A DNA stretch of 64,000 nucleotides from a virus. The stretch is taken from positions 1-64,000 of the IMG/VR virus record IMGVR_UViG_3300009610_000003. One strand, given 5' to 3'. The notes beneath the pieces are model-generated. The model made no database searches. It saw only the letters and a program-made list of their open reading frames with translations, and was not told where the DNA came from. Position numbers and translations under genes: made by a program. This document shows, piece by piece, positions 1-64,000 of the stretch (positions are counted from its first letter, which is position 1; each line of letters starts with the position of its first letter).

Positions 1-194
1 CCGCCGTTCACCAGCCGGGTCGTCACCTCCCGGTCAAGCGCGGTCGGGTAAGAGGCGCTGTAGGCGGGAAGCTCAATACCCAGCACTTCGGCGTAGACCA
101 TGCGGAAAAGCCCCCAGCAGTCGGCCCCGGCCCGCGTGCGGCCCCCGTCTTCCCACGGGATGCCAATGTAGGGTTCGAAATCACGCGGGGTCAC
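1..194 (-). CDS. NlpC/P60-type tail peptidase (3' part outside window)
   Basis: The N-terminal 64 residues are visible on the minus strand and the gene runs off the left edge. The GTG start overlaps the stop of the preceding gene (GTGA), like most junctions in this operon. The segment GADCWGLFRMVYAEVLG is the active-site region of phage NlpC/P60 cysteine peptidases, with the Cys of DCWG as the expected nucleophile. In siphoviruses such proteins follow the DUF1833-type tail protein and sit at the tail tip, where they cut peptidoglycan during entry. The His and third catalytic residue lie outside the window. Confidence 0.8.
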   Translation of the reverse strand, partial: MTPRDFEPYIGIPWEDGGRTRAGADCWGLFRMVYAEVLGIELPAYSASYPTALDREVTTRLVNG

Positions 195-703
195 ACGAAA
201 ATCCCCGGAAAACCCGCCGGGGCGAACAGGCCCGCCGGGATGGGCTCGTCTTCGGCGGCATCCAGCCCGATGTCGAATGTGATGATGTCGCTGTTGCGGG
301 TGAACCCACGCAAATCCATCGTCGGGAAAGGTATCTGCACGGTGTCCACCGCGCTGGCCGCGACGATGACGAGGTCGCAGGTGCCGCGCTGTATCATGCT
401 GGCCGTGAACGCCACCATGGCCCCGGTAACGTTCTCAACGACCAGTTGCATCCGGGGCGGGCGGTCGGCCATGTCGGTGGGCAGGCGCAGGCTCAAGGGG
501 CGATAGGTGTAGGTCACGCCGCCGCTGATCGTGCCCCAGACCATCTCGGGATTGTTCGAAAGCACCACCGTGTCGTCGCCGCTCAACCGGATGATTTCGG
601 TCGTGTCCGGGTGCTTCAGCGTGATGAGCATGATTGCCATCTCGTCGCTTTCCTGAAGCTGCATCTGCGCCCGGAAGTTCAGCGATATGGTCGTCTTGCT
701 CAT
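191..703 (-). CDS. Tail protein, DUF1833 family
   Basis: This is a 170-aa protein. It has the DUF1833 layout: a start like 'LITLKHPDTTEIIRL', a central 'LRLPTDMADRPPRMQLVVENV', and an end like 'PIPAGLFAPAGFPGIF'. The family is found between tape-measure and NlpC/P60 genes in long-tailed phages and is thought to form part of the distal tail. The order tape measure, tail protein, DUF1833, NlpC/P60 seen here is the usual one. It overlaps both neighbours by 4 bp. Confidence 0.82.
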   Translation of the reverse strand: MSKTTISLNFRAQMQLQESDEMAIMLITLKHPDTTEIIRLSGDDTVVLSNNPEMVWGTISGGVTYTYRPLSLRLPTDMADRPPRMQLVVENVTGAMVAFTASMIQRGTCDLVIVAASAVDTVQIPFPTMDLRGFTRNSDIITFDIGLDAAEDEPIPAGLFAPAGFPGIFV

Positions 704-1620
704 GTCTCAAAGATTTCCAGTTCCATGTTCACGGCCCACACGTCGCCGCCCATATGGAGGGGCTGCGGAGGTGCGCCGCCGGGCCTGAAGCGAGTGACAG
801 GCATGGTGTCACCCGGCGTCGGCATGAACTCGGTGGCCGAGGGGGCTTTTTCCATCTGCACGCCACCGATGCGCAGCGTGATGTCCACCAGCAGGCCCAC
901 CACGGCCCGGACGCGGATGCGCGACTGCATGGCGGACAGGCCGGTTACCGTTGGCGTCCATGAATGCTGGTGTCGCTGGGTGACCAGCGCCTCGTTGGTC
1001 AGCTTCGGCAAAATGTCGAACAGGTTGCTGGCCGAAGGCGTACTGACCATGACCAATTGTATCATGGAAACATTGACCGTAGTTCCAGCAATAAGCCTGA
1101 CGTAATTGCTATGCGTGAACCGTCCCGTGGAAGTTGGCGCGGAAGACACATAAGTAACATCGTGAATAAGCCCGCTGGTCGCGTAGCCGTTAAACCTCAA
1201 ATCTATATAGGGGATGCCGCCTTCGGTGCTAAACCCTTCAACTTCTCTTGCAATACCGTTCTGCGTGGTTCCCCCGACCCAGCCGGTGGGCAGGGTTCCG
1301 GGGACACCGACTGCGGCCCCGACCTGAGTGCTGTTGGGGATGAGGTTGCGCCGCCAGCCGTAGCCGAAAATCGGGTCGGGAAAGTAGAAGGGCAATTTCC
1401 CGTCCAGCGTGTCGGTCTTCCAGAATTTGCGCAGCCGTTCCAACTGGGTCTTGGTCATGTGCATGACGCCCGTGACGGGGCGGGCCATGGCGGTCATGCG
1501 CGAGCGGATCAGCGCCGGGCCGACTTCCGCGTTGGTCGCCAGCCGGTTGTCGGCGAAGCTGTCCTGAAAGCCGTCCCGCGTGAACTGCTGGGGCAATGTG
1601 TCGGGCCAAGTCGCTGGCAT
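700..1620 (-). CDS. Distal tail protein with inserted carbohydrate-binding-like module
   Basis: The protein has 306 aa. Residues 1-90 (WPDTLPQQF..., VGPALIRSRMTAMARPV, FWKTDTLDGKLPFYF) resemble a short tail protein commonly encoded just after the tape measure in siphoviruses. The last 30 residues (VWAVNMELEIFET) look like the end of that same fold. Between them, about residues 92-245, lies a segment starting RNLIPNSTQV...LPTGWVGG. That opening is typical of jelly-roll carbohydrate-binding modules of the CBM_4_9 type. I infer a glycan-binding insertion in a conserved tail-tip protein. Start and stop abut the tape measure and DUF1833 genes. Confidence 0.6.
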   Translation of the reverse strand: MPATWPDTLPQQFTRDGFQDSFADNRLATNAEVGPALIRSRMTAMARPVTGVMHMTKTQLERLRKFWKTDTLDGKLPFYFPDPIFGYGWRRNLIPNSTQVGAAVGVPGTLPTGWVGGTTQNGIAREVEGFSTEGGIPYIDLRFNGYATSGLIHDVTYVSSAPTSTGRFTHSNYVRLIAGTTVNVSMIQLVMVSTPSASNLFDILPKLTNEALVTQRHQHSWTPTVTGLSAMQSRIRVRAVVGLLVDITLRIGGVQMEKAPSATEFMPTPGDTMPVTRFRPGGAPPQPLHMGGDVWAVNMELEIFET

Positions 1621-1621
1621 T

Positions 1622-4600
1622 TTATCTCGGCCTCAATCTCTCGGTGACCGCGAACTTGGAACGTATCGCATTGTTCGACGCCGTGCCGCGCTGGTCGATC
1701 TGGGTAGCCACCAGCCGGTCAACCATCACGTCGATGGTCATGCCCTTGTTGTCCTTGGTCTGCTTGGTGGTGACCTTTGCGCCGGAATAGTTGTGGACGT
1801 TCACGAAGGCGTTGCCGCCCATCATGGCCTGTGCCGACGCCATCGATGGGAACACCGGCTCGCCCCGCCGCAGCACCGCCGGATACTCGTCGGCCCCGAA
1901 CTTCTTGATGTTGCCGTTGTGCAGGCGCGGCGCGTTCTCAAAGGTCCGCATGAATGCACCCATGTCCCAGCCGCCCGGCTGCGGGTCGGCTTTCAGCCCT
2001 GCGGGTGTGTCGATGAACGGGTCTGATGCGCCCCAGACAAGCTTGCCCTTGGCGTCAACAAGCTCGCCATATTTATTGACCTTGTTGGAACCCTTGTAGC
2101 GGATGACGGTGCCATCATCGACATAGGCAGCGGCTGTTTCTACTTTTTTGCCGAATGATTTTATCGAACCGAGAAACTTGGAAATACCCTCCCCGGTTAC
2201 GACGCTTGCTTTGAAGGAAGCCAGAAGCTCAGGCATCAGGCTATCTATCGCGGCACTCTTGTTCTTGTAGACCAGTTCACCTTTCTGCAAGACAGCGGGG
2301 TATTCGTCGCTCGCGAACAGGTTGGCATTGCCATCGTGGAACCGGGGCGCGGTCAGCCACGGTATCATGTTGGGGAAGCGCCGCGACGCGCCGCCCATGC
2401 CGACGATGCCGCCATTGTGGTACAGGCCGCCACCGCCAGACATGATGGCCGCATTTGCCTGCGGGCTGATGAGCGCACCCGCCGCGCTGTTGTAGCCGCC
2501 ACCGCCACCAAACATCTTGGCTATGCTGCCAAAGAACCCGCCACCGCCGCCCGAGGGCGCAGCCGGGAACTGAGACAGCGCGCTCGCCGCCTTGGTTGCG
2601 ACTGAACCCATCTCGCCGATGCCGCTGACAGCTTCCGTGGACGCCTTGGTGACGCTGGTCAGTGCGCTGGCCGACTTGGTGGCCGCGTCCGCAGCGGCCT
2701 TGGTGGATTTGGTCAGTTCATCGGCAACGTCCACGCCGCCACCACCGCCCATGCCGAACGCGCCACTCAATGGCACCGGGCGTGCATTTTCCAAACCCTG
2801 CCTGACACCAATGCGGGCCGGGCCGCGCCCGTACCATGGTTGCCAGCTTTTGTTTCTGGCAGCTTCGTTCAAACCGAATTCGATGTTCTGACGCCACGTC
2901 CTTGGGTCAGAAACGCTTAGCCCGGTTTCCCTTTCAAAGGCATCGCCGAGGCCGCCGCCCTTGAGAAGCTGCATGGCACCATAGGACGTTTCCTGCCGAC
3001 CCTGTTTCTTGCCAACGAGCGACTGCCATATGCCCGGCTGCAACCCCTCATGCTTCATCAGTTTAACCGCAGTACCTACGTCTATGTTGCGAACTCTCGC
3101 CGCATTCTCGGCGAACGCTACCATCTCCTCATAAGGGGCCAGCCCCAAGACACTGCTACCCGATAAAGCACCGCCGCCATAACCACCGGGGGCATAGTTC
3201 GCCGGGTTCTTGCCAGCCGCCGCCGCCGTGAATGGGTTCAACCCGTCGATGACCGCCCCGACGACACCACCAGTGCCACCACCACCATTATTTGTGCCCA
3301 GTACATCGCCAACGACATCGCCGACCACCCCGGCCAAGCCGCCGCCTTGACCTGCCGCGCCGCCTGTTCCGGGAACGCCGAATATGGCGTCCAAAATCTG
3401 GTTGATCAGCTTGTCGATGATCTTGTCCAGCGTGCGCTGGGCCGCGCCGACGATGGCCTTGATAAGGGCCTCGCCCATGTCGTCGCCACCCTCAATGAGG
3501 GCGTCCGACATGCTGTGCATAAAGTCGCTGGCGGTGGCGCGGCCCATGTCGCGCCATTCCTGCGCGTCTGCCGCTGCCCGTTCCTGTCGGCTCGTCTCGC
3601 GCATGTAATCCGCTTCGGGGCCGGTCGTGCTGAGGCCCGTGCCCCGGAGCTTTTGCGCGATGCTCTTCTCTTCGGCGCTCAGCCCAATAAGCGAGCGCTC
3701 AAAGATCAGGTCTTGAACCAGCTTCTTCTGGTTCAGCATGTCCACCTGCTCGCCATAAGCGGCAGTTGTTTCCTTGATCAGGTCAAGCACCGCCTGATCC
3801 ATTTCGATGCCATGCTCAAGGGCATACATCTTGTATTCGTACGTGCGCTGGTACTCTTCGCGCAACGCGGCCTGCTCGCCCGCCGTCTTGCCGATCAGCG
3901 CCATTTCCAGTTCTTGCTTAGCCAGCAGGTCGTCCATCGCCTGTGTCCGTGTCCGGGTGGCGTCGGCGTGTTCCTGCTGTATCTTCAGCGCTTCATCTTC
4001 ACCTGCGATGGCGATTTCCCGGTCACGCTGGGCACCCTTGACGATATTCGCCGCCGCCGCTTCGGCCTTGGCCGCCGCGATGCGCTCGGCGTCGGTGCGC
4101 GCCGCCGTCTGTTGTCGCCGGGCAGCGATGCGTGCGTCCTCGCGCTCGCGCTCGCGTTCGACACTCTCGTTGTACCCCCGGACACCGCTGTCTGATGTCG
4201 CCTCGCTGCGCCTGAAATTTTCGTTTAGTTCTCTTGCCCGTCTCTGGACGGTTTCAATCTGGTTCAGTGCATCCAGAACTTTGAAAAGTTCTTGGGCGAG
4301 TACAATTGCATCTCGGGCCTGTTCTTCAAGACCATTATCCCTACCTATCTGTAAGAACTGAGCTATAATTTCTTGCAATACAGTGACTGACAGGTTTTTA
4401 TCGGTGAACCCGACCATCAATCTATTAATGGGGTCTTGGAACGCTGCAAATTTACCCTCAATAGTACTGGCTTCCGCAGCCAGCGTCTTTATACCCTCAG
4501 CAAGGTTCATAAAAGCATTGGGGTCAGTGGCCAATGCCAAATTGGCTTCGGCCAAGCGGTCAACTTCAGCGTTGAATTTCTCAAGATCGGGCGTGCCCGC

Positions 4601-5758
4601 AGCCACCCCAGCGATAAATTCAGCAACAGCATCCTTGTAAAGTTCATAGCCACTAGATTTAGCTTCTTGCTCAAATGTCCGCATATTGCCGCCGCCACCC
4701 ATCAGTATGGTGGACAATATGCCGCCTTGGCCGCTCAAAGCGTCCGTCATGATCTTCAGTTGGTCTTTGGCCTGTTTCTCCAATTGTGACTTGTCGGCAC
4801 TGAACATGCTGAGCGCAAAACCCATACCCCCAGTCGTGATGAGATCGCTCGCGCTCTTCGCCACGTCGCCATACACGTCATCAAGCAGCTTCATCGTGTC
4901 CGAATGCTGCTTCATCGCGTCGTCTAGCGACTTGACTTCCTCCTTGCCCTTGGTGGCCCACTGGATGAACGCCGCGCCGATGCCGATCACCACGATGGGC
5001 AACATGCTGGAAAGCGAGAACATGCTCTTGAGCGCGCCAACGAGGCCCATGACGCCTTCTTTGGCACCGCCCATCATCTGCATACCGGCGGCAAGCTGCG
5101 TGCCTTGCTGCAAGGCGATCATCGCCGGGTTCATGCCCATGGCAGTCGTCACCGCGATGTCCTGAAACTGGTACATCAGGTTCGTCTGCATCATGCCGCG
5201 ACCGGTAGCACCACCGCCCGCCCCACCCGCACGATTGTCGTTCACGCCCTGCTTGCCGCTCTGGCTTGCCAGCTTCTGCTGTTGTTCCTGCAAACGCTGG
5301 AAGGCGATGGTTTCCCGGTTGAGCGCGGCGGTCATCTCGTCCGTGCTGATGGCCCCCAGCGTCTGGGCCATGCGGATTTCAGTCAGGGTCCTTTCATATT
5401 GCGCGCTGGCGGCTTGCAGCGGGGCGTACTTGTTCCTGAGCGCGTCGATGCCCGCCGACATCTTGTTGAAATCAAGCACGTCATTGGAAGGCGCGCGGGT
5501 CTTGATGTTCAGCGCCTGCTCAAGGCGCTTGCCGAAGCTCTCTGCCTGCGCGGCGGTCGCGCCGAGTTGCGCGGCGGTGGTCGTGGACAGCTTGGTGACG
5601 GAAGCGCCCGCCGCCGCCGTCTGCGTGGCGGTGGTCTGCGCAAGACTGACGACAGCAGCTTCGGTCTTCCCGGTCTGAACGGCCAGATTGGCAAGGTCCG
5701 GGACAGCTTCCTTGACGCCAGTCGTGGTGACGACAATACCAAGCTCGGCGGTGGACAT
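1622..5758 (-). CDS. Tape measure protein with muramidase-like domain
   Basis: At 1378 aa this is the second longest gene in the window. The N-terminal half is Ala/Gln/Glu-rich coiled coil, with a hydrophobic stretch near residues 245-265 (SSMLPIVVIGIGAAFIQW). Around residues 870-1000 is a lysozyme/transglycosylase-like domain: an acidic residue in KLMKHEGLQPG as the likely catalytic Glu, then SYGAMQLLKGGG and a block ending near WQPWYGRGPARIG. Two copies of a C-terminal motif (R.H.GN..F.ADEYPAVL..GE) occur near residues 1140 and 1280. It lies directly after the frameshifted tail chaperone, the standard position. It should set tail length and help open the cell wall during DNA entry. Confidence 0.93.
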   Translation of the reverse strand: MSTAELGIVVTTTGVKEAVPDLANLAVQTGKTEAAVVSLAQTTATQTAAAGASVTKLSTTTAAQLGATAAQAESFGKRLEQALNIKTRAPSNDVLDFNKMSAGIDALRNKYAPLQAASAQYERTLTEIRMAQTLGAISTDEMTAALNRETIAFQRLQEQQQKLASQSGKQGVNDNRAGGAGGGATGRGMMQTNLMYQFQDIAVTTAMGMNPAMIALQQGTQLAAGMQMMGGAKEGVMGLVGALKSMFSLSSMLPIVVIGIGAAFIQWATKGKEEVKSLDDAMKQHSDTMKLLDDVYGDVAKSASDLITTGGMGFALSMFSADKSQLEKQAKDQLKIMTDALSGQGGILSTILMGGGGNMRTFEQEAKSSGYELYKDAVAEFIAGVAAGTPDLEKFNAEVDRLAEANLALATDPNAFMNLAEGIKTLAAEASTIEGKFAAFQDPINRLMVGFTDKNLSVTVLQEIIAQFLQIGRDNGLEEQARDAIVLAQELFKVLDALNQIETVQRRARELNENFRRSEATSDSGVRGYNESVEREREREDARIAARRQQTAARTDAERIAAAKAEAAAANIVKGAQRDREIAIAGEDEALKIQQEHADATRTRTQAMDDLLAKQELEMALIGKTAGEQAALREEYQRTYEYKMYALEHGIEMDQAVLDLIKETTAAYGEQVDMLNQKKLVQDLIFERSLIGLSAEEKSIAQKLRGTGLSTTGPEADYMRETSRQERAAADAQEWRDMGRATASDFMHSMSDALIEGGDDMGEALIKAIVGAAQRTLDKIIDKLINQILDAIFGVPGTGGAAGQGGGLAGVVGDVVGDVLGTNNGGGGTGGVVGAVIDGLNPFTAAAAGKNPANYAPGGYGGGALSGSSVLGLAPYEEMVAFAENAARVRNIDVGTAVKLMKHEGLQPGIWQSLVGKKQGRQETSYGAMQLLKGGGLGDAFERETGLSVSDPRTWRQNIEFGLNEAARNKSWQPWYGRGPARIGVRQGLENARPVPLSGAFGMGGGGGVDVADELTKSTKAAADAATKSASALTSVTKASTEAVSGIGEMGSVATKAASALSQFPAAPSGGGGGFFGSIAKMFGGGGGYNSAAGALISPQANAAIMSGGGGLYHNGGIVGMGGASRRFPNMIPWLTAPRFHDGNANLFASDEYPAVLQKGELVYKNKSAAIDSLMPELLASFKASVVTGEGISKFLGSIKSFGKKVETAAAYVDDGTVIRYKGSNKVNKYGELVDAKGKLVWGASDPFIDTPAGLKADPQPGGWDMGAFMRTFENAPRLHNGNIKKFGADEYPAVLRRGEPVFPSMASAQAMMGGNAFVNVHNYSGAKVTTKQTKDNKGMTIDVMVDRLVATQIDQRGTASNNAIRSKFAVTERLRPR

Positions 5759-6599
5759 CAGTCGTCACCCCGCTTGTGTCGTGGCAGGTTGTCGTTGTTG
5801 AAGATGCTGTCGAAAAGCTCTGCTGTCAGGGGCCGTGGCGACAGGGTTTCACCGGGAATGGCCGCTTCCGGCACCTTCTCCGCTTCGTCCTTGTCGTGAA
5901 GCGCTTGCAGGTAGGCGATGTCCATTTCCAGAAGCACTCGCAATTCCCACTGGGCCAGCGTCCTGCGTGTCAGCCTGCACCACGCTTCAATTTCCCGGTA
6001 TTCCAGACTGAGCGGCCCGCTGTAACCGGGCCGCCTTGTCCAGCACAATTCCCGGAAATAGCCGAACAGGTACTCGGCCACATCCGGGAAGACAGGCTTA
6101 CGCCCCTTGACCCACTCTTTGATCGCTACTCCACACTTGTGTTCGATGACGTGAAAAAAGCCGACCGTCGCCCTGCCCGCTCGGCCACCTGATCACGGAT
6201 GAACGGGAAGCGGACGTAGATCGCATAGGCGTTCTCTTCGGTGCATTCCAGAAGCACGCCGTCCACCTTGAACGGCGACCATGAAATCGTGGATGACGCC
6301 AAGCCCCTCGTCTGCCGGTCGTACAGTTCCTGTGCCGTGAGCGGGGTCGGATCGTCGCTGGCCATGCGCTCGCTCGCCAGCTTTTCGATGGCCTTGCGCT
6401 GGCGCGTGCTGTCAGGCCCCGCCACCTTGATCGTGAAGCCGATCTTCTTCCCGTTGGGGTCTTTCACATCGACATCCAGCCCGGCTTCCTGCGCGGCCTG
6501 CATGGCGTCGAACCGCGACAGGTCGAACAGTTCCATCGCGGCTTCCGTCTTCGTTGCATCGTTCAAGTCTGTCACTCCCGGTTTGCGCCTGCGTGTCAT
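5758..6599 (-). CDS. Tail assembly chaperone GT fusion (-1 frameshift product)
   Basis: This is the predicted product of a -1 slip at 6153-6159: 149 codons of the G frame joined to 131 codons of the T frame, about 280 aa. The T frame has no good start of its own. It is open upstream through HVIEHKCGVAIKEWVKG to the slippery site and continues as PGYSGPLSLEYREIEAWCRL, typical of T-like chaperone domains. In lambda-type phages G and GT coat the tape measure before tube polymerisation. The stop overlaps the tape-measure start. The expression ratio cannot be judged from sequence. Confidence 0.8.
6126..6599 (-). CDS. Tail assembly chaperone G
   Basis: The unshifted product has 157 aa, with the sequence FDLSRFDAMQAAQEAGLDVDVKDPNGKKIGFTIKVAGPDS near its start and a conserved stretch around WSPFKVDGVLLECTEENA. 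It lies between the tail-tube genes and the tape measure. This is the position and size of the gpG-type chaperone. The ATG overlaps the stop of the tube-protein gene upstream (ATGA). It ends 8 codons after the slippery site, as expected for a G/GT pair. Confidence 0.85.
   Translation of the reverse strand: MTRRRKPGVTDLNDATKTEAAMELFDLSRFDAMQAAQEAGLDVDVKDPNGKKIGFTIKVAGPDSTRQRKAIEKLASERMASDDPTPLTAQELYDRQTRGLASSTISWSPFKVDGVLLECTEENAYAIYVRFPFIRDQVAERAGRRSAFFTSSNTSVE
6153..6159 (-). promoter_or_regulatory. -1 programmed frameshift slippery heptamer T TTT TTC
   Basis: In the G frame the codons read GCT TTT TTC ACG, which gives T TTT TTC (the X XXY YYZ pattern with X=Y=T, Z=C). Slipping one base back reads GGC TTT TTT CAC and enters the T frame, which has no stop from here to 5758. 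No strong downstream pseudoknot was identified by eye. Confidence 0.8.
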
Positions 6600-7225
6600 T
6601 CGGCAGGCGGTGGTTCAGGCACAGGCTCTGCCGGGGGCTCGGGCTCCGGTATCTCTTCCACCGTGGCCCCTTCCGGCACCTCGTCGCCTTCCTGAAGCTC
6701 CACCTTACGACCATCTGGCATCGTCGCCATCAACAATGTGCCCTGCGTCGCCGCCGTGTTGACGATATTGGAATTGATTTCGATGGTGGCGTTCAGGGTC
6801 TGCACCGTGTTCGCGCCGCCGCCCGCAGCCTGACTTTGCATCGCCAGACCGTAGAACAGGCGCGTGCTGTTGAGCGCGCCGCCGCCCGTGCCCTTGTCGT
6901 TCAATTCGACCTTGAAGGCATAGTTCTGCACGGCTTGGGACGCGGCCAATATCTTGATCTGGCCGGGGTCGAGCGCATCCACGGCGAACACGTTCGCCAT
7001 GGTGCCAGCATTGTCCGTGCCCTTCTGCTTCGTCGTGCGGCTCTGGCCGATGACATCGGTGCTGATCAGTTGGGCAGTGTCGCCGTAGCTGCCCATCTGC
7101 GTCCACTTCTTGACTTCGACCCACGTCACGCTGCCGTAATCGCCAGCCACGGCGTCCTGCGCAAGCTCTGTGAAGGGCAGGTTGCTGACATAGAACTTGC
7201 AACCGGCGACCGGGTACAGCGGCAT
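6596..7225 (-). CDS. Tail tube protein, paralogue 3 (with acidic/Pro extension)
   Basis: The protein has 209 aa. The first ~155 residues align end to end with the products at 7238-7711 and 7727-8206 (MPLYPVAGCKFYVS..., WTQMGSYGDTAQLI, KQKGT.NAGTMANVFA, NTVQTLN.TIEINSNIV). The position just upstream of the tail chaperones fits the major tail (tube) protein. Unlike its sisters it carries a ~50-residue C-terminal tail rich in Pro and Glu (EVPEGATVEEIPEPEPPAEP). This could be a surface decoration or an assembly signal, but that is an inference. Confidence 0.75.
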   Translation of the reverse strand: MPLYPVAGCKFYVSNLPFTELAQDAVAGDYGSVTWVEVKKWTQMGSYGDTAQLISTDVIGQSRTTKQKGTDNAGTMANVFAVDALDPGQIKILAASQAVQNYAFKVELNDKGTGGGALNSTRLFYGLAMQSQAAGGGANTVQTLNATIEINSNIVNTAATQGTLLMATMPDGRKVELQEGDEVPEGATVEEIPEPEPPAEPVPEPPPAE

Positions 7226-7237
7226 AGCGGACCTCCG

Positions 7238-7711
7238 TTATGTCGCGACGGTAGCGACAATATTCGAGTTGATTTCCACGGTCATGTTCAGGGTCTGCAC
7301 GGTATTAGCGCCGCCACCGGCTTCCTGAGACTGCATACACAGCCCATAGAACAATCGCGTACTGTTGAGCGTGGCGATCTTGTCGTTCAGTTCGACCTTG
7401 AAGGCATAATTCTGCACCGATTGTGCCGCCGCGATAGATTTCAACTGACCGGGGTCAGTGTTTGCTAGGGCGAAGACATTTGCCATCGTCCCGGCATTCT
7501 TGGTGCCCTTCTGCTTTTTGGTGCGACCCTCGCCGATCAGGTCGGTGGTGATCAACTGGGCCGTGTCGCCGTAGCTGCCCATCTGCGTCCACGACTTCAT
7601 TTCTATCCACGCGACACCGGAATAGTCGCCGACCACGGCATCAACCGCAAGCTCAGTGAACGGGTTGGTGCTTATCCAGAACCTGCACCCTGCGACGGGG
7701 TAAAGCGGCAT
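7238..7711 (-). CDS. Tail tube protein, paralogue 2
   Basis: This is a 157-aa protein and the middle of three tandem paralogues. It shares the start MPLYPVAGCRFWIS, the block KSWTQMGSYGDTAQLITTDLIGEGRTKKQ and the end TVEINSNIVATVAT with its neighbours. It contains only the core domain. It is closer to the copy at 7727-8206 than to the extended copy at 6596-7225 (for example GEGRTKKQ versus GQSRTTKQ). The three may co-assemble or replace one another in the tube. Confidence 0.72.
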   Translation of the reverse strand: MPLYPVAGCRFWISTNPFTELAVDAVVGDYSGVAWIEMKSWTQMGSYGDTAQLITTDLIGEGRTKKQKGTKNAGTMANVFALANTDPGQLKSIAAAQSVQNYAFKVELNDKIATLNSTRLFYGLCMQSQEAGGGANTVQTLNMTVEINSNIVATVAT

Positions 7712-7726
7712 TGTTGCGCCCTCCGA

Positions 7727-8206
7727 TCAGACCGCCGCAATGGCGACGATGTTGGAATTGATTTCGATGGTGACGTTCAGGGTCTGCACGGTATTAGCGC
7801 CGCCACCGGCTTCCTGCGCAGACATGACGAGCCCGTAGAATTCCCGCAGGCTGTTGTTCACCTGCGCGCCGACCTTGTCGTTCAGTTCGACCTTGAAGGC
7901 ATAATTTGAAATCGACCCCGCTGCCGTGATCGATTTCAACTGGCCGGTGTCGGTGTTCGCCAAGGCGAAGACATTGGCCATGGTGCCAGCGTTCTTCGTC
8001 CCTTTCTGTTTCTTGGTGCGCCCCTCACCGATGAGGTCGGTGGTGATTAGCTGGGCAGTGTCGCCATACGACCCCATCTGTGTCCAGCTTTTCATTTCCA
8101 GCCAGACCACGGCTGAAAAGTCAGCGGCAACAGCATCCACCGCCAACTCAACAAACGGGTTGGTGCTGATATAGAATTTGCAACCTGCGACCGGGTATAG
8201 AGGCAT
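7727..8206 (-). CDS. Tail tube protein, paralogue 1
   Basis: The product has 159 aa and is the first-transcribed of three tandem paralogues, directly after the tail-terminator gene. It has the same core as the other two, including LITTDLIGEGRTKKQKGTKN and NTVQTLNVTIEINSNIVAIAAV, with a slightly different loop near residue 115 (VGAQVNNSLREFYGL). Each copy has its own short spacer of 12-15 bp and its own Shine-Dalgarno-like purine tract, so all three appear to be expressed. Confidence 0.72.
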   Translation of the reverse strand: MPLYPVAGCKFYISTNPFVELAVDAVAADFSAVVWLEMKSWTQMGSYGDTAQLITTDLIGEGRTKKQKGTKNAGTMANVFALANTDTGQLKSITAAGSISNYAFKVELNDKVGAQVNNSLREFYGLVMSAQEAGGGANTVQTLNVTIEINSNIVAIAAV

Positions 8207-8221
8207 CTGAGGCTCCTTTCA

Positions 8222-8647
8222 CTATACCGATATAGTTTCGAACGGTACAGTAACCGGGGTTCGCCACCGGTCGCCGTCCACATAACCCCCGGCTACTCTT
8301 GGTCGTGCTGTGATACGCACGCGGGTGCTGCCGGAAGTCAGCACCTTTGCTTGGAAATGCGACGCTATGGTTCCACCCATCTCTTGGGGGTACATCTCAC
8401 CGACATTCAGCGGGCACATGACGGCCAAGCTGAAAATGCCCATGTGCCGGTTCTGCTCGGTCGCGGTGATGGTAACCGTTTCGGGCGTTCCGGGGGAGAA
8501 GCCGACGACGATATATTCGTCGTCCTTGTACTCCCCGTTCTTCGGGTACTGGACGTTCGACCAGACGACGCGGCGACCGCCGGGCAGCGTGTTCAGGTGC
8601 CCTACCAGCGCTTCCAGTATCCGCCCCTCTATGGTCACCGCCACCAT
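8222..8647 (-). CDS. Tail terminator-like protein (DUF4128-like)
   Basis: The protein has 141 aa. The ATG at 8647 overlaps the preceding stop (ATGA), which sets this start over longer in-frame options. The sequence MVAVTIEGRILEALVGHL...YPKNGEYKDDEYIVVGFSPGTPETV resembles DUF4128-type proteins that occupy the tail-terminator slot between gp10-like neck proteins and tube proteins. Its presumed role is to cap the finished tail and join it to the head. Confidence 0.62.
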   Translation of the reverse strand: MVAVTIEGRILEALVGHLNTLPGGRRVVWSNVQYPKNGEYKDDEYIVVGFSPGTPETVTITATEQNRHMGIFSLAVMCPLNVGEMYPQEMGGTIASHFQAKVLTSGSTRVRITARPRVAGGYVDGDRWRTPVTVPFETISV

Positions 8648-9120
8648 CAGGCCAACCTCTCGGCGAGCCGCTTTTGATTGCTGGCCACGATGGCAGGCCA
8701 CTGCTGAACCGCGTGGTCTACGAAGTGCCGACCCGGCTGGTTGTAGCTTCGACCGAGGCTGTCGGTGCCCGTGAAGCCGTAGTTCTGACGCGCGGCATAG
8801 GCCGCGATGAAGCCGAAGCTGATGGGCGTGCCCATCTCCCACCCGGCGATCAGCGCCTCGATTGCCGCTGCGTTGCCCACCTGCGGACCTGTCGTCTTGC
8901 CATCGGCCTTTGGGTCAATCGGTGGCACCGAGGCCCCGGCCACGCCGACCAGCGAATTCTGCAAGAAGCTGGTGTCCACAGGCATGTTGCCGCCCGCCGA
9001 TACCGGCACCTTCATCAGGCGCACGACTTCCTGCACGCTCTCTTTGATGATGGCTTCGATGAAAATAGGCGTGTCCGCTGCCCATTTCGCAATCTGTGCC
9101 GTGAAAGTGGTCGTCGCCAT
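8647..9120 (-). CDS. Neck / minor tail protein (HK97 gp10-like)
   Basis: The product has 157 aa. The pattern PVDTSFLQNSLVG..., AAYAARQNYGFTGTDSLGRSYNQPGRHFVDHAVQQWP matches HK97 gp10-type head-tail joining proteins (early DTG/S..LR-like segment, middle 'Y....E/QNYGF', late 'G..F...A...W'). It lies between the MuF-like gene and the tail terminator. The stop and start overlap both neighbours. Confidence 0.65.
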   Translation of the reverse strand: MATTTFTAQIAKWAADTPIFIEAIIKESVQEVVRLMKVPVSAGGNMPVDTSFLQNSLVGVAGASVPPIDPKADGKTTGPQVGNAAAIEALIAGWEMGTPISFGFIAAYAARQNYGFTGTDSLGRSYNQPGRHFVDHAVQQWPAIVASNQKRLAERLA

Positions 9121-10166
9121 TACAGCATGACCTCCTTCTTGGCCTTGGCGTAGCGCACCGCTGCCGTCATGTAATCGATCTTGTACTCGGCATGGCAGCG
9201 GCAGTTGATAACGTCTTCCGGGAACGCGCCATGCGCACGGTCGCCGGGGTGCATCATCTTCGCCCCCGTCTCGGGCGAGATGAACGGCTGCTGGTAGGCC
9301 ACCTTCTTGCCGTGCAGGATGTAATGGCTGCGCCGCTCGCGCCCGTCGCGGTTGGTGCGCCAGATTTTCATCACGTCTTGTTCCCGCACCTTGCCGGTTT
9401 CGATCATCTGCCGGATGCTCTCGGCTTGGCCAGCGTGCAGGGAAAGGATCGTCTCGGTGCGTGCAATATTCTCGCCCCGAAGCTGCAAGAGGCTGTCGGA
9501 ATAGCGACCCACCATCTTGGTCACGTCTTCGGCCTTCAGCGCTGTGCCGCTGGCAAGCGCCCGCAGCACCTTGGGGTCGAAGCGGGCGTCACGGCGCTCT
9601 CGCGTGAGATAGTTGCGCAAGAGCGCCGGGTCGCCCGAGAGAAGTTCCAGCTTGGCGTTCATGACGTATTTCGCCATGGCGGGTGTCAACCCTACTAGGC
9701 CACCTTCTCGCCTTCCCGTGCGGGCGCTGACGCGCCCCACGATGTCCAGCGCCGTGGTGCGGGGGCCTTGCCCAAGCGAAATACCGATTGAAAGGGTTTC
9801 GCGCACGGCCTTGCGTGCGGTGTTGCTGAGATTGACGACCAGCTTGCTGCTTTCCACCCGCAGCCATTCCTCAGCCGGGGGCGAGCGCACGTTGAAGCGG
9901 AAGACGATGCGGGCACGTGCCGCCTCAGAGGTCAGCACGGCAGCGTACTTGTAGACATCGGCCACGGCGTCGGCGACCCCGGAAAAGACCACCGGGTCAA
10001 GGTTGAGCATCGACAGCGCATGTTCAATGTTGCCGGTCGCGATGGCCTCTTCCAACGTCTTGACCACCGTCTCGTCGGTGATGTCGTCAATGGCGTCAAG
10101 GAACGCCTGCCGCACCTGCGGCTCCATCTGGTCGATTAGTTCTTGCAGGGAACTGGGCAGCGCCAT
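9120..10166 (-). CDS. Minor head protein, MuF / SPP1 gp7-like
   Basis: The protein has 348 aa. The C-terminal third carries the Mu-F signature: ENIARTETILSLHAGQ, then KIWRTNRDGRERRSHY, then HPGDRAHGAFPEDVINCRC. Family members are minor head components made in low copy and sometimes linked to DNA ejection. The N-terminal part is helical with no recognised enzyme domain. In many phages MuF follows the portal directly; here it sits after the connector genes, a shuffled order. Confidence 0.85.
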   Translation of the reverse strand: MALPSSLQELIDQMEPQVRQAFLDAIDDITDETVVKTLEEAIATGNIEHALSMLNLDPVVFSGVADAVADVYKYAAVLTSEAARARIVFRFNVRSPPAEEWLRVESSKLVVNLSNTARKAVRETLSIGISLGQGPRTTALDIVGRVSARTGRREGGLVGLTPAMAKYVMNAKLELLSGDPALLRNYLTRERRDARFDPKVLRALASGTALKAEDVTKMVGRYSDSLLQLRGENIARTETILSLHAGQAESIRQMIETGKVREQDVMKIWRTNRDGRERRSHYILHGKKVAYQQPFISPETGAKMMHPGDRAHGAFPEDVINCRCHAEYKIDYMTAAVRYAKAKKEVML

Positions 10167-10540
10167 TACGACCCCACCACCAGCTTGTAGACGATGATGA
10201 CGCCTGCTTCCGGCACCCGCGTCGCGCGCTTGATGACCGTGGGCTCGCCGTCGATGAACAACCTGTCGCTCACATGCGGGATGATGCCCGCCGGTAGGGA
10301 CAAGGCCGGGATGATCACCTGTCTGTCGGTCGCCAGCACGGTCGTGCCATCGACCAGCCTGCGGTCAATCGGCGTGACCGTTCCGATGACCGAGGTCGTA
10401 TTGATGGTGGGTGTATCGCCGGGGTCCCACGGAATGCTGACTGTCCGCGTTTGCTGTTCCAGAACGAGCGCGCCCTGCTGAAACTCATCGATAATGCCAT
10501 GAGCGATATTGGCCATGTCTTGATAGAAAGCGCCGCTCAT
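10166..10540 (-). CDS. Putative head closure / connector protein
   Basis: The product has 124 aa. The ATG at 10540 overlaps the preceding stop (ATGA) and is preferred to a longer start. The sequence is mostly beta-type (VSIPWDPGDTPTINTTSVIGTVTPIDRRLVDG...VIIPALSLPAGIIPHVSDRLFIDGEPTVIKRATRVPEAG). That style, and the place between a head-tail adaptor and gp10-like genes, suggests a head-closure (stopper) protein. The assignment rests mainly on position. Confidence 0.45.
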   Translation of the reverse strand: MSGAFYQDMANIAHGIIDEFQQGALVLEQQTRTVSIPWDPGDTPTINTTSVIGTVTPIDRRLVDGTTVLATDRQVIIPALSLPAGIIPHVSDRLFIDGEPTVIKRATRVPEAGVIIVYKLVVGS

Positions 10541-11040
10541 GCGCGTTTCAGCCACTTGGTCATGCTGCGGCCCTGCGCGGCTCCACTGCCGCCCAGCAGG
10601 CACGCCAGCATATTGTCCACAACGGTCAGGGTCGGCACCTGACTGGCCACCACGTCGCCACCCTTGCCCGTGGCATAGGTGACCGATACAGCCCCACTGA
10701 CGCTGACCGAGGTCTTGACCTGCCCGGCTACGACATCCGGCGAAAGCGAGTTGGGCGCGCTCAGTTCGCGCAGCGCGCCCTCATAAGTGGCCCGCTCGAT
10801 TTCCGCCGGTATCTCGTCGGGGGGTATCGTCTGGCCCTTACAGTCAACGGCCCCTGTACGGGGCCAGCCAAGTTCCTGTGCGCGGCCATCGGTGGGCACG
10901 CCGGGATAGCGTGCCCCATAGGTGTTGTCCAACCACAGCGTGGCCCGCTCAAGCGCCGGGTCTACCTCGCCCGCACTGGGCATGTACCCCATGCGGATGC
11001 AGTAGGCTTCGAAGTCGGCTTCAGTGCCGTAGTGGGCCAT
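10537..11040 (-). CDS. Head-tail adaptor (DnaT-like fold family)
   Basis: The protein has 167 aa. The segment FEAYCIRMGYMPSAGEVDPALERATLWLDNTYGARYPGVPTDGRAQELGWPR followed by PAEIERATYEGALREL is typical of the phage family often labelled 'DnaT-like ssDNA-binding protein'. Its helical bundle and position next to the capsid gene indicate a head-tail adaptor rather than a replication function. Confidence 0.68.
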   Translation of the reverse strand: MAHYGTEADFEAYCIRMGYMPSAGEVDPALERATLWLDNTYGARYPGVPTDGRAQELGWPRTGAVDCKGQTIPPDEIPAEIERATYEGALRELSAPNSLSPDVVAGQVKTSVSVSGAVSVTYATGKGGDVVASQVPTLTVVDNMLACLLGGSGAAQGRSMTKWLKRA

Positions 11041-11046
11041 GACACC

Positions 11047-11646
11047 TTACTTTTTCGCGTTGCTCGGCGGGGCCGCTGCCGTGGTCTTGGGCACCTTCTT
11101 CTCGGTGCTGGCGCTCTTCGCGTTCCCCCGGACACCGGCCCCGTCGCCCGCTTCCGGGGGATCGTCATCGTCGTCTTCGAAGGCATCCCAAGGAAGCTGC
11201 TCTTCCTCAGCCGCTTCGACTTCGGCCTTGGTCGGGCCTTCGCCTTCCACACTGGTTTTCTTCACCAGCTTTTCGGAAGCCGTGCCCTTGGTCGGGATGC
11301 GGTCGCGCAGGCGCTCAAGTGTCGATTTCGGCTTGCCCTGCGGGTCTTCAACGTGCCTGCGGCCAACGAGGTCGCGCACGTGGTCAAGGCGCAGCGGCAG
11401 GTCTACCGGGTCGCCTTCCTTGGTGTTCTCGGCAAGACCGGCGACGACCTTCTCGCCAATCTTCTTGACGCCTTCGATCATCTGTTCGCGGATGGCGACG
11501 ACATCCTCTTCCGCCTCTTCGCGGAAGTCGTCCACCATGCGGAAAGAGGTCTGGTGCATCTTGTTCCACGCATCGAACCGCTTCGCCTCAAGCTCAAGCT
11601 CGGGAAGCTGCGACACGCGGGCACGGCTAAAAGCTGACAGGCCCAT
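11047..11646 (-). CDS. Unknown virion-block protein with acidic, Lys-rich tail
   Basis: The product has 199 aa. It is helical and charged for about 125 residues (LELEAKRFDAWNKMHQTSFRMVDDFREEAEEDVV...). It then has a low-complexity tail with a run of five Asp (FEDDDDDPPEAGDG) and ends Lys/Ala-rich. It lies between the major capsid gene and the adaptor and follows a strong hairpin. I do not recognise a family. A structural or assembly role is suggested only by location. Confidence 0.65.
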   Translation of the reverse strand: MGLSAFSRARVSQLPELELEAKRFDAWNKMHQTSFRMVDDFREEAEEDVVAIREQMIEGVKKIGEKVVAGLAENTKEGDPVDLPLRLDHVRDLVGRRHVEDPQGKPKSTLERLRDRIPTKGTASEKLVKKTSVEGEGPTKAEVEAAEEEQLPWDAFEDDDDDPPEAGDGAGVRGNAKSASTEKKVPKTTAAAPPSNAKK

Positions 11647-11675
11647 GGCTGGGTTTCCTTTCCTGTTATTGAGCA

Positions 11676-11708
11676 GGGGGAACCGGTGGGAGTGATCCCG
11701 GTTCCCCC
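11676..11708 (-). terminator. Strong hairpin after the major capsid gene
   Basis: The arms GGGGGAACCGG and CCGGTTCCCCC form an 11-bp perfect stem with an 11-nt loop, between the capsid stop and the next gene. There is no U tract on the minus strand, so it may be an attenuator or mRNA-stabilising hairpin that raises capsid expression rather than a full terminator. Confidence 0.55.
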
Positions 11709-11754
11709 CATCGCTTACGGGTCAACGACGAGGAAGATTGCCGCGAGCGAAACC

Positions 11755-12708
11755 TTACGCCAGCTTGTGCTTGAACTGGACGATACGGATGTTCTTGTTC
11801 TCGTACCGGCGGTTCCAGTTCGTGCCGACCGTTAGCTCAACGTTGGTCGGTGCGACACCCGTCGCCGTGCCGACCCACGCGACGCCGCGCGGGTGCATGA
11901 CGAAGTGCCGACGATTGATCAGGATGTCCTCGCCAGCGAGGCTATCGCGATCAGTCTCGGTCGGGGTCGGTGCGCCGCCGTCCGCGTAGCCGATAGCGCC
12001 AGCGCCGAACAGGTAGCTGGTGTACACGCCGGTCGCAACCGGCATCCCATCGTCCACGATCACCCGCTTGCCCATGTAATAGGGCAGGGTCGGGTTGCCG
12101 TCGCGGTCTTCCTTGAAGTCGATGAGGCCCTGCTTGACCAGCACGGCCACCGTGGCCGAGTGCATGGCGAAAGCGGTCAACTGGGCAGCGGCGTCGCCCA
12201 GCTTGTAGATGGCGTCCACCACGCTGTCGCCACCGATGACGGCGGCTGCGCCCGCGCCTGCGGAGATGTCGTGGATGTTGCCCGACATGCTGGCGGCCTT
12301 GAAGATGCCTTCCAGAATGGACAGCACCATCGCCTGCCAGCGGCGTGACCAGTATGCGCCAACCAGCCCGGCGATTTCCCGCATCGGGTCATCGCCCGAA
12401 AGGGCTTCGGCGAGGTCGTTGACACCCCACGCCTTGCCGCGAGCGTGCAGCACGGCGATGTCCTGCGCCGAGGTGATCTTATCGACGCCCAGCGGCACGA
12501 CATCGGACAAAATCTCTTCGACGCCGGTCAGGTCCTTCCAGAACGGCATGGCGAGCGTGGTGCCGCCTTTCATGCCGAACACGTTCAGTTCGCCGACCGT
12601 CTGGATAATGCCGCTCTCGTAGAAAGCGGACAAGGCGGTCGTGCGTTCAACCACGTAGGGGTTGAAGATTGCGGGGACGATGACATCAGCAATTTTTGTA
12701 GCGGCCAT
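11755..12708 (-). CDS. Major capsid protein (HK97 fold)
   Basis: The protein has 317 aa. It begins MAATKIADVIVPAIFNPYVVERTTALSAFYESGI and includes MPFWKDL, VLHARGKAWGVNDLAEALSGDDPMREIAGLVGAYW and AMHSATVAVLVKQGLIDF. These blocks are typical of HK97-fold capsid proteins that follow a separate scaffold gene in this type of phage. It has a good Shine-Dalgarno (GAGGAGG) before ATG. It lies downstream of the scaffold and upstream of connectors and is isolated by its own leader and trailing hairpin, consistent with high expression. No N-terminal delta domain is visible. Confidence 0.88.
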   Translation of the reverse strand: MAATKIADVIVPAIFNPYVVERTTALSAFYESGIIQTVGELNVFGMKGGTTLAMPFWKDLTGVEEILSDVVPLGVDKITSAQDIAVLHARGKAWGVNDLAEALSGDDPMREIAGLVGAYWSRRWQAMVLSILEGIFKAASMSGNIHDISAGAGAAAVIGGDSVVDAIYKLGDAAAQLTAFAMHSATVAVLVKQGLIDFKEDRDGNPTLPYYMGKRVIVDDGMPVATGVYTSYLFGAGAIGYADGGAPTPTETDRDSLAGEDILINRRHFVMHPRGVAWVGTATGVAPTNVELTVGTNWNRRYENKNIRIVQFKHKLA

Positions 12709-12858
12709 AGGTGCAGTCCTCCTCAGTTGGCCATGGGGTTAAGCATGAACCAACCGAAGTCATTGACCGTCCGGCTGGGGGGGACACTTCGTTCTGCCAT
12801 TAGCCGAGAACGAATGTACCTATGTTTATTGGTCGCCCGCCATTAGCCGAGGCAACCC
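12709..12858 (-). promoter_or_regulatory. Capsid leader with inverted and direct repeats
   Basis: The 150-bp gap between scaffold and capsid holds an 8-bp inverted repeat, TTCGTTCT...AGAACGAA (12788-12814), whose loop contains CGGCTAATGGC. The same TCGGCTAATGGC recurs about 36 bp away at 12840-12851. The strong ribosome-binding site GAGGAGG sits before the capsid ATG at 12708. This looks like a regulatory or processing leader for the capsid mRNA. Confidence 0.45.
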
Positions 12859-13698
12859 TTACGCAGCAAGAATTCTATCGATTTCCGACTGCGTGCGCCC
12901 CGCTGCTTTCATGAAGCGGCGGGCCTTGTCCTTATCGGATTTGATAATGCGGCCCTGTTCCGTCATGTTGAAGGCTTCCTTCGACCACGGATTTATTTCA
13001 GAACCCCGACCGTTGCCAGACCCATGGCTTCCTGAGCCTTTGGCTGGCATGACGAACGGTTTACCATCGTCCGACTTAGACCAATTTTCCACGAATTTGT
13101 CGATATCTACTTCACCGAGGTCGGTGTCAACGACTGCGTGGCGCTTGCCATCGTCGCCCTTGCGCACCTTCACGGAACTGCGGAGCAGGGCGCGGGTCGC
13201 GCCCATGAATTCCTTGGCGATGCCGCTCTTGACCAAAGCTTCGGTCAGGCCGCCGTCCACAAGCGTCGCGTGGATAAGATCGTCGCGTTCCTTGATTTCC
13301 TCTTCCTTGGCCCGCAGGTCGGCCAGCCGCTTGGCCTCAGCGTCGCGCAGGCGCTGCTCGTAGCGCTCGCGTTCCTTCTGAAGCTTCTGCTCGGTGTCCT
13401 TGTCGCGATTGGGGTCGTTCTTCAGCGTCTCAAGCTCGGCGGTGATGTCCGCATAGCGCGCCGGGTCGAAGTCGTCGGGCAGACCTGCGGTCTTGGCTTC
13501 CAGATTGGTGACCCTGTCCTGAAGGGTCTTCTTTTCCCGCTTGAGCGTAGCCAAAGCCGTGGTCAGTGAATGCAGGGAGGTGTGGGCGGTGAGGGTGTTG
13601 TCCAGATCAAGATAGAACTTGCCGTCCTTCTCGACATACTCACCGGCCAAAGCCGCAGGAATATCTTCGGCTTTCTCAATGACCGCACGCAGTGCCAC
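12859..13698 (-). CDS. Capsid scaffold protein
   Basis: The protein has 279 aa. There is a long coiled-coil centre (about residues 45-145, LATLKREKKTLQDRVTNLEAK... and KLQKERERYEQRLRDAEAKRLADLRAKEEEIKERDD), then LIHATLVDGGLTEALVKSGIAKEFMGATRALL, a known block in phage scaffold proteins. The C-terminal region is basic and Gly/Ser-rich. Placed immediately upstream of the capsid gene, it should guide procapsid assembly and then leave or be degraded. Confidence 0.82.
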   Translation of the reverse strand: MALRAVIEKAEDIPAALAGEYVEKDGKFYLDLDNTLTAHTSLHSLTTALATLKREKKTLQDRVTNLEAKTAGLPDDFDPARYADITAELETLKNDPNRDKDTEQKLQKERERYEQRLRDAEAKRLADLRAKEEEIKERDDLIHATLVDGGLTEALVKSGIAKEFMGATRALLRSSVKVRKGDDGKRHAVVDTDLGEVDIDKFVENWSKSDDGKPFVMPAKGSGSHGSGNGRGSEINPWSKEAFNMTEQGRIIKSDKDKARRFMKAAGRTQSEIDRILAA

Positions 13699-13712
13699 GC
13701 TATCAATTCTCC

Positions 13713-13877
13713 CTAAGTCGTGGGCTCGTCGTCGCCTTCCACAGGCTCGTCGTCACCCTCTACAGGCTCGTCGTCGCCTTCCACCGGCTCGTCGTCGCCC
13801 TCTTCGGGCTCGGGCTCAGGCTTGCGCTTGGGTTCCTTCACCTCATCATCGTCGTCGCGAACACCGGGACGGCCCAT
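13713..13877 (-). CDS. Small acidic protein with four GDDEPVE heptads
   Basis: This is a 54-aa ORF on the minus strand. It starts MGRPGVRDDDDEVKEPKRKPEPEPEE and is followed by four near-perfect copies of the heptad GDDEPVE, ending GDDEPTT. Codon-aligned 21-bp DNA repeats encode the heptads. It sits 14 bp upstream of the scaffold gene. The function is unknown; very acidic small proteins near scaffold genes may act in assembly or mimic nucleic acid, but that is speculation. Confidence 0.6.
   Translation of the reverse strand: MGRPGVRDDDDEVKEPKRKPEPEPEEGDDEPVEGDDEPVEGDDEPVEGDDEPTT
13723..13806. repeat. Four 21-bp tandem repeats
   Basis: The unit is GGCTCGTCGTCGCCTTCCA plus CA/CC, with few mismatches. 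Copies start at 13723, 13744, 13765 and 13786. The period is seven codons, so changes in copy number would keep the reading frame of the acidic protein. Confidence 0.9.
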
Positions 13878-13930
13878 GAGAAATTCCCCTTCAAATGCAC
13901 CTGATTGGAAGCGTGCGAAACATACGCTTC

Positions 13931-13959
13931 AAGCCCTTGCTTTGGCTAGGGCTTTTTTT
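13931..13959 (+). terminator. Plus-oriented hairpin with T run
   Basis: The stem is AAGCCCT/AGGGCTT followed by seven T. It points in the plus direction, although the neighbouring genes are all on the minus strand, and it overlaps the 3' end of the small gene at 13946-14170. It may stop antisense transcription into the virion operon. Confidence 0.45.
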
Positions 13960-14170
13960 GCTTCTTCAAGTGGGGGTTCTCTTCGCCCTGATAGGCCAGC
14001 TTGTTGGGGTCGCCTTCGGGGTCGTCATTGACCAGTTGCTCGCCCGGATTGAGCGGCACAATGCCGTCAAGTGTCCAGTCGCCGAACCGCTCGGAACCGG
14101 GGTAAGGCTCAGGTGCGGGCGGCAGGTCGGTGAAGAACTGTCTTTGGGTCGATACGGGTTTCTTGGCCAT
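13946..14170 (-). CDS. Small unknown protein before scaffold unit
   Basis: The product has 74 aa (MAKKPVSTQRQFFTDLPPAPEPYPGSERFGDWTLDGIVPLNPGEQLV...), Pro-rich and soluble, with a basic C-terminus (KKQKKP). No family was recognised. It is preceded by a good ribosome-binding site (GAAAGGAACAGC) and by one of the shared-spacer promoters, so it heads the scaffold-capsid transcription unit. Confidence 0.6.
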   Translation of the reverse strand: MAKKPVSTQRQFFTDLPPAPEPYPGSERFGDWTLDGIVPLNPGEQLVNDDPEGDPNKLAYQGEENPHLKKQKKP

Positions 14171-14205
14171 GCTGTTCCTTTCATTCGGGGTTGGGTTGAC
14201 CCCTA

Positions 14206-14234
14206 GATATACGATCCTTTATGCATTTCCGCCA
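14206..14234 (-). promoter_or_regulatory. Shared-spacer promoter P1 (scaffold-capsid unit)
   Basis: The -35-like box is TGGCGG, the spacer is 17 bp, and the -10 is TATATC. The spacer ends in AAAGGATCG, the block common to five sites in this window. It overlaps the end of the ADP-ribosyltransferase gene and lies about 36 bp before the ATG at 14170. Confidence 0.6.
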
Positions 14235-17200
14235 GCATTGCTCACGATTTCCACGTCGATGACATCGATCTTGCTGTACCCGCCGACCTCCATGTTCTCG
14301 GTGGTGCTGATGTATTTGAAGCGCGTGCCGCGCGCGGCAATCACCTCCGCTTCATCGGCCATCGCCGACGAGACGGTGCTGCGTCGGCTGATGAACGCCG
14401 CCTTGGTGCCCGCAGGCACGCGCACGCGGAACAGCACCTTGTTGCCGGTGATCGTTGACCGACCGGCAAAGGTATTCAGCGAGACGTTGGGGTTGTGTGA
14501 CATGCTGGCATAGCCCATGTCGGGGAATTCCAGCGGGGGCGGGATGTTGTTCAGGTCACCGGTCGAACTGATGCCACGCCACATGATGGCGTCTTCCTTG
14601 GTCTTGTTCATGATGCTGTCCAGCGTCATGACGTGCTTCTTGCTGATCGGCCCCAAGGCATCGAAACCCTGCTTGCGCAGCGTCCTGTTCATCTCCCCGT
14701 AGCCGCTGGCCGTGTAATACTGCACCGCCTGCGTGCTGACGCCATTGAACGGGAGGTTCACGGCCTTCCGGGTTTCTTCCATGATGATCGATTTGTTCGA
14801 CGCCTTCAGGTCGGTTATGCCTGCCGCCTTGCCCCAGCGGGTCGTGTTGTCCTTCCATGGCGCAGGCTTCACTAGCTGCTCGTAATGCACCTTGTACTTG
14901 CTGGCCTTGGCCGCCTGTTCCGCCGCTGCCTTCGTCTGCGCTTCCGCCGCCTGCGTCTGAGCGAACTTGGCCTTTTGGGCCTCAACCGCCGCCTTTTGCT
15001 CGGGCGAAACGAACTTGACGTGCCCGTCATCGACCATCTGCTGAAGAGCAGCTTTCTGCTGGTCTTTGGTCAGCGTGGTCGATTGGAAATATTTCTCGAT
15101 GGTCTTGGTCTTGCTGCCCCCGGTCGTCTTTTCGATATTGTAGAATTTCTTGTATTCGTTCGTGCCGTCCTTGTAGGGGTTGCTCGGCTTGGTGACCGTC
15201 ACGTCCCACTTGGCATAGTCCGCTTCCGGGATGTCCGCGAGCTTGGTGATGACCTTGGGCACGTTGGTCACCATCTGCGGGGCGGTGGAAGAGCCCATCT
15301 TGACGATGTGCAGGGCACCCCCGGCAACGGCTGTGTCTATAAAATCGTCTATGTCCTTGTCGGTCGGATTGTGAAGCTGCTTCTTCAACATCGCCTTGTA
15401 CTCAGCGACGTTGTACTGATCCGCATATGTCCCCGGCCCGGTCTTGATGACGGCATCGTCGGCCAGACCGCCGGGGGTCTTCTTCATGGCAACCGCAGAA
15501 GGTCCGGGCGGCACCTTGCCGGGTTTGCTGGTGATCGCGCCTGACGAAAGGAAACCTTCCAAAGCGGTATCGGGGTCACCGTGCCCGGCACCCGACCACA
15601 TCTTTTTCCACTCGGTCACCGTGTATTTGTTGCCGAGGCTGGTCGTCAGGATGTCGTCATCGGCGAGCTTCGCCACGGTGGGGTTCTGCGGGGCGGCAGG
15701 CGCAGGTGCTGGCTCTGGGGGCTTGGGTGCAGGGGCCGGTGCTGGCGCGGGCTCTGCGGGCTTCGGGGCAGGCGCTGGCGCAGGCTCTGCGGGCTTCGGT
15801 GCGGGGGCCGGTGCTGGCTTGGGCGCAGGGGCCGGTGTGGCGGGCGCGATCTTGATCGCGCCACTCGTCACATACTTGTCCAAGGCGGCGTCAGCGTTAT
15901 CCGACCCGCCCCAGTAATTCTTCTTCCATTCGGCCACCGTGGATTTTTCACCCGTGCTGTCGATTGTCACGATGTCGTCGTTCTTGAATTTCGACACCGG
16001 CTTCTGGCCTGCGATTGGCGCAGGCTCGGGGGCAGGTTTCGGGGCTGGCTGTGCAACCTTCGCGGGCGGTGCCGCCTTCGGCACGAACTGCAACAGATCG
16101 TCGTCTATCTGCTCATTCAAAATCTGGTCGGCGTCGGCGTCGTCTATGCCCTCTTTGATCTTGTAGTCGGCGACCGTGTACTTGTTGCCAAGCCACGTCT
16201 CCACCACGTCATCGTCCTTGAATTTGATCGCGGATTTCGCGGGCGTATCGGGGGCTGGCCCGGTGGGCTTCGCCTTCACCGTCCATGCGCCCGTGGCGAT
16301 CTTCTCATCGAAGGCATTCACCGAGGCCATATCGCCTTTCTTGAGGTCACCGGCCTTGTACTCGGTGCCGAACGGCGAAACGACGATGTCGTTATCGTCC
16401 AGATCGGCGAGGCCCTTCTTCGTCGTCGCCGAGGCCGCCGCAGGCTCGCCCAGCCCCGTCTGCATCTTCGCGGTCGTCAGGCCCATCTGCTTGGCCGTCG
16501 CTTCGAAGTCGTCGTGGTTCTGCCCCGGCTGGAACGGGTTCTTGGTGATGACCCCCAGCTTCTGGTCGTTCGACTGCATGTGCGCGGCGAGCGTGCCGGG
16601 GGTCAGCGTGCCTGCCTTCATGGCGGCCAGATCGGCGGGGTGGTGGACGGTGATGAACCCCTTCTTGATGTCGTACATGATATGCTCTTGGCCCTTGGCC
16701 TTGCCGCCCACGGCGGCATGGAACTGGCCAACGGTCATGCCGTCCTTGTACTGCGCGAAATCGGCGTTCGCCTTGGTGCCCGGCTTCTTCGGGTTGTGCG
16801 GCACCTGCATCGTGATGATGTCGTTCTCTTTGATGCCCTTGATCTTGCTGGTGATCAGATAATCCGACTTCTTCAGCAGGCTCGGCTCAGCCGACGAGCC
16901 GAACTGCTGGCCCGTGGGTGATGTCAGGAAGTTCTTCGGCGCTGGCGCTGCGGGGGCAGGCGCGGGCGCTGGCGCGGGTTGACCCGGAACCTGCGGTTTG
17001 GGTGCTTCCGCCCCCGGAAGCGCGTCAGCGGGCTTGGCAAGCTGTGTGACGGCAGGCATCGGCGGCTTGCCGAGGCCCGCGCCGGGTCGTTGCGCAAGCT
17101 GCACCGGGTCATGGACGGTGATGAAACCCTTCTTGAGGTCGTAGGCCAGATGCTCGGGGGCTTTCGCCTTGCCCGCGCCACCCGTGGCGATGGCGGTCTT

Positions 17201-17500
17201 GAACTCGCCGACCGTCATGCCGTTCTTGTACATGGCGAAATCGGTCGCCGCCCCCGTTCCCGCCTTCTTCGGGTTCTCGGTGACGTGCAGCTTGATGATG
17301 TCGTCGTCCTTGATGCCCTTGGTCTTGCCCGGCCCGTAAGTCTCGGCCTTGAACGCCTCGCTGCCGGGCCGGTTTATGAACTGCCCGGTCTGCTGGTCAC
17401 GCTTGTGCTTCGCCTCGTCCCACTTGAACTTGGCGAGGCCCGCGCTCTTGGAAATCTTGCCCTTGGCCTTCGGCATCAGGCTCTTGGACAGGCGTGCCAT
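14219..17500 (-). CDS. Polyvalent virion-block protein with C-terminal ADP-ribosyltransferase
   Basis: The product has 1093 aa, using the ATG at 17500 that overlaps the preceding stop. Near the N-terminus is a KHKRDQQTGQFINRPG motif. Two copies of the NPKK(P/A)GT...GMTVG.F...KGFITV module follow. Then come about five ~50-aa repeats of the form (L/F)KDDDIV...GNKYTVAEWKK...SGAI, separated by Pro/Ala linkers. The C-terminal ~170 residues form an ADP-ribosyltransferase domain of the exotoxin type: Arg in MWRGISS (about residue 975), Ser-x-Ser in YASMS (about 999-1001) and Glu-x-Glu in DEAEVIAARG (about 1050/1052), the R-S-E triad of arginine-specific enzymes. It may be packaged and injected to modify host proteins early, as T4 Alt does. 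That role is inferred from location and architecture. Confidence 0.82.
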   Translation of the reverse strand: MARLSKSLMPKAKGKISKSAGLAKFKWDEAKHKRDQQTGQFINRPGSEAFKAETYGPGKTKGIKDDDIIKLHVTENPKKAGTGAATDFAMYKNGMTVGEFKTAIATGGAGKAKAPEHLAYDLKKGFITVHDPVQLAQRPGAGLGKPPMPAVTQLAKPADALPGAEAPKPQVPGQPAPAPAPAPAAPAPKNFLTSPTGQQFGSSAEPSLLKKSDYLITSKIKGIKENDIITMQVPHNPKKPGTKANADFAQYKDGMTVGQFHAAVGGKAKGQEHIMYDIKKGFITVHHPADLAAMKAGTLTPGTLAAHMQSNDQKLGVITKNPFQPGQNHDDFEATAKQMGLTTAKMQTGLGEPAAASATTKKGLADLDDNDIVVSPFGTEYKAGDLKKGDMASVNAFDEKIATGAWTVKAKPTGPAPDTPAKSAIKFKDDDVVETWLGNKYTVADYKIKEGIDDADADQILNEQIDDDLLQFVPKAAPPAKVAQPAPKPAPEPAPIAGQKPVSKFKNDDIVTIDSTGEKSTVAEWKKNYWGGSDNADAALDKYVTSGAIKIAPATPAPAPKPAPAPAPKPAEPAPAPAPKPAEPAPAPAPAPKPPEPAPAPAAPQNPTVAKLADDDILTTSLGNKYTVTEWKKMWSGAGHGDPDTALEGFLSSGAITSKPGKVPPGPSAVAMKKTPGGLADDAVIKTGPGTYADQYNVAEYKAMLKKQLHNPTDKDIDDFIDTAVAGGALHIVKMGSSTAPQMVTNVPKVITKLADIPEADYAKWDVTVTKPSNPYKDGTNEYKKFYNIEKTTGGSKTKTIEKYFQSTTLTKDQQKAALQQMVDDGHVKFVSPEQKAAVEAQKAKFAQTQAAEAQTKAAAEQAAKASKYKVHYEQLVKPAPWKDNTTRWGKAAGITDLKASNKSIIMEETRKAVNLPFNGVSTQAVQYYTASGYGEMNRTLRKQGFDALGPISKKHVMTLDSIMNKTKEDAIMWRGISSTGDLNNIPPPLEFPDMGYASMSHNPNVSLNTFAGRSTITGNKVLFRVRVPAGTKAAFISRRSTVSSAMADEAEVIAARGTRFKYISTTENMEVGGYSKIDVIDVEIVSNAGGNA

Positions 17501-17712
17501 CAGACAAAAGCTTCCGGCAGTTCGAAGCCCAGCCACTTGGCGACATCGTCGTCGGTTATCTCATAGTGCCCTTCCTGCAATTGCGTGCCTGCGGGCAGCA
17601 TGGCCATCAACTCCTCACGCATCATCATGTCGTGGCCCAGCATCTCGGGCGAATGGATCAGCACGGGGTAAACCTCCTCCCGCACATCGGTGACGTGAAC
17701 CAGTGTCGTCAT
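17500..17712 (-). CDS. Small protein between the two polyvalent genes
   Basis: The product has 70 aa: MTTLVHVTDVREEVYPVLIHSPEMLGHDMMMREELMAML..., acidic, ending DDVAKWLGFELPEAFV. It is coupled by ATGA overlaps to both large genes, so it is made in step with them. No family was recognised. An accessory or inhibitor role for the neighbouring enzymes is possible but unsupported. Confidence 0.62.
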   Translation of the reverse strand: MTTLVHVTDVREEVYPVLIHSPEMLGHDMMMREELMAMLPAGTQLQEGHYEITDDDVAKWLGFELPEAFV

Positions 17713-20435
17713 AGGTAGCCTGCCTTTCGGTAATAATTCTCCATCCAGTCGCTCAGCCCCTCTTCACGCATCAGCTTGCCCAGCGTTGACTTGGCGTCAC
17801 TGACCCACCTGCGCCCCCCGGTCATCGTCATTTCAGTGGCAGAGGCCCACAACTCGGTGTCCGTATCGACAAAATATTGCGCCCACCTCTCTTCATGCGT
17901 CTTGTTGGGAATAGCCAAATATTTCTGGCGTATCTTCCTGCCCATGGCCACGAATTCGGGGTGCGCCCCACCACGCCCAGAACCGGTCAGGCGCTCCGCA
18001 TAATCTAGCTGGTGGCCCATTTCATGGGCGATGATCGTGGTGTGGTGCTGTTCCGTGTCCTCCGCTGACCAATTCATCAACTTGTGTGTCTTCTCAGCCT
18101 TCTTGCTCTTGTCCTCAAAGAAGCTGACGCGCTTGGTGAACGGGGAATAGAACGCCTCAGCACCTTTCGCCTTGATGAAACCCTTCACCGAGGAAAATTT
18201 CCCGTACACCTGCGGCTTGCCGATGGCCAAGGCCGCATTGACGAACTTGGTTGGCAGCTTGTTCATGCGCTCAACGAATTTCGCCTTGTATTTCGCACTG
18301 ACCGCGCCGTCCGACCATGAGACATCCGCTTCGGTGAGCTTGACCTTGGGTGGTGGCTTCGGCTTCGTCTTCCATGCACCGGAAGCTATTCTGGCATTCA
18401 CGGCAGCGATGGCGTCAGGGTCGGTGAGCTTTTTGAAATAACCCGCATTCATTTCGGAACTGGGGCCTATGGCGATGATGTCATCGTCATCCAGATCAGC
18501 GAGGGTCTTCACCTTCGGTGTCGTGGCGGCAGGGGCCGACGCGGGGGCGGGGGCGGGCGGGGATGGCTTGGGCACTGCAAGCGGCGGCTTCGGCCCGCCC
18601 GGCGTCACGTCGATGATCTTGACCGGAACCCGGATGCCGCTGGCCAGCCCCGTCCAGATGCGGCTTTGCCCAGCCATCAGGCGCAGCGTGTTGCCGCTCT
18701 TCAGGACGATGGGGGGCGTGGTGACGCCATTGTAGAAGCGATCCCTGATCGCCTTGGGGTCACGCCTGAGATGCAGCTTCTGATACACCTCGTCGTAGGT
18801 CATCAGCTTCTTGGTGTTGACGCTGGTGTACTGAAGGCCGTCATACTCGTCGTTCGTCAGGTAGGTCAGCGGCGCTTCCTTGTAGCGCTGGTTGAAATCG
18901 GCTTGGTCTTTGATCGTGTTGCCACCCTTGCTCTGAACCCACGCATGGCCGCCATACGTGTGGTATTCCTTCTTGAATTCCCACTCTAGGCCCTTGTCGC
19001 CTTCATCGACCATTCGGTTCGCAGGCATGTCCACCAGTTCGTCGGCCTTGTAGCGGTGGTTGTTGGGCATCGGCTTCGGCAGGCCCTCGCCCGGCACGAC
19101 TTCAGCCTTGGGCGCTGCGGGCTCAGGCGGGGCCGCTGGCGCGGGTTTGGGTGCTGGGGGTGCCACCGGCTCGGGTTTGGGCACAACAGGCGCTGGCGGC
19201 TCTGCCTTGGGCGCTGGCGGGGCCGCTGGCTCGGCATCCGGCTTCAGATGCGCGTTGGCAATGTCCTTGTCGCGCTGCTTGTTCAGGAACTGGCCCAGCT
19301 TGCCCTTGGGGGCCAGCACCACGGCCTCGCTCTCCCAGCCGTGGTCGAGCGGCGTGCCACCCTCGCGCACGGCGGTGTAGTAGCGCGCCACCGAGGTGTC
19401 GCCTTCGAAATCCCCGGCATGGCCGGTTATCCGAACCTTGAGCCCGGTTTCCTCGTAGGCTTCCTTGATCGCGTTGGCCTGCAAGCTCAGGCCCTTTTCC
19501 TGTGAACCCTTCGGGAACGTGTGCTTGTAGCCGCCATACGCGCCCTTCGGCTTGGCCAGCCAGACGCGGCCATCGGGCTCAACGATCAACACGCCGCTGC
19601 CCGGCTTCTTGCCCTTGGTGACCAGCGGCGGTTCGACCAGACCGGGCATCTGGCCTTCGACATCCGCCCACTTGTCATCGGCAGGCGGCTTCCATGGCTT
19701 CAGCGGCACGCCGTTCAGTTCAGGGTCGGTGATCGTGCCGCCCTTGGTATAGGTCACCACCTCGTCGGAAACGACAGGCTTGGCTGGCGCTGCTGGCGCT
19801 TCCGGGGGCTTCGCGGGTGGGGGTGGTTCCACCTCCACGGGCTTAGGAAGTGGAGGCGGTTCGACATCCACCTGCTTAGGGGGTGGAGGTGGCGGGGCCA
19901 CCTCGTCCTTGATTGCTTTCAGTCGCCCGGTAGCGCCAGCAGGGTTGATTTCCGACACCGAGGAAGTCGTCGCCGTCTTCACTGCCTTGAAGTCGGCGGG
20001 GTCGTGGATGGTGATGAAGCCCTTCTTGCGGTCATACGCTAGGTCTTCGTTCCAGCCACCCGCCGCCTTGAACTCGGCGACGGTCATGCCTTCCTTGTAC
20101 TGGGCGAAGCGCACTTCAGCCGCCGTGCCCGGCTTCTTCGGGTTGGCTGTGACATGCAACTTGATCTGGTCGCCACCGGTCACGCGCTTGGTCTTGGCGC
20201 TGACCAGCCACTCGGCCTTGTTGGGGCTCTCGGTCGAAACCGCGTGCTTGCCGCTCTTGAGGCCGACGCCCATGCCGACGCTCTTCTTGGGCGCTTCGGC
20301 CATGCCGGGTTTGTTCGCGAACTTCCCGCCGATGTCGCGTTTGTGCTTGCTCTCTTCGAACTTGGCGCGGGCGAGCGCCGCGCCCCCGGCGAGCTTGACG
20401 CCGCCTTTCTTGGTCTTGGCACGCGGCCTTCTCAT
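17709..20435 (-). CDS. Polyvalent protein: Nudix-like, ParB-like and zinc metalloprotease domains
   Basis: The product has 908 aa. Residues 27-44 contain KHKRDIGGKFANKPG, shared with the ADP-ribosyltransferase protein. Residues 88-148 form the NPKKPGT...GMTVAEFKAAGG...KGFITI module. Residues 275-385 are Nudix-like: PKGSQEKGL...KEAYEETGL resembles the Nudix box, but the first Glu is Leu and the Arg is Lys, so activity is uncertain. Residues 545-612 are ParB-like (TPPIVLKSGN, MAGQSR, VPVKIIDV). One DDDII repeat lies at about 645-690. The C-terminus is a zincin, HEMGHQLD (His804, Glu805, His808), with a downstream ELWASATEM that could supply the third ligand. Pro-rich linkers join the domains, as in injected polyvalent proteins of phages and conjugative elements. 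Confidence 0.8.
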   Translation of the reverse strand: MRRPRAKTKKGGVKLAGGAALARAKFEESKHKRDIGGKFANKPGMAEAPKKSVGMGVGLKSGKHAVSTESPNKAEWLVSAKTKRVTGGDQIKLHVTANPKKPGTAAEVRFAQYKEGMTVAEFKAAGGWNEDLAYDRKKGFITIHDPADFKAVKTATTSSVSEINPAGATGRLKAIKDEVAPPPPPPKQVDVEPPPLPKPVEVEPPPPAKPPEAPAAPAKPVVSDEVVTYTKGGTITDPELNGVPLKPWKPPADDKWADVEGQMPGLVEPPLVTKGKKPGSGVLIVEPDGRVWLAKPKGAYGGYKHTFPKGSQEKGLSLQANAIKEAYEETGLKVRITGHAGDFEGDTSVARYYTAVREGGTPLDHGWESEAVVLAPKGKLGQFLNKQRDKDIANAHLKPDAEPAAPPAPKAEPPAPVVPKPEPVAPPAPKPAPAAPPEPAAPKAEVVPGEGLPKPMPNNHRYKADELVDMPANRMVDEGDKGLEWEFKKEYHTYGGHAWVQSKGGNTIKDQADFNQRYKEAPLTYLTNDEYDGLQYTSVNTKKLMTYDEVYQKLHLRRDPKAIRDRFYNGVTTPPIVLKSGNTLRLMAGQSRIWTGLASGIRVPVKIIDVTPGGPKPPLAVPKPSPPAPAPASAPAATTPKVKTLADLDDDDIIAIGPSSEMNAGYFKKLTDPDAIAAVNARIASGAWKTKPKPPPKVKLTEADVSWSDGAVSAKYKAKFVERMNKLPTKFVNAALAIGKPQVYGKFSSVKGFIKAKGAEAFYSPFTKRVSFFEDKSKKAEKTHKLMNWSAEDTEQHHTTIIAHEMGHQLDYAERLTGSGRGGAHPEFVAMGRKIRQKYLAIPNKTHEERWAQYFVDTDTELWASATEMTMTGGRRWVSDAKSTLGKLMREEGLSDWMENYYRKAGYL

Positions 20436-21064
20436 GGGGCTATCGGGGGTGGCGGGTCGAACGGCCAGTAGAGGTCATCGGTGTAGTCCATGGGGATGGG
20501 GTCTAGGTCTTTCAGCGACCGGGCATTGCGGATCATCCGCTGTTTGAACCGCAGCATGAACTGCGCCAGATTGCGCACATCGTAAGCGGTCATGGGCAGG
20601 TGGAAATTGTCGGCAGTGATCCAGTAATAGTCCGTGCCCGTGTCGCCGCCGCCACCGGGCGGGGCCTTGGTGACTGCCTGTTGCTGCCACGAATAGTCGA
20701 AATCGCCAGCGCCTTGGGCGATGGCCGTATCGGCGGCCTGCATGGCGTCCATGATATTGCGCTGGCTGAACTCGTCGCTCTGGAAGCGGTGACCCATGAA
20801 GTCGAAGCCCCCGGTTATGCGCCGGTCGCGTTCCATGTTGACCTGATCGCCCCTGATCGGCGGTGCGACGTAAGGGTCGATGACGCCGCCGCCTTCGATG
20901 TAGGCAAGCCAGTCGCCGACCTGACTTTGGTCGGTCAGCGCCCAGATGCCGCCTTCGGCATCGACCGCCTGCACCTGCCGGGGCGGTGGCAACGCATCGA
21001 CCATCAGCGGGTTCACGTACAGGTCGGGTTCCGGGGAAGTGTATCTGGCCGAGACATAGGGCAT
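20432..21064 (-). CDS. Fibre-associated protein with DUF4376-like domain
   Basis: The protein has 210 aa. The C-terminal half, FDFMGHRFQSDEFSQRNIMDAMQAADTAI...WITADNFHLPMTAYDVRNLAQFMLRFKQ, matches the DUF4376 pattern found in tail-fibre assembly or fibre-tip proteins. The first part ends in a Pro/Gly-rich linker. It lies directly after the three fibre-tip paralogues, consistent with a fibre accessory or chaperone role. Confidence 0.65.
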   Translation of the reverse strand: MPYVSARYTSPEPDLYVNPLMVDALPPPRQVQAVDAEGGIWALTDQSQVGDWLAYIEGGGVIDPYVAPPIRGDQVNMERDRRITGGFDFMGHRFQSDEFSQRNIMDAMQAADTAIAQGAGDFDYSWQQQAVTKAPPGGGGDTGTDYYWITADNFHLPMTAYDVRNLAQFMLRFKQRMIRNARSLKDLDPIPMDYTDDLYWPFDPPPPIAP

Positions 21065-21066
21065 GG

Positions 21067-22197
21067 CTATCTCGCATTATTGGCGATGTACAAAGTGCCA
21101 CCGACAGCTTGGTCTTGAATAGCGGCGCGGCCCAGATTTGTCGCTGCCGCCGTGCTGCCGTCGATTTCGTCATTGAAGGGGTTCGCGTAAGAGGTGGTGA
21201 CACCAAGAAGGTTCGTATTGACCCCCTGATCGTAGATCGTGGGCGGCCCCACGATTGAAAGCGCCCCACCAGCACGCATCTGCACCGTGTGCTGCGTTCC
21301 GAGGCGGCCCACCGCCGTGGTTGCCACGCCAATGCCGCATCCGCCCTGCGACTTGTGCCAATGCCGCAGGGCGTCCATATGCGCCTGCCCCTCGTCAACC
21401 AGCAGATGCGGCGGGGCACGGCCCGTCAGGTCAGGGTCCATGTAAAGGCCGACATCGGCAAGTTGGAAGGTGTTACCGGTAGCAAACCCATTGGTGATGC
21501 CCGTGGGCGCAAGAAGGCTCCCCGCCGCCCAAACCCCCGGCGTCGATATGAGCGCCGTGTAGCCGCAGCCGAAGCAGAAATAGAAATTAATGGCGTGAGG
21601 GGTATTGTCCTTTGGCCAAACGCCTGTGACATCACCGGGAATAACTACCGAATATTCCACAAATTGATTGATGGTAGAAATCGTGTATTGAAAAACATAG
21701 CTGCGATTTGCAGCCGCGTTCCTGAAGCCACCGCCAAAAGTGCCAGCAACAGTGCTCTGTAGATAGAACCGCAATACTACCTGCTTTGCCTTAGCCGTCC
21801 CCCATTCCAAAGACGTGACCCGATTACCTTCCAGACCTGTGCCAATTAAATAATAATCAGTTGCCCCCAGTGTCGGTTTAACACTTGGTGCGTTGACCGG
21901 CATATAGAGTTTATACTGCGAACCCGTAAGGGGTAAACGAAAACCTTGTCGTTGCAGGTTTGTTGATATGCCGCTTAACGATACAACCCACTGATCCGCC
22001 GGGTAATAAGCATTGACACTGGACACTACGTCGCCATTTTGCTGGCTGACCTGCATGGAACCGTTTACGATATAATTGAACGGCAGCGCCGTCCCCAACT
22101 GGGTCGCGTTCCATGTCGTGCCGTCCCAGATATAGCGAACCGTGCCGCTATCGAATTTCTGGCCGATTGCCGGGCTAGATGGGAAATTTAGCGCCAT
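21067..22197 (-). CDS. Fibre-tip / receptor-binding paralogue 3
   Basis: The protein has 376 aa. It opens [29 protein letters not shown], then FNYIVNGSMQVSQQNGD...YPADQWVV, and ends with ADVGLYMDPDLTGRAPPHLLVDEGQAHMDALRHWHKSQGG. It is homologous over its full length to the two proteins that follow at higher coordinates. The N-terminal '(I/V)VN..(M/F)Q(V/I)(S/A)Q' and 'DQW' motifs are typical of jelly-roll fibre-tip domains. Probably a receptor-recognition subunit. Confidence 0.65.
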   Translation of the reverse strand: MALNFPSSPAIGQKFDSGTVRYIWDGTTWNATQLGTALPFNYIVNGSMQVSQQNGDVVSSVNAYYPADQWVVSLSGISTNLQRQGFRLPLTGSQYKLYMPVNAPSVKPTLGATDYYLIGTGLEGNRVTSLEWGTAKAKQVVLRFYLQSTVAGTFGGGFRNAAANRSYVFQYTISTINQFVEYSVVIPGDVTGVWPKDNTPHAINFYFCFGCGYTALISTPGVWAAGSLLAPTGITNGFATGNTFQLADVGLYMDPDLTGRAPPHLLVDEGQAHMDALRHWHKSQGGCGIGVATTAVGRLGTQHTVQMRAGGALSIVGPPTIYDQGVNTNLLGVTTSYANPFNDEIDGSTAAATNLGRAAIQDQAVGGTLYIANNAR

Positions 22198-23331
22198 TCA
22201 ATGCCTCGCGCTAATGGCAAAGTAAGACGCTTCGGTCTGATAATACTGGATGCCCACGCGGCCCGGTGTGAAACCACCCGCCGAACAGGACACATCGAAC
22301 TCGCAGACGTATTCATTGCCCTGCGCTGACATCGAAGTCGCCGTGGGCGTGACACCGGCATCGTATATCTTTGGCGTGCCGACTATGCTGCCTGCGGGCG
22401 GGACGCGCATCGGCGCTGCGTGCTGAGCGCCGCCACGGTACATGGAAGCGGTGTCACCATGCCCTCCGCGCAAGGTGTATTGCCTGTACCAGTAGCGCTG
22501 GCAGCGGCGCAGTTCCTGAGCAAAATCGGGCAGTTCCCACGCGGGGGCGACGCCCGTCTTGTAAGGGTCCATGTACAAGCCGACATCGAACAGGTCGTAT
22601 GTCGCTGCGGATGTGGCCAGACCATTGGAATTGCTGGCGGTGCCATTCCGGCTGTTGGCTTGCCAACCGGCCACCCCCTGAACATTCGAACCTGCGGCGA
22701 GTGCCACGCCGAATTGCAGTCCGATATTGGCGCTGTCGATTGGCCATGTCCCGGTCGTATCGCCGGGAATGACGAACGTCTGCTCGGTGTCGGTGTTGGC
22801 CTGCCCGGCGCTGATCGTGAAATTGGCGACGTAGCTGCGCACCGTTGAATGGTTCTTGACAAAGATGCTGTACGTGCCTGCCGGGGCTCTGAACCCGAAC
22901 CGCAAGATGATCTGCTGTGCCGCAGCGCTTCCGAATTTAAGCTCGGCACAGCGAACGCCTTCAATGCGGTGCTGCATGGACAAATAATCAGGTGCATCCA
23001 GCGTGGCGTCGGGAGTTACAATTACAAAACGAAGTCTATGTAACGAACCACGTGGCGTAGTTAACAAATGCTGTGCCACTGAGGCAACACCCGTGCTGGT
23101 AAAGAAGATATACCATTGGTCAACTATCACTGCGGCGCTGCCGCTAACCACGACTGTGTTGCCATATTGTTGGCTGATCTGCATCGCTGGGTTGACGACA
23201 TAGTTCTTGGGCAACGCCGTGGTCATCGGCGCAGCGCCCCAGTAACTGCCATCGTACACAAATGACCTGCCGGGGCTGGCGTTGAATACCTGCCCAGCTA
23301 CTGGCGAAGATGGAAAATCAATCGCCATCAC
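22198..23331 (-). CDS. Fibre-tip / receptor-binding paralogue 2
   Basis: The protein has 377 aa and is the middle copy of three. It shares MAIDFPSSPVAGQVF...FVYDGSYWGAAP, YVVNPAMQISQQYGN, VDQWYIFF, FVIPGDTTGTWPIDS, DVGLYMDPYKTGVAPAWELPDFAQELRRCQRYWYRQ and AAPMRVPPAGSIVGTPKIYDAGV with its sisters. The middle of the protein differs most. Conserved ends with divergent centres fit a scaffold presenting different receptor surfaces. Confidence 0.65.
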   Translation of the reverse strand: MMAIDFPSSPVAGQVFNASPGRSFVYDGSYWGAAPMTTALPKNYVVNPAMQISQQYGNTVVVSGSAAVIVDQWYIFFTSTGVASVAQHLLTTPRGSLHRLRFVIVTPDATLDAPDYLSMQHRIEGVRCAELKFGSAAAQQIILRFGFRAPAGTYSIFVKNHSTVRSYVANFTISAGQANTDTEQTFVIPGDTTGTWPIDSANIGLQFGVALAAGSNVQGVAGWQANSRNGTASNSNGLATSAATYDLFDVGLYMDPYKTGVAPAWELPDFAQELRRCQRYWYRQYTLRGGHGDTASMYRGGAQHAAPMRVPPAGSIVGTPKIYDAGVTPTATSMSAQGNEYVCEFDVSCSAGGFTPGRVGIQYYQTEASYFAISARH

Positions 23332-24464
23332 ATCCTCGCGTTCACGGCAATGTATTTGGTGTACTGGACGCCATCCGAGAGTTGCATGGCGGGTCGTCCC
23401 AGAACGAACGTGCCTGCCGTGACCATCACCGCATACAGCGCCATGTTGTTGGACGGGTTGGACGAAATCGACGTGATCGTCGGAGCCACAGTAGTGTCAT
23501 AGAGCCGTGGCGCACCGACAATCGACAGGGCCGGGGCGATGCGCATCGGCACCGGATGCACGGCCTGCACGTGCCCTTGCAGCGTTCCACTGATCACGCC
23601 ACGCGACATGAAGCACGGATACCAGTAGCGCTGGCAGTCGGCCAAATCGTCTTCGTAATTCGGAACGATGAACTCGGGCGCAAGGCCAGTGTTATTCGGA
23701 TCAACCCACAGCCCGACATCGGCTATCCGGTGACCATTGCCCGCTGCCGCAGTGATGCCGTTCGTCATACCGGCGATGCCGAGATGATTGCCCGCCTGCC
23801 AGCCCGCGACACCGCTGCCGTAGGTCGTGCCGCAGGCAAAGACAAAATTGATTATCATAGCCATGCCAGTATCCACGGTCCATGTAGTAAGTATATCGCC
23901 GGGAACTGAAATAACCACAGTCGTCCATGTATTCGCAACAAGTGTGAACGGGGCGAGAAACGAACGGGAACTGGTTCCATTCCGTATCGCAACTGTATAG
24001 GTGCCTGACTTCTCCGAATATGCCCTGAACCGCAGCACAGCGGCTCTGGCCAGACTTGAGGTTACCGGACCCCAGTTAAAATCTGCAATGCGCGTCCCTT
24101 CAATACGTTGACAATACGAATAATAATCGCCAGCGGCGAGCGTCGGCACAGCAACACTGACCGTCCCCGATATGCACCATCCGCCAACAGTGTTTACTGC
24201 ATCCGCAAGCCTTAAAATTGTCCCAGCCGCACCCGGACTTGCATCAAAAAACCACTGGTCAACGGGATAGCCCCCAATGCCAACCGGGGCGGCAGTAGGC
24301 TGCGCGATCTGGAACGTGGGGTTGACGATGCGATTGGGCCTGATGGCCGTACCCGCCGGGCGCGTCCATGCGCCCTTGGCCGTGCGGTACACGTAATTCG
24401 GCAAATTGCCACCGGGCCGCCACACATATCCATCAGTCGGGGACGATGGGAAATTCAGCGCCAT
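23328..24464 (-). CDS. Fibre-tip / receptor-binding paralogue 1
   Basis: The protein has 378 aa, starting at the ATG at 24464 that overlaps the stop of the giant fibre gene. It shares [92 protein letters not shown] and HPVPMRIAPALSIVGAPRLYDTTVAPT with the other two. Being the first copy after the giant fibre, it may be the tip attached to it. Confidence 0.65.
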   Translation of the reverse strand: MALNFPSSPTDGYVWRPGGNLPNYVYRTAKGAWTRPAGTAIRPNRIVNPTFQIAQPTAAPVGIGGYPVDQWFFDASPGAAGTILRLADAVNTVGGWCISGTVSVAVPTLAAGDYYSYCQRIEGTRIADFNWGPVTSSLARAAVLRFRAYSEKSGTYTVAIRNGTSSRSFLAPFTLVANTWTTVVISVPGDILTTWTVDTGMAMIINFVFACGTTYGSGVAGWQAGNHLGIAGMTNGITAAAGNGHRIADVGLWVDPNNTGLAPEFIVPNYEDDLADCQRYWYPCFMSRGVISGTLQGHVQAVHPVPMRIAPALSIVGAPRLYDTTVAPTITSISSNPSNNMALYAVMVTAGTFVLGRPAMQLSDGVQYTKYIAVNARM

Positions 24465-27400
24465 CAGGTGCCCACCGTGTTGATCTGGACCCACTGATTG
24501 GACGTGCCATCCATGTAGTAGATGTAAAAATTGCCGTTCGCCGAGTTGAACCACATTTGCCCATTGACCGGGCTGGACGGCGCGGTGTCGCTTACATCCG
24601 CCGTGGCCTTGTCCATGAACGGCCCCTTGGTCACGGCATTGATGCGCGCATACAGGCCCGCTGTCGTCGTCCACAGGTCGCCATTGACCGGGGCCGAGGG
24701 CGCAACGCCATGCGGAAGGACGATGCCCGCCGCGCCCGTTGCGGACAGCACCGTGGTCACCTTGCCGGTCGCCGTCAGCGCGGCGACGGTCACCGTGCCG
24801 GTGAATGTCGGGCTCGCAAGGTTGGCCTTCAGATTGTCGGCGGTCGTGACGAAAGCGGTCGTCGCCAACTGCGTCGTGCTGGTCAACGCGGCGGCTGTCG
24901 GCGCAGCCGGGACGCCTGTGAAGGTCGGGCTCGCAAGCGGTGCGAAACTCGCCGCCACGAAAGCCGTGGTCGCCAACTGGGTCGTATTGGTGCCCGGCGC
25001 TGCCGTGGGCGCGTCAGGGGTGCCTGTGAAAACAGGGTCGGCCAGCGTCGCATATAGCTGCGCCTTCACATAGGCGGTCGTGGCAATCGACGTGTCGTTG
25101 TCGGCAGTGGCCGGGGTTGGGGCCTGTGGGTCACCAGTGAAGACCGGGCTTGCCAGATTGGCCTTGAGCGGGTCACTGACCACCGCACCCAGCGGCCCCA
25201 CGGTCACCGCGTTGATGCGCGCGTAGAGCCCCGCCGTGGTCGTCCACAGATCGCCGTTGACCGGGGAGGTCGGCGCGACCCCGTGGGGGATGTTCAGGCT
25301 GGCCAGCGCGGCCGTCCCCAACTCGGTCGTCACTTTGCCGGTGAACGTGGGGCTGGCGATATTCGCCTTGAGGTTGTCAGCCGTGGTGACGAACGCGGTC
25401 GTGGCAAGCTGGGTCGTGTTCGTCAACGCCGCCGCCGTGGGGGCCGCTGGCACGCCCGTGAACGTGGGTGAGGCTAGATTGGCCTTGAGGTTGTCCGCCG
25501 TGGTGACGAACGCAGTCGTCGCGATCTGCGTGGTGCTGGTGCCCGGCGCTGCCGTGACTGCGGTTGGGACGCCATCGCCATAGATGCTGTCATCAAGCGT
25601 GTCTACCGTACCGGCAACGTCGCCGGGGAAGGTGGTCGCGCTCAGCGCCGAAAGGCCGAAGATTTTGCCGCCTGTCAGCACGGAATAGCGCGGCCCGGTA
25701 ATCGGCCCAGTGGTGACGGCAATGCCTGCGTCAGCCGTGTAAATTGTCCCGCCTTGTATGGCATAGGCAAAGGCCACTGCGATAACAACGTTCGAAAACG
25801 TATCGGGTCGAACAGGGCAAACAATAATCCACGCAGTATCGCTGATGTATATGTAGCCATCAAGCGAGGCATAGAGAATATAGCTACAACCCGCCGTCAT
25901 AAGTGTGATATCGGCGGTGACTGTAATTCTTCCGCCCAAGGTCGCCTGTATGCTGGCGGAAGCGCCGGTGTGATTAAACGCCATACCCGCACCGACTGTA
26001 ACCTCAACACCAACGCCGGATGCCACTAGGGCGTTCAATACAGTGCCAATGCCCAACGTCAGATTATTAAGAGCAATCCTAGTAGTGGTTCCAGTAACAA
26101 GTACCTGCGATAAACCGGACGTTGCGTTGCTCACCCCATTGATCGAAACAGTGGTGACGCCAACCAGCTTGTCTTCGGCGGTCGAAATACTGGTCGTGAA
26201 CAGGCTTTGAATGGAAATGGTGACGGCAAACCCATTGCCATCAATCAGGCTCAGCGTGTTCCACGCTGCCTGCGGCGTGAGGAACGCCCCGGCTGCGTCG
26301 TTGGTCAGGCCGGTGTTGGTGTCCAACCCGTCCGAGCGCACATAGTAGGTGCGCGCCGCCGTCAGCTTCTCACGTGTCGTTGTCGTCACAAACGCCGTGG
26401 TCGCAAGCTGCGTCGTAGAGGTCCGCGCCGCCGCCGTAGGTGCGGCTGGCACGCCAGTGAATGTGGGGCTGGCGAGGTTCGCCTTCAGGTTGTCTGCCGT
26501 GGTGACGAACGCCGTGGTCGCGAGTTGCGTCGTATTGGTCAACGCGGCAGCGGTCGGTGCGGCAGGCACGCCCGTGAACGTGGGCGAGGCGAGCGGCGCA
26601 TATGCCTGTGCTTTCACAAAGGCGGTGGTGGCTATGCTGGTGTCGTTGTCGGCGGTCGCGGGCGTAGGTGCCTGCGGGTCGCCCGTGAAAACAGGGGAAG
26701 CGAGGTTCGCCTTGGTCGTCGTGTCGGACGGTAGGATGATGAAGTTGACGCGATCAGCGTTGGCGATGGCGACGCCGCCCGAGCTTTCCAGCGTCAGCGT
26801 GATCGTCCAGTAGGTCGTGCTGTCCACCAGCGGCGCGGTCACCCGGAAGATGTGCCACGTGGTTGGCGCATCCTGATTGACGATGCCGACCCGCGCCCCG
26901 GTGGTGATCATTTCCGGCATGGTCAGCGTGGTGTCCAGCACGCTCAGATCGGTCTTGAACAGCCACGCCGTGGTCACCGAGGCCATGGTCGCCGAGTTCA
27001 CCCGGAACTGGCCAGTCGTCGGCGGTGCGACGATTTCCGTGCGCCACTCGTACTGTCTCGTCGTCAGCGGGTTGGCGTACTTGAAGAAATCTTCCCAGAC
27101 CGCGTTGCGCCGGAAATAGAAGCGGCTGTCCGAAGCCGCATCGCTGACCTTCAGCGCCATGTTCGCCTGCACGTGGGCGGTCGTGGCCAGCGTCGTGGTG
27201 TTGTCGGCGGTCGCAGGCGTCGGCGCTGCCGGGGTGCCTGTGAAGGTCGGGCTGGCAAGGTTCGCCTTGAGCGCATCGGCAGTCGTCACGAAAGCGGTCG
27301 TGGCAAGCTGCGTCGTGCTGGTGAGCGCGGCAGCGGTCGGCGCTGCGGGAACGCCCGTGAAGGTCGGGCTCGCCAAGGGGGCCTTGAGCCCGAGGTCGGT

Positions 27401-30400
27401 GGTCAGATTGGTGACATCCGCCTGCGCGTGGGTGTGTGAGACGTTCGCCTTGAGCGCACCGAGGGCGGTATCCGCCGCAGTCACGAAAGCCGTGGTCGCA
27501 AGCTGGGTGGTGCTGGTCAGGGCCGCCGCCGTGGGTGCGGCTGGGACACCCGTGAAGGTCGGGCTCGCTAGGTTCGCCTTCAGGTTGTCTGCCGTGGTGA
27601 CGAACGCCGTGGTTGCAAGCTGGGTGGTGTTGTCACCCGCCGTCGCTGTAGGCGCGGCAGGCACGCCCGTGAACGTTGGCCCGGCCAGATTGGCTTTCAG
27701 GTTGAGCGCGGTCTGCTGAGCAGTGGAAACCGGCTTGGCGGTGTCTGCCGTGTTGTCCACGTTCGCGAGGCCGACAGCCGTCTTGTCCAGCGTCTGCCAA
27801 GACTTGTCACCGCGCCAGTATTGCGCGGTCGTGCCGAGGGCAATCGACGGCTCGCCACCGGCCCCGAGCGGCCCCTGCGTGACACCGTTCGCGCGCACGA
27901 ACAGGCCCGTTGTCGTCGTCCACATATCCCCGTTCACGGGGGTCGTCGGCGCGACACCATGCGGCAAGTTGATACTCGCCAGCGAGGCCGTCCCCAGTTC
28001 CGTGGTGACCTTCCCGGTGAAAGTCGGGCTGGCAATGTTTGCCTTTAAGTTAAGCGCGGTCTGGGTGGCCGTGGAAACCGGCTTGGCCGCGTCGGTCGTG
28101 TTGTCCACGTTGGCAAGGCCGACAGCCGTCTTGTCCAACGCCACCCATGACTTGTCACCGCGCCAATACTGAGCCGTGGTGCCTGCGGCTATCAGGGGCT
28201 GCATCAGCGCGATGTTGGCCTGCACGAAGGCGGTCGTCGCAAGCTGGGTGGTGTTCGTCACCGTGGCTGCGGTCGGGGCCGCTGGCGTGCCCGTGAATGT
28301 CGGGCTTGCAAGCGGAGCTTTCAGGCCGAGGTCGGTGACGAGGTTCGTCACGTCAGCCTGTGCGTGGGTATGCGTGGCGTTCGCCTTCAACGCCATATTG
28401 GCCTGCACAAAGGCCGTGGTGGCGATCTGCGTATCGTTGTCGGCGGTCGCCGCCGTTGGCGCGGTCGGCGTGCCGGTCAGCGCGGGCGAGGCCAACGGGG
28501 CCTTGAGGCCGAGGTCAGTGACCAGATTGGTGACATCCGCCTGCGCATGGGTATGGGTCGTATTCGCCTTGAGCGCGTCACCCGCCACCACGAAAGCGGT
28601 CGTCGCAAGCTGCGTGGTGTTCGTGCCCGGCGTCGCGGTCGGCGCTGCCGGAACGCCCGTAAGGGTCGGCGACGCCAAGGGCGCGGCCCCGGACACATCG
28701 CCAACGGCCAGCACGACAGCGCCCTGCCTGCCCGCGACCGAGGTCACTTGGTCGGTGTTGTCCACCTTGTCCCAAGTCACGCCGTTGGAGATTATCCAGT
28801 CGTTGATCGCCCAGTCGCTGATACCGTTGATCAGCGTCGAGCCCGCCACGGCAACCAGATAGTACCAGCCTGTCGCGCCAACTGCCGAGGGTATGGTCGG
28901 CGTGTTGGTCGCCGCGTTCCACGTGCCCTTGTAGATCACCGAGCCGATGACGGCGGCAGGCAACTGCGCCATGGGCACCTTGCCGACGCTGTCGAGGCTG
29001 GCGTAGCCGTCATTCGCGCCCTTTTCGCTTTCCAACTGGTAGTTGGCCAGCGCACTGGTCACGAAAGCGGTCGTCGCCAACTGCGTCGTGCTGGTCAGCG
29101 CAGCCGCCGTAGGCGCGGCTGGGACGCCGGTAAACGTTGGGCTGGCCAGATTTGCCTTGAGCGCGTCGGCGGTCGTCACAAAGGCCGTGGTGGCGATCTG
29201 CGTCGTGGACGTGCCCGCCGTGGCGGTCGGCGCATCCGGGGTGCCAGTGAAGGTCGGGTCTGCCAGCGGTGCCTTCAGCGCGAGGTCGGCAACGAGGCTG
29301 GTGATATCGGCCTGCGCGTGGGTGTGCGTGGCATTCGCCTTCAGCGCCATGTTGGTCTGCACGAACGCGGTCGTCGCAAGCTGGGTGGTGTTCGTCGCCT
29401 GCGCTGCCGTAGGCGCTGCCGGGATGCCAGTGAAGGTCGGTGCGGCCAACGGGGCTTTCAGCGCGAGGTCGGCGACGAGGCTGGTGACATCGGCCTGCGC
29501 AATGGGCAGGGTCGGCGGGAAGGTCGCGGGCTTGCCCGTGATGCCAGCCCACGGGACGGCATCGGCGGCCACCGCCGCATTCACCTTGCCATCGTCATCG
29601 CTGTCATAGACCGATGACAGCATGTCGCCGCCGCCCGCCGCCCCGACAGCGGCCTGTACGAAAGCGGTCGTGGCAAGCTGGGTCGTGTTGGTGCCCAACG
29701 TGGCCGTGGGCGCGGCTGGCACGCCCGTGAAGGTCGGCGCGGCCAGATTGGCCTTGAGGTTCAGGGCGGTCTGTGTGGCCGTGCTGACAGGCTTGGCGAG
29801 GTCGGTGGTGTTATCGACGCTGCCAAGGCCGACAGCGGCCTTGTCCAGTGTCTGCCAAGTCTTGGTGCCCTGCCAGTATTGCGCTGCCGTGCCCGCCGCT
29901 ATCGCGGGCTCGCCGCCCACGCCGAGCGGCCCCACGCTCACGCCATTGGTGCGCAGGAACAGACCGGCGGTCGTCGTCCACACATCCCCGTTCACCGGGG
30001 CCGAAGGGGCCACGCCATGCGGGATGTTGATGCTGGCCAGCGCAGTCGTCCCCAACTCGGTCGTGACCTTGCCAGTGAACGTGGGCGAAGCGATATTTGC
30101 TTTGAGGTTGAGCGCTGTCTGCTGTGCTGTACTTACAGGCTTCGCAGTATCGGCAGTATTATCAACACTACCTAGACCGACAGACGCCTTGTCCAAGGTC
30201 TGCCACGTCTTGGTTCCCTGCCAATACTGCGCTGCCGTCCCGGCTGCGATGGTGGGTTCCTTGGTCGCTGCCGAGGTTGCGATGCCCCCGGTCACGAACG
30301 CCGTGGTCGCGATGGTGGTGTCGTTGTCGCCTGCCGTGGGTGTCGGCGCGGTCGGCGCACCTGTCAGGGCCGGGCTCGCGAGCGGGGCCTTGAGGCCGAG

Positions 30401-32134
30401 GTCGGTGACGAGGTTGGTCACATCCGCTTGCGCATGTGTATGGCTGACGTTGGCCTTCAACGCCCCGAGCGCGGTATCCGCAGCGGTCACAAACGCGGTC
30501 GTGGCCAACTGCGTGGTGCTGGTCAGGGCCGCCGCTGTAGGTGCTGCCGGAACACCTGTGAACGTGGGCGAGGCGAGTGGCGACTTCAGCGCGAGGTCGG
30601 TGACGAGGTTGGTCACGTCCGCCTGCGCGTGCGTGTGGGCCACGTTCGCCTTGAGCGCGCCGAGCGCCGTGTCGGCAGCGGTCACGAAAGCAGTTGTAGC
30701 CAACTGCGTGGTGCTGGTCAGGGCCGCCGCCGTGGGCGCTGCGGGCACGCCAGTAAAAGTTGGATTGGCCAACGGTGCCTTGAGGCCGAGGTCGGTGACA
30801 AGGTTGGTCACGTCCGCCTGCGCGTGGGTGTGGCTGACGTTGGCCTTCAACGCCCCGAGGGCCGTGTCTGCGGCAGTGACGAAAGCAGTCGTGGCAAGTT
30901 GTGTCGTTGACGTAAGCGCCGCCGCCGTGGGGGCTGCGGGCGTGCCTGTGAAGGTCGGCGAAGCGAGCGGGGCCTTGAGGGCCATGTTCGCCTGCACGAA
31001 AGCCGTGGTGGCGATGTTGGTGGTGCTGTCGGCAGTCGCCGCCGTTGGCGCGGTCGGTGTCCCGGTCAGCGCTGGCGATGCAAGAGGGGCCTTGAGGTCG
31101 AGCGTCGCCTGCAAATTGACGATGGTGCTGATGGCCTGCACGCCGGTATGATTGGTGCGGGCCAGCAAATCCAGACTGTCCAGACCGTCCACCTTGTCGG
31201 CGTCCAGACCGCTCGCCGCGCCATCGACCGGCGCGAGCTTGGCCAGTATCGTCGCCCCGTCATCGGTCGCCCCGGCTGGCCCCTGCGGGCCTTGCAGGCC
31301 GGTATCGCCCTTGACGCCCTGTGGGCCTTGAACGCCCTGAATACCCTGCGGGCCGGTCGCCCCGGTGTCACCGGTATCGCCCTTGATGCCCTGCGTCCCG
31401 GCAGGCCCCTGCGGGCCGGGTAGGCCCTGCAAGCCCTGAATGCCCTGCGGCCCCTCCGGGCCGACGACATTGCCGCAATCGACCCAGCTATCGCCGTCCC
31501 AGACCCACAGACGGTCGGTATCGTCAGCGACCCAGCCGTCACCGGTCACATTGCCGGTCGGCGGCAGGCTCGCCGAGGTCGCCACCGAGCCCTTGAAATT
31601 GATGCCCACGCCCGCCGGGCCTTGCGCGCCGACAGGCCCGACAGGTCCCTGCGCGCCTTCCTGACCGGGCTCACCCTGCAAGCCCGTGCTTCCGGGGGCA
31701 CCGTCAGCGCCGGGGTAGCCCGGCTCGCCCTGCGGCCCCTCTGGCCCCTGCAAGCCTTGCGGGCCTGCCGGGCCGAGCGGCCCCTGCGGGCCGGTTATCT
31801 CGCCGCAATCGACCCATGACGAGCCGTCCCAGACCCATGTGTGGCCGGTGTCCTGCGTGATGTAGGCGTCGTTGATCGAAGGGCCGAGGGGCAGGTTGGC
31901 ATAGGTCAGCACCGTGCCCTTGAAGATGATGCCCATGCCGACAGGGCCTTGCGGCCCCGTGGGGCCAAGCGGCCCCTGCGGCCCCTGCGGGCCTATCGGC
32001 CCGCCGAGTTCTTCGACTTCCACCATATGGATCGGCGGTGCGACGATTTCGATGACCGCCGGTCGGTCAACCGTCACGTCGATGTAGAACGCGACCGTTT
32101 CCTGCAACACGATGTCGGTGATGTCATCGGCCAT
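24464..32134 (-). CDS. Giant repetitive tail fibre with collagen-like region
   Basis: The product has 2556 aa. The N-terminal ~300 residues contain three blocks of collagen-like Gly-X-Y triplets (GPQGPQGP type), interrupted by carbohydrate-domain-like stretches ending [12 protein letters not shown] and [13 protein letters not shown]. Most of the rest is dozens of ~30-45-aa units of the form [19 protein letters not shown]...[10 protein letters not shown], often followed by [19 protein letters not shown] non-repetitive beta-helix-like insertion (about residues 1930-2180, opening [18 protein letters not shown]) lies near the C-terminus. It ends [23 protein letters not shown], a common fibre C-terminal motif. 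It should be the host-recognition fibre. Confidence 0.88.
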
Positions 32135-32138
32135 CGGT

Positions 32139-32570
32139 TCAGCCCTTCTTGCGCGCCGCCCTTGGGAACTTCAGCGTTTTCCCCTGCTGCATCGCGATGG
32201 TGGTCGGCTGGGCCATCAGCGCACCCGCCGCGACGCTGTCGGTCACGTCTGCCGTGACTTCCACCGTGCCCATCAGGATGGTGTTCACCGAGCCCGAGGG
32301 GTAGGTCAGTTGCAAATCCCAGATGTGCGGGGCTATCTCAAGCGCCTGACACTGGGTCGAACTGAGCGACATCGCGATGATGTTGGGCAGCACGACTTCG
32401 GTGACGAACGTCACGATGACCGCACCGCCCGGCTCAAACCGGATTTCGGCCTTCGGCACCACGCCCGTGAGGTCGAGCGGGGCGGTCTTGCCCTCGTCAA
32501 GCCACAGCTTGAACTGCCACGAATAGCTGTCGCCGTGGTACAGCTTGAGCCCATATTCGCTTGGCATCAT
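32139..32570 (-). CDS. Fibre/baseplate attachment protein (BppU-N-like)
   Basis: The product has 143 aa. The sequence [46 protein letters not shown] resembles the small beta-sandwich domain found at the N-terminus of baseplate upper proteins and fibre-attachment proteins. It is encoded between portal and fibre and probably anchors the giant fibre. The family assignment is by motif only. Confidence 0.5.
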
Positions 32571-34192
32571 GACACGGGTTCCTCAAGCTCTTCCGGCGCG
32601 AACAATTCCGCCAGTTCTTCGGGGCTGATCGGGCCATATTCGTCGTCGCCCGTGCCGACGCTGAGGTCGGGGGTGGCCTCGCCGCCTAGAGGCTGTTCGC
32701 CAATCCCCAACTCTCCCATTCCCATGCCGGTGGGCATGGATGCCGCTTCCTCTTCCGCAACGAGTTCCTGTTCCTCCTCAGCCGTGCGCTCTTCAGACGC
32801 GATGCGACCCCGCTGAAGGTTGGCATAAAGCGTTTCATAGGAAATCACCTTGTTCATCCACAACTCGGTCAACTTGTTCGCCTCGTCGGGCGTCATGTCC
32901 GTGTCGAGGAAATTCAGGTTGGGCTTGACGATCACCTCGTCGGGGTCTTGCCCGACTAGCTCAGCGCAGTAGCGCAGCACCTGCTCAAGCGCGGCAGCGC
33001 TCGTCTGCGCCACGCTCACCAGCGTGGCCGAGCCCGCCCGCGCGCGGATGCGCAGCGCCTCGCCGCTCTCTGCCGCCTTCTTGTCGCCCACCGCGAACAT
33101 GCGCGAGCCCGCCTCTGCGGCCCGGCTGCGCTCGTCTTCAATGGCTGTCTTGTGCGCTTCGATACCCGAGCCCGAGGGGCCAACATACTTGGCGTCGCCC
33201 CCTTCGGGTATCGACACGCCGACGCCCGCGCCCACGTAGGTGGGCATGTCATCGGGGTCGAGCCCGATATAGAACAGGGTTTCCTGCCCGCTCATGAAAA
33301 GCTGGTGGCGGTAGTCGGCGTCCAGCCGGTAGATGGCATACGCCGAGCGCGTCACGCCTATCAGCGGGATTTGATCGGGCTCAAGGCTCAGGTCACGTGA
33401 GCCCGCCACGACCAGCGGTACTTCCTCAAGCGGCTTGCCACCTCGCATCTGCGGCACCACCACCGAGGTGGCGACGCCTTCTTGCACGTCAATCGTGGGG
33501 TCTTCGGTGGGGTCCTTTTCCTCATCGCTGCTCAGGGAATGTCCATCTTCGTCAAGCACTTCGACCTGATACACATCATCGACCAGTTCCAGCACGCGGT
33601 AACGCTTCTTGGCGTCCCACGTGAAACCCGAACGCACCCGGTAGTCTTCTTCCAGCACGAAGAAGTTGCGGCTCTCGGACCAGTTGATGAGGCTTTCCGC
33701 CTTGTAGACGGCCACCCATGGCAGGTCGCCGCCCTCTGGCGGCAGGTCAGCCAGCAGCGCCACCCTGCCAACCGTCAAAATCTCTTCGGTGATGCGCTTG
33801 TGCAGCGCCTCAAGCGTCAGGCCATCGGGGGTCGCCGTCTCCCACATCCCCTCAAGCGGGCTGTCTTCGTCCAGCCCTTCGATCTGCGCCTCGCCGTGGT
33901 GGATGATGCCGAGCATCCCCTGAATGGTCGGGGCCATCAGGTCGGGGAACTGCGCCCGCATCTTGTACGCCTCGTACATGGCCAGCGGCTCAGCCGAGCC
34001 GTTGAACCCCGAGGGCATGGGCAGGTACTTGACGTTCTTGGCCTTGACCGTGGTCGCGCCGTCCACGGCGTCCCGGCATTCCTCGTAGTCGGGGACGATG
34101 ATGCCGAGGTCGGGGTGCCGCTCTTTCACATCGCCGATGCGGGTCGTGCCCTCCTCCTGCGCCGCTGGCTTGAGCTTGACCACCTTGGCCAT
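32567..34192 (-). CDS. Portal protein (DUF4055 family)
   Basis: The protein has 541 aa. Features of DUF4055 portals include MLGIIHHGEAQIE, TEEILTVGRVALLADLPPEGGDLPWVAVYKAESLINWSESR, a core ending YVGPSGSGIEAHKTAIEDERSRAAEAGSRMF, and EALRIRARAGSATLVSVAQTSAAALEQVLRYCAELVG. The C-terminal ~70 residues are acidic, Met- and Gly-rich. It lies immediately after the large terminase with a 1-bp overlap. It forms the dodecameric DNA channel at the capsid vertex. Confidence 0.9.
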   Translation of the reverse strand: MAKVVKLKPAAQEEGTTRIGDVKERHPDLGIIVPDYEECRDAVDGATTVKAKNVKYLPMPSGFNGSAEPLAMYEAYKMRAQFPDLMAPTIQGMLGIIHHGEAQIEGLDEDSPLEGMWETATPDGLTLEALHKRITEEILTVGRVALLADLPPEGGDLPWVAVYKAESLINWSESRNFFVLEEDYRVRSGFTWDAKKRYRVLELVDDVYQVEVLDEDGHSLSSDEEKDPTEDPTIDVQEGVATSVVVPQMRGGKPLEEVPLVVAGSRDLSLEPDQIPLIGVTRSAYAIYRLDADYRHQLFMSGQETLFYIGLDPDDMPTYVGAGVGVSIPEGGDAKYVGPSGSGIEAHKTAIEDERSRAAEAGSRMFAVGDKKAAESGEALRIRARAGSATLVSVAQTSAAALEQVLRYCAELVGQDPDEVIVKPNLNFLDTDMTPDEANKLTELWMNKVISYETLYANLQRGRIASEERTAEEEQELVAEEEAASMPTGMGMGELGIGEQPLGGEATPDLSVGTGDDEYGPISPEELAELFAPEELEEPVS

Positions 34193-35613
34193 CAGTGATG
34201 CCCTCCCCTGATCGGGACGACACCGCCCCTTGCCGATTTGCCGAACACAAGGTCGGTGATGGCCCAGACCATGGCGTCGAGCCTGTCCGGGGAACCCGCG
34301 CCCTCGTAGCCGCGCTGGGTCATGTAGATCATCTGGTCTTCCAGCTTGGCCATGCTGCCCACGTGGCGCACCCTGCCCTGCTCGTAGAGCGCCGCCACGG
34401 GCTCTGCCCTGACCGCCTTGCCCCGAGAGGCATGGACGGGCCTGTAGGGCACGCGCTTGTCGATTGTACGGATGGTGTGTTCGACCATGGCACCGCCGAA
34501 ATTGGCCTCGCCGACGATCATGTCGGCGTCGTGCCTGCGGTAGGTGTCAACCACCCGCCGCGCCCACCCTTCGGGGCCGAGATTGATCGTGGCGTCGTCA
34601 AGCACATAGATCATGCCATCGTCGCCAAGCCCCGCGCAGACGATGCCTACATCGTCACCTACCTCAAATTCGTGGTCGCCGCCACGCGCTTCCTTGCGGC
34701 GCATGTCGATTTCGCCGTGCGTGCCTGACGGGTCAACGCCCACCACCACCCGGCGCATGTCGGGCAGGCCCTCGCTCTTGGTCATGCCCGCGCCCTTCGG
34801 GTTCGACGCCGAGCGCATCTCAAGCATCCTGCGCGTCCACATCGCGCCCGGCACATCGTCAAGCACTTCGGCGTGCAGTTCCTGCCGCCCGAGCCTTGTG
34901 CCTTCGTACTTCTCCTTCATCTTGGCCAAGAACTTGGCCGAGAGATTGTGATAATTGTCGTATGTGCTGCCGCGCGTTACGAAGGTGTCTTTATTTTCAA
35001 GTAGTTCCCTGACAACTGGAATTGGACGCGGGGTTGTAGTGACCAACTGCCGGGGGTTATCGCCGACGCGCAGACCGAACTGTAGCATGTCCCAAGTTTC
35101 TTGCGCGTACTGCCACTTGGCAAGCTCATCTGACCAAGCGGCCTCATGCTCAGGCCCTCTAAGTTGCTCTGGGTCATCTGCGGAATAGGTGTGTGCGACT
35201 GCGCCATTGGGCCATTCCAGCTTGCGTAGGGAGGGTTTGTAGACCGGGCGGAATTCAGGGGGGTGGCACTTCAGGATGCCGCCTTGGCTCTGCACCATGA
35301 CATCACGGGCGTCGGCGGCTGTCTCGGCGACGAGGGCCATGTGCCTGACGCGCCCGCCCGTCAGCGGCGAGCTACCGCACATCATCGACCGCACCCATTC
35401 CGAGCCCATGCGGGTCTTGCCAAAGCCCCGGCCTGCCATGGCCAGCCACACCGACCAGTTGCCGGGGGGTTCCTGTTGATTGGGTCGGCCCCAGAATTCC
35501 CAGTCGTACTCAAGGACGTGTGTCATCTCAGGCGTCAGGCCGAGATAGAACACTTCCTGCTCATGTGGGGGTCGTTTCGACAGCACCGAGGCCATCGCGA
35601 CATTGGCATTCAT
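34192..35613 (-). CDS. terL: Terminase large subunit
   Basis: The protein has 473 aa, starting at the ATG at 35613 behind the Shine-Dalgarno GGGGGAAG; a longer upstream frame is rejected. The ATPase has Walker A AGRGFGKTR and a Walker-B-like segment near HEAAWSDELAKW, with the TTTPRP coupling motif. The nuclease has acidic residues in VVVGVDPSGTHGE, an ALYEQGRVRHVG region and PDRLDAMVWAITDLVF. It packages DNA into proheads through the portal encoded next. Confidence 0.95.
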   Translation of the reverse strand: MNANVAMASVLSKRPPHEQEVFYLGLTPEMTHVLEYDWEFWGRPNQQEPPGNWSVWLAMAGRGFGKTRMGSEWVRSMMCGSSPLTGGRVRHMALVAETAADARDVMVQSQGGILKCHPPEFRPVYKPSLRKLEWPNGAVAHTYSADDPEQLRGPEHEAAWSDELAKWQYAQETWDMLQFGLRVGDNPRQLVTTTPRPIPVVRELLENKDTFVTRGSTYDNYHNLSAKFLAKMKEKYEGTRLGRQELHAEVLDDVPGAMWTRRMLEMRSASNPKGAGMTKSEGLPDMRRVVVGVDPSGTHGEIDMRRKEARGGDHEFEVGDDVGIVCAGLGDDGMIYVLDDATINLGPEGWARRVVDTYRRHDADMIVGEANFGGAMVEHTIRTIDKRVPYRPVHASRGKAVRAEPVAALYEQGRVRHVGSMAKLEDQMIYMTQRGYEGAGSPDRLDAMVWAITDLVFGKSARGGVVPIRGGHH

Positions 35614-35835
35614 GCACTTCCCCCAAATAATGGCCCGCCCCGGCTTGGAACCGTACCGGGGCGGGCCTGACGAAACGCGCCACATGGGCGGTGGGGCTAT
35701 GGGGATGAAATGCGACGCGCTCGCTAAGCGAAGCAAGGTACATTCCCCGAGGGGTCAAGGCAACCTTGGGCTTGGCCGAAATGAAAAAGGATCGTACCTT
35801 TCGAGGCTTAAAAACCGCGACGAGGAACCCCCGAA
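35614..35835. promoter_or_regulatory. Divergent intergenic region upstream of terL
   Basis: This 222-bp region separates the minus-strand virion operon from the plus-strand island. It contains promoter P2 for the island (35772-35800) and the terL ribosome-binding site. No equally clear promoter towards terL was found; virion genes may be read from promoters inside the region that differ from the shared-spacer class. Confidence 0.4.
35772..35800 (+). promoter_or_regulatory. Shared-spacer promoter P2 (plus-strand island)
   Basis: The layout is -35 TTGGCC, 17-bp spacer ending AAAAAGGATCG, and -10 TACCTT. It lies about 36 bp before the ATG at 35836. Spacing and spacer block match the other shared-spacer sites exactly. 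Confidence 0.62.
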
Positions 35836-36027
35836 ATGATCACCATGGACAACGAAGAAATCTTCGACGCCATCATCGCCAAGCTGAACGAGGCGCAGGC
35901 CATCCTCACCAAGGAACTGCCCATGCCCGACATGGATGTCGCCGAGTGGAACGCCACGCCCATTGGTCGCGCCGTCAGCCGTATCGGCGATGTCTTGGAA
36001 CTGATGCAGGAACTGGAACTGGAATGA
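35836..36027 (+). CDS. Small unknown protein, first gene of island
   Basis: The product has 63 aa (MITMDNEEIFDAIIAKLNEAQAILTKELPMPDMDVAEWNATPIGRAVSRIGDVLELMQELELE). It is acidic and predicted mostly helical. No family was recognised. It is followed by an ATGA overlap with the next gene. Confidence 0.6.
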   Translation: MITMDNEEIFDAIIAKLNEAQAILTKELPMPDMDVAEWNATPIGRAVSRIGDVLELMQELELE

Positions 36028-36239
36028 AGGTCACCCGCAAATCGCAGATCACCGGCAAGGCCGCCAGCATGGAACTGCCTATCACCATGGCCCAGTGGGC
36101 GGAATGGATGTCATCGCGGCGCACGCGCCTGATACAGGACATCTTCCCCCAGCTAACCAACGAGCAGCGCGAATTCCTCAAGACCGGCATCACGCCCGAG
36201 GAATGGGACAAGCACATCAGGAAGGACGACAACGAATGA
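36024..36239 (+). CDS. Small unknown protein
   Basis: The product has 71 aa, starting at ATG 36024 inside the stop overlap of the previous gene. It contains MKVTRKSQITGKAASMELPITMAQWAEWMSSR, then LIQDIFPQLTNEQREFLKTGITPEEWDKH. The 'IQDIFP.L..EQREFL.TGITPEEWD' segment is a recurrent small phage domain of unknown function. Confidence 0.62.
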   Translation: MKVTRKSQITGKAASMELPITMAQWAEWMSSRRTRLIQDIFPQLTNEQREFLKTGITPEEWDKHIRKDDNE

Positions 36240-36442
36240 CCTACATCGTCAGATGCCCGAACGGGCAGCGCTGGAAGGTGCGGGACGCCCGCTCACTGGA
36301 TGCTGCGCTTGACCAGATCGCCCTTGCCCGTGTCACTGGCAGCATCGGGGGCAAGACCACCTGCAATGGCACCCTGCTCGCGGACGTGGTTCAGATCAAC
36401 TCGGATGGTAGCGAGCGCCAGCCCTACTCGCAGGTGTACTGA
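36236..36442 (+). CDS. Small unknown protein
   Basis: The product has 68 aa, opening MTYIVRCPNGQRWKVRDARSLDAALDQIALARVTGSIG. It is mixed alpha/beta with no motif recognised. It is coupled to both neighbours by overlaps (ATGA before, 1 bp after). Confidence 0.58.
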   Translation: MTYIVRCPNGQRWKVRDARSLDAALDQIALARVTGSIGGKTTCNGTLLADVVQINSDGSERQPYSQVY

Positions 36443-36705
36443 TGAGCAAGCAACTGGGCGACGCGCCCATCGACCCCGAGCTACACAAGCTGATGAATGC
36501 ACTGGCGCACGGCATTGACGAACTGCTGAACGGCAAGCCGCCCACCACCAAAACGAACGGCTTCATCTTGATGGTGTTCCCGTTCGAAGGGCACGAAGGC
36601 CGCTGCAACTACATCAGCAACGCCCACCGCGAGGACGTGGTGACCATGCTCAAGGAACAGGTCGCCCGCTTCGAAGGCCAAGCCGAGGTGAGGGGAAACG
36701 CATGA
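36442..36705 (+). CDS. Small unknown protein
   Basis: The product has 87 aa. The region NGFILMVFPFEGHEGRCNYISNAHREDVVTMLKEQVARFEGQ resembles a widespread small phage protein with 'F.GRCNYISN..R.D....LKE'. Function unknown. Confidence 0.62.
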   Translation: MSKQLGDAPIDPELHKLMNALAHGIDELLNGKPPTTKTNGFILMVFPFEGHEGRCNYISNAHREDVVTMLKEQVARFEGQAEVRGNA

Positions 36706-36890
36706 CCAGCTACTACCTCACGCCCGAGGCCGAGGCCCTACGCACCGAGGCGCTGGTGAAGCGTATCGCGTCCGAGCCGCACCCCTTCCGGGAAGACAGC
36801 GACTTCTGGAAGCTGCCTGCCAAGCTCAAGTTCCGCGTCGCCGAGGTCGCTTACCCGATCAAATACGCGGACGCCCGCGTTATTATCTAA
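36702..36890 (+). CDS. Small unknown protein
   Basis: The product has 62 aa (MTSYYLTPEAEALRTEALVKRIASEPHPFREDSDFWKLPAKLKFRVAEVAYPIKYADARVII), helical and charged. It is the last gene of the tightly overlapped part of the island. Confidence 0.55.
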   Translation: MTSYYLTPEAEALRTEALVKRIASEPHPFREDSDFWKLPAKLKFRVAEVAYPIKYADARVII

Positions 36891-37019
36891 CCCACTGATT
36901 TTACAGGGAAAGTGTCAATTTATGAGACCGGCGTTCTTGGTTCAGGTTCGTAATAGACGTTGCATCCCACGGGGGTTCCTCTTGGTCGTGCACCACAGAT
37001 ATTGTCGATGAGGCGTTAA

Positions 37020-37271
37020 ATGAACACCAGCCTCGTCATCTACCGGATGCCAGACACCATCGGCGAGCGCTGCTCGCTGGCCTGCCACGTGCTGTCGGTG
37101 AACGGCACCTTCATCAAGGAAACCCACAGCTACGGCGAGCAGCCGCCTGCCGACCTGCTCGCCATGGCGAGCAACCTGTCTCACGCCCTGATGGTGCCGA
37201 TTGAGTTACGGGACACGCGCCCCAAGCCGTCGCCGCGCATCGTCGGGGCAGGGCTCAGGCTGGTGGTGTGA
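37020..37271 (+). CDS. Small unknown protein, last gene of island
   Basis: The product has 83 aa (MNTSLVIYRMPDTIGERCSLACHVLSVNGTFIKETHSYGEQPPADLL...). It is separated from the preceding gene by 129 bp in which I see no clear signal. It is followed at once by a strong terminator. No family was recognised. Confidence 0.55.
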   Translation: MNTSLVIYRMPDTIGERCSLACHVLSVNGTFIKETHSYGEQPPADLLAMASNLSHALMVPIELRDTRPKPSPRIVGAGLRLVV

Positions 37272-37276
37272 TCGGT

Positions 37277-37309
37277 GCGGGCAGGGCTGTTGCGACCCTG
37301 CCCGCTTTT
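37277..37309 (+). terminator. Rho-independent terminator of the island
   Basis: The stem is GCGGGCAGGG/CCCTGCCCGC (10 bp, perfect) with a 9-nt loop, followed by TTTT. It closes the plus-strand island before it meets the convergent small-terminase unit. Confidence 0.85.
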
Positions 37310-37445
37310 CCACCCGGCGAACCAGAAGAGCATCCGAAAACCGGGCGAAATAGAACCGGGGCGGGGGAGGGGGAAAGGATGACGCCCCCTGCCCCGCACC
37401 CGGCTACATTCCCGGCCCCACTGACGAGTGCCGCCGGGAAGACGA

Positions 37446-37467
37446 GGTTTCGCCACGTGGCGAAACC
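37446..37467. repeat. 22-bp perfect palindrome, copy 1
   Basis: The half-site GGTTTCGCCAC is followed by its exact complement. It lies between the island terminator and the 3' end of the minus-strand gene at 37473. An identical copy sits at 63844-63865 inside a coding region. There is no T run, so it is not an ordinary terminator. Confidence 0.9.
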
Positions 37468-37472
37468 GAAGC

Positions 37473-37760
37473 TCACTTCCGCCAGCGCACGCTGATGCGG
37501 CACTGATCTAGGTCGGGCCGCTCTTTGCTGGTGGTGATGAGCGTGTTGCAAAGCTCGCCGATGGTCTGCGAGCCCCGCCATGGGGCTTCCAGCTTGCCCG
37601 CCAGCCAGCCATCGGGGCTGATCAGCGAGGCGCTGACGATGTAGACCGGCACCTGCTGGGATGTGCTGGCGTCCGAGGCCGCAGGGTCTGGCGCTGGTGC
37701 GTCAGGCGGTGGCGGCACCGGGGTGATGTTTTCGAGGTCGATCAAGGTTTCCTGTTTCAT
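37473..37760 (-). CDS. Unknown protein downstream of small terminase
   Basis: The product has 95 aa, starting at ATG 37760 in an ATGA overlap. The first 40 residues are Pro/Asp/Ala-rich (PPPPDAPAPDPAASDAST). The rest, VPVYIVSASLISPDGWLAGKLEAPWRGSQTIGELCNTLITTSKERPDLDQCRISVRWRK, is a small folded unit I do not recognise. Confidence 0.55.
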   Translation of the reverse strand: MKQETLIDLENITPVPPPPDAPAPDPAASDASTSQQVPVYIVSASLISPDGWLAGKLEAPWRGSQTIGELCNTLITTSKERPDLDQCRISVRWRK

Positions 37761-38236
37761 CCCGGACCTGCTGTCGCTGTGACTGATTTGGTGGTGGCGA
37801 TCACCGTGGTGGGTGCCGCGTTCTCTGCCGCGCCCGTGTTGCGCAGCGTCAGGTTGAGCGCGGCAATCACCGTGATCTGGAACACGCCCGCCGTGGCGAC
37901 GGTCACGCACATCCCCACGGCGAGCCCCGTGGTCGCAGCCACAGGCACGACCACGGTCGCACCCACAGCGGGCTGCGTGAACCCTGCGGTGGTCGTGGTC
38001 GGCGTCACGCCCGAGGGGCGCGTAAGCTGCACATCGGTGTCGCAGGCCGCCTGCGCCAGCGCGATGCTGGCATAGGGGCCTGATGTTTTGCGGGTGGTGC
38101 GGTATTTCGCGCTGTTGGTGCGGTCAACGAAATACTCGTTGCCGAAGCGCCGGATGCGATGGCCGTATCGGCCACTGTCGAAGAAGGCCGGGATGGCACC
38201 ATAGTTTCGGATGTAGGCGTGCGAGGTGACGGCCAT
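37757..38236 (-). CDS. Unknown beta-rich protein, possible decoration/fibre domain
   Basis: The product has 159 aa. After an N-terminal part (AYIRNYGAIPAFFDSGRYGHRIRRFGNEYFVDR), the segment TTTTAGFTQPAVGATVVVPVAATTGLAVGMCVTVATAGVFQITVI...LTLRNTGAAENAAP follows. This is a repeat-like beta domain often seen in phage fibre or decoration proteins. Its place in a unit with the small terminase is unusual. Confidence 0.55.
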   Translation of the reverse strand: MAVTSHAYIRNYGAIPAFFDSGRYGHRIRRFGNEYFVDRTNSAKYRTTRKTSGPYASIALAQAACDTDVQLTRPSGVTPTTTTAGFTQPAVGATVVVPVAATTGLAVGMCVTVATAGVFQITVIAALNLTLRNTGAAENAAPTTVIATTKSVTATAGPG

Positions 38237-38733
38237 CAGCTTTCCTTCTCAGCCTCTTCCTGCGCCTTGGCACGGTCGGCCATGGCCTTGATGCGACGCC
38301 TGAGTTCCGCCGTGTGATCGACCTGCACTGGCGCTTCCTCCCGCTGCACGGTGGTGATCGTCGCCTTGGGGCCATAGCGCATCGGGTCGGTCTTCTCGGT
38401 GTAGATTTTCCCGGCGGTGACCCGCGTGCTGGCGTCCCATGTCCCAGCTTTGCCGTCTTCAAGGATGCCGTCAACCAGCAATTCGGTCTGAATGGTCTTC
38501 GCCTTGCGATATTTCAGGTTGAACGCGGGTTCCTGTTCCATCCACAGGAGGAAGGTTCCGGGCAGGGGGTAGTCGCGATTGTTCGAACACAGCGCGTTCA
38601 GCGTCTCGCCGTTCATGACCCGCAGGATGATCGCATCGGCCAGATCGGGGTCGAAGTCGAGCGGCCTGCGCAGGTAGTCGTCTTCGGCCCAGCGCGGCTG
38701 GTAGACGGTCACTTGTGGGACGGGGCGGGGCAT
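38236..38733 (-). CDS. terS: Probable terminase small subunit
   Basis: The protein has 165 aa. PDLADAIILRVMNGETLNALCSNNRDYPLPGTFLLWMEQEPAFNLKYRKAKTIQTELLVDGILED matches the DNA-binding and oligomerisation layout of Sf6-type small terminases ('I...I..GE.L..IC......P...T...W......F...Y..A...Q.E...D.I'). The C-terminus is basic and helical. Unusually it is not next to terL but 2.6 kb away, across a plus-strand island. Confidence 0.75.
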   Translation of the reverse strand: MPRPVPQVTVYQPRWAEDDYLRRPLDFDPDLADAIILRVMNGETLNALCSNNRDYPLPGTFLLWMEQEPAFNLKYRKAKTIQTELLVDGILEDGKAGTWDASTRVTAGKIYTEKTDPMRYGPKATITTVQREEAPVQVDHTAELRRRIKAMADRAKAQEEAEKES

Positions 38734-39070
38734 AATTCAGGGGGGAACTTAACGCCCTTCCGGGGGGCAGGCAACTGGATGAGCGTTATATTCTTGACGC
38801 TACGACGATGGGTCAAAAAGGGGCAAAAAACTGCACGCCAGAAAAAACCAATAGAAAACCAATAGGCGCTAAGTGCTTATAAAAGCTCGCGTATACGTGA
38901 ACACTATTAGATTTTTACGCTTTTGCTCGCGCGCGATTTTTGCAAATGAGGGTTCACGCGTACGCGATTAAAATAAGAGATAATAGGGCTTGTGCAGCCA
39001 CCCCGGATATGCGACAAGGTTGGATCGGCCCAACCAGCCGACCCGACCAACCAACCACGAAAGACCAACC
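38734..39070. promoter_or_regulatory. AT-rich divergent control region with inverted GTTCACG elements
   Basis: This 337-bp region is visibly A+T-rich compared with its surroundings and separates terS (minus) from the long plus-strand operon. It holds two near-identical elements in opposite orientation: GTTCACGTATACGCG on the minus strand (38902-38888) and GTTCACGCGTACGCG on the plus strand (38952-38966). Each is followed by an AT-rich -10-like stretch (TTTTATAAG minus, TTAAAATAAG and GATAAT plus). Probable divergent early promoters with a shared regulator site; an origin role cannot be excluded. Confidence 0.5.
39022..39070 (+). promoter_or_regulatory. CAACCA-loop leader, copy 1
   Basis: The hairpin arms are GGATCGGC and GCCGACCC (one A-C mismatch) around the loop CCAACCA, followed by CGACCAACCAACCACGAA and the ATG at 39071. 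It is one of four leaders sharing this order. Confidence 0.6.
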
Positions 39071-39595
39071 ATGAACCCCATCGAAACCGCCGTCGCCCCC
39101 TTGAAGGCCGACGCTATCGCCCGCGCCGAAACCGAGGCTCAGGCGGCCATCGCCCGTGCCCATGCCAAGCTCGCCGAGTTTGGCTGGGACGTTGACAAGG
39201 CCGCGCCCCGCCCGAACGGCAACATGGGCCGCGCCCAGTACAAGACCATGATGGCCCGCCACAACTGGCTGCTCAGCCTGACCGACCACACCAAGTCGTA
39301 CCACCGCCACGGTGAGCCGCATATCCGCGCGGCGTCCCCGGAACGCGAAGCCCGCTACATCGTCGCTGCCCGCGAGCAGGCCGCCGCTCAGTACGACCTC
39401 TTCGTCATGAAGCTGGTGCGCAAGGTCGGCGATTGCCTGACCGCCACGCTCACCGGCTCGCACGTCTGGGGCCACAGCATCCTCACCGTTGGCAAGGCCG
39501 ATGGCACCACCGAGCGCTGGAAGACCCAGCAGATTGTCAACCAGTCGGTGCTGGGGACGATCTTCAACCAGTGGCCGAGCCGGAAGGTCAAGTGA
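39071..39595 (+). CDS. Conserved phage protein of unknown function
   Basis: The product has 174 aa, starting at the ATG behind the CA-rich leader. It has an Ala-rich helical N-terminus, then DHTKSYHRHGEPHIRAASPEREARYIVAAREQAAAQYDLFVMKLVRKVGD, and LTGSHVWGHSILTVGKADGTTERWKTQQIVNQSVLGTIFNQWPSRK. The C-terminal block is one I associate with phage proteins of unknown role. First gene of the long plus-strand operon. Confidence 0.7.
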   Translation: MNPIETAVAPLKADAIARAETEAQAAIARAHAKLAEFGWDVDKAAPRPNGNMGRAQYKTMMARHNWLLSLTDHTKSYHRHGEPHIRAASPEREARYIVAAREQAAAQYDLFVMKLVRKVGDCLTATLTGSHVWGHSILTVGKADGTTERWKTQQIVNQSVLGTIFNQWPSRKVK

Positions 39596-39801
39596 TGGCC
39601 CACCCCGCCGACCGCTTCATCAAGGCGACCGATGCCCCACGGGGCATCGTTCGTGCCTGCACGCTGTGCAGGTTCTCGGACCTCGTCCTGAAGCCCCGCC
39701 CCGGCACCGCCGGGCGCGGCTGGGGGATGCGCGAGGGCAACAAGCAGCGCGGTCGCCTGATCGCGCACATCAAGACCGCTCACCCGGAGGTGCTGGCATG
39801 A
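39595..39801 (+). CDS. Small zinc-finger-like protein
   Basis: The product has 68 aa; its ATG overlaps the preceding stop (TGATG). C-x2-C near residue 23 (ACTLC) and H-x4-H near the C-terminus (AHIKTAH) form a plausible zinc site. The basic loop GTAGRGWGMREGNKQRGRL suggests nucleic-acid binding. Confidence 0.55.
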   Translation: MAHPADRFIKATDAPRGIVRACTLCRFSDLVLKPRPGTAGRGWGMREGNKQRGRLIAHIKTAHPEVLA

Positions 39802-40064
39802 CCGCCACCCTCCGCGACGTGAAGAAGGCCGCCGCCCTGATCGGGGCGACGGTCGTGGACGACAAGGCGTATGGCACCCACGAATGCACCGTCGAAGCGC
39901 CGCACCGCTATCGATGGGCCGATGGCCTGCACATGTTCGTAGACTGCACCAACCAGCCGTGGAAGCCCGACTACCAAGACCTGCTTGACCGTATGAGCTA
40001 CGGCATTGAACCCTGCACCGACCCCGAGTGCGACTGGTGCAACAGCGACGAGGACGACCAGTGA
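39798..40064 (+). CDS. Small unknown protein with C-terminal Cys cluster
   Basis: The product has 88 aa (MTATLRDVKKAAALIGATVVDDKAYGTHECTVEAPHRYRWADGLHMFVDCTNQPW...). It ends EPCTDPECDWCNSDEDDQ, a Cys cluster in an acidic tail. Similar small proteins occur in actinobacterial and proteobacterial phages. Function unknown. Confidence 0.6.
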   Translation: MTATLRDVKKAAALIGATVVDDKAYGTHECTVEAPHRYRWADGLHMFVDCTNQPWKPDYQDLLDRMSYGIEPCTDPECDWCNSDEDDQ

Positions 40065-40066
40065 CC

Positions 40067-40303
40067 ATGAAACAATTTTTCGCCCCGCTGCTGATCGTGC
40101 TGACCCCTATCGGCGTTCTGGCCACCATTCACGGTGGCCAGAATTACCAGCGCCATCAGCTTGAGCAGACACGGCAACACGACCGCGACACCTGTGATGC
40201 GCTCGCCGAGATTGCCGCCCTGAAGCACGTGTACGTCATCACCACGCAGGAGGTGCAACGCTGCGAAGATCGCTATCAGAAAAAATGGGGCTCGACCCGA
40301 TGA
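40067..40303 (+). CDS. Small protein with N-terminal membrane segment
   Basis: The product has 78 aa. Residues 4-22 (FFAPLLIVLTPIGVLATIH) form one hydrophobic segment. The rest is a polar helical tail with two Cys. The topology would suit an i-spanin or another membrane-anchored accessory protein, but there is no other lysis gene nearby, so this is only a possibility. Confidence 0.55.
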   Translation: MKQFFAPLLIVLTPIGVLATIHGGQNYQRHQLEQTRQHDRDTCDALAEIAALKHVYVITTQEVQRCEDRYQKKWGSTR

Positions 40304-40452
40304 CCCGCGTTCAGCTCCGCCGTCTGGCGATACTCACCGAGCTTGTGAAGCTGTCCAAGGACGGGTGGGCCAACGCCCGCCCCTGCGACTACGAACCCCT
40401 TGAGGCCGAGCTTCGCTCGCTCGCCCAACCCACCGGAAAGGTGAAACCATGA
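40300..40452 (+). CDS. Small unknown protein (50 aa)
   Basis: The product begins MTRVQLRRLAILTELVKLSKDG and continues WANARPCDYEPLEAELRSLA. Both ends overlap neighbouring genes by 4 bp (ATGA), which is the main support that it is real. Confidence 0.55.
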   Translation: MTRVQLRRLAILTELVKLSKDGWANARPCDYEPLEAELRSLAQPTGKVKP

Positions 40453-40643
40453 CCGACATCGAACGCGACGCCCGCGAATACTGGGCGCTTCTCCACTCTG
40501 CCCCCAATGGCTGGGGGCAGCACGTCCATCCGCGCTACGGCGCGTCCCACTACATGCTGCTGGCCATGTGCCAGCGGCATGGCAAGGATGCCTTCGACGC
40601 CGCGCTTGACGCGACGCGGGCGAGCGTCCTCGCACAAGCCTGA
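40449..40643 (+). CDS. Small unknown protein
   Basis: The product has 64 aa (MTDIERDAREYWALLHSAPNGWGQHVHPRYGASHYMLLAMCQRHGKDAFDAALDATRASVLAQA), helical. It is followed by a hairpin (40652-40680, GGCCTGCCC/GGGCAGGCC) that ends this overlapped set. Confidence 0.55.
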   Translation: MTDIERDAREYWALLHSAPNGWGQHVHPRYGASHYMLLAMCQRHGKDAFDAALDATRASVLAQA

Positions 40644-40651
40644 AGCCTACC

Positions 40652-40680
40652 GGCCTGCCCTGTGGGCTATGGGGCAGGCC
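40652..40680 (+). terminator. Intergenic hairpin without T run
   Basis: A 9-bp perfect stem GGCCTGCCC/GGGCAGGCC with an 11-nt loop lies between the stop at 40643 and the ATG at 40714. No T run follows; it may be an attenuator or processing site. Confidence 0.5.
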
Positions 40681-40713
40681 GTCAATCTCAACCCAAACAT
40701 TGGAACCAAAACC

Positions 40714-41655
40714 ATGCGCTACAACCCCGTTAAAATCCGCATTCTCTGCGCCACCAACCCCAAGAAATTCGGCACCGCCGCTTGGGCTCGCTTCAACCTG
40801 TACCGGGATGGCATGACCATTCCCGAGTTCAAGGCCGCTGGCGGCTGGCAGGAAGACATCACCAACGACCTCGCCAAGGGCTTCATCAGCCTCTCAAACT
40901 TGGACAACCGCCCCGATGGCACCGCCCCGAACGGCGCTCAGAACAGCAACCGGCAGGCCGCTATCGCCCGCATCAGGGCGCTCGCCGCCAAGACCATCGA
41001 CAACGGCTGCACCGAGGCCGAGGCCATGTCCGCCGCCGCCAAGATGGGCCAGTTGATGGACAAGTATGGCATCGCGTCCAGCGAGACTGAAATCCGCGAC
41101 GAGAAGTGCCTGACCGGCATTCACGGCGGCGAGCGCAAGAAGCGCCACGAAAGCCAGTGGGTGTCATCAGCCGTGGGCAAATACTGCTCTTGCCGCGTCT
41201 GGTATCGCACCGGCACCGGGAACATCTGTTTCTTCGGCCTGCCCAGTGACGTGGAAGTCGCCACGTACCTCATGCGTGTCATCGAAGGGTCGATGAACCG
41301 CTCGTTCAAAGACTATAAGCGCGATCCTTTCTTCCCCTCACACGAAAGCTCGCGCCGGGTGCGCAACACGTTCATGAACGGGTTTGCCCGGCGCGTGAAC
41401 GCCCGGCTCGCCGAAATGCTCGCCGCCCGCGAGGCCGAGGCCCCCAAGACCACCACCGGCACCTCGCTGGTCGTGGTCAGGAACGCCGTGGTCGCCGAGC
41501 AGTACGAGGCCCTTGGCCTGCGCCTGCGCAACACCACCAGCCAGCGTGCGATGAGCTACAGCAACGCCGCTCACGAAGCGGGCATGAAGGCCGGTGACCG
41601 GGTGCATCTGGGCAGCGCCATCAGGGGCGGTGGCGAGAACCGCCGCCTGCACTGA
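40714..41655 (+). CDS. DUF2786 protein with N-terminal NPKK module
   Basis: The protein has 313 aa. Residues 1-60 are the NPKKFGTAAWARFNLYRDGMTIPEFKAAGGWQED...KGFISL module, also present in both large virion-block proteins. Residues ~80-120 (AIARIRALAAKTIDNGCTEAEAMSAAAKMGQLMDKYGI) are DUF2786. The following ~130 residues (SQWVSSAVGKYCSCRVWY..., VATYLMRVIEGSMNRSFKDYK, SSRRVRNTFMNGFARRVNARLAEM) match the domain usually paired with DUF2786. The family's function is unknown. Confidence 0.75.
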   Translation: MRYNPVKIRILCATNPKKFGTAAWARFNLYRDGMTIPEFKAAGGWQEDITNDLAKGFISLSNLDNRPDGTAPNGAQNSNRQAAIARIRALAAKTIDNGCTEAEAMSAAAKMGQLMDKYGIASSETEIRDEKCLTGIHGGERKKRHESQWVSSAVGKYCSCRVWYRTGTGNICFFGLPSDVEVATYLMRVIEGSMNRSFKDYKRDPFFPSHESSRRVRNTFMNGFARRVNARLAEMLAAREAEAPKTTTGTSLVVVRNAVVAEQYEALGLRLRNTTSQRAMSYSNAAHEAGMKAGDRVHLGSAIRGGGENRRLH

Positions 41656-41670
41656 CCGGCCCCAGCCAAG

Positions 41671-41692
41671 CCCCCGCGTGAAAGCGCGGGGG
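41671..41692 (+). terminator. Intergenic hairpin
   Basis: The stem CCCCCGCG/CGCGGGGG with a 6-nt loop (TGAAAG) follows the DUF2786 gene. No T run follows, so full termination is uncertain. Confidence 0.5.
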
Positions 41693-41722
41693 TCACCCCA
41701 TCCCCTGACGAGGAAACCTGCC

Positions 41723-42160
41723 ATGACCGCCACCCACCTTGCCGCGTGCGACGCCCGAGCTATCCGCTTCGCCCTTGCCCTGCCCGACAGCGCCGACCTG
41801 CCCTACCCCAGCGCCGAGGTGCTGGCCTGCCTTGACCTCAGCCATGACGTGCCGGTGATGATCGCCACAGCCGTCCTGCGGGGCCGCCTGACGCGGTGTC
41901 CCCCGGACATGCGCCTGACCCCCAAGCCGTGGCCGAAACTGCCCACAGCCGCCTCTGTGCCGGTCAAGAAGGGCCGCGTATCCGGGGATGCCGTGCTGGC
42001 CACGTGCGCGCCGAACCCCAAGAAACCCGGCAGCGCCGCGCGCGAGCGGTATGCCCGCTACGCCATCGGCCTGACCAAGAACCAGCTACGCGGGCTTGGG
42101 CTGACGCTGGAAGACCTGCTGGACGATTGCGAGAAGGGTTTCATCACATGGGCCACATGA
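41723..42160 (+). CDS. Unknown protein ending in a divergent NPKK module
   Basis: The product has 145 aa. The first ~85 residues are unrecognised (LAACDARAIRFALALPDSADLPYPSAEVLACLDL...). Residues ~88-143 contain ATCAPNPKKPGSAARERYARYAIGLTKNQLRGLGLTLEDLLDDCEKGFI, a shorter relative of the module in the neighbouring gene and in the two polyvalent proteins. Confidence 0.6.
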   Translation: MTATHLAACDARAIRFALALPDSADLPYPSAEVLACLDLSHDVPVMIATAVLRGRLTRCPPDMRLTPKPWPKLPTAASVPVKKGRVSGDAVLATCAPNPKKPGSAARERYARYAIGLTKNQLRGLGLTLEDLLDDCEKGFITWAT

Positions 42161-42327
42161 TCGGGTACACGCTCGTTGCCACGCTTGCCCGCCGCGCTGG
42201 CCTGACCTGCCACTTCGATGGCGCATACCTCGTCTTCCGCCGTGCTGATGGCACCGAGGCCGGGCGCACGCTGATGGACGACAACGGCATGGCCAGCCGC
42301 CATGCGGTCGAACTTATTTTGAAATAG
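42157..42327 (+). CDS. Small unknown protein
   Basis: The product has 56 aa, using the ATG at 42157 in the ATGA overlap; another ATG lies 9 bp upstream. It reads MIGYTLVATLARRAGLTCHFDGAYLVFRRADGTEAGRTLMDDNGMASRHAVELILK. No family was recognised. Confidence 0.55.
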   Translation: MIGYTLVATLARRAGLTCHFDGAYLVFRRADGTEAGRTLMDDNGMASRHAVELILK

Positions 42328-42365
42328 GGGTAGACGCACGATCCAACCCGTGCCATAAGCGTTTC

Positions 42366-42416
42366 GGGTCGCTCAACCAAGCGGCCCGCGACCAACCAAC
42401 CACAGGAACCAGCCAC
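42366..42416 (+). promoter_or_regulatory. CAACCA-loop leader, copy 2
   Basis: The hairpin GGGTCGCT-CAACCA-AGCGGCCC has an 8-bp stem with one G-T wobble. It is followed by CGACCAACCAACCACAGGAA and the ATG at 42417. A CGCACGATCC sequence lies 22 bp upstream of the hairpin. Confidence 0.65.
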
Positions 42417-42683
42417 ATGACCTACCGCAATCTCCGTTACCTCTGCGCCGCGATCTGCCGCGCCGAGGGCGACTTCTCCCAGCCTGCTTTCGCGATCTAC
42501 AACGATCACGGCAGGGTTCTCCGCTTCGGCACCGACCGCACGGCCATGCTGAAGCTCTTCAACCGCGCCTACGACCGCATTCCCGGCCTGCACATCAGCG
42601 CCGTGTGGGCTCAGAACGACTACCAGCCCGTCGCCGACGCTGCCGAACGCGCGCTGGCACGCTGGGAAGCTGCCAACCTGTGA
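42417..42683 (+). CDS. Small unknown protein
   Basis: The product has 88 aa (MTYRNLRYLCAAICRAEGDFSQPAFAIYNDHGRVLRFGTDRTAMLKLFNRAYDRIPGLHISAVWAQNDYQP...). It is mixed alpha/beta with no family recognised. A leader and a following UUCG hairpin bound it as a single-gene unit. Confidence 0.6.
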   Translation: MTYRNLRYLCAAICRAEGDFSQPAFAIYNDHGRVLRFGTDRTAMLKLFNRAYDRIPGLHISAVWAQNDYQPVADAAERALARWEAANL

Positions 42684-42691
42684 CCTGAACC

Positions 42692-42711
42692 GGGAGGGCT
42701 TCGGCCCTCCC
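42692..42711 (+). terminator. UUCG-loop hairpin
   Basis: The stem GGGAGGGC/GCCCTCCC closes a TTCG tetraloop, a very stable RNA hairpin, right after the stop at 42683. Instead of a T run it is followed by CCAACCACCAACCACGAAGG, so it also acts as the leader of the next gene. Confidence 0.6.
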
Positions 42712-42746
42712 GCCACCAACCACCAACCACGAAGGAACCAGCCACA

Positions 42747-43022
42747 ATGACCACCACCGACCACGACATCCGCCGCGACCCCGCCTACATGCGCTTCTGG
42801 CACGCCATCAACGAGGGCCGCGCCCTGCTGGGCCTGCCCGAGGCGCTTTTCGGCAACGTCCATGCCATGTGGATGCAGGCCATGCAGGTCACCCAGACCG
42901 AGTTCAACTGTGCCGCCCTGCGCGGCACGACCCCGCAGCCGAGCGCCGAGCGCATCGACCCCTACGAGGCGCAGACGCGGGCCAATCGCTCGTACGCCAT
43001 CAACCGCGCCAACCAGCGCTGA
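42747..43022 (+). CDS. Small unknown protein
   Basis: The product has 91 aa (MTTTDHDIRRDPAYMRFWHAINEGRALLGLPEALFGNVHAMWMQAMQVTQTEFNCAALRGTT...). It is helical and Met/Ala-rich. No family was recognised. A terminator follows directly. Confidence 0.58.
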   Translation: MTTTDHDIRRDPAYMRFWHAINEGRALLGLPEALFGNVHAMWMQAMQVTQTEFNCAALRGTTPQPSAERIDPYEAQTRANRSYAINRANQR

Positions 43023-43030
43023 ACCCAACC

Positions 43031-43059
43031 GGGGCCGCCTGACCAGCGGCCCCATTTTT
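43031..43059 (+). terminator. Terminator with CAACCA-like loop
   Basis: The stem GGGGCCGC/GCGGCCCC with loop CTGACCA is followed by ATTTTT. It is a proper intrinsic terminator whose stem-loop is clearly related to the leader hairpins (GGGTCGC-CCAACCA-GCGGCCC). AAGGAACCAACCAC and the next ATG follow. Confidence 0.75.
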
Positions 43060-43076
43060 CTCAAGGAACCAACCAC

Positions 43077-43265
43077 ATGACCCGAGTTCAAATTCCCGTC
43101 TGGTCCGACAGATGGATGCGCGGCGACAGGTATGGCGAAATCGTCAAGATCGTCGTCAGGCCCGAGCCCAATCGCGACGGCACCTACAAGCTCGCCCGCA
43201 TCAAGCTGGACAAGTCGGGCAAGGTCGTCAGCTTCCCGCTCGCCGACTGTGAAGTGCTGTCATGA
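43077..43265 (+). CDS. Small unknown protein (KOW/SH3-like by eye)
   Basis: The product has 62 aa (MTRVQIPVWSDRWMRGDRYGEIVKIVVRPEPNRDGTYKLARIKLDKSGKVVSFPLADCEVLS). The 'W..GDRYGEIV...........ARIKLDKSGKVVSFPL.DCE' layout is beta-barrel-like and common in small phage proteins. Function unknown. Confidence 0.6.
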   Translation: MTRVQIPVWSDRWMRGDRYGEIVKIVVRPEPNRDGTYKLARIKLDKSGKVVSFPLADCEVLS

Positions 43266-43471
43266 GCGCCACCCTGACCAAGCGCCAGCGCGACATGCTG
43301 CGCGACCTTGACCGCGACGGCGAGGCGACCGACTACGCCAGCTTCGCCGACCGCGCGCCCGGCGGGCTCGCTTGGCGCAACCGCGAGCGGGTCATCGACG
43401 CCCTGCACCGCAAGGGCCTGATCGACGGCGACCTCGCCCTGACGCCAGCCGGGAAGGAGGTGCTGGCATGA
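43262..43471 (+). CDS. Small winged-helix-like protein
   Basis: The product has 69 aa (MSATLTKRQRDMLRDLDRDGEATDYASFADRAPGGLAWRNRERVIDALHRKGLIDGDLALTPAGKEVLA). The helix pattern followed by 'V..L..KGLI.....LT.AGKEVL' is typical of a winged helix. It may bind DNA as a small regulator. Overlaps on both sides are 4 bp. Confidence 0.6.
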   Translation: MSATLTKRQRDMLRDLDRDGEATDYASFADRAPGGLAWRNRERVIDALHRKGLIDGDLALTPAGKEVLA

Positions 43472-43980
43472 CCTCCCCCCTGCTCACCGTGCCCACCCTG
43501 CGCACCCTGCTCGCCGACACCGTGACCAACTGGTCGCGGCTGGGTGCGCCCGCGCTCTGCGAGCGCTTCGTGCTGAACAACGGCTGGGTGTTCAAGGGCC
43601 GCAAGCTGCCCAAGAGCTACGTCAGGGGCGAGCCCAAGAACTGTTTCCAGAACGCCGCCGACCTCGCCTCGCAGAACCGTACCCGCCTGCGCTACGTCGA
43701 AGGCTACGCCATGCGCAACCGCCTGCTGTTCCCGACGCTGCACGCTTGGTGCATCGACAGCAAAGACCGGGTGATCGACCCGACATGGGACGACCCCCAG
43801 CACTGCCAGTACATGGGCGTCCCCATGACGGCGGGGGAATGCTGGGCCGAGATGAAGCGAACCGGCGTCTACGGCCTGATCGACCCCGGCATGGTCAACT
43901 ACGAATGGATGTTCCGCCTTGACCCCGGCCTCAAGGCCGAGGTCGAGGCCGTGGTCGGCAAGGTGAACCTTCCGGGGTAA
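43468..43980 (+). CDS. Transglutaminase/papain-like protein
   Basis: The protein has 170 aa. It has a Cys-His-Asp arrangement: Cys in KNCFQNAADLA, His in PTLHAWCID and Asp in VIDPTWD, with YVEGYAM between. This spacing matches a family of transglutaminase-like or permuted papain-like proteins found in phages. The substrate is unknown. A UUCG terminator follows 22 bp after the stop. Confidence 0.68.
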   Translation: MTSPLLTVPTLRTLLADTVTNWSRLGAPALCERFVLNNGWVFKGRKLPKSYVRGEPKNCFQNAADLASQNRTRLRYVEGYAMRNRLLFPTLHAWCIDSKDRVIDPTWDDPQHCQYMGVPMTAGECWAEMKRTGVYGLIDPGMVNYEWMFRLDPGLKAEVEAVVGKVNLPG

Positions 43981-44002
43981 ACGATTTGACCCGGAAGAAA
44001 CT

Positions 44003-44023
44003 GGGGGCTTCGGCCCCCTTTTT
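44003..44023 (+). terminator. UUCG-loop terminator
   Basis: The stem GGGGGC/GCCCCC around TTCG is followed by TTTTTC. It is a clear intrinsic terminator after the transglutaminase-like gene. Confidence 0.85.
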
Positions 44024-44036
44024 CTTTTGCCGGGGC

Positions 44037-44120
44037 TTGCGCCGAGTAGGATCGTGCGTTATGACCTGAACCGGGTCGCAACCAACGGCCCCCGACCAAC
44101 CAACCACAAGGCCAACCACC
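44037..44120 (+). promoter_or_regulatory. Promoter-like site plus CAACCA-loop leader, copy 3
   Basis: TTGCGC (44037) and TATGAC (44060) are spaced by 17 bp with GGATCGTG in the spacer, a looser version of the shared-spacer promoters. The hairpin GGGTCG-CAACCAA-CGGCCC (44073-44091) follows, then CGACCAACCAACCACAAGG and the ATG at 44121. The terminator just upstream makes a new promoter here necessary. Confidence 0.6.
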
Positions 44121-44396
44121 ATGAACACCACCACCCTGCACTACTACCGCCAGTTCCGTGCCCACCAGCACGCCGTCGCCATGGACGGCAGCGGCAGTCT
44201 GACCGTCTACCCGAGCGGGCGCACCGAGACGAGCTATGGCAGCGCGCCCTATGGCGAACACGCGCTCAGCGCCTACCTCAGCGCCAAGTGCCACATCGCC
44301 TTTCGCCAGCGCCTCGCCGCTGACGTTGCCGACCACAAGAAGCGCAGCCGCGCCGCCAAGCAGGCGTGGAAGACCCGCCGGGCGGGGGCACGCTGA
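44121..44396 (+). CDS. Small basic unknown protein
   Basis: The product has 91 aa (MNTTTLHYYRQFRAHQHAVAMDGSGSLTVYPSGRTETSYGSAPYGEHALSAYLSAKCHIAF...). It ends with a Lys/Arg-rich helix (HKKRSRAAKQAWKTRRAGAR) that could bind nucleic acid. No family was recognised. Confidence 0.58.
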   Translation: MNTTTLHYYRQFRAHQHAVAMDGSGSLTVYPSGRTETSYGSAPYGEHALSAYLSAKCHIAFRQRLAADVADHKKRSRAAKQAWKTRRAGAR

Positions 44397-44581
44397 TGAC
44401 CTACGTCATCGACGGCTTCATCCCCCACTGGGACACCCCGGCCCTGCCCCGTCCCCACTGGACGACCATCGCCTGCACGAAGAGCCTCGCCGAGGCCCGT
44501 GCCCTGCTCAAGGCGGCCAACAGCGACCCTCGCTTCAAGCGCGGGCGGGTGCTGGCCGCCGGGGTGGAGGTCACGATATGA
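44396..44581 (+). CDS. Small unknown protein
   Basis: The product has 61 aa (MTYVIDGFIPHWDTPALPRPHWTTIACTKSLAEARALLKAANSDPRFKRGRVLAAGVEVTI). Its ATG overlaps the preceding stop. The 'L.EAR.LL.AA' helix between strands gives a small alpha/beta fold. Function unknown. Confidence 0.57.
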   Translation: MTYVIDGFIPHWDTPALPRPHWTTIACTKSLAEARALLKAANSDPRFKRGRVLAAGVEVTI

Positions 44582-44787
44582 GCGTCAGCCAGAACACCCA
44601 GCGCGGCCTTTACGCGCGGTCGTGCGACGAAACCCACTTCGCCCGCGACGCCGTCGCCGCCGAGGTCAAGGCCACGGCGCTGCGCGCCACCGGCCTTTAC
44701 CAGCGCATCGAAATGCGCAGGTGGAACAATGGCACCCGCCAGCAGGCCCGTTGGGAATACAAGATCATGGCGTGGCGCAAAGCCTGA
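44578..44787 (+). CDS. Small unknown protein
   Basis: The product has 69 aa (MSVSQNTQRGLYARSCDETHFARDAVAAEVKATALRATGLYQRIEMRRWNNGTRQQARWEYKIMAWRKA), basic. It is the last gene before a terminator at 44811. Confidence 0.57.
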   Translation: MSVSQNTQRGLYARSCDETHFARDAVAAEVKATALRATGLYQRIEMRRWNNGTRQQARWEYKIMAWRKA

Positions 44788-44810
44788 CCGGGGGAACCGG
44801 AAAATCCCGA

Positions 44811-44832
44811 GGGGGCCGCGAGGCCCCCTTTT
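44811..44832 (+). terminator. Rho-independent terminator
   Basis: The stem GGGGGCC/GGCCCCC with a 4-nt loop is followed by TTTTC, directly after the stop at 44787. Confidence 0.85.
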
Positions 44833-44867
44833 CATTTGGGGCCGGATCAGCGTACCGTGCCGCCGCG

Positions 44868-45317
44868 ATGCCCACCTTTGCGCACGATCCCTCCCGCGTT
44901 CACCCGCCTGCGAGCGCGGGCGGCTACCCGTCAATCGCCGAGGAAGAGCGGACATCGCGGGCAGTACCGGCACCACGCGAGGTCGTCCCGGAACCGCCAC
45001 GTACCCGCTCTGTCTACGACGACAAGATAACCCTTGTGTCCATCGCCTTGGGCGAAAGCGGGATGCCGCACCGCGTCGTGTTCGTGAACACGCATCGCCA
45101 GTACCGGGGACAAGGCCGGGCCACCAACATGCTCAACACCGCACTGGGCGATATGGACGCTGATGGCCGACCGTCCGAAATCTATGTCCGAAATGTTGAG
45201 CCCGACTGCGATGTCGGTCGCCTCGTCGCGTTCTTTGCACGTTTTGGCTACGGGCAAGCAGACCCCGACCCGGATGAACCCGACACGCCCCACCTCACCC
45301 GCCCCGCTGGTGGTTGA
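44868..45317 (+). CDS. GNAT-family acetyltransferase
   Basis: The protein has 149 aa. After a Pro-rich N-terminus, VSIALGESGMPHRVVFVNTHRQYRGQGRATNMLNTALGDMDADG contains the acetyl-CoA-binding motif A (R-G-Q-G-R-A). The sequence continues with IYVRNVEPDCDVGRLVAFFARFGYG, the usual GNAT end. The substrate is unknown; phage GNATs can modify host proteins, toxins or modified bases. The 3' end overlaps the next gene by 44 bp. Confidence 0.75.
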   Translation: MPTFAHDPSRVHPPASAGGYPSIAEEERTSRAVPAPREVVPEPPRTRSVYDDKITLVSIALGESGMPHRVVFVNTHRQYRGQGRATNMLNTALGDMDADGRPSEIYVRNVEPDCDVGRLVAFFARFGYGQADPDPDEPDTPHLTRPAGG

Positions 45318-45492
45318 CGCGCTTTTCGCGGTGACCATCACCGGCCTGACGGCCCGCACCTGCCGCTGGCCTCTCTGGGGGCACGACGACCGCCCCAACC
45401 GCAAGTCGCTCTACTGCGGCCTGCCGCCGCTCGCCCCCGACCAGCCCTACTGCGCCGCTCACGCCCACCTCGCCTACAAGGAACCCCGATGA
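45274..45492 (+). CDS. GcrA-like C-terminal zinc protein
   Basis: The product has 72 aa from ATG 45274; a GTG at 45310 would avoid most of the overlap with the GNAT gene. TCRWPLWGHDDRPNRKSLYCGLPPLAPDQPYCAAHAHLAYKE matches the C-terminal signature of the alphaproteobacterial cell-cycle regulator GcrA (CRWP...F/YCG.....PYC..H..LAY). The N-terminal DNA-binding helix-turn-helix of GcrA is missing. It may compete with host GcrA for its sigma-70 partner, an inference from known GcrA biology. Confidence 0.68.
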   Translation: MNPTRPTSPAPLVVDALFAVTITGLTARTCRWPLWGHDDRPNRKSLYCGLPPLAPDQPYCAAHAHLAYKEPR

Positions 45493-45677
45493 CCGCCACC
45501 ACCATGGCTTGCTGCCCGTTCTGTCGCAAAGTGTTCCAGTTTGAATGGGGCGAGGCGATCACCACCGTGATCGACGGCAAGCGGCGCTTCGTCTGCCAGC
45601 CGTGCAACGACAGGCTGATGGTTATCGCCAAGACTGCCGCCCCGCAGAAAAGCAACGGCTCGGTTCCGGCGGGATAA
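45489..45677 (+). CDS. Small zinc-ribbon protein
   Basis: The product has 62 aa. CPFC (residues 9-12) and CQPC (about 36-39) frame a beta-rich centre (FQFEWGEAITTVIDGKRRFV), a two-knuckle zinc ribbon. It is coupled to the GcrA-like gene by an ATGA overlap. Confidence 0.62.
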   Translation: MTATTMACCPFCRKVFQFEWGEAITTVIDGKRRFVCQPCNDRLMVIAKTAAPQKSNGSVPAG

Positions 45678-45681
45678 AAAT

Positions 45682-45710
45682 TTGCCCGAATAAAAAAAGG
45701 ATCGTACAAC
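45682..45710 (+). promoter_or_regulatory. Shared-spacer promoter P3
   Basis: The layout is -35 TTGCCC, 17-bp spacer ending AAAAAAAGGATCG, and -10 TACAAC. The ribosome-binding site ACAGGAGAG and GTG start at 45752 follow about 42 bp downstream. Confidence 0.62.
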
Positions 45711-45751
45711 GGAAGCTCTAAACCACCGGACACCGGACAGGAGAGTTTTCC

Positions 45752-46039
45752 GTGACCAATCTTGTAGTGCCTACCGTAAATCTCAACGGCAACGACGCCG
45801 ATGACCTCGTCGCCCAGCTTCGCGACGTGCTGAAGGCTCTGGACGATGCCAACAGCCAGATGGGCGCTGCCAGCGACATCTGGCATGGCCGCAACTTCCA
45901 GCTTGCCCCCGACCCGCAGCGCGCCCAGTTCGATGCGCAGATCGCGTGGACGGAACGCCGCCTCGTCATCGCCAAGATGCGCGACGAAATCATGGAACTG
46001 GCCTTGGCCGTTCAGGAACAGGGGCGTGTCAGGGCATGA
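45752..46039 (+). CDS. Small unknown helical protein
   Basis: The product has 95 aa with a GTG start behind a strong Shine-Dalgarno (AGGAGAG). It contains DDLVAQLRDVLKALDDANSQMGAASDIWHG and AQIAWTERRLVIAKMRDEIMELALAVQEQG, mostly helical. First gene of the transcription unit from P3; no family was recognised. Confidence 0.6.
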   Translation: MTNLVVPTVNLNGNDADDLVAQLRDVLKALDDANSQMGAASDIWHGRNFQLAPDPQRAQFDAQIAWTERRLVIAKMRDEIMELALAVQEQGRVRA

Positions 46040-46374
46040 TCGTCCACGTCTTCCACAACGCCACCCACGTGGCGACCATCGCCGCGCCCGGCGACCTCAA
46101 TACCGACGAGGCGCTGGAATTCGCGTGGCGCTGGACGCAGAACGTGGACGGCTCTTGGTCGGTGCCCGGCTCTGCCGACTATCATGAGCGCGTCAAGGTC
46201 GTGGCCCCGCTGCGCGAGCATCAGGGCCGTACCTTTGGCCACCGCTCAAGCGCGGTCGGCGACATCTTCACCACCGGGACGCGCACCTTCGTGGTCGCGT
46301 CCACGGGCTTCCGGGAACTGACCGAGGTCGCCGAGCTTATCGGGGAAGTCATGGGGAAGCCCCATGCGGCTTGA
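46036..46374 (+). CDS. Small unknown protein
   Basis: The product has 112 aa, starting at ATG 46036 in an ATGA overlap. After MIVHVFHNATHVATIAAPGDLNTDEALEFAWRWTQNVDGSWSV it contains LREHQGRTFGHRSSAVGDIFTTGTRTFVVASTGF. The 'RS.AVGD....G...V....GF' segment recurs in phage and plasmid proteins of unknown role. Confidence 0.62.
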   Translation: MIVHVFHNATHVATIAAPGDLNTDEALEFAWRWTQNVDGSWSVPGSADYHERVKVVAPLREHQGRTFGHRSSAVGDIFTTGTRTFVVASTGFRELTEVAELIGEVMGKPHAA

Positions 46375-46675
46375 AGCAAAGTTCCACAAGGCCATGTTGG
46401 CTCTGTACGAGCAGACCAAGCGCGAGGTCTACAGCCCGACGCTGTTCTTTGCCGCCGTCGCGAATGTCGGCGGGCGGCAGGCCGTGAAGGATTTGATCAA
46501 CAAGGAAACCGCCGAGGGCTTTTACCACCTCGCCGAGGCCAATCGCTTCGACCTGACCGTGGAAGCCTACGTGATCGAACACCCGGAATACTGGCCGCTG
46601 TTCACCCTTGACGAAATCCGGCGTGCCAACGCCCGGCTGCGCTCGTTCAGCTACACGCCACGGGTGCAGGCATGA
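46364..46675 (+). CDS. Small unknown protein
   Basis: The product has 103 aa. The C-terminal FDLTVEAYVIEHPEYWPLFTLDEIRRANARLRSF follows a pattern ('LTVEA.V......PLFT..E...A..RL') seen in many bacterial and phage proteins of unknown function. It overlaps the preceding gene by 11 bp. Confidence 0.62.
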   Translation: MRLEAKFHKAMLALYEQTKREVYSPTLFFAAVANVGGRQAVKDLINKETAEGFYHLAEANRFDLTVEAYVIEHPEYWPLFTLDEIRRANARLRSFSYTPRVQA

Positions 46676-46851
46676 GCAACCAGCCCGTGTATCTGGGCGA
46701 CGGCGTCTATGCCACCTTCGACGGGTGGTATGTCGAGCTTCGCCTGAGCCGCCACGACGTGCCCTTCGCCGTGGCCCTTGAGCCGCCGGTCATGGAAAAG
46801 CTGATCGCCTACTACAGGCAAGTGTCTAACCGGAAGCCGCAGCGGCCATGA
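46672..46851 (+). CDS. Small unknown protein (59 aa)
   Basis: It starts MSNQPVYLGDGVYATFDGWY and continues VELRLSRHDVPFAVALEPPVMEKLIAYYRQ. The 'VYLGDGVYA.FDG..V.L' motif is a known small phage family of unknown role. ATGA overlaps on both sides support it. Confidence 0.65.
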   Translation: MSNQPVYLGDGVYATFDGWYVELRLSRHDVPFAVALEPPVMEKLIAYYRQVSNRKPQRP

Positions 46852-47633
46852 CCGCCATGCGAACTATTTGCTGGGCCTGCAAGACGACCCACGACGCCGC
46901 CACCCCGGTCAACAGCAAGAAGGACGCGCCCGCCGAGGGCGACGTGAGCCTGTGCCTCTCCTGCGGCGAGTGGGGCATGTTCACCGCCGCTGGCGAACTG
47001 CGCAGGCCGACCGACGACGAGTTCATGGAAATAGGCACCGACCCACGGATGCGCCTGACGCGCCAGTTGTGGGTCGAAACGGACAAGGAACGCAGGCGTG
47101 AGCAAGGAAGCCTTTCTGGAAGTGACGATCAGTTTCGCGGTGAACAGCGGCGACACGACCAGTGGCCCGATGCTGGTTCGCTTCGGGGCGATACAGACCA
47201 TCACCCCGCTGGCGAGCGGCACCAAGATCAGTCTGGGCGGGGGCACGGCGCTGTACGCGACCGAGAGCTACGAACAGATCGCGGCGGCGCTGGCCGGGGT
47301 CAAACCGCTGTGAGGCCGGTCTTCGCCAAGATCGGCACCGGGGGGCGGCTCAGCCTTGCGGACATCTGCGGGTTCATCCCGACCTTCCTCAGCCTCGCCG
47401 ACCCGCGCCCGGCGCGCGAGCAGCTTGACGCCCACTACCAGCACGGCGGCGGCTGGCGGCCACAGGAAGGCTTCACGATGCACGGCGGCATGAGCCTGCA
47501 CTATCCCGGCGACCCGGCGTTCCGGCCCTTGGCCATGGCCCGGTTCCGCGACGAGAAGATCGTCATCTACGAACACGAATATGTTGCTGTCATCCAGCCG
47601 GATGGCAGCTTCGAAGTCAGCAGGATGAATTGA
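46848..47633 (+). CDS. Zinc-ribbon protein whose frame runs into the next genes
   Basis: The first ~85 residues are convincing: CWAC and CLSC knuckles (MRTICWACKTTH..., VSLCLSCGEWGMF) and LRRPTDDEFMEIGTDPRMRLTRQLWVETDKERRR. No stop occurs where one is expected (near 47101, at the GTGA start of the gene at 47098). The frame stays open through an Arg/His/Asp/Gly-rich shadow of that gene and joins the frame of the protein at 47310-47633, giving 261 aa. Either this is a true fusion with a fully nested gene, or a 1-base indel removed the normal stop. I trust the start far more than the end. Confidence 0.5.
   Translation: MTAMRTICWACKTTHDAATPVNSKKDAPAEGDVSLCLSCGEWGMFTAAGELRRPTDDEFMEIGTDPRMRLTRQLWVETDKERRREQGSLSGSDDQFRGEQRRHDQWPDAGSLRGDTDHHPAGERHQDQSGRGHGAVRDRELRTDRGGAGRGQTAVRPVFAKIGTGGRLSLADICGFIPTFLSLADPRPAREQLDAHYQHGGGWRPQEGFTMHGGMSLHYPGDPAFRPLAMARFRDEKIVIYEHEYVAVIQPDGSFEVSRMN
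47098..47313 (+). CDS. Small beta-rich protein nested in the 46848 frame
   Basis: The product has 71 aa with a GTG start (GTGA): KEAFLEVTISFAVNSGDTTSGPMLVRFGAIQTITPLASGTKISLGGGTALYATESYEQIAAALAG. It has ordinary codon and residue composition, unlike the overlapping frame, so I regard it as the real coding frame over this stretch. Confidence 0.6.
   Translation: MSKEAFLEVTISFAVNSGDTTSGPMLVRFGAIQTITPLASGTKISLGGGTALYATESYEQIAAALAGVKPL
47310..47633 (+). CDS. Unknown protein, probably started at internal GTG
   Basis: The product has 107 aa from the GTG at 47310 that overlaps the preceding stop (GTGA). It contains VFAKIGTGGRLSLADICGFIPTFLSLADPRPAREQLDAHYQHGGGWRPQEGFTMHGG and ends with a beta hairpin (YEHEYVAVIQPDGSFEVSRM). 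The 'QLDA.Y.HGGGW.P..GF' block is a phage family of unknown role. It shares its frame with the ORF from 46848. Confidence 0.6.
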   Translation: MRPVFAKIGTGGRLSLADICGFIPTFLSLADPRPAREQLDAHYQHGGGWRPQEGFTMHGGMSLHYPGDPAFRPLAMARFRDEKIVIYEHEYVAVIQPDGSFEVSRMN

Positions 47634-47642
47634 GGGTACGAC

Positions 47643-47915
47643 ATGAACAAGGAACGTAGAGCCGCCATCGCCAAGCTGCGCGGCGAGCTTGAAGAACTGG
47701 CAGATAGTCTTGCAAACCTGCGGGACGAAATTGAAACCCCGCGCGACGAAGAGCAGGAATACTTCGACACCATGCCCGAGAGCATTCAGGGCGGCGACAA
47801 AGGGCAGGTCGCCGAGGCCGCCGTCAACTCGCTTCAGCAGGCTTACGACTATCTGGACAACGCCCACAGTGAAATTCAGAACGCCATCGGCGAACTGGAA
47901 GAAGCAGCCGCATGA
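47643..47915 (+). CDS. Small coiled-coil protein
   Basis: The product has 90 aa: AAIAKLRGELEELADSLANLRDEIETPRDEEQEYFDTMPESIQGGDKGQVAEAAVNSLQQAYDYLDNAHSEIQNAIGELEEAA. It has two helices with a central 'EEQEYFD.MPES.QGG..G..AE.A...L..A' motif found in several phage proteins of unknown role. Last gene of the plus-strand operon. Confidence 0.65.
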   Translation: MNKERRAAIAKLRGELEELADSLANLRDEIETPRDEEQEYFDTMPESIQGGDKGQVAEAAVNSLQQAYDYLDNAHSEIQNAIGELEEAAA

Positions 47916-47945
47916 ACTAAGGTTTGGGGAGTGTCATGCGGCGAG

Positions 47946-47978
47946 GGGCGCGGGTTGCCACACGGCCCGCGCCCTTTT
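47946..47978 (+). terminator. Operon-end terminator
   Basis: The stem GGGCGCGGG/CCCGCGCCC (9 bp, perfect) with an 11-nt loop is followed by TTTT. It closes the long plus-strand operon before the convergent minus-strand genes. Confidence 0.85.
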
Positions 47979-48066
47979 ATACTTCCTGCCGGGTCGGAGG
48001 TGGTGAAGGTCAGGGTTACTTCTGGAAAAAAGTGCGCCCCTGTCCGCTTGTTCCCCTTCGACCTAG

Positions 48067-48291
48067 ATGCCCGGTCGCGACGACGAACGCCAAGTGCCCA
48101 TCAAATTGTGGCGCAGCCACAGGATGCCCGTAGCGCAGCCCAGCAGCCCCGTACAGCGCGATGAGCCCGTTTCCGCTACCAGACAGCCGCCAGCCCCACG
48201 GAACGCGCCCAGCGAGCCCGCAGGCGGCCCAGCGCCTAACCCAGCAGCATCACCAGCGCCACCAGCAGGCAAAACACCGCCGTCCACATGA
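48067..48291 (+). CDS. Doubtful Pro/Ala-rich ORF
   Basis: This is a possible 74-aa protein (MPGRDDERQVPIKLWRSHRMPVAQPSS... then Pro/Ala-rich to the end). It lies after the operon terminator, has no good ribosome-binding site and overlaps a small minus-strand gene. I see no other coding signal between 47979 and 48235. Confidence 0.25.
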   Translation: MPGRDDERQVPIKLWRSHRMPVAQPSSPVQRDEPVSATRQPPAPRNAPSEPAGGPAPNPAASPAPPAGKTPPST

Positions 48292-48322
48292 AAATTGCCG
48301 TGAGTTGCCGCATGGCCCTCAT
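48236..48322 (-). CDS. Tiny membrane protein (28 aa)
   Basis: It reads MRAMRQLTAIFMWTAVFCLLV plus ALVMLLG: a short basic N-terminus and one transmembrane helix. Its ATG overlaps the stop of the nuclease gene (ATGA), as elsewhere in this operon. It could be a small holin-like or regulatory membrane peptide; nothing else supports either. Confidence 0.45.
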   Translation of the reverse strand: MRAMRQLTAIFMWTAVFCLLVALVMLLG

Positions 48323-48783
48323 CCTCGCCGCCGCGCCGTGCGACTGGTCAATATGGCCATGACGTTCGCCCAGTTCCACTCGGTGGGCGGGCCGGGCCAG
48401 CGGCCCAGCACGGCGCTTCCGGGAAGGTCGTTCAGGCCGAGCTTGGCGAGGTCGCGCGCGGCATCCCCGGACACGGCCCACAGGCTGTCGCCTCGCCGCT
48501 GCGCGCTGCCGACGCCCTTTGCCCGGATCAGGAACGTGCAGTGCACGCCTGCCCGCCGATGGGTTTCGAACCACGCCACCTGATGCGGGCGCAGGGTCAC
48601 GGCCCAGCCGTTGGTCATCTTGTGTTCGATCCACCCTGACGTTTGGGTGGGCTGATGCGCCCAGAAGCTGTCGGGCACGCCAGCGTGGGTCGAGCCCGTC
48701 TCGATGGGCGTCCACAGCCACCCTTTGCTCTTGTGCAGGTGGTCTTGCACGATGCGGCGCAAGCCCGCGTCGGCGACGGTCAT
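48319..48783 (-). CDS. VRR-NUC nuclease
   Basis: The protein has 154 aa from the ATG at 48783; the longer open frame upstream is a shadow of two other genes. It has a PD-(D/E)xK layout: Glu and Gly in TPIETGSTHAGVPDSFW, then WIEHKMTNGWAVTLRPHQVAWFETH with the Glu-x-Lys and Gln of VRR-NUC enzymes. Such phage nucleases act on branched or replicating DNA. It overlaps the small gene before it. Confidence 0.75.
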   Translation of the reverse strand: MTVADAGLRRIVQDHLHKSKGWLWTPIETGSTHAGVPDSFWAHQPTQTSGWIEHKMTNGWAVTLRPHQVAWFETHRRAGVHCTFLIRAKGVGSAQRRGDSLWAVSGDAARDLAKLGLNDLPGSAVLGRWPGPPTEWNWANVMAILTSRTARRRG

Positions 48784-48959
48784 GTCTTTGTGGGCTCCGT
48801 CACATGCTCGCTGCCATCGGGCAGCATGATGATGCGTCGGCACCAGACGCAGCCAGCTTTCTGCGCATCGACCGCCTCGTCGCCCATCAGCAGGCATACA
48901 GGCGGCCCCTGACAGACGATGATCGTGGGTGGCTCGTCGTCTTCGTCGGCGATGGTCAT
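48780..48959 (-). CDS. Small Cys-containing protein (59 aa)
   Basis: It starts MTIADEDDEPPTIIVCQGPP and has CVWCRRIIMLPDGSE further on, a single C-x2-C knuckle. Its start overlaps the exonuclease stop and its end overlaps the VRR-NUC start, both in ATGA form. Function unknown. Confidence 0.58.
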   Translation of the reverse strand: MTIADEDDEPPTIIVCQGPPVCLLMGDEAVDAQKAGCVWCRRIIMLPDGSEHVTEPTKT

Positions 48960-49708
48960 TGCCGGGGGCTGAGGTAGTGGTCAACCGTGTGGCGCACGTC
49001 GCTATCGTTGCGGTAGATGTCGTTTTCGCGCGCCACCCATCGGAGGTAGTCGAGCGGCACTTCGGCCCATGGCTGGCCCTTGTGCTTGCCGAAATTGCAG
49101 GTGGCCAGCAGCACCGGGGTCTGGCTGAGTTGCAAAAGGTTAGCCGGTGTCCGACCCGTCGCCAGCATCCGTAAAAGGATCGCACCTGTGCACGCCGCAT
49201 CGTAGAGCGCCCTGTGCGGGGCCATGCCCGCCAGCATCTCTTTAGGCGGCTCAGCATTCAGGTGATAGCGCAGAACTTGGTTCCCCATCTTCGGGCTTTC
49301 CGGGTAGAGGTGCCGGGCGCACTGGTAGGTGTCGATGAAGGCCAGCGACAGTTCCGGCAGGAACTTCATGTCGAACTTCGCATTGTGCGCCGCATAGAGC
49401 ATGGTGCCGGGCTGCTCAGCCGCCTTTAGCTGCCCGATGGCGATGCCCCGTGGCACGCAGTAGGGCGCACCGGGCTTGACCTGATCGGGGTGGATGTGGT
49501 GGGCGGCCCGCGCCGCCGGGTGCATGGCCGCTGTGGTTTCGATGAACGACCACGCATATTCGCCAAAGACCCAGCCGCTGGCTGGCCGGGTGTCGTCGCC
49601 GACCTTTCTGAGGTTGACCAAGCCTAACTCGCACATCTCGGCTCCGTTGGCCGGGTCGTCGCCGGTCGTCTCGGTGTCCAGCACGACGATGCGGTTCACG
49701 TTGTCCAT
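48956..49708 (-). CDS. DnaQ-like 3'-5' exonuclease with ExoX-type C-terminus
   Basis: The protein has 250 aa from the ATG at 49708. DEDDh motifs: VVLDTETTG (Asp11, Glu13), YAAHNAKFDMKFL and HRALYDAACTGAILLRML. The C-terminal LATCNFGKHKGQPWAEVPLDYLRWVARE is the small domain found in exodeoxyribonuclease X-like proteins. A role in replication proofreading, repair or host DNA recycling is likely. Confidence 0.82.
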   Translation of the reverse strand: MDNVNRIVVLDTETTGDDPANGAEMCELGLVNLRKVGDDTRPASGWVFGEYAWSFIETTAAMHPAARAAHHIHPDQVKPGAPYCVPRGIAIGQLKAAEQPGTMLYAAHNAKFDMKFLPELSLAFIDTYQCARHLYPESPKMGNQVLRYHLNAEPPKEMLAGMAPHRALYDAACTGAILLRMLATGRTPANLLQLSQTPVLLATCNFGKHKGQPWAEVPLDYLRWVARENDIYRNDSDVRHTVDHYLSPRQ

Positions 49709-49795
49709 GGGCCAGCCTTGCGTTGTGGTGCGAAGCACCGCATAGTGACGGTGCGAAGTGTTTGACACCCTCAGACCTTGGTACGCAAGCTCAAC

Positions 49796-50032
49796 TCAGG
49801 CCCCTTCGTCGGGGGCCTTTTCTTTGAGCGCGGTGTCAGCAATCTCCCGGACCCATGGCACGATGCGCCGGTCGTGACTGATGTTCAGCAGCGCCATGCG
49901 GAACCGGGCGTTTTCTTCCTTCAGCTTCCTGATAGCCCACCAGCGCCTGCGCGCGATGGTCTTTTTCCTAGCGGCTTCGGTCTGTGCGTCCAGCGTGAAA
50001 TCGATCTTCCACGGGTTGGGCTTCGGCTTCAT
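49796..50032 (-). CDS. Small basic helical protein
   Basis: The product has 78 aa (MKPKPNPWKIDFTLDAQTEAARKKTIARRRWWAIRKLKEENARFRMALLNISHD...). Arg/Lys-rich helices could bind nucleic acid. It overlaps the gene upstream by 4 bp. No family was recognised. Confidence 0.55.
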   Translation of the reverse strand: MKPKPNPWKIDFTLDAQTEAARKKTIARRRWWAIRKLKEENARFRMALLNISHDRRIVPWVREIADTALKEKAPDEGA

Positions 50033-50484
50033 TTTTCCAGTCGGTCAAGAATGAGGTTCACCCGCTCGTCGCCCAGCGCGGCCAGCCGGGTGACAATCGT
50101 CTGTAGGCTGCTCAGCACCGTGTCACCGCCATCGAACCTGTCGGTGGCGTACTGGTGGTGAGCGTCATACTTGTCGCAGCGGCGGCAATAGCGGGTGAGC
50201 CGGGCATTCACATCGGTGGCCACGGCCTTGCATTTCTGGCACTGGTAGGGACGGCGCTTGACCTCGGCCCGGAATGCCAGTTCCTCGGCCCGCGCCCGTT
50301 CCTGTCGCATGGCGAGAGCGGTCGGGGATGGCGAGTGGGTCGGAGATGGCGAGTATGGGGCCGGGGGCGCATAAGTCACGAAACCGATGTAGTCGTGATA
50401 ATTGAACTCGGCCAGCGTGATGCCCCGTTCCTTCAGATACCGGTAGACGTTCGCGTCAAGCTTCGTATCGACATCGATCACCAT
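50029..50484 (-). CDS. Unknown protein with zinc-ribbon
   Basis: The product has 151 aa from the ATG at 50484, just inside the 3' end of the polymerase gene. After a short folded start (LDANVYRYLKERGITLAEFNYHDYIGF) and a Pro/Ser linker, YQCQKCKAVATDVNARLTRYCRRCDKYDAHHQY has two C-x2-C knuckles. The end is helical. Probably DNA-associated, given the neighbours. Confidence 0.6.
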   Translation of the reverse strand: MVIDVDTKLDANVYRYLKERGITLAEFNYHDYIGFVTYAPPAPYSPSPTHSPSPTALAMRQERARAEELAFRAEVKRRPYQCQKCKAVATDVNARLTRYCRRCDKYDAHHQYATDRFDGGDTVLSSLQTIVTRLAALGDERVNLILDRLEK

Positions 50485-52457
50485 GGCTTCTTGGCCTCTC
50501 CCCAAGTGGGTCCTACCTCGAAATCGACAATCGTCGGGACGACGAGCGGCGTCGTTTCGACCATGATCGCCTGTGCCTTCTCGGCGACCGCCCGGTCGGC
50601 GGTGCTGATGTCAAGCTCGTCGTGCAGTTGCAGCATCGGCACGATGCCTTCGCGCCAGCAGGCGAGCATCGCCAGCTTGGTCTGGCGCGCGGCTGAGCCC
50701 TGAATGAGGTTGTTCAGGCTCTTGCGGGTGTCGGCCCGCCGCAGCATCGTCTTGGCCCATGGGTGGTCGGGGTTCTCGCGCCGCTTCATGGCCTCGTCGT
50801 AGCTGCACGGGCTCATCTTGTGCCCCTGCGCCTCGGCGCTCATGCGCGTGTCGAAATCGACATAGCCGCCCTCCCAGCGCGGGTAGTGCATCCGGGCACC
50901 GTCGATCAGCCTGATGTAGCCGCGCTCGTTGGCGGCCCGCTTGCATTCGTCCTCTAGGCTTTTGATGAACGGCAGGCGGTTGTGATAGTCGCGCAGCAAC
51001 TCTTCAGCTTCGGCGAGGCTCAGGCCAAGCTCTTCCGCCAGCGCCCGCTTGCCTTTGCCGTAGGTCATCGACAGGTTCAAAATCTTGGCGATGGCGCGGG
51101 GCCGGTCAACCATCTCGGCGACCATCTGGTGATAGTCGGTGCGCGGGTCGTCCAGATACCGCTGCACTGCCGCCTCAGCGCCCCGTGCACCGACCTTGGA
51201 CGCGAAGTGCACGGTCAGCCGTGGCTCCTGCTGGGAATAGTCAAGCGCCACCCAGCGCTCGCCCTCTTCCGGGAGGAAGCAGCTTCTGATCGCCACGCCG
51301 ATGTCGTCCTTGTCAGGGGAAGGCATCTGCTGAAGCGGTGGTTCCGAATAGCTGAACCGGTGCGAGCGTGTCCCCCCGGACGTGTCGCGATACTGGTGTA
51401 TCTCGGCGTGGATGCGGCCCCGGTATTCGTAGCTCAGCAGGAAGTTCTCAAGGAACTTCGACTTGGCTTCCTCGTACTTTTCAGCGACCGCACAGGCGCG
51501 CGGCAGCGGGTGGTCGTGCTTCTCCATCCAGTCTTTGGTGAAGCTCGCCTGTGAGGTCTTCTGGGTGCGCGGGAAGGCGATATGCTCGCGGCTGAACCAT
51601 TCTTCCATCTGCTTGGGCGAGCGCACCTCTTTCATGCTGGCGGCACGCTTCAGTTCCAGCAGCGAGCCGACCTCGGCCAGTGCCGCGTCGCGCTTGGCGG
51701 TGAACGCCTTCATGGTCTGTTCGATGCGGGGCATGTCCAGCCGGATGCCGCGCCGCCGCATGGCGGTCACCATGGGCAACAACGCCATCTCGGTGTCGTA
51801 GGCCCCGGTCAGGTTTTGCGCGTGCAACAGCGGTGCCGTGTGCTGCCACAGCGCCCATGTCTGCTCAGCGTCGGCGATGGCGTAGGGGGCCGCGAACTTG
51901 GCTTCCACGGCCCAGATGGCCTGAGCCGCCTTGGCGGGGTCGTAGCCCTCGCTTTCCACGGCCTGCGCCAGCAGCTTCTTGTCCTTGCCGGGAAGGCCGA
52001 TGCGATGGCAGCAATCGTCCAGCGCGTAGCTGAATTCGTTCTCGTCGGTCAACACACAGGCGGCGAGCGTGTCATCGATCTGCGCGCCGGTCAGGTCGGC
52101 CCCGCTCGTCGTCAGCCAGCCATAGTCGTAGGCGGCGTTGTGGAAGACCAGCCGGGTGGCGCTCTTGGCGATGTCGGTCACCCACTGCATGACCTCTGTC
52201 CGCGCGAAATGGTTGCCGTCAGCATGGTAGATCGGCGCATAGCCGCTGGTGCCCTCGGCGGCCCAGCTTACGCCGCAAATGTAACCTTGGCCGAAAGCCC
52301 AGCCGGGGCCTTTGCCATGCTCAAGACCCATGTCGCGGGTTTCGCAGTCAAGCACCACCACCGGATGCTGCCGCAGGTCGGGCAGTTCCGATGGTGGTTT
52401 CCAGTCGCTGTCGGGGCGGAACAAGCCAAGCTGCCCTTGTTTGAACCTCTTGGCCAC
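50478..52457 (-). CDS. polA: Family A DNA polymerase with 3'-5' exonuclease
   Basis: The protein has 659 aa. The exonuclease domain (residues ~30-215) has VVVLDCETRD, HNAAYDYGWL, and a late AIADAEQT. Polymerase motif A is WVALDYSQQEPRL (Asp406), motif B is RAIAKILNLSMTYGKG (~455-470), and motif C is LQLHDELD (~611-616). The position usually Phe or Tyr in the O-helix appears to be Leu. There is no 5'-nuclease domain, as is usual in phage T7-like and siphovirus enzymes. It should copy the phage genome, including templates with modified thymine. Confidence 0.95.
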   Translation of the reverse strand: MAKRFKQGQLGLFRPDSDWKPPSELPDLRQHPVVVLDCETRDMGLEHGKGPGWAFGQGYICGVSWAAEGTSGYAPIYHADGNHFARTEVMQWVTDIAKSATRLVFHNAAYDYGWLTTSGADLTGAQIDDTLAACVLTDENEFSYALDDCCHRIGLPGKDKKLLAQAVESEGYDPAKAAQAIWAVEAKFAAPYAIADAEQTWALWQHTAPLLHAQNLTGAYDTEMALLPMVTAMRRRGIRLDMPRIEQTMKAFTAKRDAALAEVGSLLELKRAASMKEVRSPKQMEEWFSREHIAFPRTQKTSQASFTKDWMEKHDHPLPRACAVAEKYEEAKSKFLENFLLSYEYRGRIHAEIHQYRDTSGGTRSHRFSYSEPPLQQMPSPDKDDIGVAIRSCFLPEEGERWVALDYSQQEPRLTVHFASKVGARGAEAAVQRYLDDPRTDYHQMVAEMVDRPRAIAKILNLSMTYGKGKRALAEELGLSLAEAEELLRDYHNRLPFIKSLEDECKRAANERGYIRLIDGARMHYPRWEGGYVDFDTRMSAEAQGHKMSPCSYDEAMKRRENPDHPWAKTMLRRADTRKSLNNLIQGSAARQTKLAMLACWREGIVPMLQLHDELDISTADRAVAEKAQAIMVETTPLVVPTIVDFEVGPTWGEAKKPW

Positions 52458-52460
52458 GGG

Positions 52461-52964
52461 TCAGATGCCCCGGTTCAGTTCCTGCCGCACGGCGCGCACG
52501 GCGTCGTCCATGCCCGTGTCGGCGTCGCTGGCGGCAGCGTGGTGGCCGCCGTTCTCGGGCGTGCCGCCATGACCGTTGGCAGCAACCTCTTTCGTCCGCT
52601 TGCCATAGATGTCGTGAACCCGCTGCATGGCTTCCTCGCGGGTGCAGCCCCAGCCCACGGCGAGCGCGGCGTAAAGCTCCTGCCCGTCATAGGGCCGCAC
52701 GGGCTTGCGCAGGCGGTCTGCGACGCAGCGGGCGTAACCGGCGATGTCGTCCCAGTGATCTTCGTGGCTGGGGTCGCCTGCCAGTATGCGGGCCATCTTG
52801 TGGGCGATCATATAGAGCGCGTGCCGCTGGGGGTCGGGCAGGATGGGCCAGTTGCGCTCGCGCTGCATGGCCCGCAGCATCTCCCACGTCGCCCGTGAAT
52901 TCTCGTTGAATTCGCCATGCACGGGGGCGCGCTCGCTCATCACCTTGGCGGTCTTGTCCATCAT
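52461..52964 (-). CDS. DUF6378-like protein
   Basis: The product has 167 aa. ERAPVHGEFNENSRATWEMLRAMQRERNWPILPDPQRHALYMIAHKMARILAGDPSHEDHWDDIAGYARCVADRL matches DUF6378, a small helical phage domain of unknown function, reminiscent of MazG-type nucleotide hydrolases by its 'K.ARI..G....DHW.D..GYA' core. The C-terminal ~60 residues are extra. Its place between the HD nucleotidase and the polymerase suits nucleotide metabolism. Confidence 0.65.
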   Translation of the reverse strand: MMDKTAKVMSERAPVHGEFNENSRATWEMLRAMQRERNWPILPDPQRHALYMIAHKMARILAGDPSHEDHWDDIAGYARCVADRLRKPVRPYDGQELYAALAVGWGCTREEAMQRVHDIYGKRTKEVAANGHGGTPENGGHHAAASDADTGMDDAVRAVRQELNRGI

Positions 52965-53545
52965 GCGCTTTCCTTCAGGTTGTAGCCCACGGCCCCGGTG
53001 CGCCGGTTCATCTGGTACAGCACGTCTTCGTGCCTTGCGTCGGCGCGCTCAATGAACTCATTCACGGCGTTGTAATCGTCGCGGGTCAATGTTGCCGCGA
53101 GCTTCAGGGCGGCCTGTCGCGTGCGCATGACGATGGCGATGGCGTACATATTGCCCATCAGCCGTTCCACCATGCCGAACTGCATTATTTCCAAGAGGTC
53201 GCACACCTTGATGCGGGCGATCAGGTTTGGATGCAGCGGCGGCAGTTGCGCCAGCTTCAGCTTGTCCATCTCCCGGCGTTCCAGCCGCTCAACGATGCTC
53301 TTGAGGTCGGGATTTTCCGCTTTCACGGGGAACGGGATGTCGCCGACGCCAAGCTCGCCCGCGTCGTGCAGGCGGATATAGCGTTCGACCGGGCCGCCCA
53401 GATCGCCGAAGATGGCCGCGTAGATGCAGGCCATCTGCCAGCTATGCTCAGCCACCGTCTGGGTCTGGATGGTAGGCCACGTGTGATACCTTCTGGTGCG
53501 GCCCGCGAAATACAGGTCGTCGGTCACGAAATCGGTTTGGGTCAT
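52961..53545 (-). CDS. HD-domain 5'-nucleotidase, YfbR-like
   Basis: The protein has 194 aa. HD signature: His in TVAEHSW, His-Asp in IRLHDAGELGVGDIP, and a late Asp in IKVCDLLE. The length and spacing fit YfbR-type dNMP 5'-nucleotidases. In hypermodified phages such enzymes can remove unwanted dNMPs or channel dUMP-derived pools, which fits the hydroxymethylase three genes upstream. The gene is preceded by its own shared-spacer promoter. Confidence 0.8.
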   Translation of the reverse strand: MTQTDFVTDDLYFAGRTRRYHTWPTIQTQTVAEHSWQMACIYAAIFGDLGGPVERYIRLHDAGELGVGDIPFPVKAENPDLKSIVERLERREMDKLKLAQLPPLHPNLIARIKVCDLLEIMQFGMVERLMGNMYAIAIVMRTRQAALKLAATLTRDDYNAVNEFIERADARHEDVLYQMNRRTGAVGYNLKESA

Positions 53546-53850
53546 GTAGCGTCCTCGTCAACAATGCCTCTTCCGACCTTGCTTTTACGATCCTTTTTCG
53601 TTCCGGGCAAACCTTCGGGCTCAGGTTCGTGGTCTTCCAGCCGCTCGCGCGCCTCGCGCCGCTGCCGGGGTGGCAGTTCCTTGGCCGCCGACGCAGCCCT
53701 CGTCGCCGCCGCCTGACTGACGCGGGCCAGCACTTCGACCTGACCGGTGCCGCTGCACGACAGGCACGGGTTGCCCGATACCGGGTCGGTGCCCTCGCCA
53801 GCGCACGCCTCGCAGTCGCGTACCTTCTTGATCGTCCTGAAAATGCTCAT
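53542..53850 (-). CDS. DnaJ-type zinc-finger protein
   Basis: The product has 102 aa from the ATG at 53850 (ATGA overlap). Two C-x2-C-x-G-x-G knuckles, CEACAGEG and CLSCSGTG, form one DnaJ-like zinc unit. The rest is charged and helical. Similar single-unit proteins are common in phage genomes; function unknown. Confidence 0.65.
   Translation of the reverse strand: MSIFRTIKKVRDCEACAGEGTDPVSGNPCLSCSGTGQVEVLARVSQAAATRAASAAKELPPRQRREARERLEDHEPEPEGLPGTKKDRKSKVGRGIVDEDAT
53582..53610 (-). promoter_or_regulatory. Shared-spacer promoter P4 (HD nucleotidase)
   Basis: The layout is -35 TTGCCC, 17-bp spacer ending AAAAAGGATCG, and -10 TAAAAG. It lies inside the zinc-finger gene, about 37 bp before the ATG at 53545, so it allows the polymerase set to be read independently of the hypermodification set. 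Confidence 0.6.
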
Positions 53851-54146
53851 TTCCATGTCTCCTTGACGCGCCAATGTTGAAGCAGGCGGATTTTCCCTGA
53901 CGAATTCATGCCCGCCAGTTTGACGGGGTCATCAAGGAACCCCTTGTCATGCAGCGGCTTCATGCGCGGCGAGACAGACCACTTGTCGATGTTCATCTCG
54001 GCAGCGATCTGAATTGAAGTCATGTAGCGTGGCCAGCATGTCCGCATGAAATTAAAGACATCCTCTTCCAATTTCGATTTCCCAACAATGCTTGCGGCCA
54101 GATGTGAAGTGTAGGGGTCGCCCGGTCGGGCTGATGCACTTGTCAT
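53847..54146 (-). CDS. Winged-helix DNA-binding protein
   Basis: The product has 99 aa from the ATG at 54146. DVFNFMRTCWPRYMTSIQIAAEMNIDKWSVSPRMKPLHDKGFLDD is a helix-turn-helix with wing (LAGMNSSGKIRLLQHWRV). N-terminal PGDPYTSHLAA is typical of a small phage family. It may regulate the surrounding operon. Confidence 0.65.
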   Translation of the reverse strand: MTSASARPGDPYTSHLAASIVGKSKLEEDVFNFMRTCWPRYMTSIQIAAEMNIDKWSVSPRMKPLHDKGFLDDPVKLAGMNSSGKIRLLQHWRVKETWK

Positions 54147-55129
54147 TTCTTCATCCTCCGTTTCAGCCACGCTGCCGTAGCAATTCGCCAGTCAGGCGCG
54201 GCAATTGAATGTGCCCAGTTCAGTGCTTCTTCCCAGTCATGCTCTTTGCGCAGTTTGTTCGCGAGGAACATGGGCCGCGCCGTGTTGGTCAGGAATTCAT
54301 TTCGCAGCTTCGGCACCTCGTCGGGGTCGGCGACATAGGCCCTGACATCGGCGTCGAATGTGTAGGGGTCGGTCACCAGCGGCAGCGTGCCGGGGTAGGC
54401 CGGATGACGGGACATCGCGTCAAGGCTCACCAGATGCTTGGCGCTGTCGTACATATGCCAGTTCCAAGAGAACTGGGTCATCGTGCCCATGCCGACGCCG
54501 ATGCGCGCGGCGAGGTATTCCTGCAAGATTGAGAAATGCACGACATTCGCGCCGTAGCAGCCCCAGACGATATCGTTGCTGCGGCAGGTGACGCCAAGAT
54601 CAAGCGCGTTTTTCTGAATGCGCAGGTAAATCTGGGTGTTGCAGGGGCGATCCTTTAAGCCAACGACACCCAGATCACATGGCGCGTCCCACATCTGGAT
54701 GACGGCTTGGCGGCTGGTCGGGTCGTCCTGCAAAATGCTAATTACTTTTTTCAACTGGTCTAGCGCCGTGTTGGTGTAGGCATTTGGGTTCTCGAAATGG
54801 CGACGCCACCGGTAGCCGTAGGCCCCGTGCATCTGTCCGTCTTCCTCGGCGAACCGGGCCGAGAAGTCGCCGACGAACTGGTCAAGCCATGTCGCGTCGT
54901 TCTGCCCGGCGAGCATCCACAGCGCTTCGTGTAAGTGAAATATAGGGTTTGCATCCCTGACCGGGTCGAACAGCACCCGCTGCATCGGTTGTGCATAGTT
55001 GGTGACCACCGGCCACGGCACGACGCGCACGTTACCCGCCCGCGACGGCTCAGGCACGCCGTACATATCAATCAGGGTGATTGCCTTCGGCCATGCGTCG
55101 TTGACGTTGGTCGCGTGTATCGTCCTCAT
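54143..55129 (-). CDS. Thymidylate-synthase-like dUMP hydroxymethylase
   Basis: The protein has 328 aa from the ATG at 55129 (ATGA overlap). Thymidylate synthase fold: catalytic Cys in DRPCNTQIYLRI, the nucleotide-binding CRSNDIVWGCYGANVVHFS, and FSWNWHMYDS. The 'PCNT' and 'SNDIVWGCYGAN' forms replace the PPCH and RSCD..LG.PFN of true thymidylate synthases and are typical of phage enzymes placed with base-modification genes. Predicted reaction: dUMP plus methylene-THF and water to 5-hydroxymethyl-dUMP. The neighbouring kinase and transferase support this over plain thymidylate synthesis. Confidence 0.82.
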   Translation of the reverse strand: MRTIHATNVNDAWPKAITLIDMYGVPEPSRAGNVRVVPWPVVTNYAQPMQRVLFDPVRDANPIFHLHEALWMLAGQNDATWLDQFVGDFSARFAEEDGQMHGAYGYRWRRHFENPNAYTNTALDQLKKVISILQDDPTSRQAVIQMWDAPCDLGVVGLKDRPCNTQIYLRIQKNALDLGVTCRSNDIVWGCYGANVVHFSILQEYLAARIGVGMGTMTQFSWNWHMYDSAKHLVSLDAMSRHPAYPGTLPLVTDPYTFDADVRAYVADPDEVPKLRNEFLTNTARPMFLANKLRKEHDWEEALNWAHSIAAPDWRIATAAWLKRRMKK

Positions 55130-55323
55130 ATCAGCCCTTCTCTCATCGCCAGCCATTCCGGCAGCGTCACGATGACGATGTCGCTGCCCCTTTTCCCTTC
55201 GATGTCGCACTGGCTCTTGGGTAACCAGACGGCATCTTTTTCCTCGCCGCTGTCGGACACCAGAATAGCCATGGGGGTTTCGTGGTGCAGGTGCAGTGTC
55301 AGGTCGATTGGCTCGCGGCTCAT
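55126..55323 (-). CDS. Small conserved protein in the modification operon
   Basis: The product has 65 aa (MSREPIDLTLHLHHETPMAILVSDSGEEKDAVWLPKSQCDIEGKRGSDIVIVTLPEWLAMREGLI). The 'H.ET..AIL...........WLPKS..........V..PEWLA...GL' layout is a known small phage family, often near replication genes. Function unknown. It is coupled by ATGA overlaps on both sides. Confidence 0.68.
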   Translation of the reverse strand: MSREPIDLTLHLHHETPMAILVSDSGEEKDAVWLPKSQCDIEGKRGSDIVIVTLPEWLAMREGLI

Positions 55324-55883
55324 AGTCCCAGCAACTCCATGGTCTTGGTCATCGCCTCGGCGCGTGGCAGCATGAACACGTTCAGGCCAATTTTCCGGTT
55401 GTTCCGGGTCGTGACGATCAGCGACCGGTGCTTGTTCCGGGTGTGAACCTCGTTGAACGGGTTGGGGCTTTGCGCTGCCTCGCGGCGCGCGTAGATCGAC
55501 GCCAGACACTCGTCTATCGTGGTGGCCAGCAGGATGACGGTGAGGCCCCCGGCGGCGTCCAGCTTGCGCAGGCGGGGTTTCCCCCAGCTACCCACCAGCA
55601 GCCCTTCAAACAGCACGTTCTGGCCCCGCAGGGCCTCGGCGACGATCAACGCTTCCTGATCGTTGGCCGCCCCCGGCCACGTCTGCGCGTCGCAGCCACC
55701 GGTCGCCTCATCGTAGCGCCCGATGACCGTCAGCTTGGCCTTGTCCCAGATGTAGGCCCCGACCTTGCGCCGTGGCCCGAGCGGGAGCTTGAGCGCCTTG
55801 TCCATGCCCCCGGCCCGTGCCATCGCCTCGCGGGCGATGAAGCTCTTGCCGGAACCCGACGCACCTCTCAACAGCACAATCAT
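55320..55883 (-). CDS. P-loop kinase, 5-hmdU DNA kinase-like
   Basis: The protein has 187 aa. Walker A GASGSGKS lies at residues 7-14, and a Walker-B-like hydrophobic strand is VLFEGLLVG. The fold is the small nucleotide/DNA-kinase type. In phages with complex thymines a P-loop kinase phosphorylates 5-hydroxymethyl-dU within DNA to make the leaving group for later substitution. The position next to the hydroxymethylase and aGPT-PPlase supports that assignment; sequence alone would say only P-loop kinase. Confidence 0.75.
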   Translation of the reverse strand: MIVLLRGASGSGKSFIAREAMARAGGMDKALKLPLGPRRKVGAYIWDKAKLTVIGRYDEATGGCDAQTWPGAANDQEALIVAEALRGQNVLFEGLLVGSWGKPRLRKLDAAGGLTVILLATTIDECLASIYARREAAQSPNPFNEVHTRNKHRSLIVTTRNNRKIGLNVFMLPRAEAMTKTMELLGL

Positions 55884-56320
55884 GGGCGATCCATTAGATA
55901 CTGCTTAAAGTATTCGTTGGCGAGCGCGCCCTTCCGAACCTGCTTCACGGCCTCGATTGCCTCGGCTCCGGTCAGGCCCCGCAGCCGCATCAGGGCCAAT
56001 GCCGCCACCAACCCCGAGCGGTTGCGTCCGCCCCAGCAATGCACCAGCGCGCAGCCGCCCTCCCGGATGTGGCGTTCGACACGCACGGCGGCATACTCGG
56101 CGACGATTGCCGCTTCGCCCGTGACCTTGCCGTCTGGCATGGTCTTCTGCTCGTACCAGCCCACCAGTTCGCGCACCCGCGCATCGGGCGTGTGCCACAG
56201 GTTCATCACGCCGGTAATGTCATGGTCGCCAATCAGGTAACGCACTTCGTTATCGGTCAAGGTGTGGGTTCGCGCCGACAGGTACATCCGGCCCGGCATC
56301 AACTCGTAGACCCGCATCAT
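55880..56320 (-). CDS. Dual-specificity-type phosphatase in modification operon
   Basis: The protein has 146 aa from ATG 56320 (a start 9 bp upstream is possible). The signature HCWGGRNRSG (Cys95, Arg101: C-x5-R followed by Ser) is that of cysteine-based dual-specificity phosphatases. A preceding 'ITGVMNLWHTPD' fits the family, and an Asp or other general acid upstream is plausible. It sits between the hmdU kinase and the base transferase with 4-bp overlaps, so it is translated together with them. Targets might be phosphorylated base intermediates, nucleotides or host proteins. Confidence 0.75.
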   Translation of the reverse strand: MMRVYELMPGRMYLSARTHTLTDNEVRYLIGDHDITGVMNLWHTPDARVRELVGWYEQKTMPDGKVTGEAAIVAEYAAVRVERHIREGGCALVHCWGGRNRSGLVAALALMRLRGLTGAEAIEAVKQVRKGALANEYFKQYLMDRP

Positions 56321-57318
56321 GCCGACCATTCCTTCGGATGCGCAAAGTCAGTGGTGGAAAGGTAGTTGAACCGCAGGTCTGACCACGTGTAGCCATGGTC
56401 GGCCAGCGATGCCGCCGCGTCTTTGCGCGGCTTGTCCCAGCCCATCATTTCGCCGAGATGCTTGAACGGGAACAGCTTCTTGCGCGCCTGCCAGATGGCC
56501 GATGTGTATTCCCACTCGTCCTCGGCCCGCCGGGCATATCTCAGTTCGCTGTCGTGGCTGCGGCCCGGATAGAACTTCTTGCTTTCCCAGCTTTCGCGGT
56601 ATTCGCACAGCAGCACCTGAAGCTGGAACATATCGATCTTGATGCCGTGGTCGTCGTCCAGCAGCGCCAGCGCGTCTTCGCAGCTTTCGTGCGCCAGCTT
56701 CAGGGCTTCCTTGGAATTGTCCCTGTTGCCCAGCCCCCGGTCGGGGAACAGGTAGCCGAGCGTGTGCCTCGGTGACCACGCGGCGAAGGGCCGGATGTCG
56801 GGCGTGCGCACCGGCAGGTCGTGGAAGCGCCGCAGGTATTCGATGAGCTTGATGGCCGCGTACCTGCCCACCGTCTCGATCTTCAGCACGTGTTCCCACG
56901 CGATTTCGAACCCCTCTTCCGGGGTGGCCGCGTCAAAGCACCGTTCGCACAGCTTGTCGTAGATGCCGATGAAGTGCTGGCAGTCGCGCAGGTATTCATA
57001 CATCTGGTCCGGGCGGCGCGCGGCGCGGCGTTCGATGCGCGTGGTGATGTGGCCTCGGGCAAAGGCGGTGTCCAGCCAGTGGCGCATCCACTGAGGGCTT
57101 TCCATGCACTTGCTGAAGGGCAGGCCGCGCCACAGCACCTCGCCGTAGGGCACGTTGTAGACGCCGATGTAGCAGCACCCCCGCCATATCGCTTCCTCGT
57201 CGCTAGCGGCGTCCTTGGCCATCTCGAATACCGTGGGCAACTGCGGGTCGGGGCCGCCGCTCGCAAGCTCCCACTTGCAGAACTCGGCGAAGAATTTCCG
57301 GTGTTCCTCGGTGTTCAT
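56317..57318 (-). CDS. aGPT-PPlase-type base transferase
   Basis: The protein has 333 aa from ATG 57318 (ATGA overlap). The pattern FFAEFCKWELASGGPDPQLPTVFEMAKDA...YIGVYNVPYGEVLWRGLP, KIETVGRYAAIKLIEYLRRF and ESWESKKFYPGRSHDSELRYAR matches the alpha-glutamyl/putrescinyl-thymine pyrophosphorylase superfamily. These proteins have a DNA-glycosylase-like helical fold and replace the phosphate group on modified thymine with an amine or amino acid. The likely donor cannot be read from sequence. Confidence 0.78.
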   Translation of the reverse strand: MNTEEHRKFFAEFCKWELASGGPDPQLPTVFEMAKDAASDEEAIWRGCCYIGVYNVPYGEVLWRGLPFSKCMESPQWMRHWLDTAFARGHITTRIERRAARRPDQMYEYLRDCQHFIGIYDKLCERCFDAATPEEGFEIAWEHVLKIETVGRYAAIKLIEYLRRFHDLPVRTPDIRPFAAWSPRHTLGYLFPDRGLGNRDNSKEALKLAHESCEDALALLDDDHGIKIDMFQLQVLLCEYRESWESKKFYPGRSHDSELRYARRAEDEWEYTSAIWQARKKLFPFKHLGEMMGWDKPRKDAAASLADHGYTWSDLRFNYLSTTDFAHPKEWSA

Positions 57319-58235
57319 TTCGTGAACCATGACAACTCCAATCCAAAACGCTTGCCCTGACCCTCGGTGCATTTGTCGCAGGGTTTCTGCGCCCCCCGGT
57401 CACGCGCGATCAGGTTGGCGCGCACCTCGTCGTAGGCGTCCCACAGGTCGGGAAGCGACCGTTCCGGGAAGCTCCCGATGATGTGGGCATCTCCCCAGTC
57501 ATCGCAGCAAAAGGGCACCGAGCCGTCGAACCACATCGGCATTTCTCTGAACGGCCTGACGCACATCCGGGCCAGCGGCGCAGCTACGGGTCGGACGTTT
57601 GGATAAATCTTGGATGCCCGGCCCGGCCCTACGTCAGCAAATCCACCTTGGTTGTGGTAGTGCAGGATGACGTTCTCGCGCGGCACGCGGCCTAGCTCGC
57701 TCTTGTAGGTGGTGGCGTCCTTGATGATGAGCGCCCGCCAGTTGGGGCCTCGGTAGCCGTAGGGGCTCATGGCCTCGTCGCCGAAGAACAGGTCGGCGGC
57801 ACCCTTGAACAGCACCGTGAACTCGCGCAGGCGCTTGGGTGTGTAGCAGTCGAGCAGGAAGCAGTTGACACCCTCGGCCTGCGCTTCGGCGACCCATTCC
57901 CTAAACAGCGGCAGGCCCAGCACGTTGACCAGATCGCCGTTGGTGCTGACGAGGAACTGTGCCTGCGGCAACAGCTTGCGGGCGATGCGGATGAACCTGA
58001 TGAACTGGGGGTGCATCGTCGGCTCGCCACGGTTGGCGATTTCAATTCTGACCTTCGGTTTCCAATCTCTCACGGCCCGACAATAGTCGATCCATAAGTC
58101 TTCGTGCATGAACTGGTAGGGGCCTTCGGCCCATGTCTGGTTGCGCAAGCCGCAGAAGACGCATCGCATGGTGCAGCCGCGCACGAATTCCGGCTTCAGC
58201 GTGTACGGCAGATGCCGCCCGCCTGTATTTCCCAT
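57315..58235 (-). CDS. Radical SAM / SPASM enzyme of the modification cassette
   Basis: The protein has 306 aa from the ATG at 58235, behind AAGGGGAG; an in-frame GTG at 58244 is less likely. The radical SAM cluster motif is GCTMRCVFCG (Cys21, Cys25, Cys28), followed by RIEIANRGEPTMHP. The C-terminus has extra Cys groups (MCVRPF, FCCDDWGD, PCDKC), a SPASM-like region for auxiliary iron-sulphur clusters. In phages such as Pseudomonas M6, a radical SAM enzyme rearranges an amino-acid-substituted thymine. First gene of the cassette, after a terminator. Confidence 0.82.
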   Translation of the reverse strand: MGNTGGRHLPYTLKPEFVRGCTMRCVFCGLRNQTWAEGPYQFMHEDLWIDYCRAVRDWKPKVRIEIANRGEPTMHPQFIRFIRIARKLLPQAQFLVSTNGDLVNVLGLPLFREWVAEAQAEGVNCFLLDCYTPKRLREFTVLFKGAADLFFGDEAMSPYGYRGPNWRALIIKDATTYKSELGRVPRENVILHYHNQGGFADVGPGRASKIYPNVRPVAAPLARMCVRPFREMPMWFDGSVPFCCDDWGDAHIIGSFPERSLPDLWDAYDEVRANLIARDRGAQKPCDKCTEGQGKRFGLELSWFTK

Positions 58236-58256
58236 CGAAGTCACTCCCCTTCGAAG

Positions 58257-58290
58257 AAAACGGCGGCCCAGTTTTTAAGCTGAGCCGCCG
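58257..58290 (-). terminator. Minus-strand terminator before radical SAM gene
   Basis: The stem CGGCGGCTCAG/CTGGGCCGCCG (11 bp with one G-T pair) and an 8-nt loop are followed by TTTT on the minus strand. It ends transcripts from 58725 upstream, so the cassette needs either read-through or a promoter between 58291 and 58392. Confidence 0.75.
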
Positions 58291-58293
58291 CCC

Positions 58294-58334
58294 GACAGCG
58301 GAACGTGCCGACCAAGGCGCGTCTACCCGCTGTC
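58294..58334. promoter_or_regulatory. Inverted repeat upstream of the modification cassette
   Basis: Perfect 8-bp arms GACAGCGG and CCGCTGTC are separated by 25 bp, between the DUF7352-like gene and the terminator. It may be an operator or an RNA structure (attenuator) that competes with the terminator. Confidence 0.4.
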
Positions 58335-58392
58335 TTAACCACCTTTCTCAACCCCAAGAAGCCAACCACGGCCTTCTGGGGGAACCGGGTGG

Positions 58393-58725
58393 TTATGCGT
58401 GTATCTGTGTCGGCGACGGACTAAACACGTGGTGCACTATCGGCCCGACGATGAACGTTCCCACATAGTCATCGGCAGCGTCGATTGGCACCTCGCCCCC
58501 GGTCGCCACCAGCACGATGGCGCGCTTTTCCAGCGGCATGTCCGGGGCGACGAGGAACCACACGCACAGCACGCTGTCCGGGTCGGGACCAACGTGCAGT
58601 GCTTTCGCGCCCTGCGGTATCTCATGCACCGTCAACTGTTGCGCGGCCACGGGGTATTTCCAGATCGTACCCATGGGCGGGCCGTTATCTGGCGCTGGCC
58701 CAGCACGGGCGTTTGTCGTTTGCAT
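58393..58725 (-). CDS. DUF7352-like protein
   Basis: The product has 110 aa from the ATG at 58725. GTIWKYPVAAQQLTVHEIPQGAKALHVGPDPDSVLCVWFLVAPDMPLEKRAIVLVATGGEVP follows the widespread phage DUF7352 pattern ('IWKYP......I.MP.GA..L.V......CLW..VD......R...V.GTG'). Function unknown. Promoter P5 precedes it. Confidence 0.72.
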   Translation of the reverse strand: MQTTNARAGPAPDNGPPMGTIWKYPVAAQQLTVHEIPQGAKALHVGPDPDSVLCVWFLVAPDMPLEKRAIVLVATGGEVPIDAADDYVGTFIVGPIVHHVFSPSPTQIHA

Positions 58726-58749
58726 GGATGTTCCTTTTCTCATCGGCGA

Positions 58750-58778
58750 AGCATACGATCCTTATTAATTCGCCGCCA
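58750..58778 (-). promoter_or_regulatory. Shared-spacer promoter P5
   Basis: The layout is -35 TGGCGG, 17-bp spacer ending AATAAGGATCG, and -10 TATGCT, about 25 bp before the ATG at 58725. This site has the most canonical -10 of the five. Confidence 0.65.
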
Positions 58779-58788
58779 GCTTATTCCT

Positions 58789-59928
58789 TTATTTGGTGAC
58801 CTCGTAGCCCTTGTGAACGACGCCCAGTTTCTCGTCGCCTCGGCCATGGCTGGTGCGCCACCAGCGCTTTGCCGGGCACTTCTGGCAATGATACCTGTCC
58901 GGGGTCACCGGTTCCCACTCATGCGTGCAGGCGGGTATGCGGCGGCTTTGGCACCAGTGCCCGCGCACCGAGTGGTAGCGGTGGTGCCTGTCGGTGTGTC
59001 CGCCCTCGGTGACGCGCCGGTAGCTTTCCTGCGGGCTCAGGTGCAACTTGACGCTGTTGTGGCTGACCAGCACCTGACTGTGCCCCTTGAGCAATATGCG
59101 CTTGTGCGGCTCGTCAGTGACCATCAGCACGTGCTTCGTGGGCCGCGTCAGCAAGAGCAGCATGATGATGATCTGCTTCATGCTGCCAGCGGAAGAGCGC
59201 AGGGTTCGCAGCTTGTCCACGACCGTCATCTTGTCGAACGGCGGCTTGCTGTAAAATTCGAAGCTGTGGCTGCGGCAAATCTCGTTGGCCACATGCGTGT
59301 TCCACCACTTCCCCTCAAGACCGGGGTCGCCATAGATCATCTTCCGCAGCATCAGCCGCGACGTGTTCAGTTCCTGCGCCAGTTCCAGTTCCCGTTCGAA
59401 CGTCATCGGGCGGTGCAAGTGGTAGATCAGCGGGGTGACGCCAACATCGTCCAGACCGAGTGCCGTGGTGGTTTTCCGCCGCGCCTCGGACGCCGAGTAG
59501 ACCTTGCCATGATCGAAGAAGTAGCCCACCCGCGTGTCGGCGGTCGGGTCGTCGGGGTTCATGCCGGGGATGACCTCGGCGTAGGCGCGGAAATCCATTT
59601 CCAGCCACGTAAGCTGGTGCGGCGGTCGGGCAAATTCATGCTGTTCCAGCATCAGCGGCGCGGCCTTATTGACCAGTTCGCCGACCAGACGACTGGCCGG
59701 TGCATCCAGCACAAAGCGATGCGCCATGCGCAGGCTGAGCGGCGAGATGCCGCTGTAGTTCAGCGCCTTCTGGTTGGCCAGCAGCTTGTCGATCAGGTTG
59801 GGCTGCGGCTTGGGCTTCCTGACGAAGCCCCGCAGCAAGCCGTCGATGTCTTTCTGGGTGCCGCCGTGCGCCTGCTTGAGGGCAGTGCGCACGGTCTTTG
59901 AGGGGGTGCCAGCGGGGAAGGTGGTCAT
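58789..59928 (-). CDS. Unknown protein with C-terminal zinc-binding region
   Basis: The product has 379 aa. The N-terminal two thirds contain PLMLEQHEFARPPHQLTWLEMDF and VGYFFDHGKVY, a pattern found in a conserved phage protein of unknown role. The C-terminus (HRYHSVRGHWCQSRRIPACTHEWEPV, YHCQKCPAKRWWR, KLGVVHKGYEV) has a Cys/His cluster, probably zinc-binding. It overlaps the helicase gene by 4 bp. Confidence 0.68.
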   Translation of the reverse strand: MTTFPAGTPSKTVRTALKQAHGGTQKDIDGLLRGFVRKPKPQPNLIDKLLANQKALNYSGISPLSLRMAHRFVLDAPASRLVGELVNKAAPLMLEQHEFARPPHQLTWLEMDFRAYAEVIPGMNPDDPTADTRVGYFFDHGKVYSASEARRKTTTALGLDDVGVTPLIYHLHRPMTFERELELAQELNTSRLMLRKMIYGDPGLEGKWWNTHVANEICRSHSFEFYSKPPFDKMTVVDKLRTLRSSAGSMKQIIIMLLLLTRPTKHVLMVTDEPHKRILLKGHSQVLVSHNSVKLHLSPQESYRRVTEGGHTDRHHRYHSVRGHWCQSRRIPACTHEWEPVTPDRYHCQKCPAKRWWRTSHGRGDEKLGVVHKGYEVTK

Positions 59929-61523
59929 GACGCCACCTCTTCCACCGGCTTCTTGGCCGCCTTCATGAGGTCAGCCGGGGTCGGCATCGGCACGTCGATC
60001 AGGGCTTCCTGAGCCCGCGTCACGGCGACATAGGCGAGGTTGATTTCCTGCTCTTGCTGCCATTCCTGAACCGCACGCGGGGACGGGAGGATTTCGCCAC
60101 GGCCCAGAATGTGAACCACCGGCCACTCAAGCCCCTTGCTCTTGTGAACGCTGCTCAGGATGACCTGACCAGCCGAGCCCTCAAGGGCGGTATCGGCGAA
60201 CATGCCAGACACCATGGTCTGCATCTCGGCGACCGTCTGAAGGCCCTGCTCACGGGCACGTTCCAAGAGGCATACGATGGTCGCCTGCTTGTCTTCGTGA
60301 CGGGCCAGCTTGGCTTCATCGGCCCCGGCCTTGGCACGCTCGCGGGCATCCCACTTGATCAGCTTGGTTTCGAAAGCGTCGAGGCTCTTGACCTTCCAGC
60401 GTCCGACCAGATCAACGAGGCCCTTGCCGATTTCACGGCCTTCGATCTTGGCGGCCTTGCCAGCGCGGATGAGGCGGAAGCAAAGTTCCACCAGCGGGGC
60501 GTTGAAGCGGCACAGGACGGCATGGCCCGGCTGGATGGTATCGACCATCTGGCGGTAGCTGATCGCGCTCACCGAGCCTTCCAGCGCCGTAGGTGCGGCG
60601 TGGATGTGATCGACGTACTGACGAGCGACGGCAACCACCGCCTGCGGGCAGCGCCATGACACCGACAGCGACATCGTGGCCGCACCGAAAATCTGCCGGA
60701 TCAAATCAAGCGAGCGGTTATCGGCACCGGTAAATCCGAAAATGGCCTGATGGGGGTCGCCAACCGCGACGAGCCTGCCCGTGCCCGGCTTGAGCATCCG
60801 GCGGGCAATTTCGCGACGAACGGAATTCGTATCCTGCGCCTCGTCAATCAGAACCCAGTCTTTTTTCCAAAAACGAAGGTTCATCAGCAGGGGGAGGTAG
60901 CACATATCATCGAAGTCAATGATCGTGCGCTGAGCGTTCGAAGCCTTCAGGGCGGCATCGGCGAGCGACACCAGCGTGTTGATGTCATAGTCGTCGGACA
61001 GGCCATCGGCCACATCGTGGCGGTTGATAAGCTCAACCCAGTAATGGGGCTTCACGATTTCGACCAAGCCACGGCAAAAGAAACCGGTCTGCTTGGCAAG
61101 CGACACCAGCTTGCAGATCGCACCAGCTTCCCCGGCCTCGGGCTCGCGGTTCATGTCCGCGAACATTTCGTTCACGATGTTCATGACCTTTTTGCCCTTG
61201 TCGTCCACCGTGAAACCAGTGGCCTTCAGGGCGTAACGCAGGGCCGAGAAGCCAGCGGAATGGAAAGTAGCAGCGGTCTTGCCGTTGCTGCCCATGGCTT
61301 CCAAGCCCATGTCGGCGAGGCGGCCCTTAAGCTCAGCGGCCATCTTGGTGTTGTAAGCGCCCAAGAAGACTTCGCCATTCATGCGCTTAACGCCTTCCAT
61401 CAGGGTGGAAGTCTTGCCAGCGCCCGCGACGGCCTCAAGAACGCATGAGCCCGTGCCGTTAGAAATCCAGTCAAGGAAGACGGCCTGTTCCGGCGACGGG
61501 GTGAAAACTTTGGTGGTGGTCAT
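59925..61523 (-). CDS. UvrD/Rep-type superfamily 1 helicase
   Basis: The protein has 532 aa. Motif I is EAVAGAGKTST; Ia and related segments follow. Motif II is VLIDEAQDTN, motif III GDPHQAIFGFTGAD, motif IV-V region SWRCPQAVV and SSVHKSKGLEWPVVHIL, and motif VI LAYVAVTRAQEALI. It is a complete SF1A helicase, smaller than UvrD. It probably unwinds DNA at phage forks. It is preceded on the minus strand by a CAACCA-loop leader. Confidence 0.92.
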   Translation of the reverse strand: MTTTKVFTPSPEQAVFLDWISNGTGSCVLEAVAGAGKTSTLMEGVKRMNGEVFLGAYNTKMAAELKGRLADMGLEAMGSNGKTAATFHSAGFSALRYALKATGFTVDDKGKKVMNIVNEMFADMNREPEAGEAGAICKLVSLAKQTGFFCRGLVEIVKPHYWVELINRHDVADGLSDDYDINTLVSLADAALKASNAQRTIIDFDDMCYLPLLMNLRFWKKDWVLIDEAQDTNSVRREIARRMLKPGTGRLVAVGDPHQAIFGFTGADNRSLDLIRQIFGAATMSLSVSWRCPQAVVAVARQYVDHIHAAPTALEGSVSAISYRQMVDTIQPGHAVLCRFNAPLVELCFRLIRAGKAAKIEGREIGKGLVDLVGRWKVKSLDAFETKLIKWDARERAKAGADEAKLARHEDKQATIVCLLERAREQGLQTVAEMQTMVSGMFADTALEGSAGQVILSSVHKSKGLEWPVVHILGRGEILPSPRAVQEWQQEQEINLAYVAVTRAQEALIDVPMPTPADLMKAAKKPVEEVAS

Positions 61524-61697
61524 TGTGGTTGGCTTTCGTGGTTGGTTGGTCGGTGGGGGCCGCTGGTTGGGCGACCCGATGTGTTCCTTACCCGTGCCCC
61601 GTTACGAAGTAAAGGGTTATTCGGATCGTACCGCGATTTTATTTGCCGCCCCCCGCCACGTCTGCTACAGATGGTCGTAGCAGCTAACCCATTGAAA
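61524..61697 (-). promoter_or_regulatory. CAACCA-loop leader, copy 4, and GGTACGATCC site
   Basis: On the minus strand: a small hairpin (CTGCTAC/GTAGCAG, 61662-61683), GGTACGATCC (61632-61623), then GGGTCGC-CCAACCA-GCGGCCC (61577-61557), followed by CGACCAACCAACCACGAAAG and the helicase ATG. The order and sequence mirror plus-strand leaders 20 kb away, so the element is mobile between operons or under common selection. Confidence 0.65.
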
Positions 61698-62159
61698 TCA
61701 AAAGGGAATCTCGTCGTCCAGAAGCTTACGTGTGCTTTGCTGCGAGGGCTTGGCCGTGACCTTGACATCGGCCTTGGGCCGACGCTCTTCCTGCCGGTCA
61801 ACATCGCTCTGCGTGCTGCCCTGCGACATAAGCTGGACGCTGCCACCGAACCGGGGGACGACGATTTCGGTGACCCACCGCTCTTGGTTGTCCCGGTCGA
61901 GATACTTGCGGGTTTCAATGGTGCCTTCAATGCACACTGTGTCGCCCTTCTTCGCGTACTGGCGCAGGAAGTTTGCGCCATGTTCGTTGAAGACGGTTAC
62001 GTTGTGCCACTGCGTGCGTTCCTGACGCTCGCCCGTCTGCTTGTCCTTCCAGCTTTCGCTGGTCGCCACGCGACACGTCACGAAGCCGTCACGGCCCTTG
62101 ACCTCGGGGTCGGCACCGAGCCGCCCCATGATGATCGCCTTGTTTATGTTGATTGCCAT
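61698..62159 (-). CDS. ssb: Single-stranded DNA-binding protein
   Basis: The protein has 153 aa from the ATG at 62159 behind GAGAAGGAA. OB-fold: MAININKAIIMGRLGADPEVKG, FVTCRVATSESWKDKQTGERQERTQWHNVTVF, YAKKGDTVCIEGTIETRKY, VPRFGGSVQLM. The linker is Gln/Lys-rich and the tip LLDDEIPF is the acidic partner-binding tail. It coats single strands in replication and recombination. Confidence 0.95.
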   Translation of the reverse strand: MAININKAIIMGRLGADPEVKGRDGFVTCRVATSESWKDKQTGERQERTQWHNVTVFNEHGANFLRQYAKKGDTVCIEGTIETRKYLDRDNQERWVTEIVVPRFGGSVQLMSQGSTQSDVDRQEERRPKADVKVTAKPSQQSTRKLLDDEIPF

Positions 62160-62172
62160 TTCGGTTCCTTCT

Positions 62173-62475
62173 CTAACAGTCATTGACCAGAAGCTGGGTG
62201 GCATGGAATGCCGCCTGCATCTGCTTGAAGTCGGGTTTGTAATGCTCGCTGATCGGCTGGCTGGCGTAGCCGCTGACGATCTGCACGCCACAGCCCTCGC
62301 ATTCCCACAGGTCGGCCAACCAGACCTTGTAGGGCGTCCAGCGGTGCGGTTCCTGCGTCCCCGGCAGCGCCCTGTGCGGGATGTCATCCCCTTTGGGCAT
62401 CATCTCGGTGAGCGCGTAGCCATTCTTCTGGACGCGGAAGAACCGTTGGCAGCGGACGCAGACTGGCTTGGGCAT
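62173..62475 (-). CDS. Small zinc-binding phage protein
   Basis: The product has 100 aa. CVRCQRFF near the start and CEGCGVQI near the middle form two C-x2-C knuckles around NGYALTEMMP and YKVWLADLWEC. This is a common phage family near SSB genes. Function unknown. Confidence 0.65.
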   Translation of the reverse strand: MPKPVCVRCQRFFRVQKNGYALTEMMPKGDDIPHRALPGTQEPHRWTPYKVWLADLWECEGCGVQIVSGYASQPISEHYKPDFKQMQAAFHATQLLVNDC

Positions 62476-62783
62476 TATCTCTCCTGATATTTCCGGTGCT
62501 GGAACCAGAACCCGGCGTACAGGTCGTGCAACTCGTCGTCGCGGACGCTGTCCTTGAAATTCGGGTAGTCGATTTCCCGGACCCGCTTGGCGACGATGAA
62601 CGCGAACAGCTTCTTGGTGACGAACACCCGGAACCGATAGTCGGTGTCTTCCGACCGGTGGACCTTGTAGCCGGGGAACAGTCGCTCAAGATGCTTGCGC
62701 TTGCGCGCCCGCACCTTGAGCAGGTTGGGCTTGGTTTCGTGCTGAACAGCCGAAACGAAAGCGTCGTTGAAACATATCCACAT
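62475..62783 (-). CDS. Conserved phage protein of unknown function
   Basis: The product has 102 aa. MWICFNDAFVSAVQHETKPNLLKVRARKRKHLERLFPG, DTDYRFRVFVTKK and IDYPNFKDSV...HDLYAGFWF follow the consensus of a very widespread phage protein ('MWI...D.FFS.V.......L.VRAR...DL', 'DY..R', 'I.Y.NFK..V'). It abuts the zinc protein by 1 bp overlap. Confidence 0.72.
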   Translation of the reverse strand: MWICFNDAFVSAVQHETKPNLLKVRARKRKHLERLFPGYKVHRSEDTDYRFRVFVTKKLFAFIVAKRVREIDYPNFKDSVRDDELHDLYAGFWFQHRKYQER

Positions 62784-62787
62784 TAGC

Positions 62788-63129
62788 TCAAGTATTCTCC
62801 TCTTCCCCTGATGGCGGTTCCCCCAATTGTGATTTACGTTGCTTCCGGCTAAGCTTATATCGTCTCATGATCTGATTGCGCAGCTTCATGATATGGGCGA
62901 GCTTGCAATCTTGAAGATCAATATACACACTATTTTCATGAACGTGACCTTGGGCATAGTCACGGATCATTATGGCCATCAGCACATCATCAATTACCAT
63001 TTTGCCTTCAACAGCTTCAAAGTCATAAATCGCCATTGCATAGCTTTGATATATCGGGTCTTCCCACAGCGCCTCGTTGATTTCATCAACGGCGTCGATG
63101 AGTGTTTCTGCCTTCTTGGCGGTTTCCAT
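62788..63129 (-). CDS. Unknown helical protein
   Basis: The product has 113 aa (METAKKAETLIDAVDEINEALWEDPIYQSYAMAIYDFEAVEGKMVIDDVLMAIMIRDYAQGHVHENSVYIDLQDC...), helical with a basic C-terminus. The local DNA is less G+C-rich than its neighbours. No family was recognised. Confidence 0.6.
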   Translation of the reverse strand: METAKKAETLIDAVDEINEALWEDPIYQSYAMAIYDFEAVEGKMVIDDVLMAIMIRDYAQGHVHENSVYIDLQDCKLAHIMKLRNQIMRRYKLSRKQRKSQLGEPPSGEEENT

Positions 63130-63134
63130 GGCCT

Positions 63135-64000
63135 TTACCCCTTCGCCATTTTACGTTCACGTTCCGCAGCCTTGGCCGCTGCCGCACGGGCCTTTGCCTC
63201 TGCAAAGGTTGCAGGCGGTCGCTGGAACATATCGACCGGCTTTTCCTTCTCGTTGCACAGCGCAAGCTCGTAATGCCGGATGATGCGGAACGCCTCGTTG
63301 AAGTCGGCCACCAGCTTGGGGCTGGGGTTCAGGTGATGAAGACCATCGGGGTGCAGACATTTGACCAGCTTGCGATATTCATCAGCCGTCAGCACGCCCT
63401 TGCGATGCTTGATGGTGTTGAACAGTTCCTCATATTTCCGGTTCCAAGCAGGAAAGATCATCTCGTCCATGCGCTTCTGAACCTCAGCTTGCACCGCTGT
63501 TTCTAATTCCAGTTGGAACCGCTTTTTTTCAGCGCGTACCATCGCGTCGAACTTCTCCTGCATGGTCTTCGACAGTTCAGGCTTGCTCTGGGGCGCATAT
63601 TCCGCCCGCACACGCTCTTCGGTTTCCCGCCGCACGATTGCTTCCATGGCAATGATCGGGCTGACGTTTGCTTCCTCGCAGATCAGGGTGCGCGTGATCG
63701 GCTCACCCGCCAGCTTGCGCCGGTCATAGGCGTGCAGGGCGCGTTCCAGCGTCTCGCGTTCCTTGGGGTCTGGGTTGGCGTCAGGTGCCTTGGGCGCGGG
63801 CTTGGTGTCCGGGGCCTCGGGCGCGGGCTTGGCCTTGGCCTTCGGTTTCGCCACGTGGCGAAACCTAGACTTAAACTCCGTGCGGTGGATATGTCGCAAA
63901 GATCGCCGCTCGGTGGCTTCAAGCACCGCACGCGCCACCTCGGGCTGCTTACCCATGGCAATGGCGGCAGCACGGTCATCGTCCGATAGCGCCAGTTTCT
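63135..64000 (-). CDS. Unknown charged protein with in-frame palindrome (5' end outside window)
   Basis: The frame is open to the right edge (codons for KLALSDDDRAAAIA precede the ATG at 63956), so the true start may lie outside; from 63956 it gives 273 aa. Parts: RSLRHIHRTEFKSRFRHVAKP, where RFRHVAKP is encoded by the 22-bp palindrome; a Pro/Ala/Lys linker; a helical region (ITRTLICEEANVSPIIAMEAIV, helix-turn-helix-like); and VLTADEYRKLVKCLHPDGLHHL...LVADFNEAFRII, reminiscent of a block in phage and plasmid proteins. Function unknown. Confidence 0.62.
   Translation of the reverse strand, partial: KLALSDDDRAAAIAMGKQPEVARAVLEATERRSLRHIHRTEFKSRFRHVAKPKAKAKPAPEAPDTKPAPKAPDANPDPKERETLERALHAYDRRKLAGEPITRTLICEEANVSPIIAMEAIVRRETEERVRAEYAPQSKPELSKTMQEKFDAMVRAEKKRFQLELETAVQAEVQKRMDEMIFPAWNRKYEELFNTIKHRKGVLTADEYRKLVKCLHPDGLHHLNPSPKLVADFNEAFRIIRHYELALCNEKEKPVDMFQRPPATFAEAKARAAAAKAAERERKMAKG
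63844..63865. repeat. 22-bp perfect palindrome, copy 2 (intragenic)
   Basis: This is identical to the copy at 37446-37467. It is translated in frame as part of FRHVAKP inside the gene at 63135, just before a Pro/Ala/Lys linker, a position that tolerates insertions. Confidence 0.9.

Follow-up and report, generated by a model that had tools for sequence, protein, structure and literature searches.

A six-gene cassette on the minus strand (54143-58235) of the 64,000-nt stretch of DNA from an uncultured phage analysed here, hereafter the window, probably replaces thymine in the phage DNA with a derivative that is hydroxymethylated, then phosphorylated, then substituted. On sequence comparisons, there is about an even chance that cassettes of the clade to which its transferase belongs attach a cyclitol (inositol or its phosphate) to thymine, and that in this phage a BtrN-like radical SAM enzyme oxidises that cyclitol. 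To a fuller version of this reading we give slightly less than even weight, namely that these cassettes make an undescribed class of base, in which inositol or another cyclitol would be joined through an ether or phosphate link to the 5-methyl carbon of thymine by a transferase and a phosphatase working as a pair and supplied by a phage inositol-1-phosphate synthase, and would be converted by the radical SAM enzyme, in the window phage and a few others, to a reactive keto-cyclitol. To our knowledge, the substitutions of phosphorylated 5-hydroxymethyl-dU (hmdU) in phages involve amino acids or amines.

The genes run in the order radical SAM enzyme, transferase, dual-specificity phosphatase (DSP), P-loop kinase, 65-aa protein and dUMP-hydroxymethylase-like protein, with a 4-bp ATGA overlap at each junction (Table 1; gene extents were set by conserved start codons). 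The original prediction had placed four of these proteins in one operon with 4-bp overlaps, and their position, strand and identities were confirmed by Pfam, PHROG and tblastn comparisons; the chain in fact holds six genes, the DSP and the 65-aa protein (homologues in L017, L018, L043 and L045) having been missed. Downstream lies a family A DNA polymerase, as in M6-like phages, with 33% identity to the PaMx11 polymerase, and the gene order as far as the polymerase is common to the window, M6, PaMx11 and Pam3. At the DNA level, similarity to cultured phages was limited to short helicase matches. Profiles built here for PLP, FAD, GNAT and M6-type radical SAM enzymes gave zero matches in the window or the remaining record, and the PLP profile gave none in L127. 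The one ORF tested near a proposed GNAT (44401-45000) had no Pfam match.

Table 1. Genes of the modification cassette and its downstream neighbours in the window
Feature	Position	Strand	Evidence
BtrN-like twitch/SPASM radical SAM enzyme, 306 aa	57315..58235	-	Pfam Radical_SAM 7.6e-10, SPASM 2e-5
5-phosphomethyl-dU transferase homologue (ADDT/aGPT-PPlase2 superfamily), 333 aa	56317..57318	-	fold, hhalign, tree
Dual-specificity phosphatase (DSP), 146 aa	55880..56320	-	Pfam DSPc 5.2e-10
P-loop 5-hmdU DNA kinase-like protein, 187 aa	55320..55883	-	tblastn, Walker A
Small protein, 65 aa, function not assigned	55126..55323	-	phrog_8389 1e-10
dUMP hydroxymethylase-like protein, thymidylate synthase fold, 328 aa	54143..55129	-	phrog_5131 1.6e-89; Thymidylat_synt 6.5e-24
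HD-domain YfbR-like 5'-deoxynucleotidase	52961..53545	-	Pfam YfbR-like 2.3e-8
Family A DNA polymerase	50478..52457	-	Pfam DNA_pol_A 6.6e-44

The thymidylate synthase (TS)-like protein shares 39% identity with M6 gp58 (39-41% with M6, Pam3 and Bordetella phage proteins) and has the PCN and RSNDxxWG motifs in common with phage dUMP hydroxymethylases. Its profile matched the CMP 5-hydroxymethylase MilA best in the PDB (8.8e-33, compared to 4e-21 for the best thymidylate synthase), and the protein clusters with MilA and the phage dUMP hydroxymethylases, apart from true thymidylate synthases, which agrees with its proposed role as a hydroxymethylase. The kinase has a Walker A motif conserved with M6 gp54 and tblastn matches in phage Simon (1e-13) and to PaMx11 gp49 (1e-6); the same record also encodes an HMUDK_hel partner (PF18723, 5-hmdU DNA kinase helical domain; 6.7e-36) at 64783-65583 of its 82,172 bp, just beyond the window, and this pairing fits a 5-hmdU DNA kinase. 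The HD enzyme, which holds the equivalent position in M6 (gp59), PaMx11 and Pam3, probably removes competing dTMP.

An AlphaFold model of the transferase (pLDDT 88.9) was compared with the PDB using Foldseek, and the only convincing match was PaMx11 gp46, the 5-phosphomethyl-dU (5-PmdU) glycinyltransferase (8Z2M/8Z2N). The top three matches had a probability of 1.00, E values of 2e-3 to 9e-3 and TM scores of 0.46-0.56, compared to probabilities of at most 0.20 for all others; as the E value for gp46 was only 2e-3, the fold is assigned chiefly from the match probability, from how specific the match is and from profile comparison, in which hhalign against the ADDT alignment gave 99.5% (6.6e-23). 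The Pfam ADDT score of the window protein (1.6e-5, 25.2 bits) lies slightly below the 26.2-bit cut-off, and that of clade member L079 is 33.7 bits. Alignments show that the ERR and G-[RP] motifs are kept, and one Cys is invariant in 93/93 transferases. The proposed membership of this protein in the aGPT-PPlase superfamily is thus upheld by the 5-PmdU transferase fold, and the likeness to gp46 lends good support to hydroxymethylation, phosphorylation in DNA and substitution. This much of the predicted hypermodification logic is supported, whereas an amino acid or amine as the substituent is not, given a separate clade that is linked to a DSP and a synthase and has lost a Glu.

In the tree of 93 transferases, the window protein falls in a distinct clade of 32 sequences (support 100/99). 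All 32 members are accompanied by a DSP, compared to none of the 61 other transferases, and a myo-inositol-1-phosphate synthase adjoins the transferase in 27/32 versus 6/61 (p 7e-13). The Glu that precedes the conserved Cys by four residues is present in 61/61 of the others and is replaced by Gln or Ala in 23 clade members, Gln in the window (23/32 versus 0/61, p 8e-15); nine of the 32 keep it, so the change is not clade-wide, and both p values count related phages as independent. No bacterial genomes carrying the clade were found. The DSP retains an intact Cx5R motif (HCWGGRNRS) and PD loop, with C, R and D invariant in 10/10 sequences. In L079 and L138/L139, transferase and DSP form a natural fusion protein that is encoded next to the synthase.

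In the relatives, the synthase matches, along its full length, Mycobacterium tuberculosis Ino1 (1GR0, 8.8e-116) but, unlike Ino1, is encoded in phage DNA-modification cassettes; its score falls below the NCBIfam equivalog cut-off, so that the product could be another cyclitol phosphate. Of 77 viral loci collected with the synthase as the starting point, 57 carried hmdU kinase, helical-domain or transferase genes. A Moby-type synthase of Stenotrophomonas phage lies beside 7-deazaguanine genes with no transferase near, which shows that phage synthases can also occur outside this system. An independent association of TET, ADDT and synthase genes occurs in the cultured Caulobacter phage Cr30 (gp114-gp129), whose ADDT-family transferase, like that of the window in superfamily, adjoins an inositol-1-phosphate synthase and has a weak glycosyltransferase match alongside and a P-loop kinase in the vicinity; unlike the window, Cr30 has the TET oxygenase in place of the TS-like hydroxymethylase and neither DSP nor radical SAM gene nearby. 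No report of a base modification in Cr30 was found in the searched papers, and our literature search returned no paper linking a phage inositol synthase to DNA modification.

No synthase, whether intact, hidden or decayed, was found in the 82-kb record of the window phage, and it is likewise absent from the records of four other lineages that carry the radical SAM gene only; all five keep the DSP. The donor of the window phage would hence come from the host or be a different one, and the case for a cyclitol here draws on the clade and the radical SAM enzyme. Among 14 records, no phage inositol monophosphatase was detected, and the single GFO/IDH gene of the inositol dehydrogenase type was not in that of the window phage. 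A shared extra gene was considered as an explanation for the radical-SAM-only phages and rejected: a protein of 253-257 aa (function not assigned) is common to L056 and L066 and is missing from the window.

The radical SAM family profile had BtrN as its sole PDB match (1.4e-11, and 1.1e-18 after a fifth row was added). The match is best in the auxiliary-cluster domain (30 bits) and poor in the core (15 bits), and the database contains few twitch enzymes. The cysteines aligned to BtrN comprise the CxxxCxxC motif (C24, C28, C31) and auxiliary C228, C246/247, C289 and C292 (numbering of the 309-aa ORF), giving a radical SAM core and twitch domain with four auxiliary cysteines arranged as in BtrN, at low overall identity. 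The structure model was poor (pLDDT 57) and unfit for structure search. BtrN is a twitch enzyme of butirosin synthesis that oxidises 2-deoxy-scyllo-inosamine (PMC9012708); for the window enzyme, the proposed substrate differs in being a cyclitol that is possibly on DNA. An M6-type role was rejected as no BLAST similarity to M6 gp53 was found, and the enzyme is best described as BtrN-like, not M6-like, with cyclitol oxidation as its predicted reaction. Viral relatives found with the profile (seven lineages, counting L145) all adjoin this transferase type and a DSP. The original prediction saw no clear tailoring enzyme beside the set, which is contradicted by the BtrN-like enzyme and the conserved phosphatase within the cassette.

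We infer the reactions, the cyclitol and the order of the last three of the five steps below from enzyme identities, operon, clade, associations and fold, which were compared by sequence or structure. The hypermodified thymine would be made post-replication: the TS-like enzyme would produce 5-hydroxymethyl-dUMP while the HD enzyme removes dTMP, so that hmdU goes into DNA, and the P-loop kinase and the helical-domain protein (64.8-65.6 kb) would together phosphorylate its hydroxymethyl group in DNA to 5-PmdU. The transferase would then let a nucleophile displace the phosphate, in this clade most likely myo-inositol or its phosphate rather than an amino acid; the DSP would strip off a phosphate, acting either on the donor while it is a free cyclitol phosphate or on a cyclitol already attached to DNA, and the BtrN-like enzyme would turn a cyclitol carbinol into a ketone. 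Most relatives could draw the donor from their own inositol-1-phosphate synthase, and the window phage from the inositol, or a similar cyclitol, of its host. If true, a cyclitol would add polyol ethers to this chemistry, and carbonyl-bearing bases where the radical SAM enzyme takes part; it would also account for the inositol-1-phosphate synthase of many phages, otherwise hard to place in viruses, and a polyol-to-DNA-base transferase could serve as a labelling tool. The cyclitol idea can be tested now, because Cr30 is cultured and its synthase adjoins a transferase of the same superfamily.

The standard amino-acid pathway, in which glycine or another amino acid would be added to 5-PmdU and rearranged by the radical SAM enzyme as in M6, is an unlikely alternative; lacking a PLP decarboxylase, its final base would retain a carboxyl group. 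It would suit the superfamily and fold shared with the glycinyltransferase, the presence of a radical SAM enzyme and the position of the cassette, which is as in M6 and PaMx11. The Pseudomonas phage PaMx11 encodes the glycinyltransferase gp46, FAD enzyme gp47, acetyltransferase gp48, kinase gp49, helical-domain protein gp50 and hydroxymethylase gp51, and its transferase fold, kinase, hydroxymethylase, HD enzyme, polymerase and their order are shared with the window; however, the window has a radical SAM enzyme and DSP instead of the FAD enzyme and acetyltransferase, a transferase of another clade without the invariant Glu, and a helical-domain gene distant from the kinase. Pseudomonas phage M6 (gp51-gp58, product 5-NedU; PMC6449724) likewise shares the transferase superfamily, kinase, hydroxymethylase, a radical SAM enzyme and the polymerase synteny, but its gp53 is an unrelated 480-aa type, and the window has a DSP and neither a gp52-type PLP enzyme nor Nmad5. 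The missing PLP or FAD partner, the match to BtrN, the Gln in place of Glu, and the DSP in all and synthase in most clade relatives all argue against an amino acid.

A switched donor is similarly improbable: in the radical-SAM-only phages, including that of the window, another hydroxylated host metabolite (e.g., a sugar phosphate or glycerol phosphate) would have made the synthase dispensable, and the radical SAM enzyme would act on that group. The absence of the synthase with retention of the DSP in all five lineages is consistent with this, as is the radical SAM gene of the window occupying the slot that the synthase takes in relatives; yet L022 and L145 carry both genes, so that the presence of the radical SAM enzyme does not conflict with an inositol product, and the window transferase motif FQLQVLLCEYRES is identical to that of inositol-synthase-linked relatives. 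Nor do we favour the DSP as a clean-up enzyme for unreacted 5-PmdU phosphate, unrelated to the donor, with the synthase serving another purpose, which would be compatible with either donor. LMW-type phosphatases do lie near the kinase in 7/61 non-DSP transferase loci, six of the seven being of the glycine/FAD type, so a phosphatase need not imply a phosphorylated donor; against this, the DSP is restricted to one clade and twice fused to the transferase, and the synthase also recurs in the distinct Cr30-type cassettes. Compared with these readings, attachment of a cyclitol remains the one we prefer. The cassette could also be inactive or end at hmdU, leaving virion DNA with thymine or hmdU only, but this is very improbable in view of reading frames that are all intact and coupled by ATGA, catalytic motifs that are retained, and conservation of the cassette across dozens of phages.

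We found the predicted thymidine hypermodification cassette to be a six-gene chain on the minus strand (58235-54143), in which every start codon overlaps the preceding stop as ATGA. All four genes named in the original prediction were confirmed, but its gene list was incomplete, having missed a dual-specificity phosphatase (DSP) and a small protein. The cassette is followed on its 3' side by genes for a 5'-deoxynucleotidase of the HD type and a DNA polymerase of family A, and the source record, an uncultivated virus of 82,172 bp, continues past the window (its first 64,000 bases).

Genes of the cassette in chain order, with neighbouring features
Feature	Position	Strand	Remarks
Radical SAM	gene 1 of chain	minus	306 aa
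Transferase	gene 2 of chain	minus	333 aa
DSP	gene 3 of chain	minus	146 aa, DSPc 5.2e-10
P-loop kinase	gene 4 of chain	minus	187 aa
Small protein	gene 5 of chain	minus	65 aa
TS-like protein	gene 6 of chain	minus	328 aa
DUF7352 protein	58393-58743		just upstream of cassette; kept in some relatives
379-aa protein	58789-59928		no Pfam match; just upstream of cassette; kept in some relatives
HMUDK_hel	64783-65583 of record		helical-domain partner of kinase; just beyond window end

The kinase-to-polymerase gene order is that of phages M6, PaMx11 and Pam3. The TS-like protein shares 39% identity with M6 gp58 and retains the PCN and RSNDxxWG motifs of the gp58 group, and its family profile scored the CMP hydroxymethylase MilA above every thymidylate synthase, in agreement with its earlier assignment as a hydroxymethylase. 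The kinase shows homology to PaMx11 gp49 and, at a lower level, to M6 gp54. For the transferase model (pLDDT 88.9), the single convincing PDB match was PaMx11 gp46 (probability 1.00, E = 2e-3), titled 5-phosphomethyl-2'-deoxyuridine glycinyltransferase, and profile-profile comparison concurred. These three homologies together give good support to the predicted hydroxymethylation, phosphorylation in DNA and phosphate substitution, the logic proposed originally; statements on M6 and PaMx11 chemistry are based on PDB titles, PMC6449724, PMC9476957 and general knowledge.

The substituent itself is probably a new class of side chain, predicted from sequence to be a cyclitol. Among IMG/VR relatives gathered with separate transferase, kinase, radical SAM, phosphatase and synthase baits, eight carry myo-inositol-1-phosphate synthase (aligning full length to M. 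tuberculosis Ino1, 8.8e-116) directly before the transferase, in the slot of the window's radical SAM gene. When 93 dereplicated transferases were placed in a tree, 32 fell in the clade of the window (support 100/99), all with a DSP adjoining or fused to the transferase, versus 0/61 of the others; synthase was present in 27/32 versus 6/61 (Fisher p = 7e-13, uncorrected for shared ancestry), the six being a Cr30-like group in a neighbouring clade. Transferase-DSP fusions occur in separate subclades (L079 and L138/L139), both downstream of synthase; together with the synthase-bait loci and phage Cr30 described below, they lend independent support. A Glu four residues before the conserved Cys, invariant in the 61 other transferases, is Gln or Ala in 23/32 clade members and Gln in the window. 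This DSP- and synthase-linked clade and its Glu replacement leave the amino acid or amine first envisaged unsupported. LMW-type phosphatases, of unrelated fold, lie near the hmdU kinase of glycine/FAD-type cassettes (phage Simon, L006, 7474-7995; also L061, L062, L063, L083, L084, L085 and L090), which suggests that phosphatases recur in hmdU-kinase pathways.

The radical SAM enzyme showed no similarity to M6 gp53. A profile of four relatives had BtrN, a twitch enzyme that oxidises the aminocyclitol 2-deoxy-scyllo-inosamine (PMC9012708), as its sole PDB match (1.4e-11); the alignment pairs four auxiliary-cluster cysteines, and the match over the core is weak by itself. The profile found seven lineages (window, L022, L145, L207/208, L056/057, L211 and L066), all adjoining a window-clade transferase and DSP. 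Synthase accompanies the enzyme in L022 and L145 and is absent throughout the possibly incomplete records of the other five. Since these include the window phage, a cyclitol there is inferred from its clade and radical SAM enzyme. Relative to CxxxCxxC, L056:3500-4489 and L066:5256-6254 have eight extra residues between cysteines 1 and 2.

In the proposed pathway, hmdU would be made, built into DNA and phosphorylated there; the transferase would swap the phosphate for a cyclitol, with inositol or its phosphate the likeliest candidates; DSP would strip phosphate from donor or product; and the BtrN-like enzyme would oxidise the ring in the window phage. None of 14 viral records examined had an inositol monophosphatase gene, which fits a dedicated phosphatase weakly, because bacteria generally have one (14/14 control genomes).

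Retrieval with synthase as bait gave 77 viral loci, with window-clade transferase in 25, ADDT in 5, a helical-domain or kinase gene in 27, a TS-like gene alone in 3, and none of these in 17, many of them short contigs. The 27 depend mostly on a profile built from two sequences; of eight checked against Pfam, six were above the HMUDK_hel cut-off and two below, and L178 exceeded it in a separate check. A third viral group (L165-L206; e.g. L178, 5375-12939) combines synthase with a TS-like gene, dUTPase, FkbM methyltransferase and C5-cytosine methylase, with a weak-to-moderate HMUDK_hel match and no recognised transferase. In Stenotrophomonas phage Moby (L129, 9001-13621), inositol-3-phosphate synthase adjoins QueC-like, queuine transferase-like and QueE-like genes, with no hmdU transferase nearby. 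In the open-access journal papers searched, nothing had yet connected the inositol synthase of phages with DNA modification.

The cyclitol idea is testable in Caulobacter phage Cr30, which is cultured: about 6.5 kb of its genome holds genes for TET, ADDT and synthase together with a weak match to a glycosyltransferase, and a P-loop kinase gene is nearby (L128, NC_025422; 3706-10179, 12054-12599). This kinase is annotated as terminase small subunit, a label that public records give to hmdU-kinase-like proteins (phrog_800; NC_007809 gp054, NC_028770 gp49 and NC_025422 gp114) and that is probably a propagated error. Close to its modification genes, Cr30 also encodes a homologue of the CBASS inhibitor Acb3 (L128:15855-16655; Pfam 1.8e-68).
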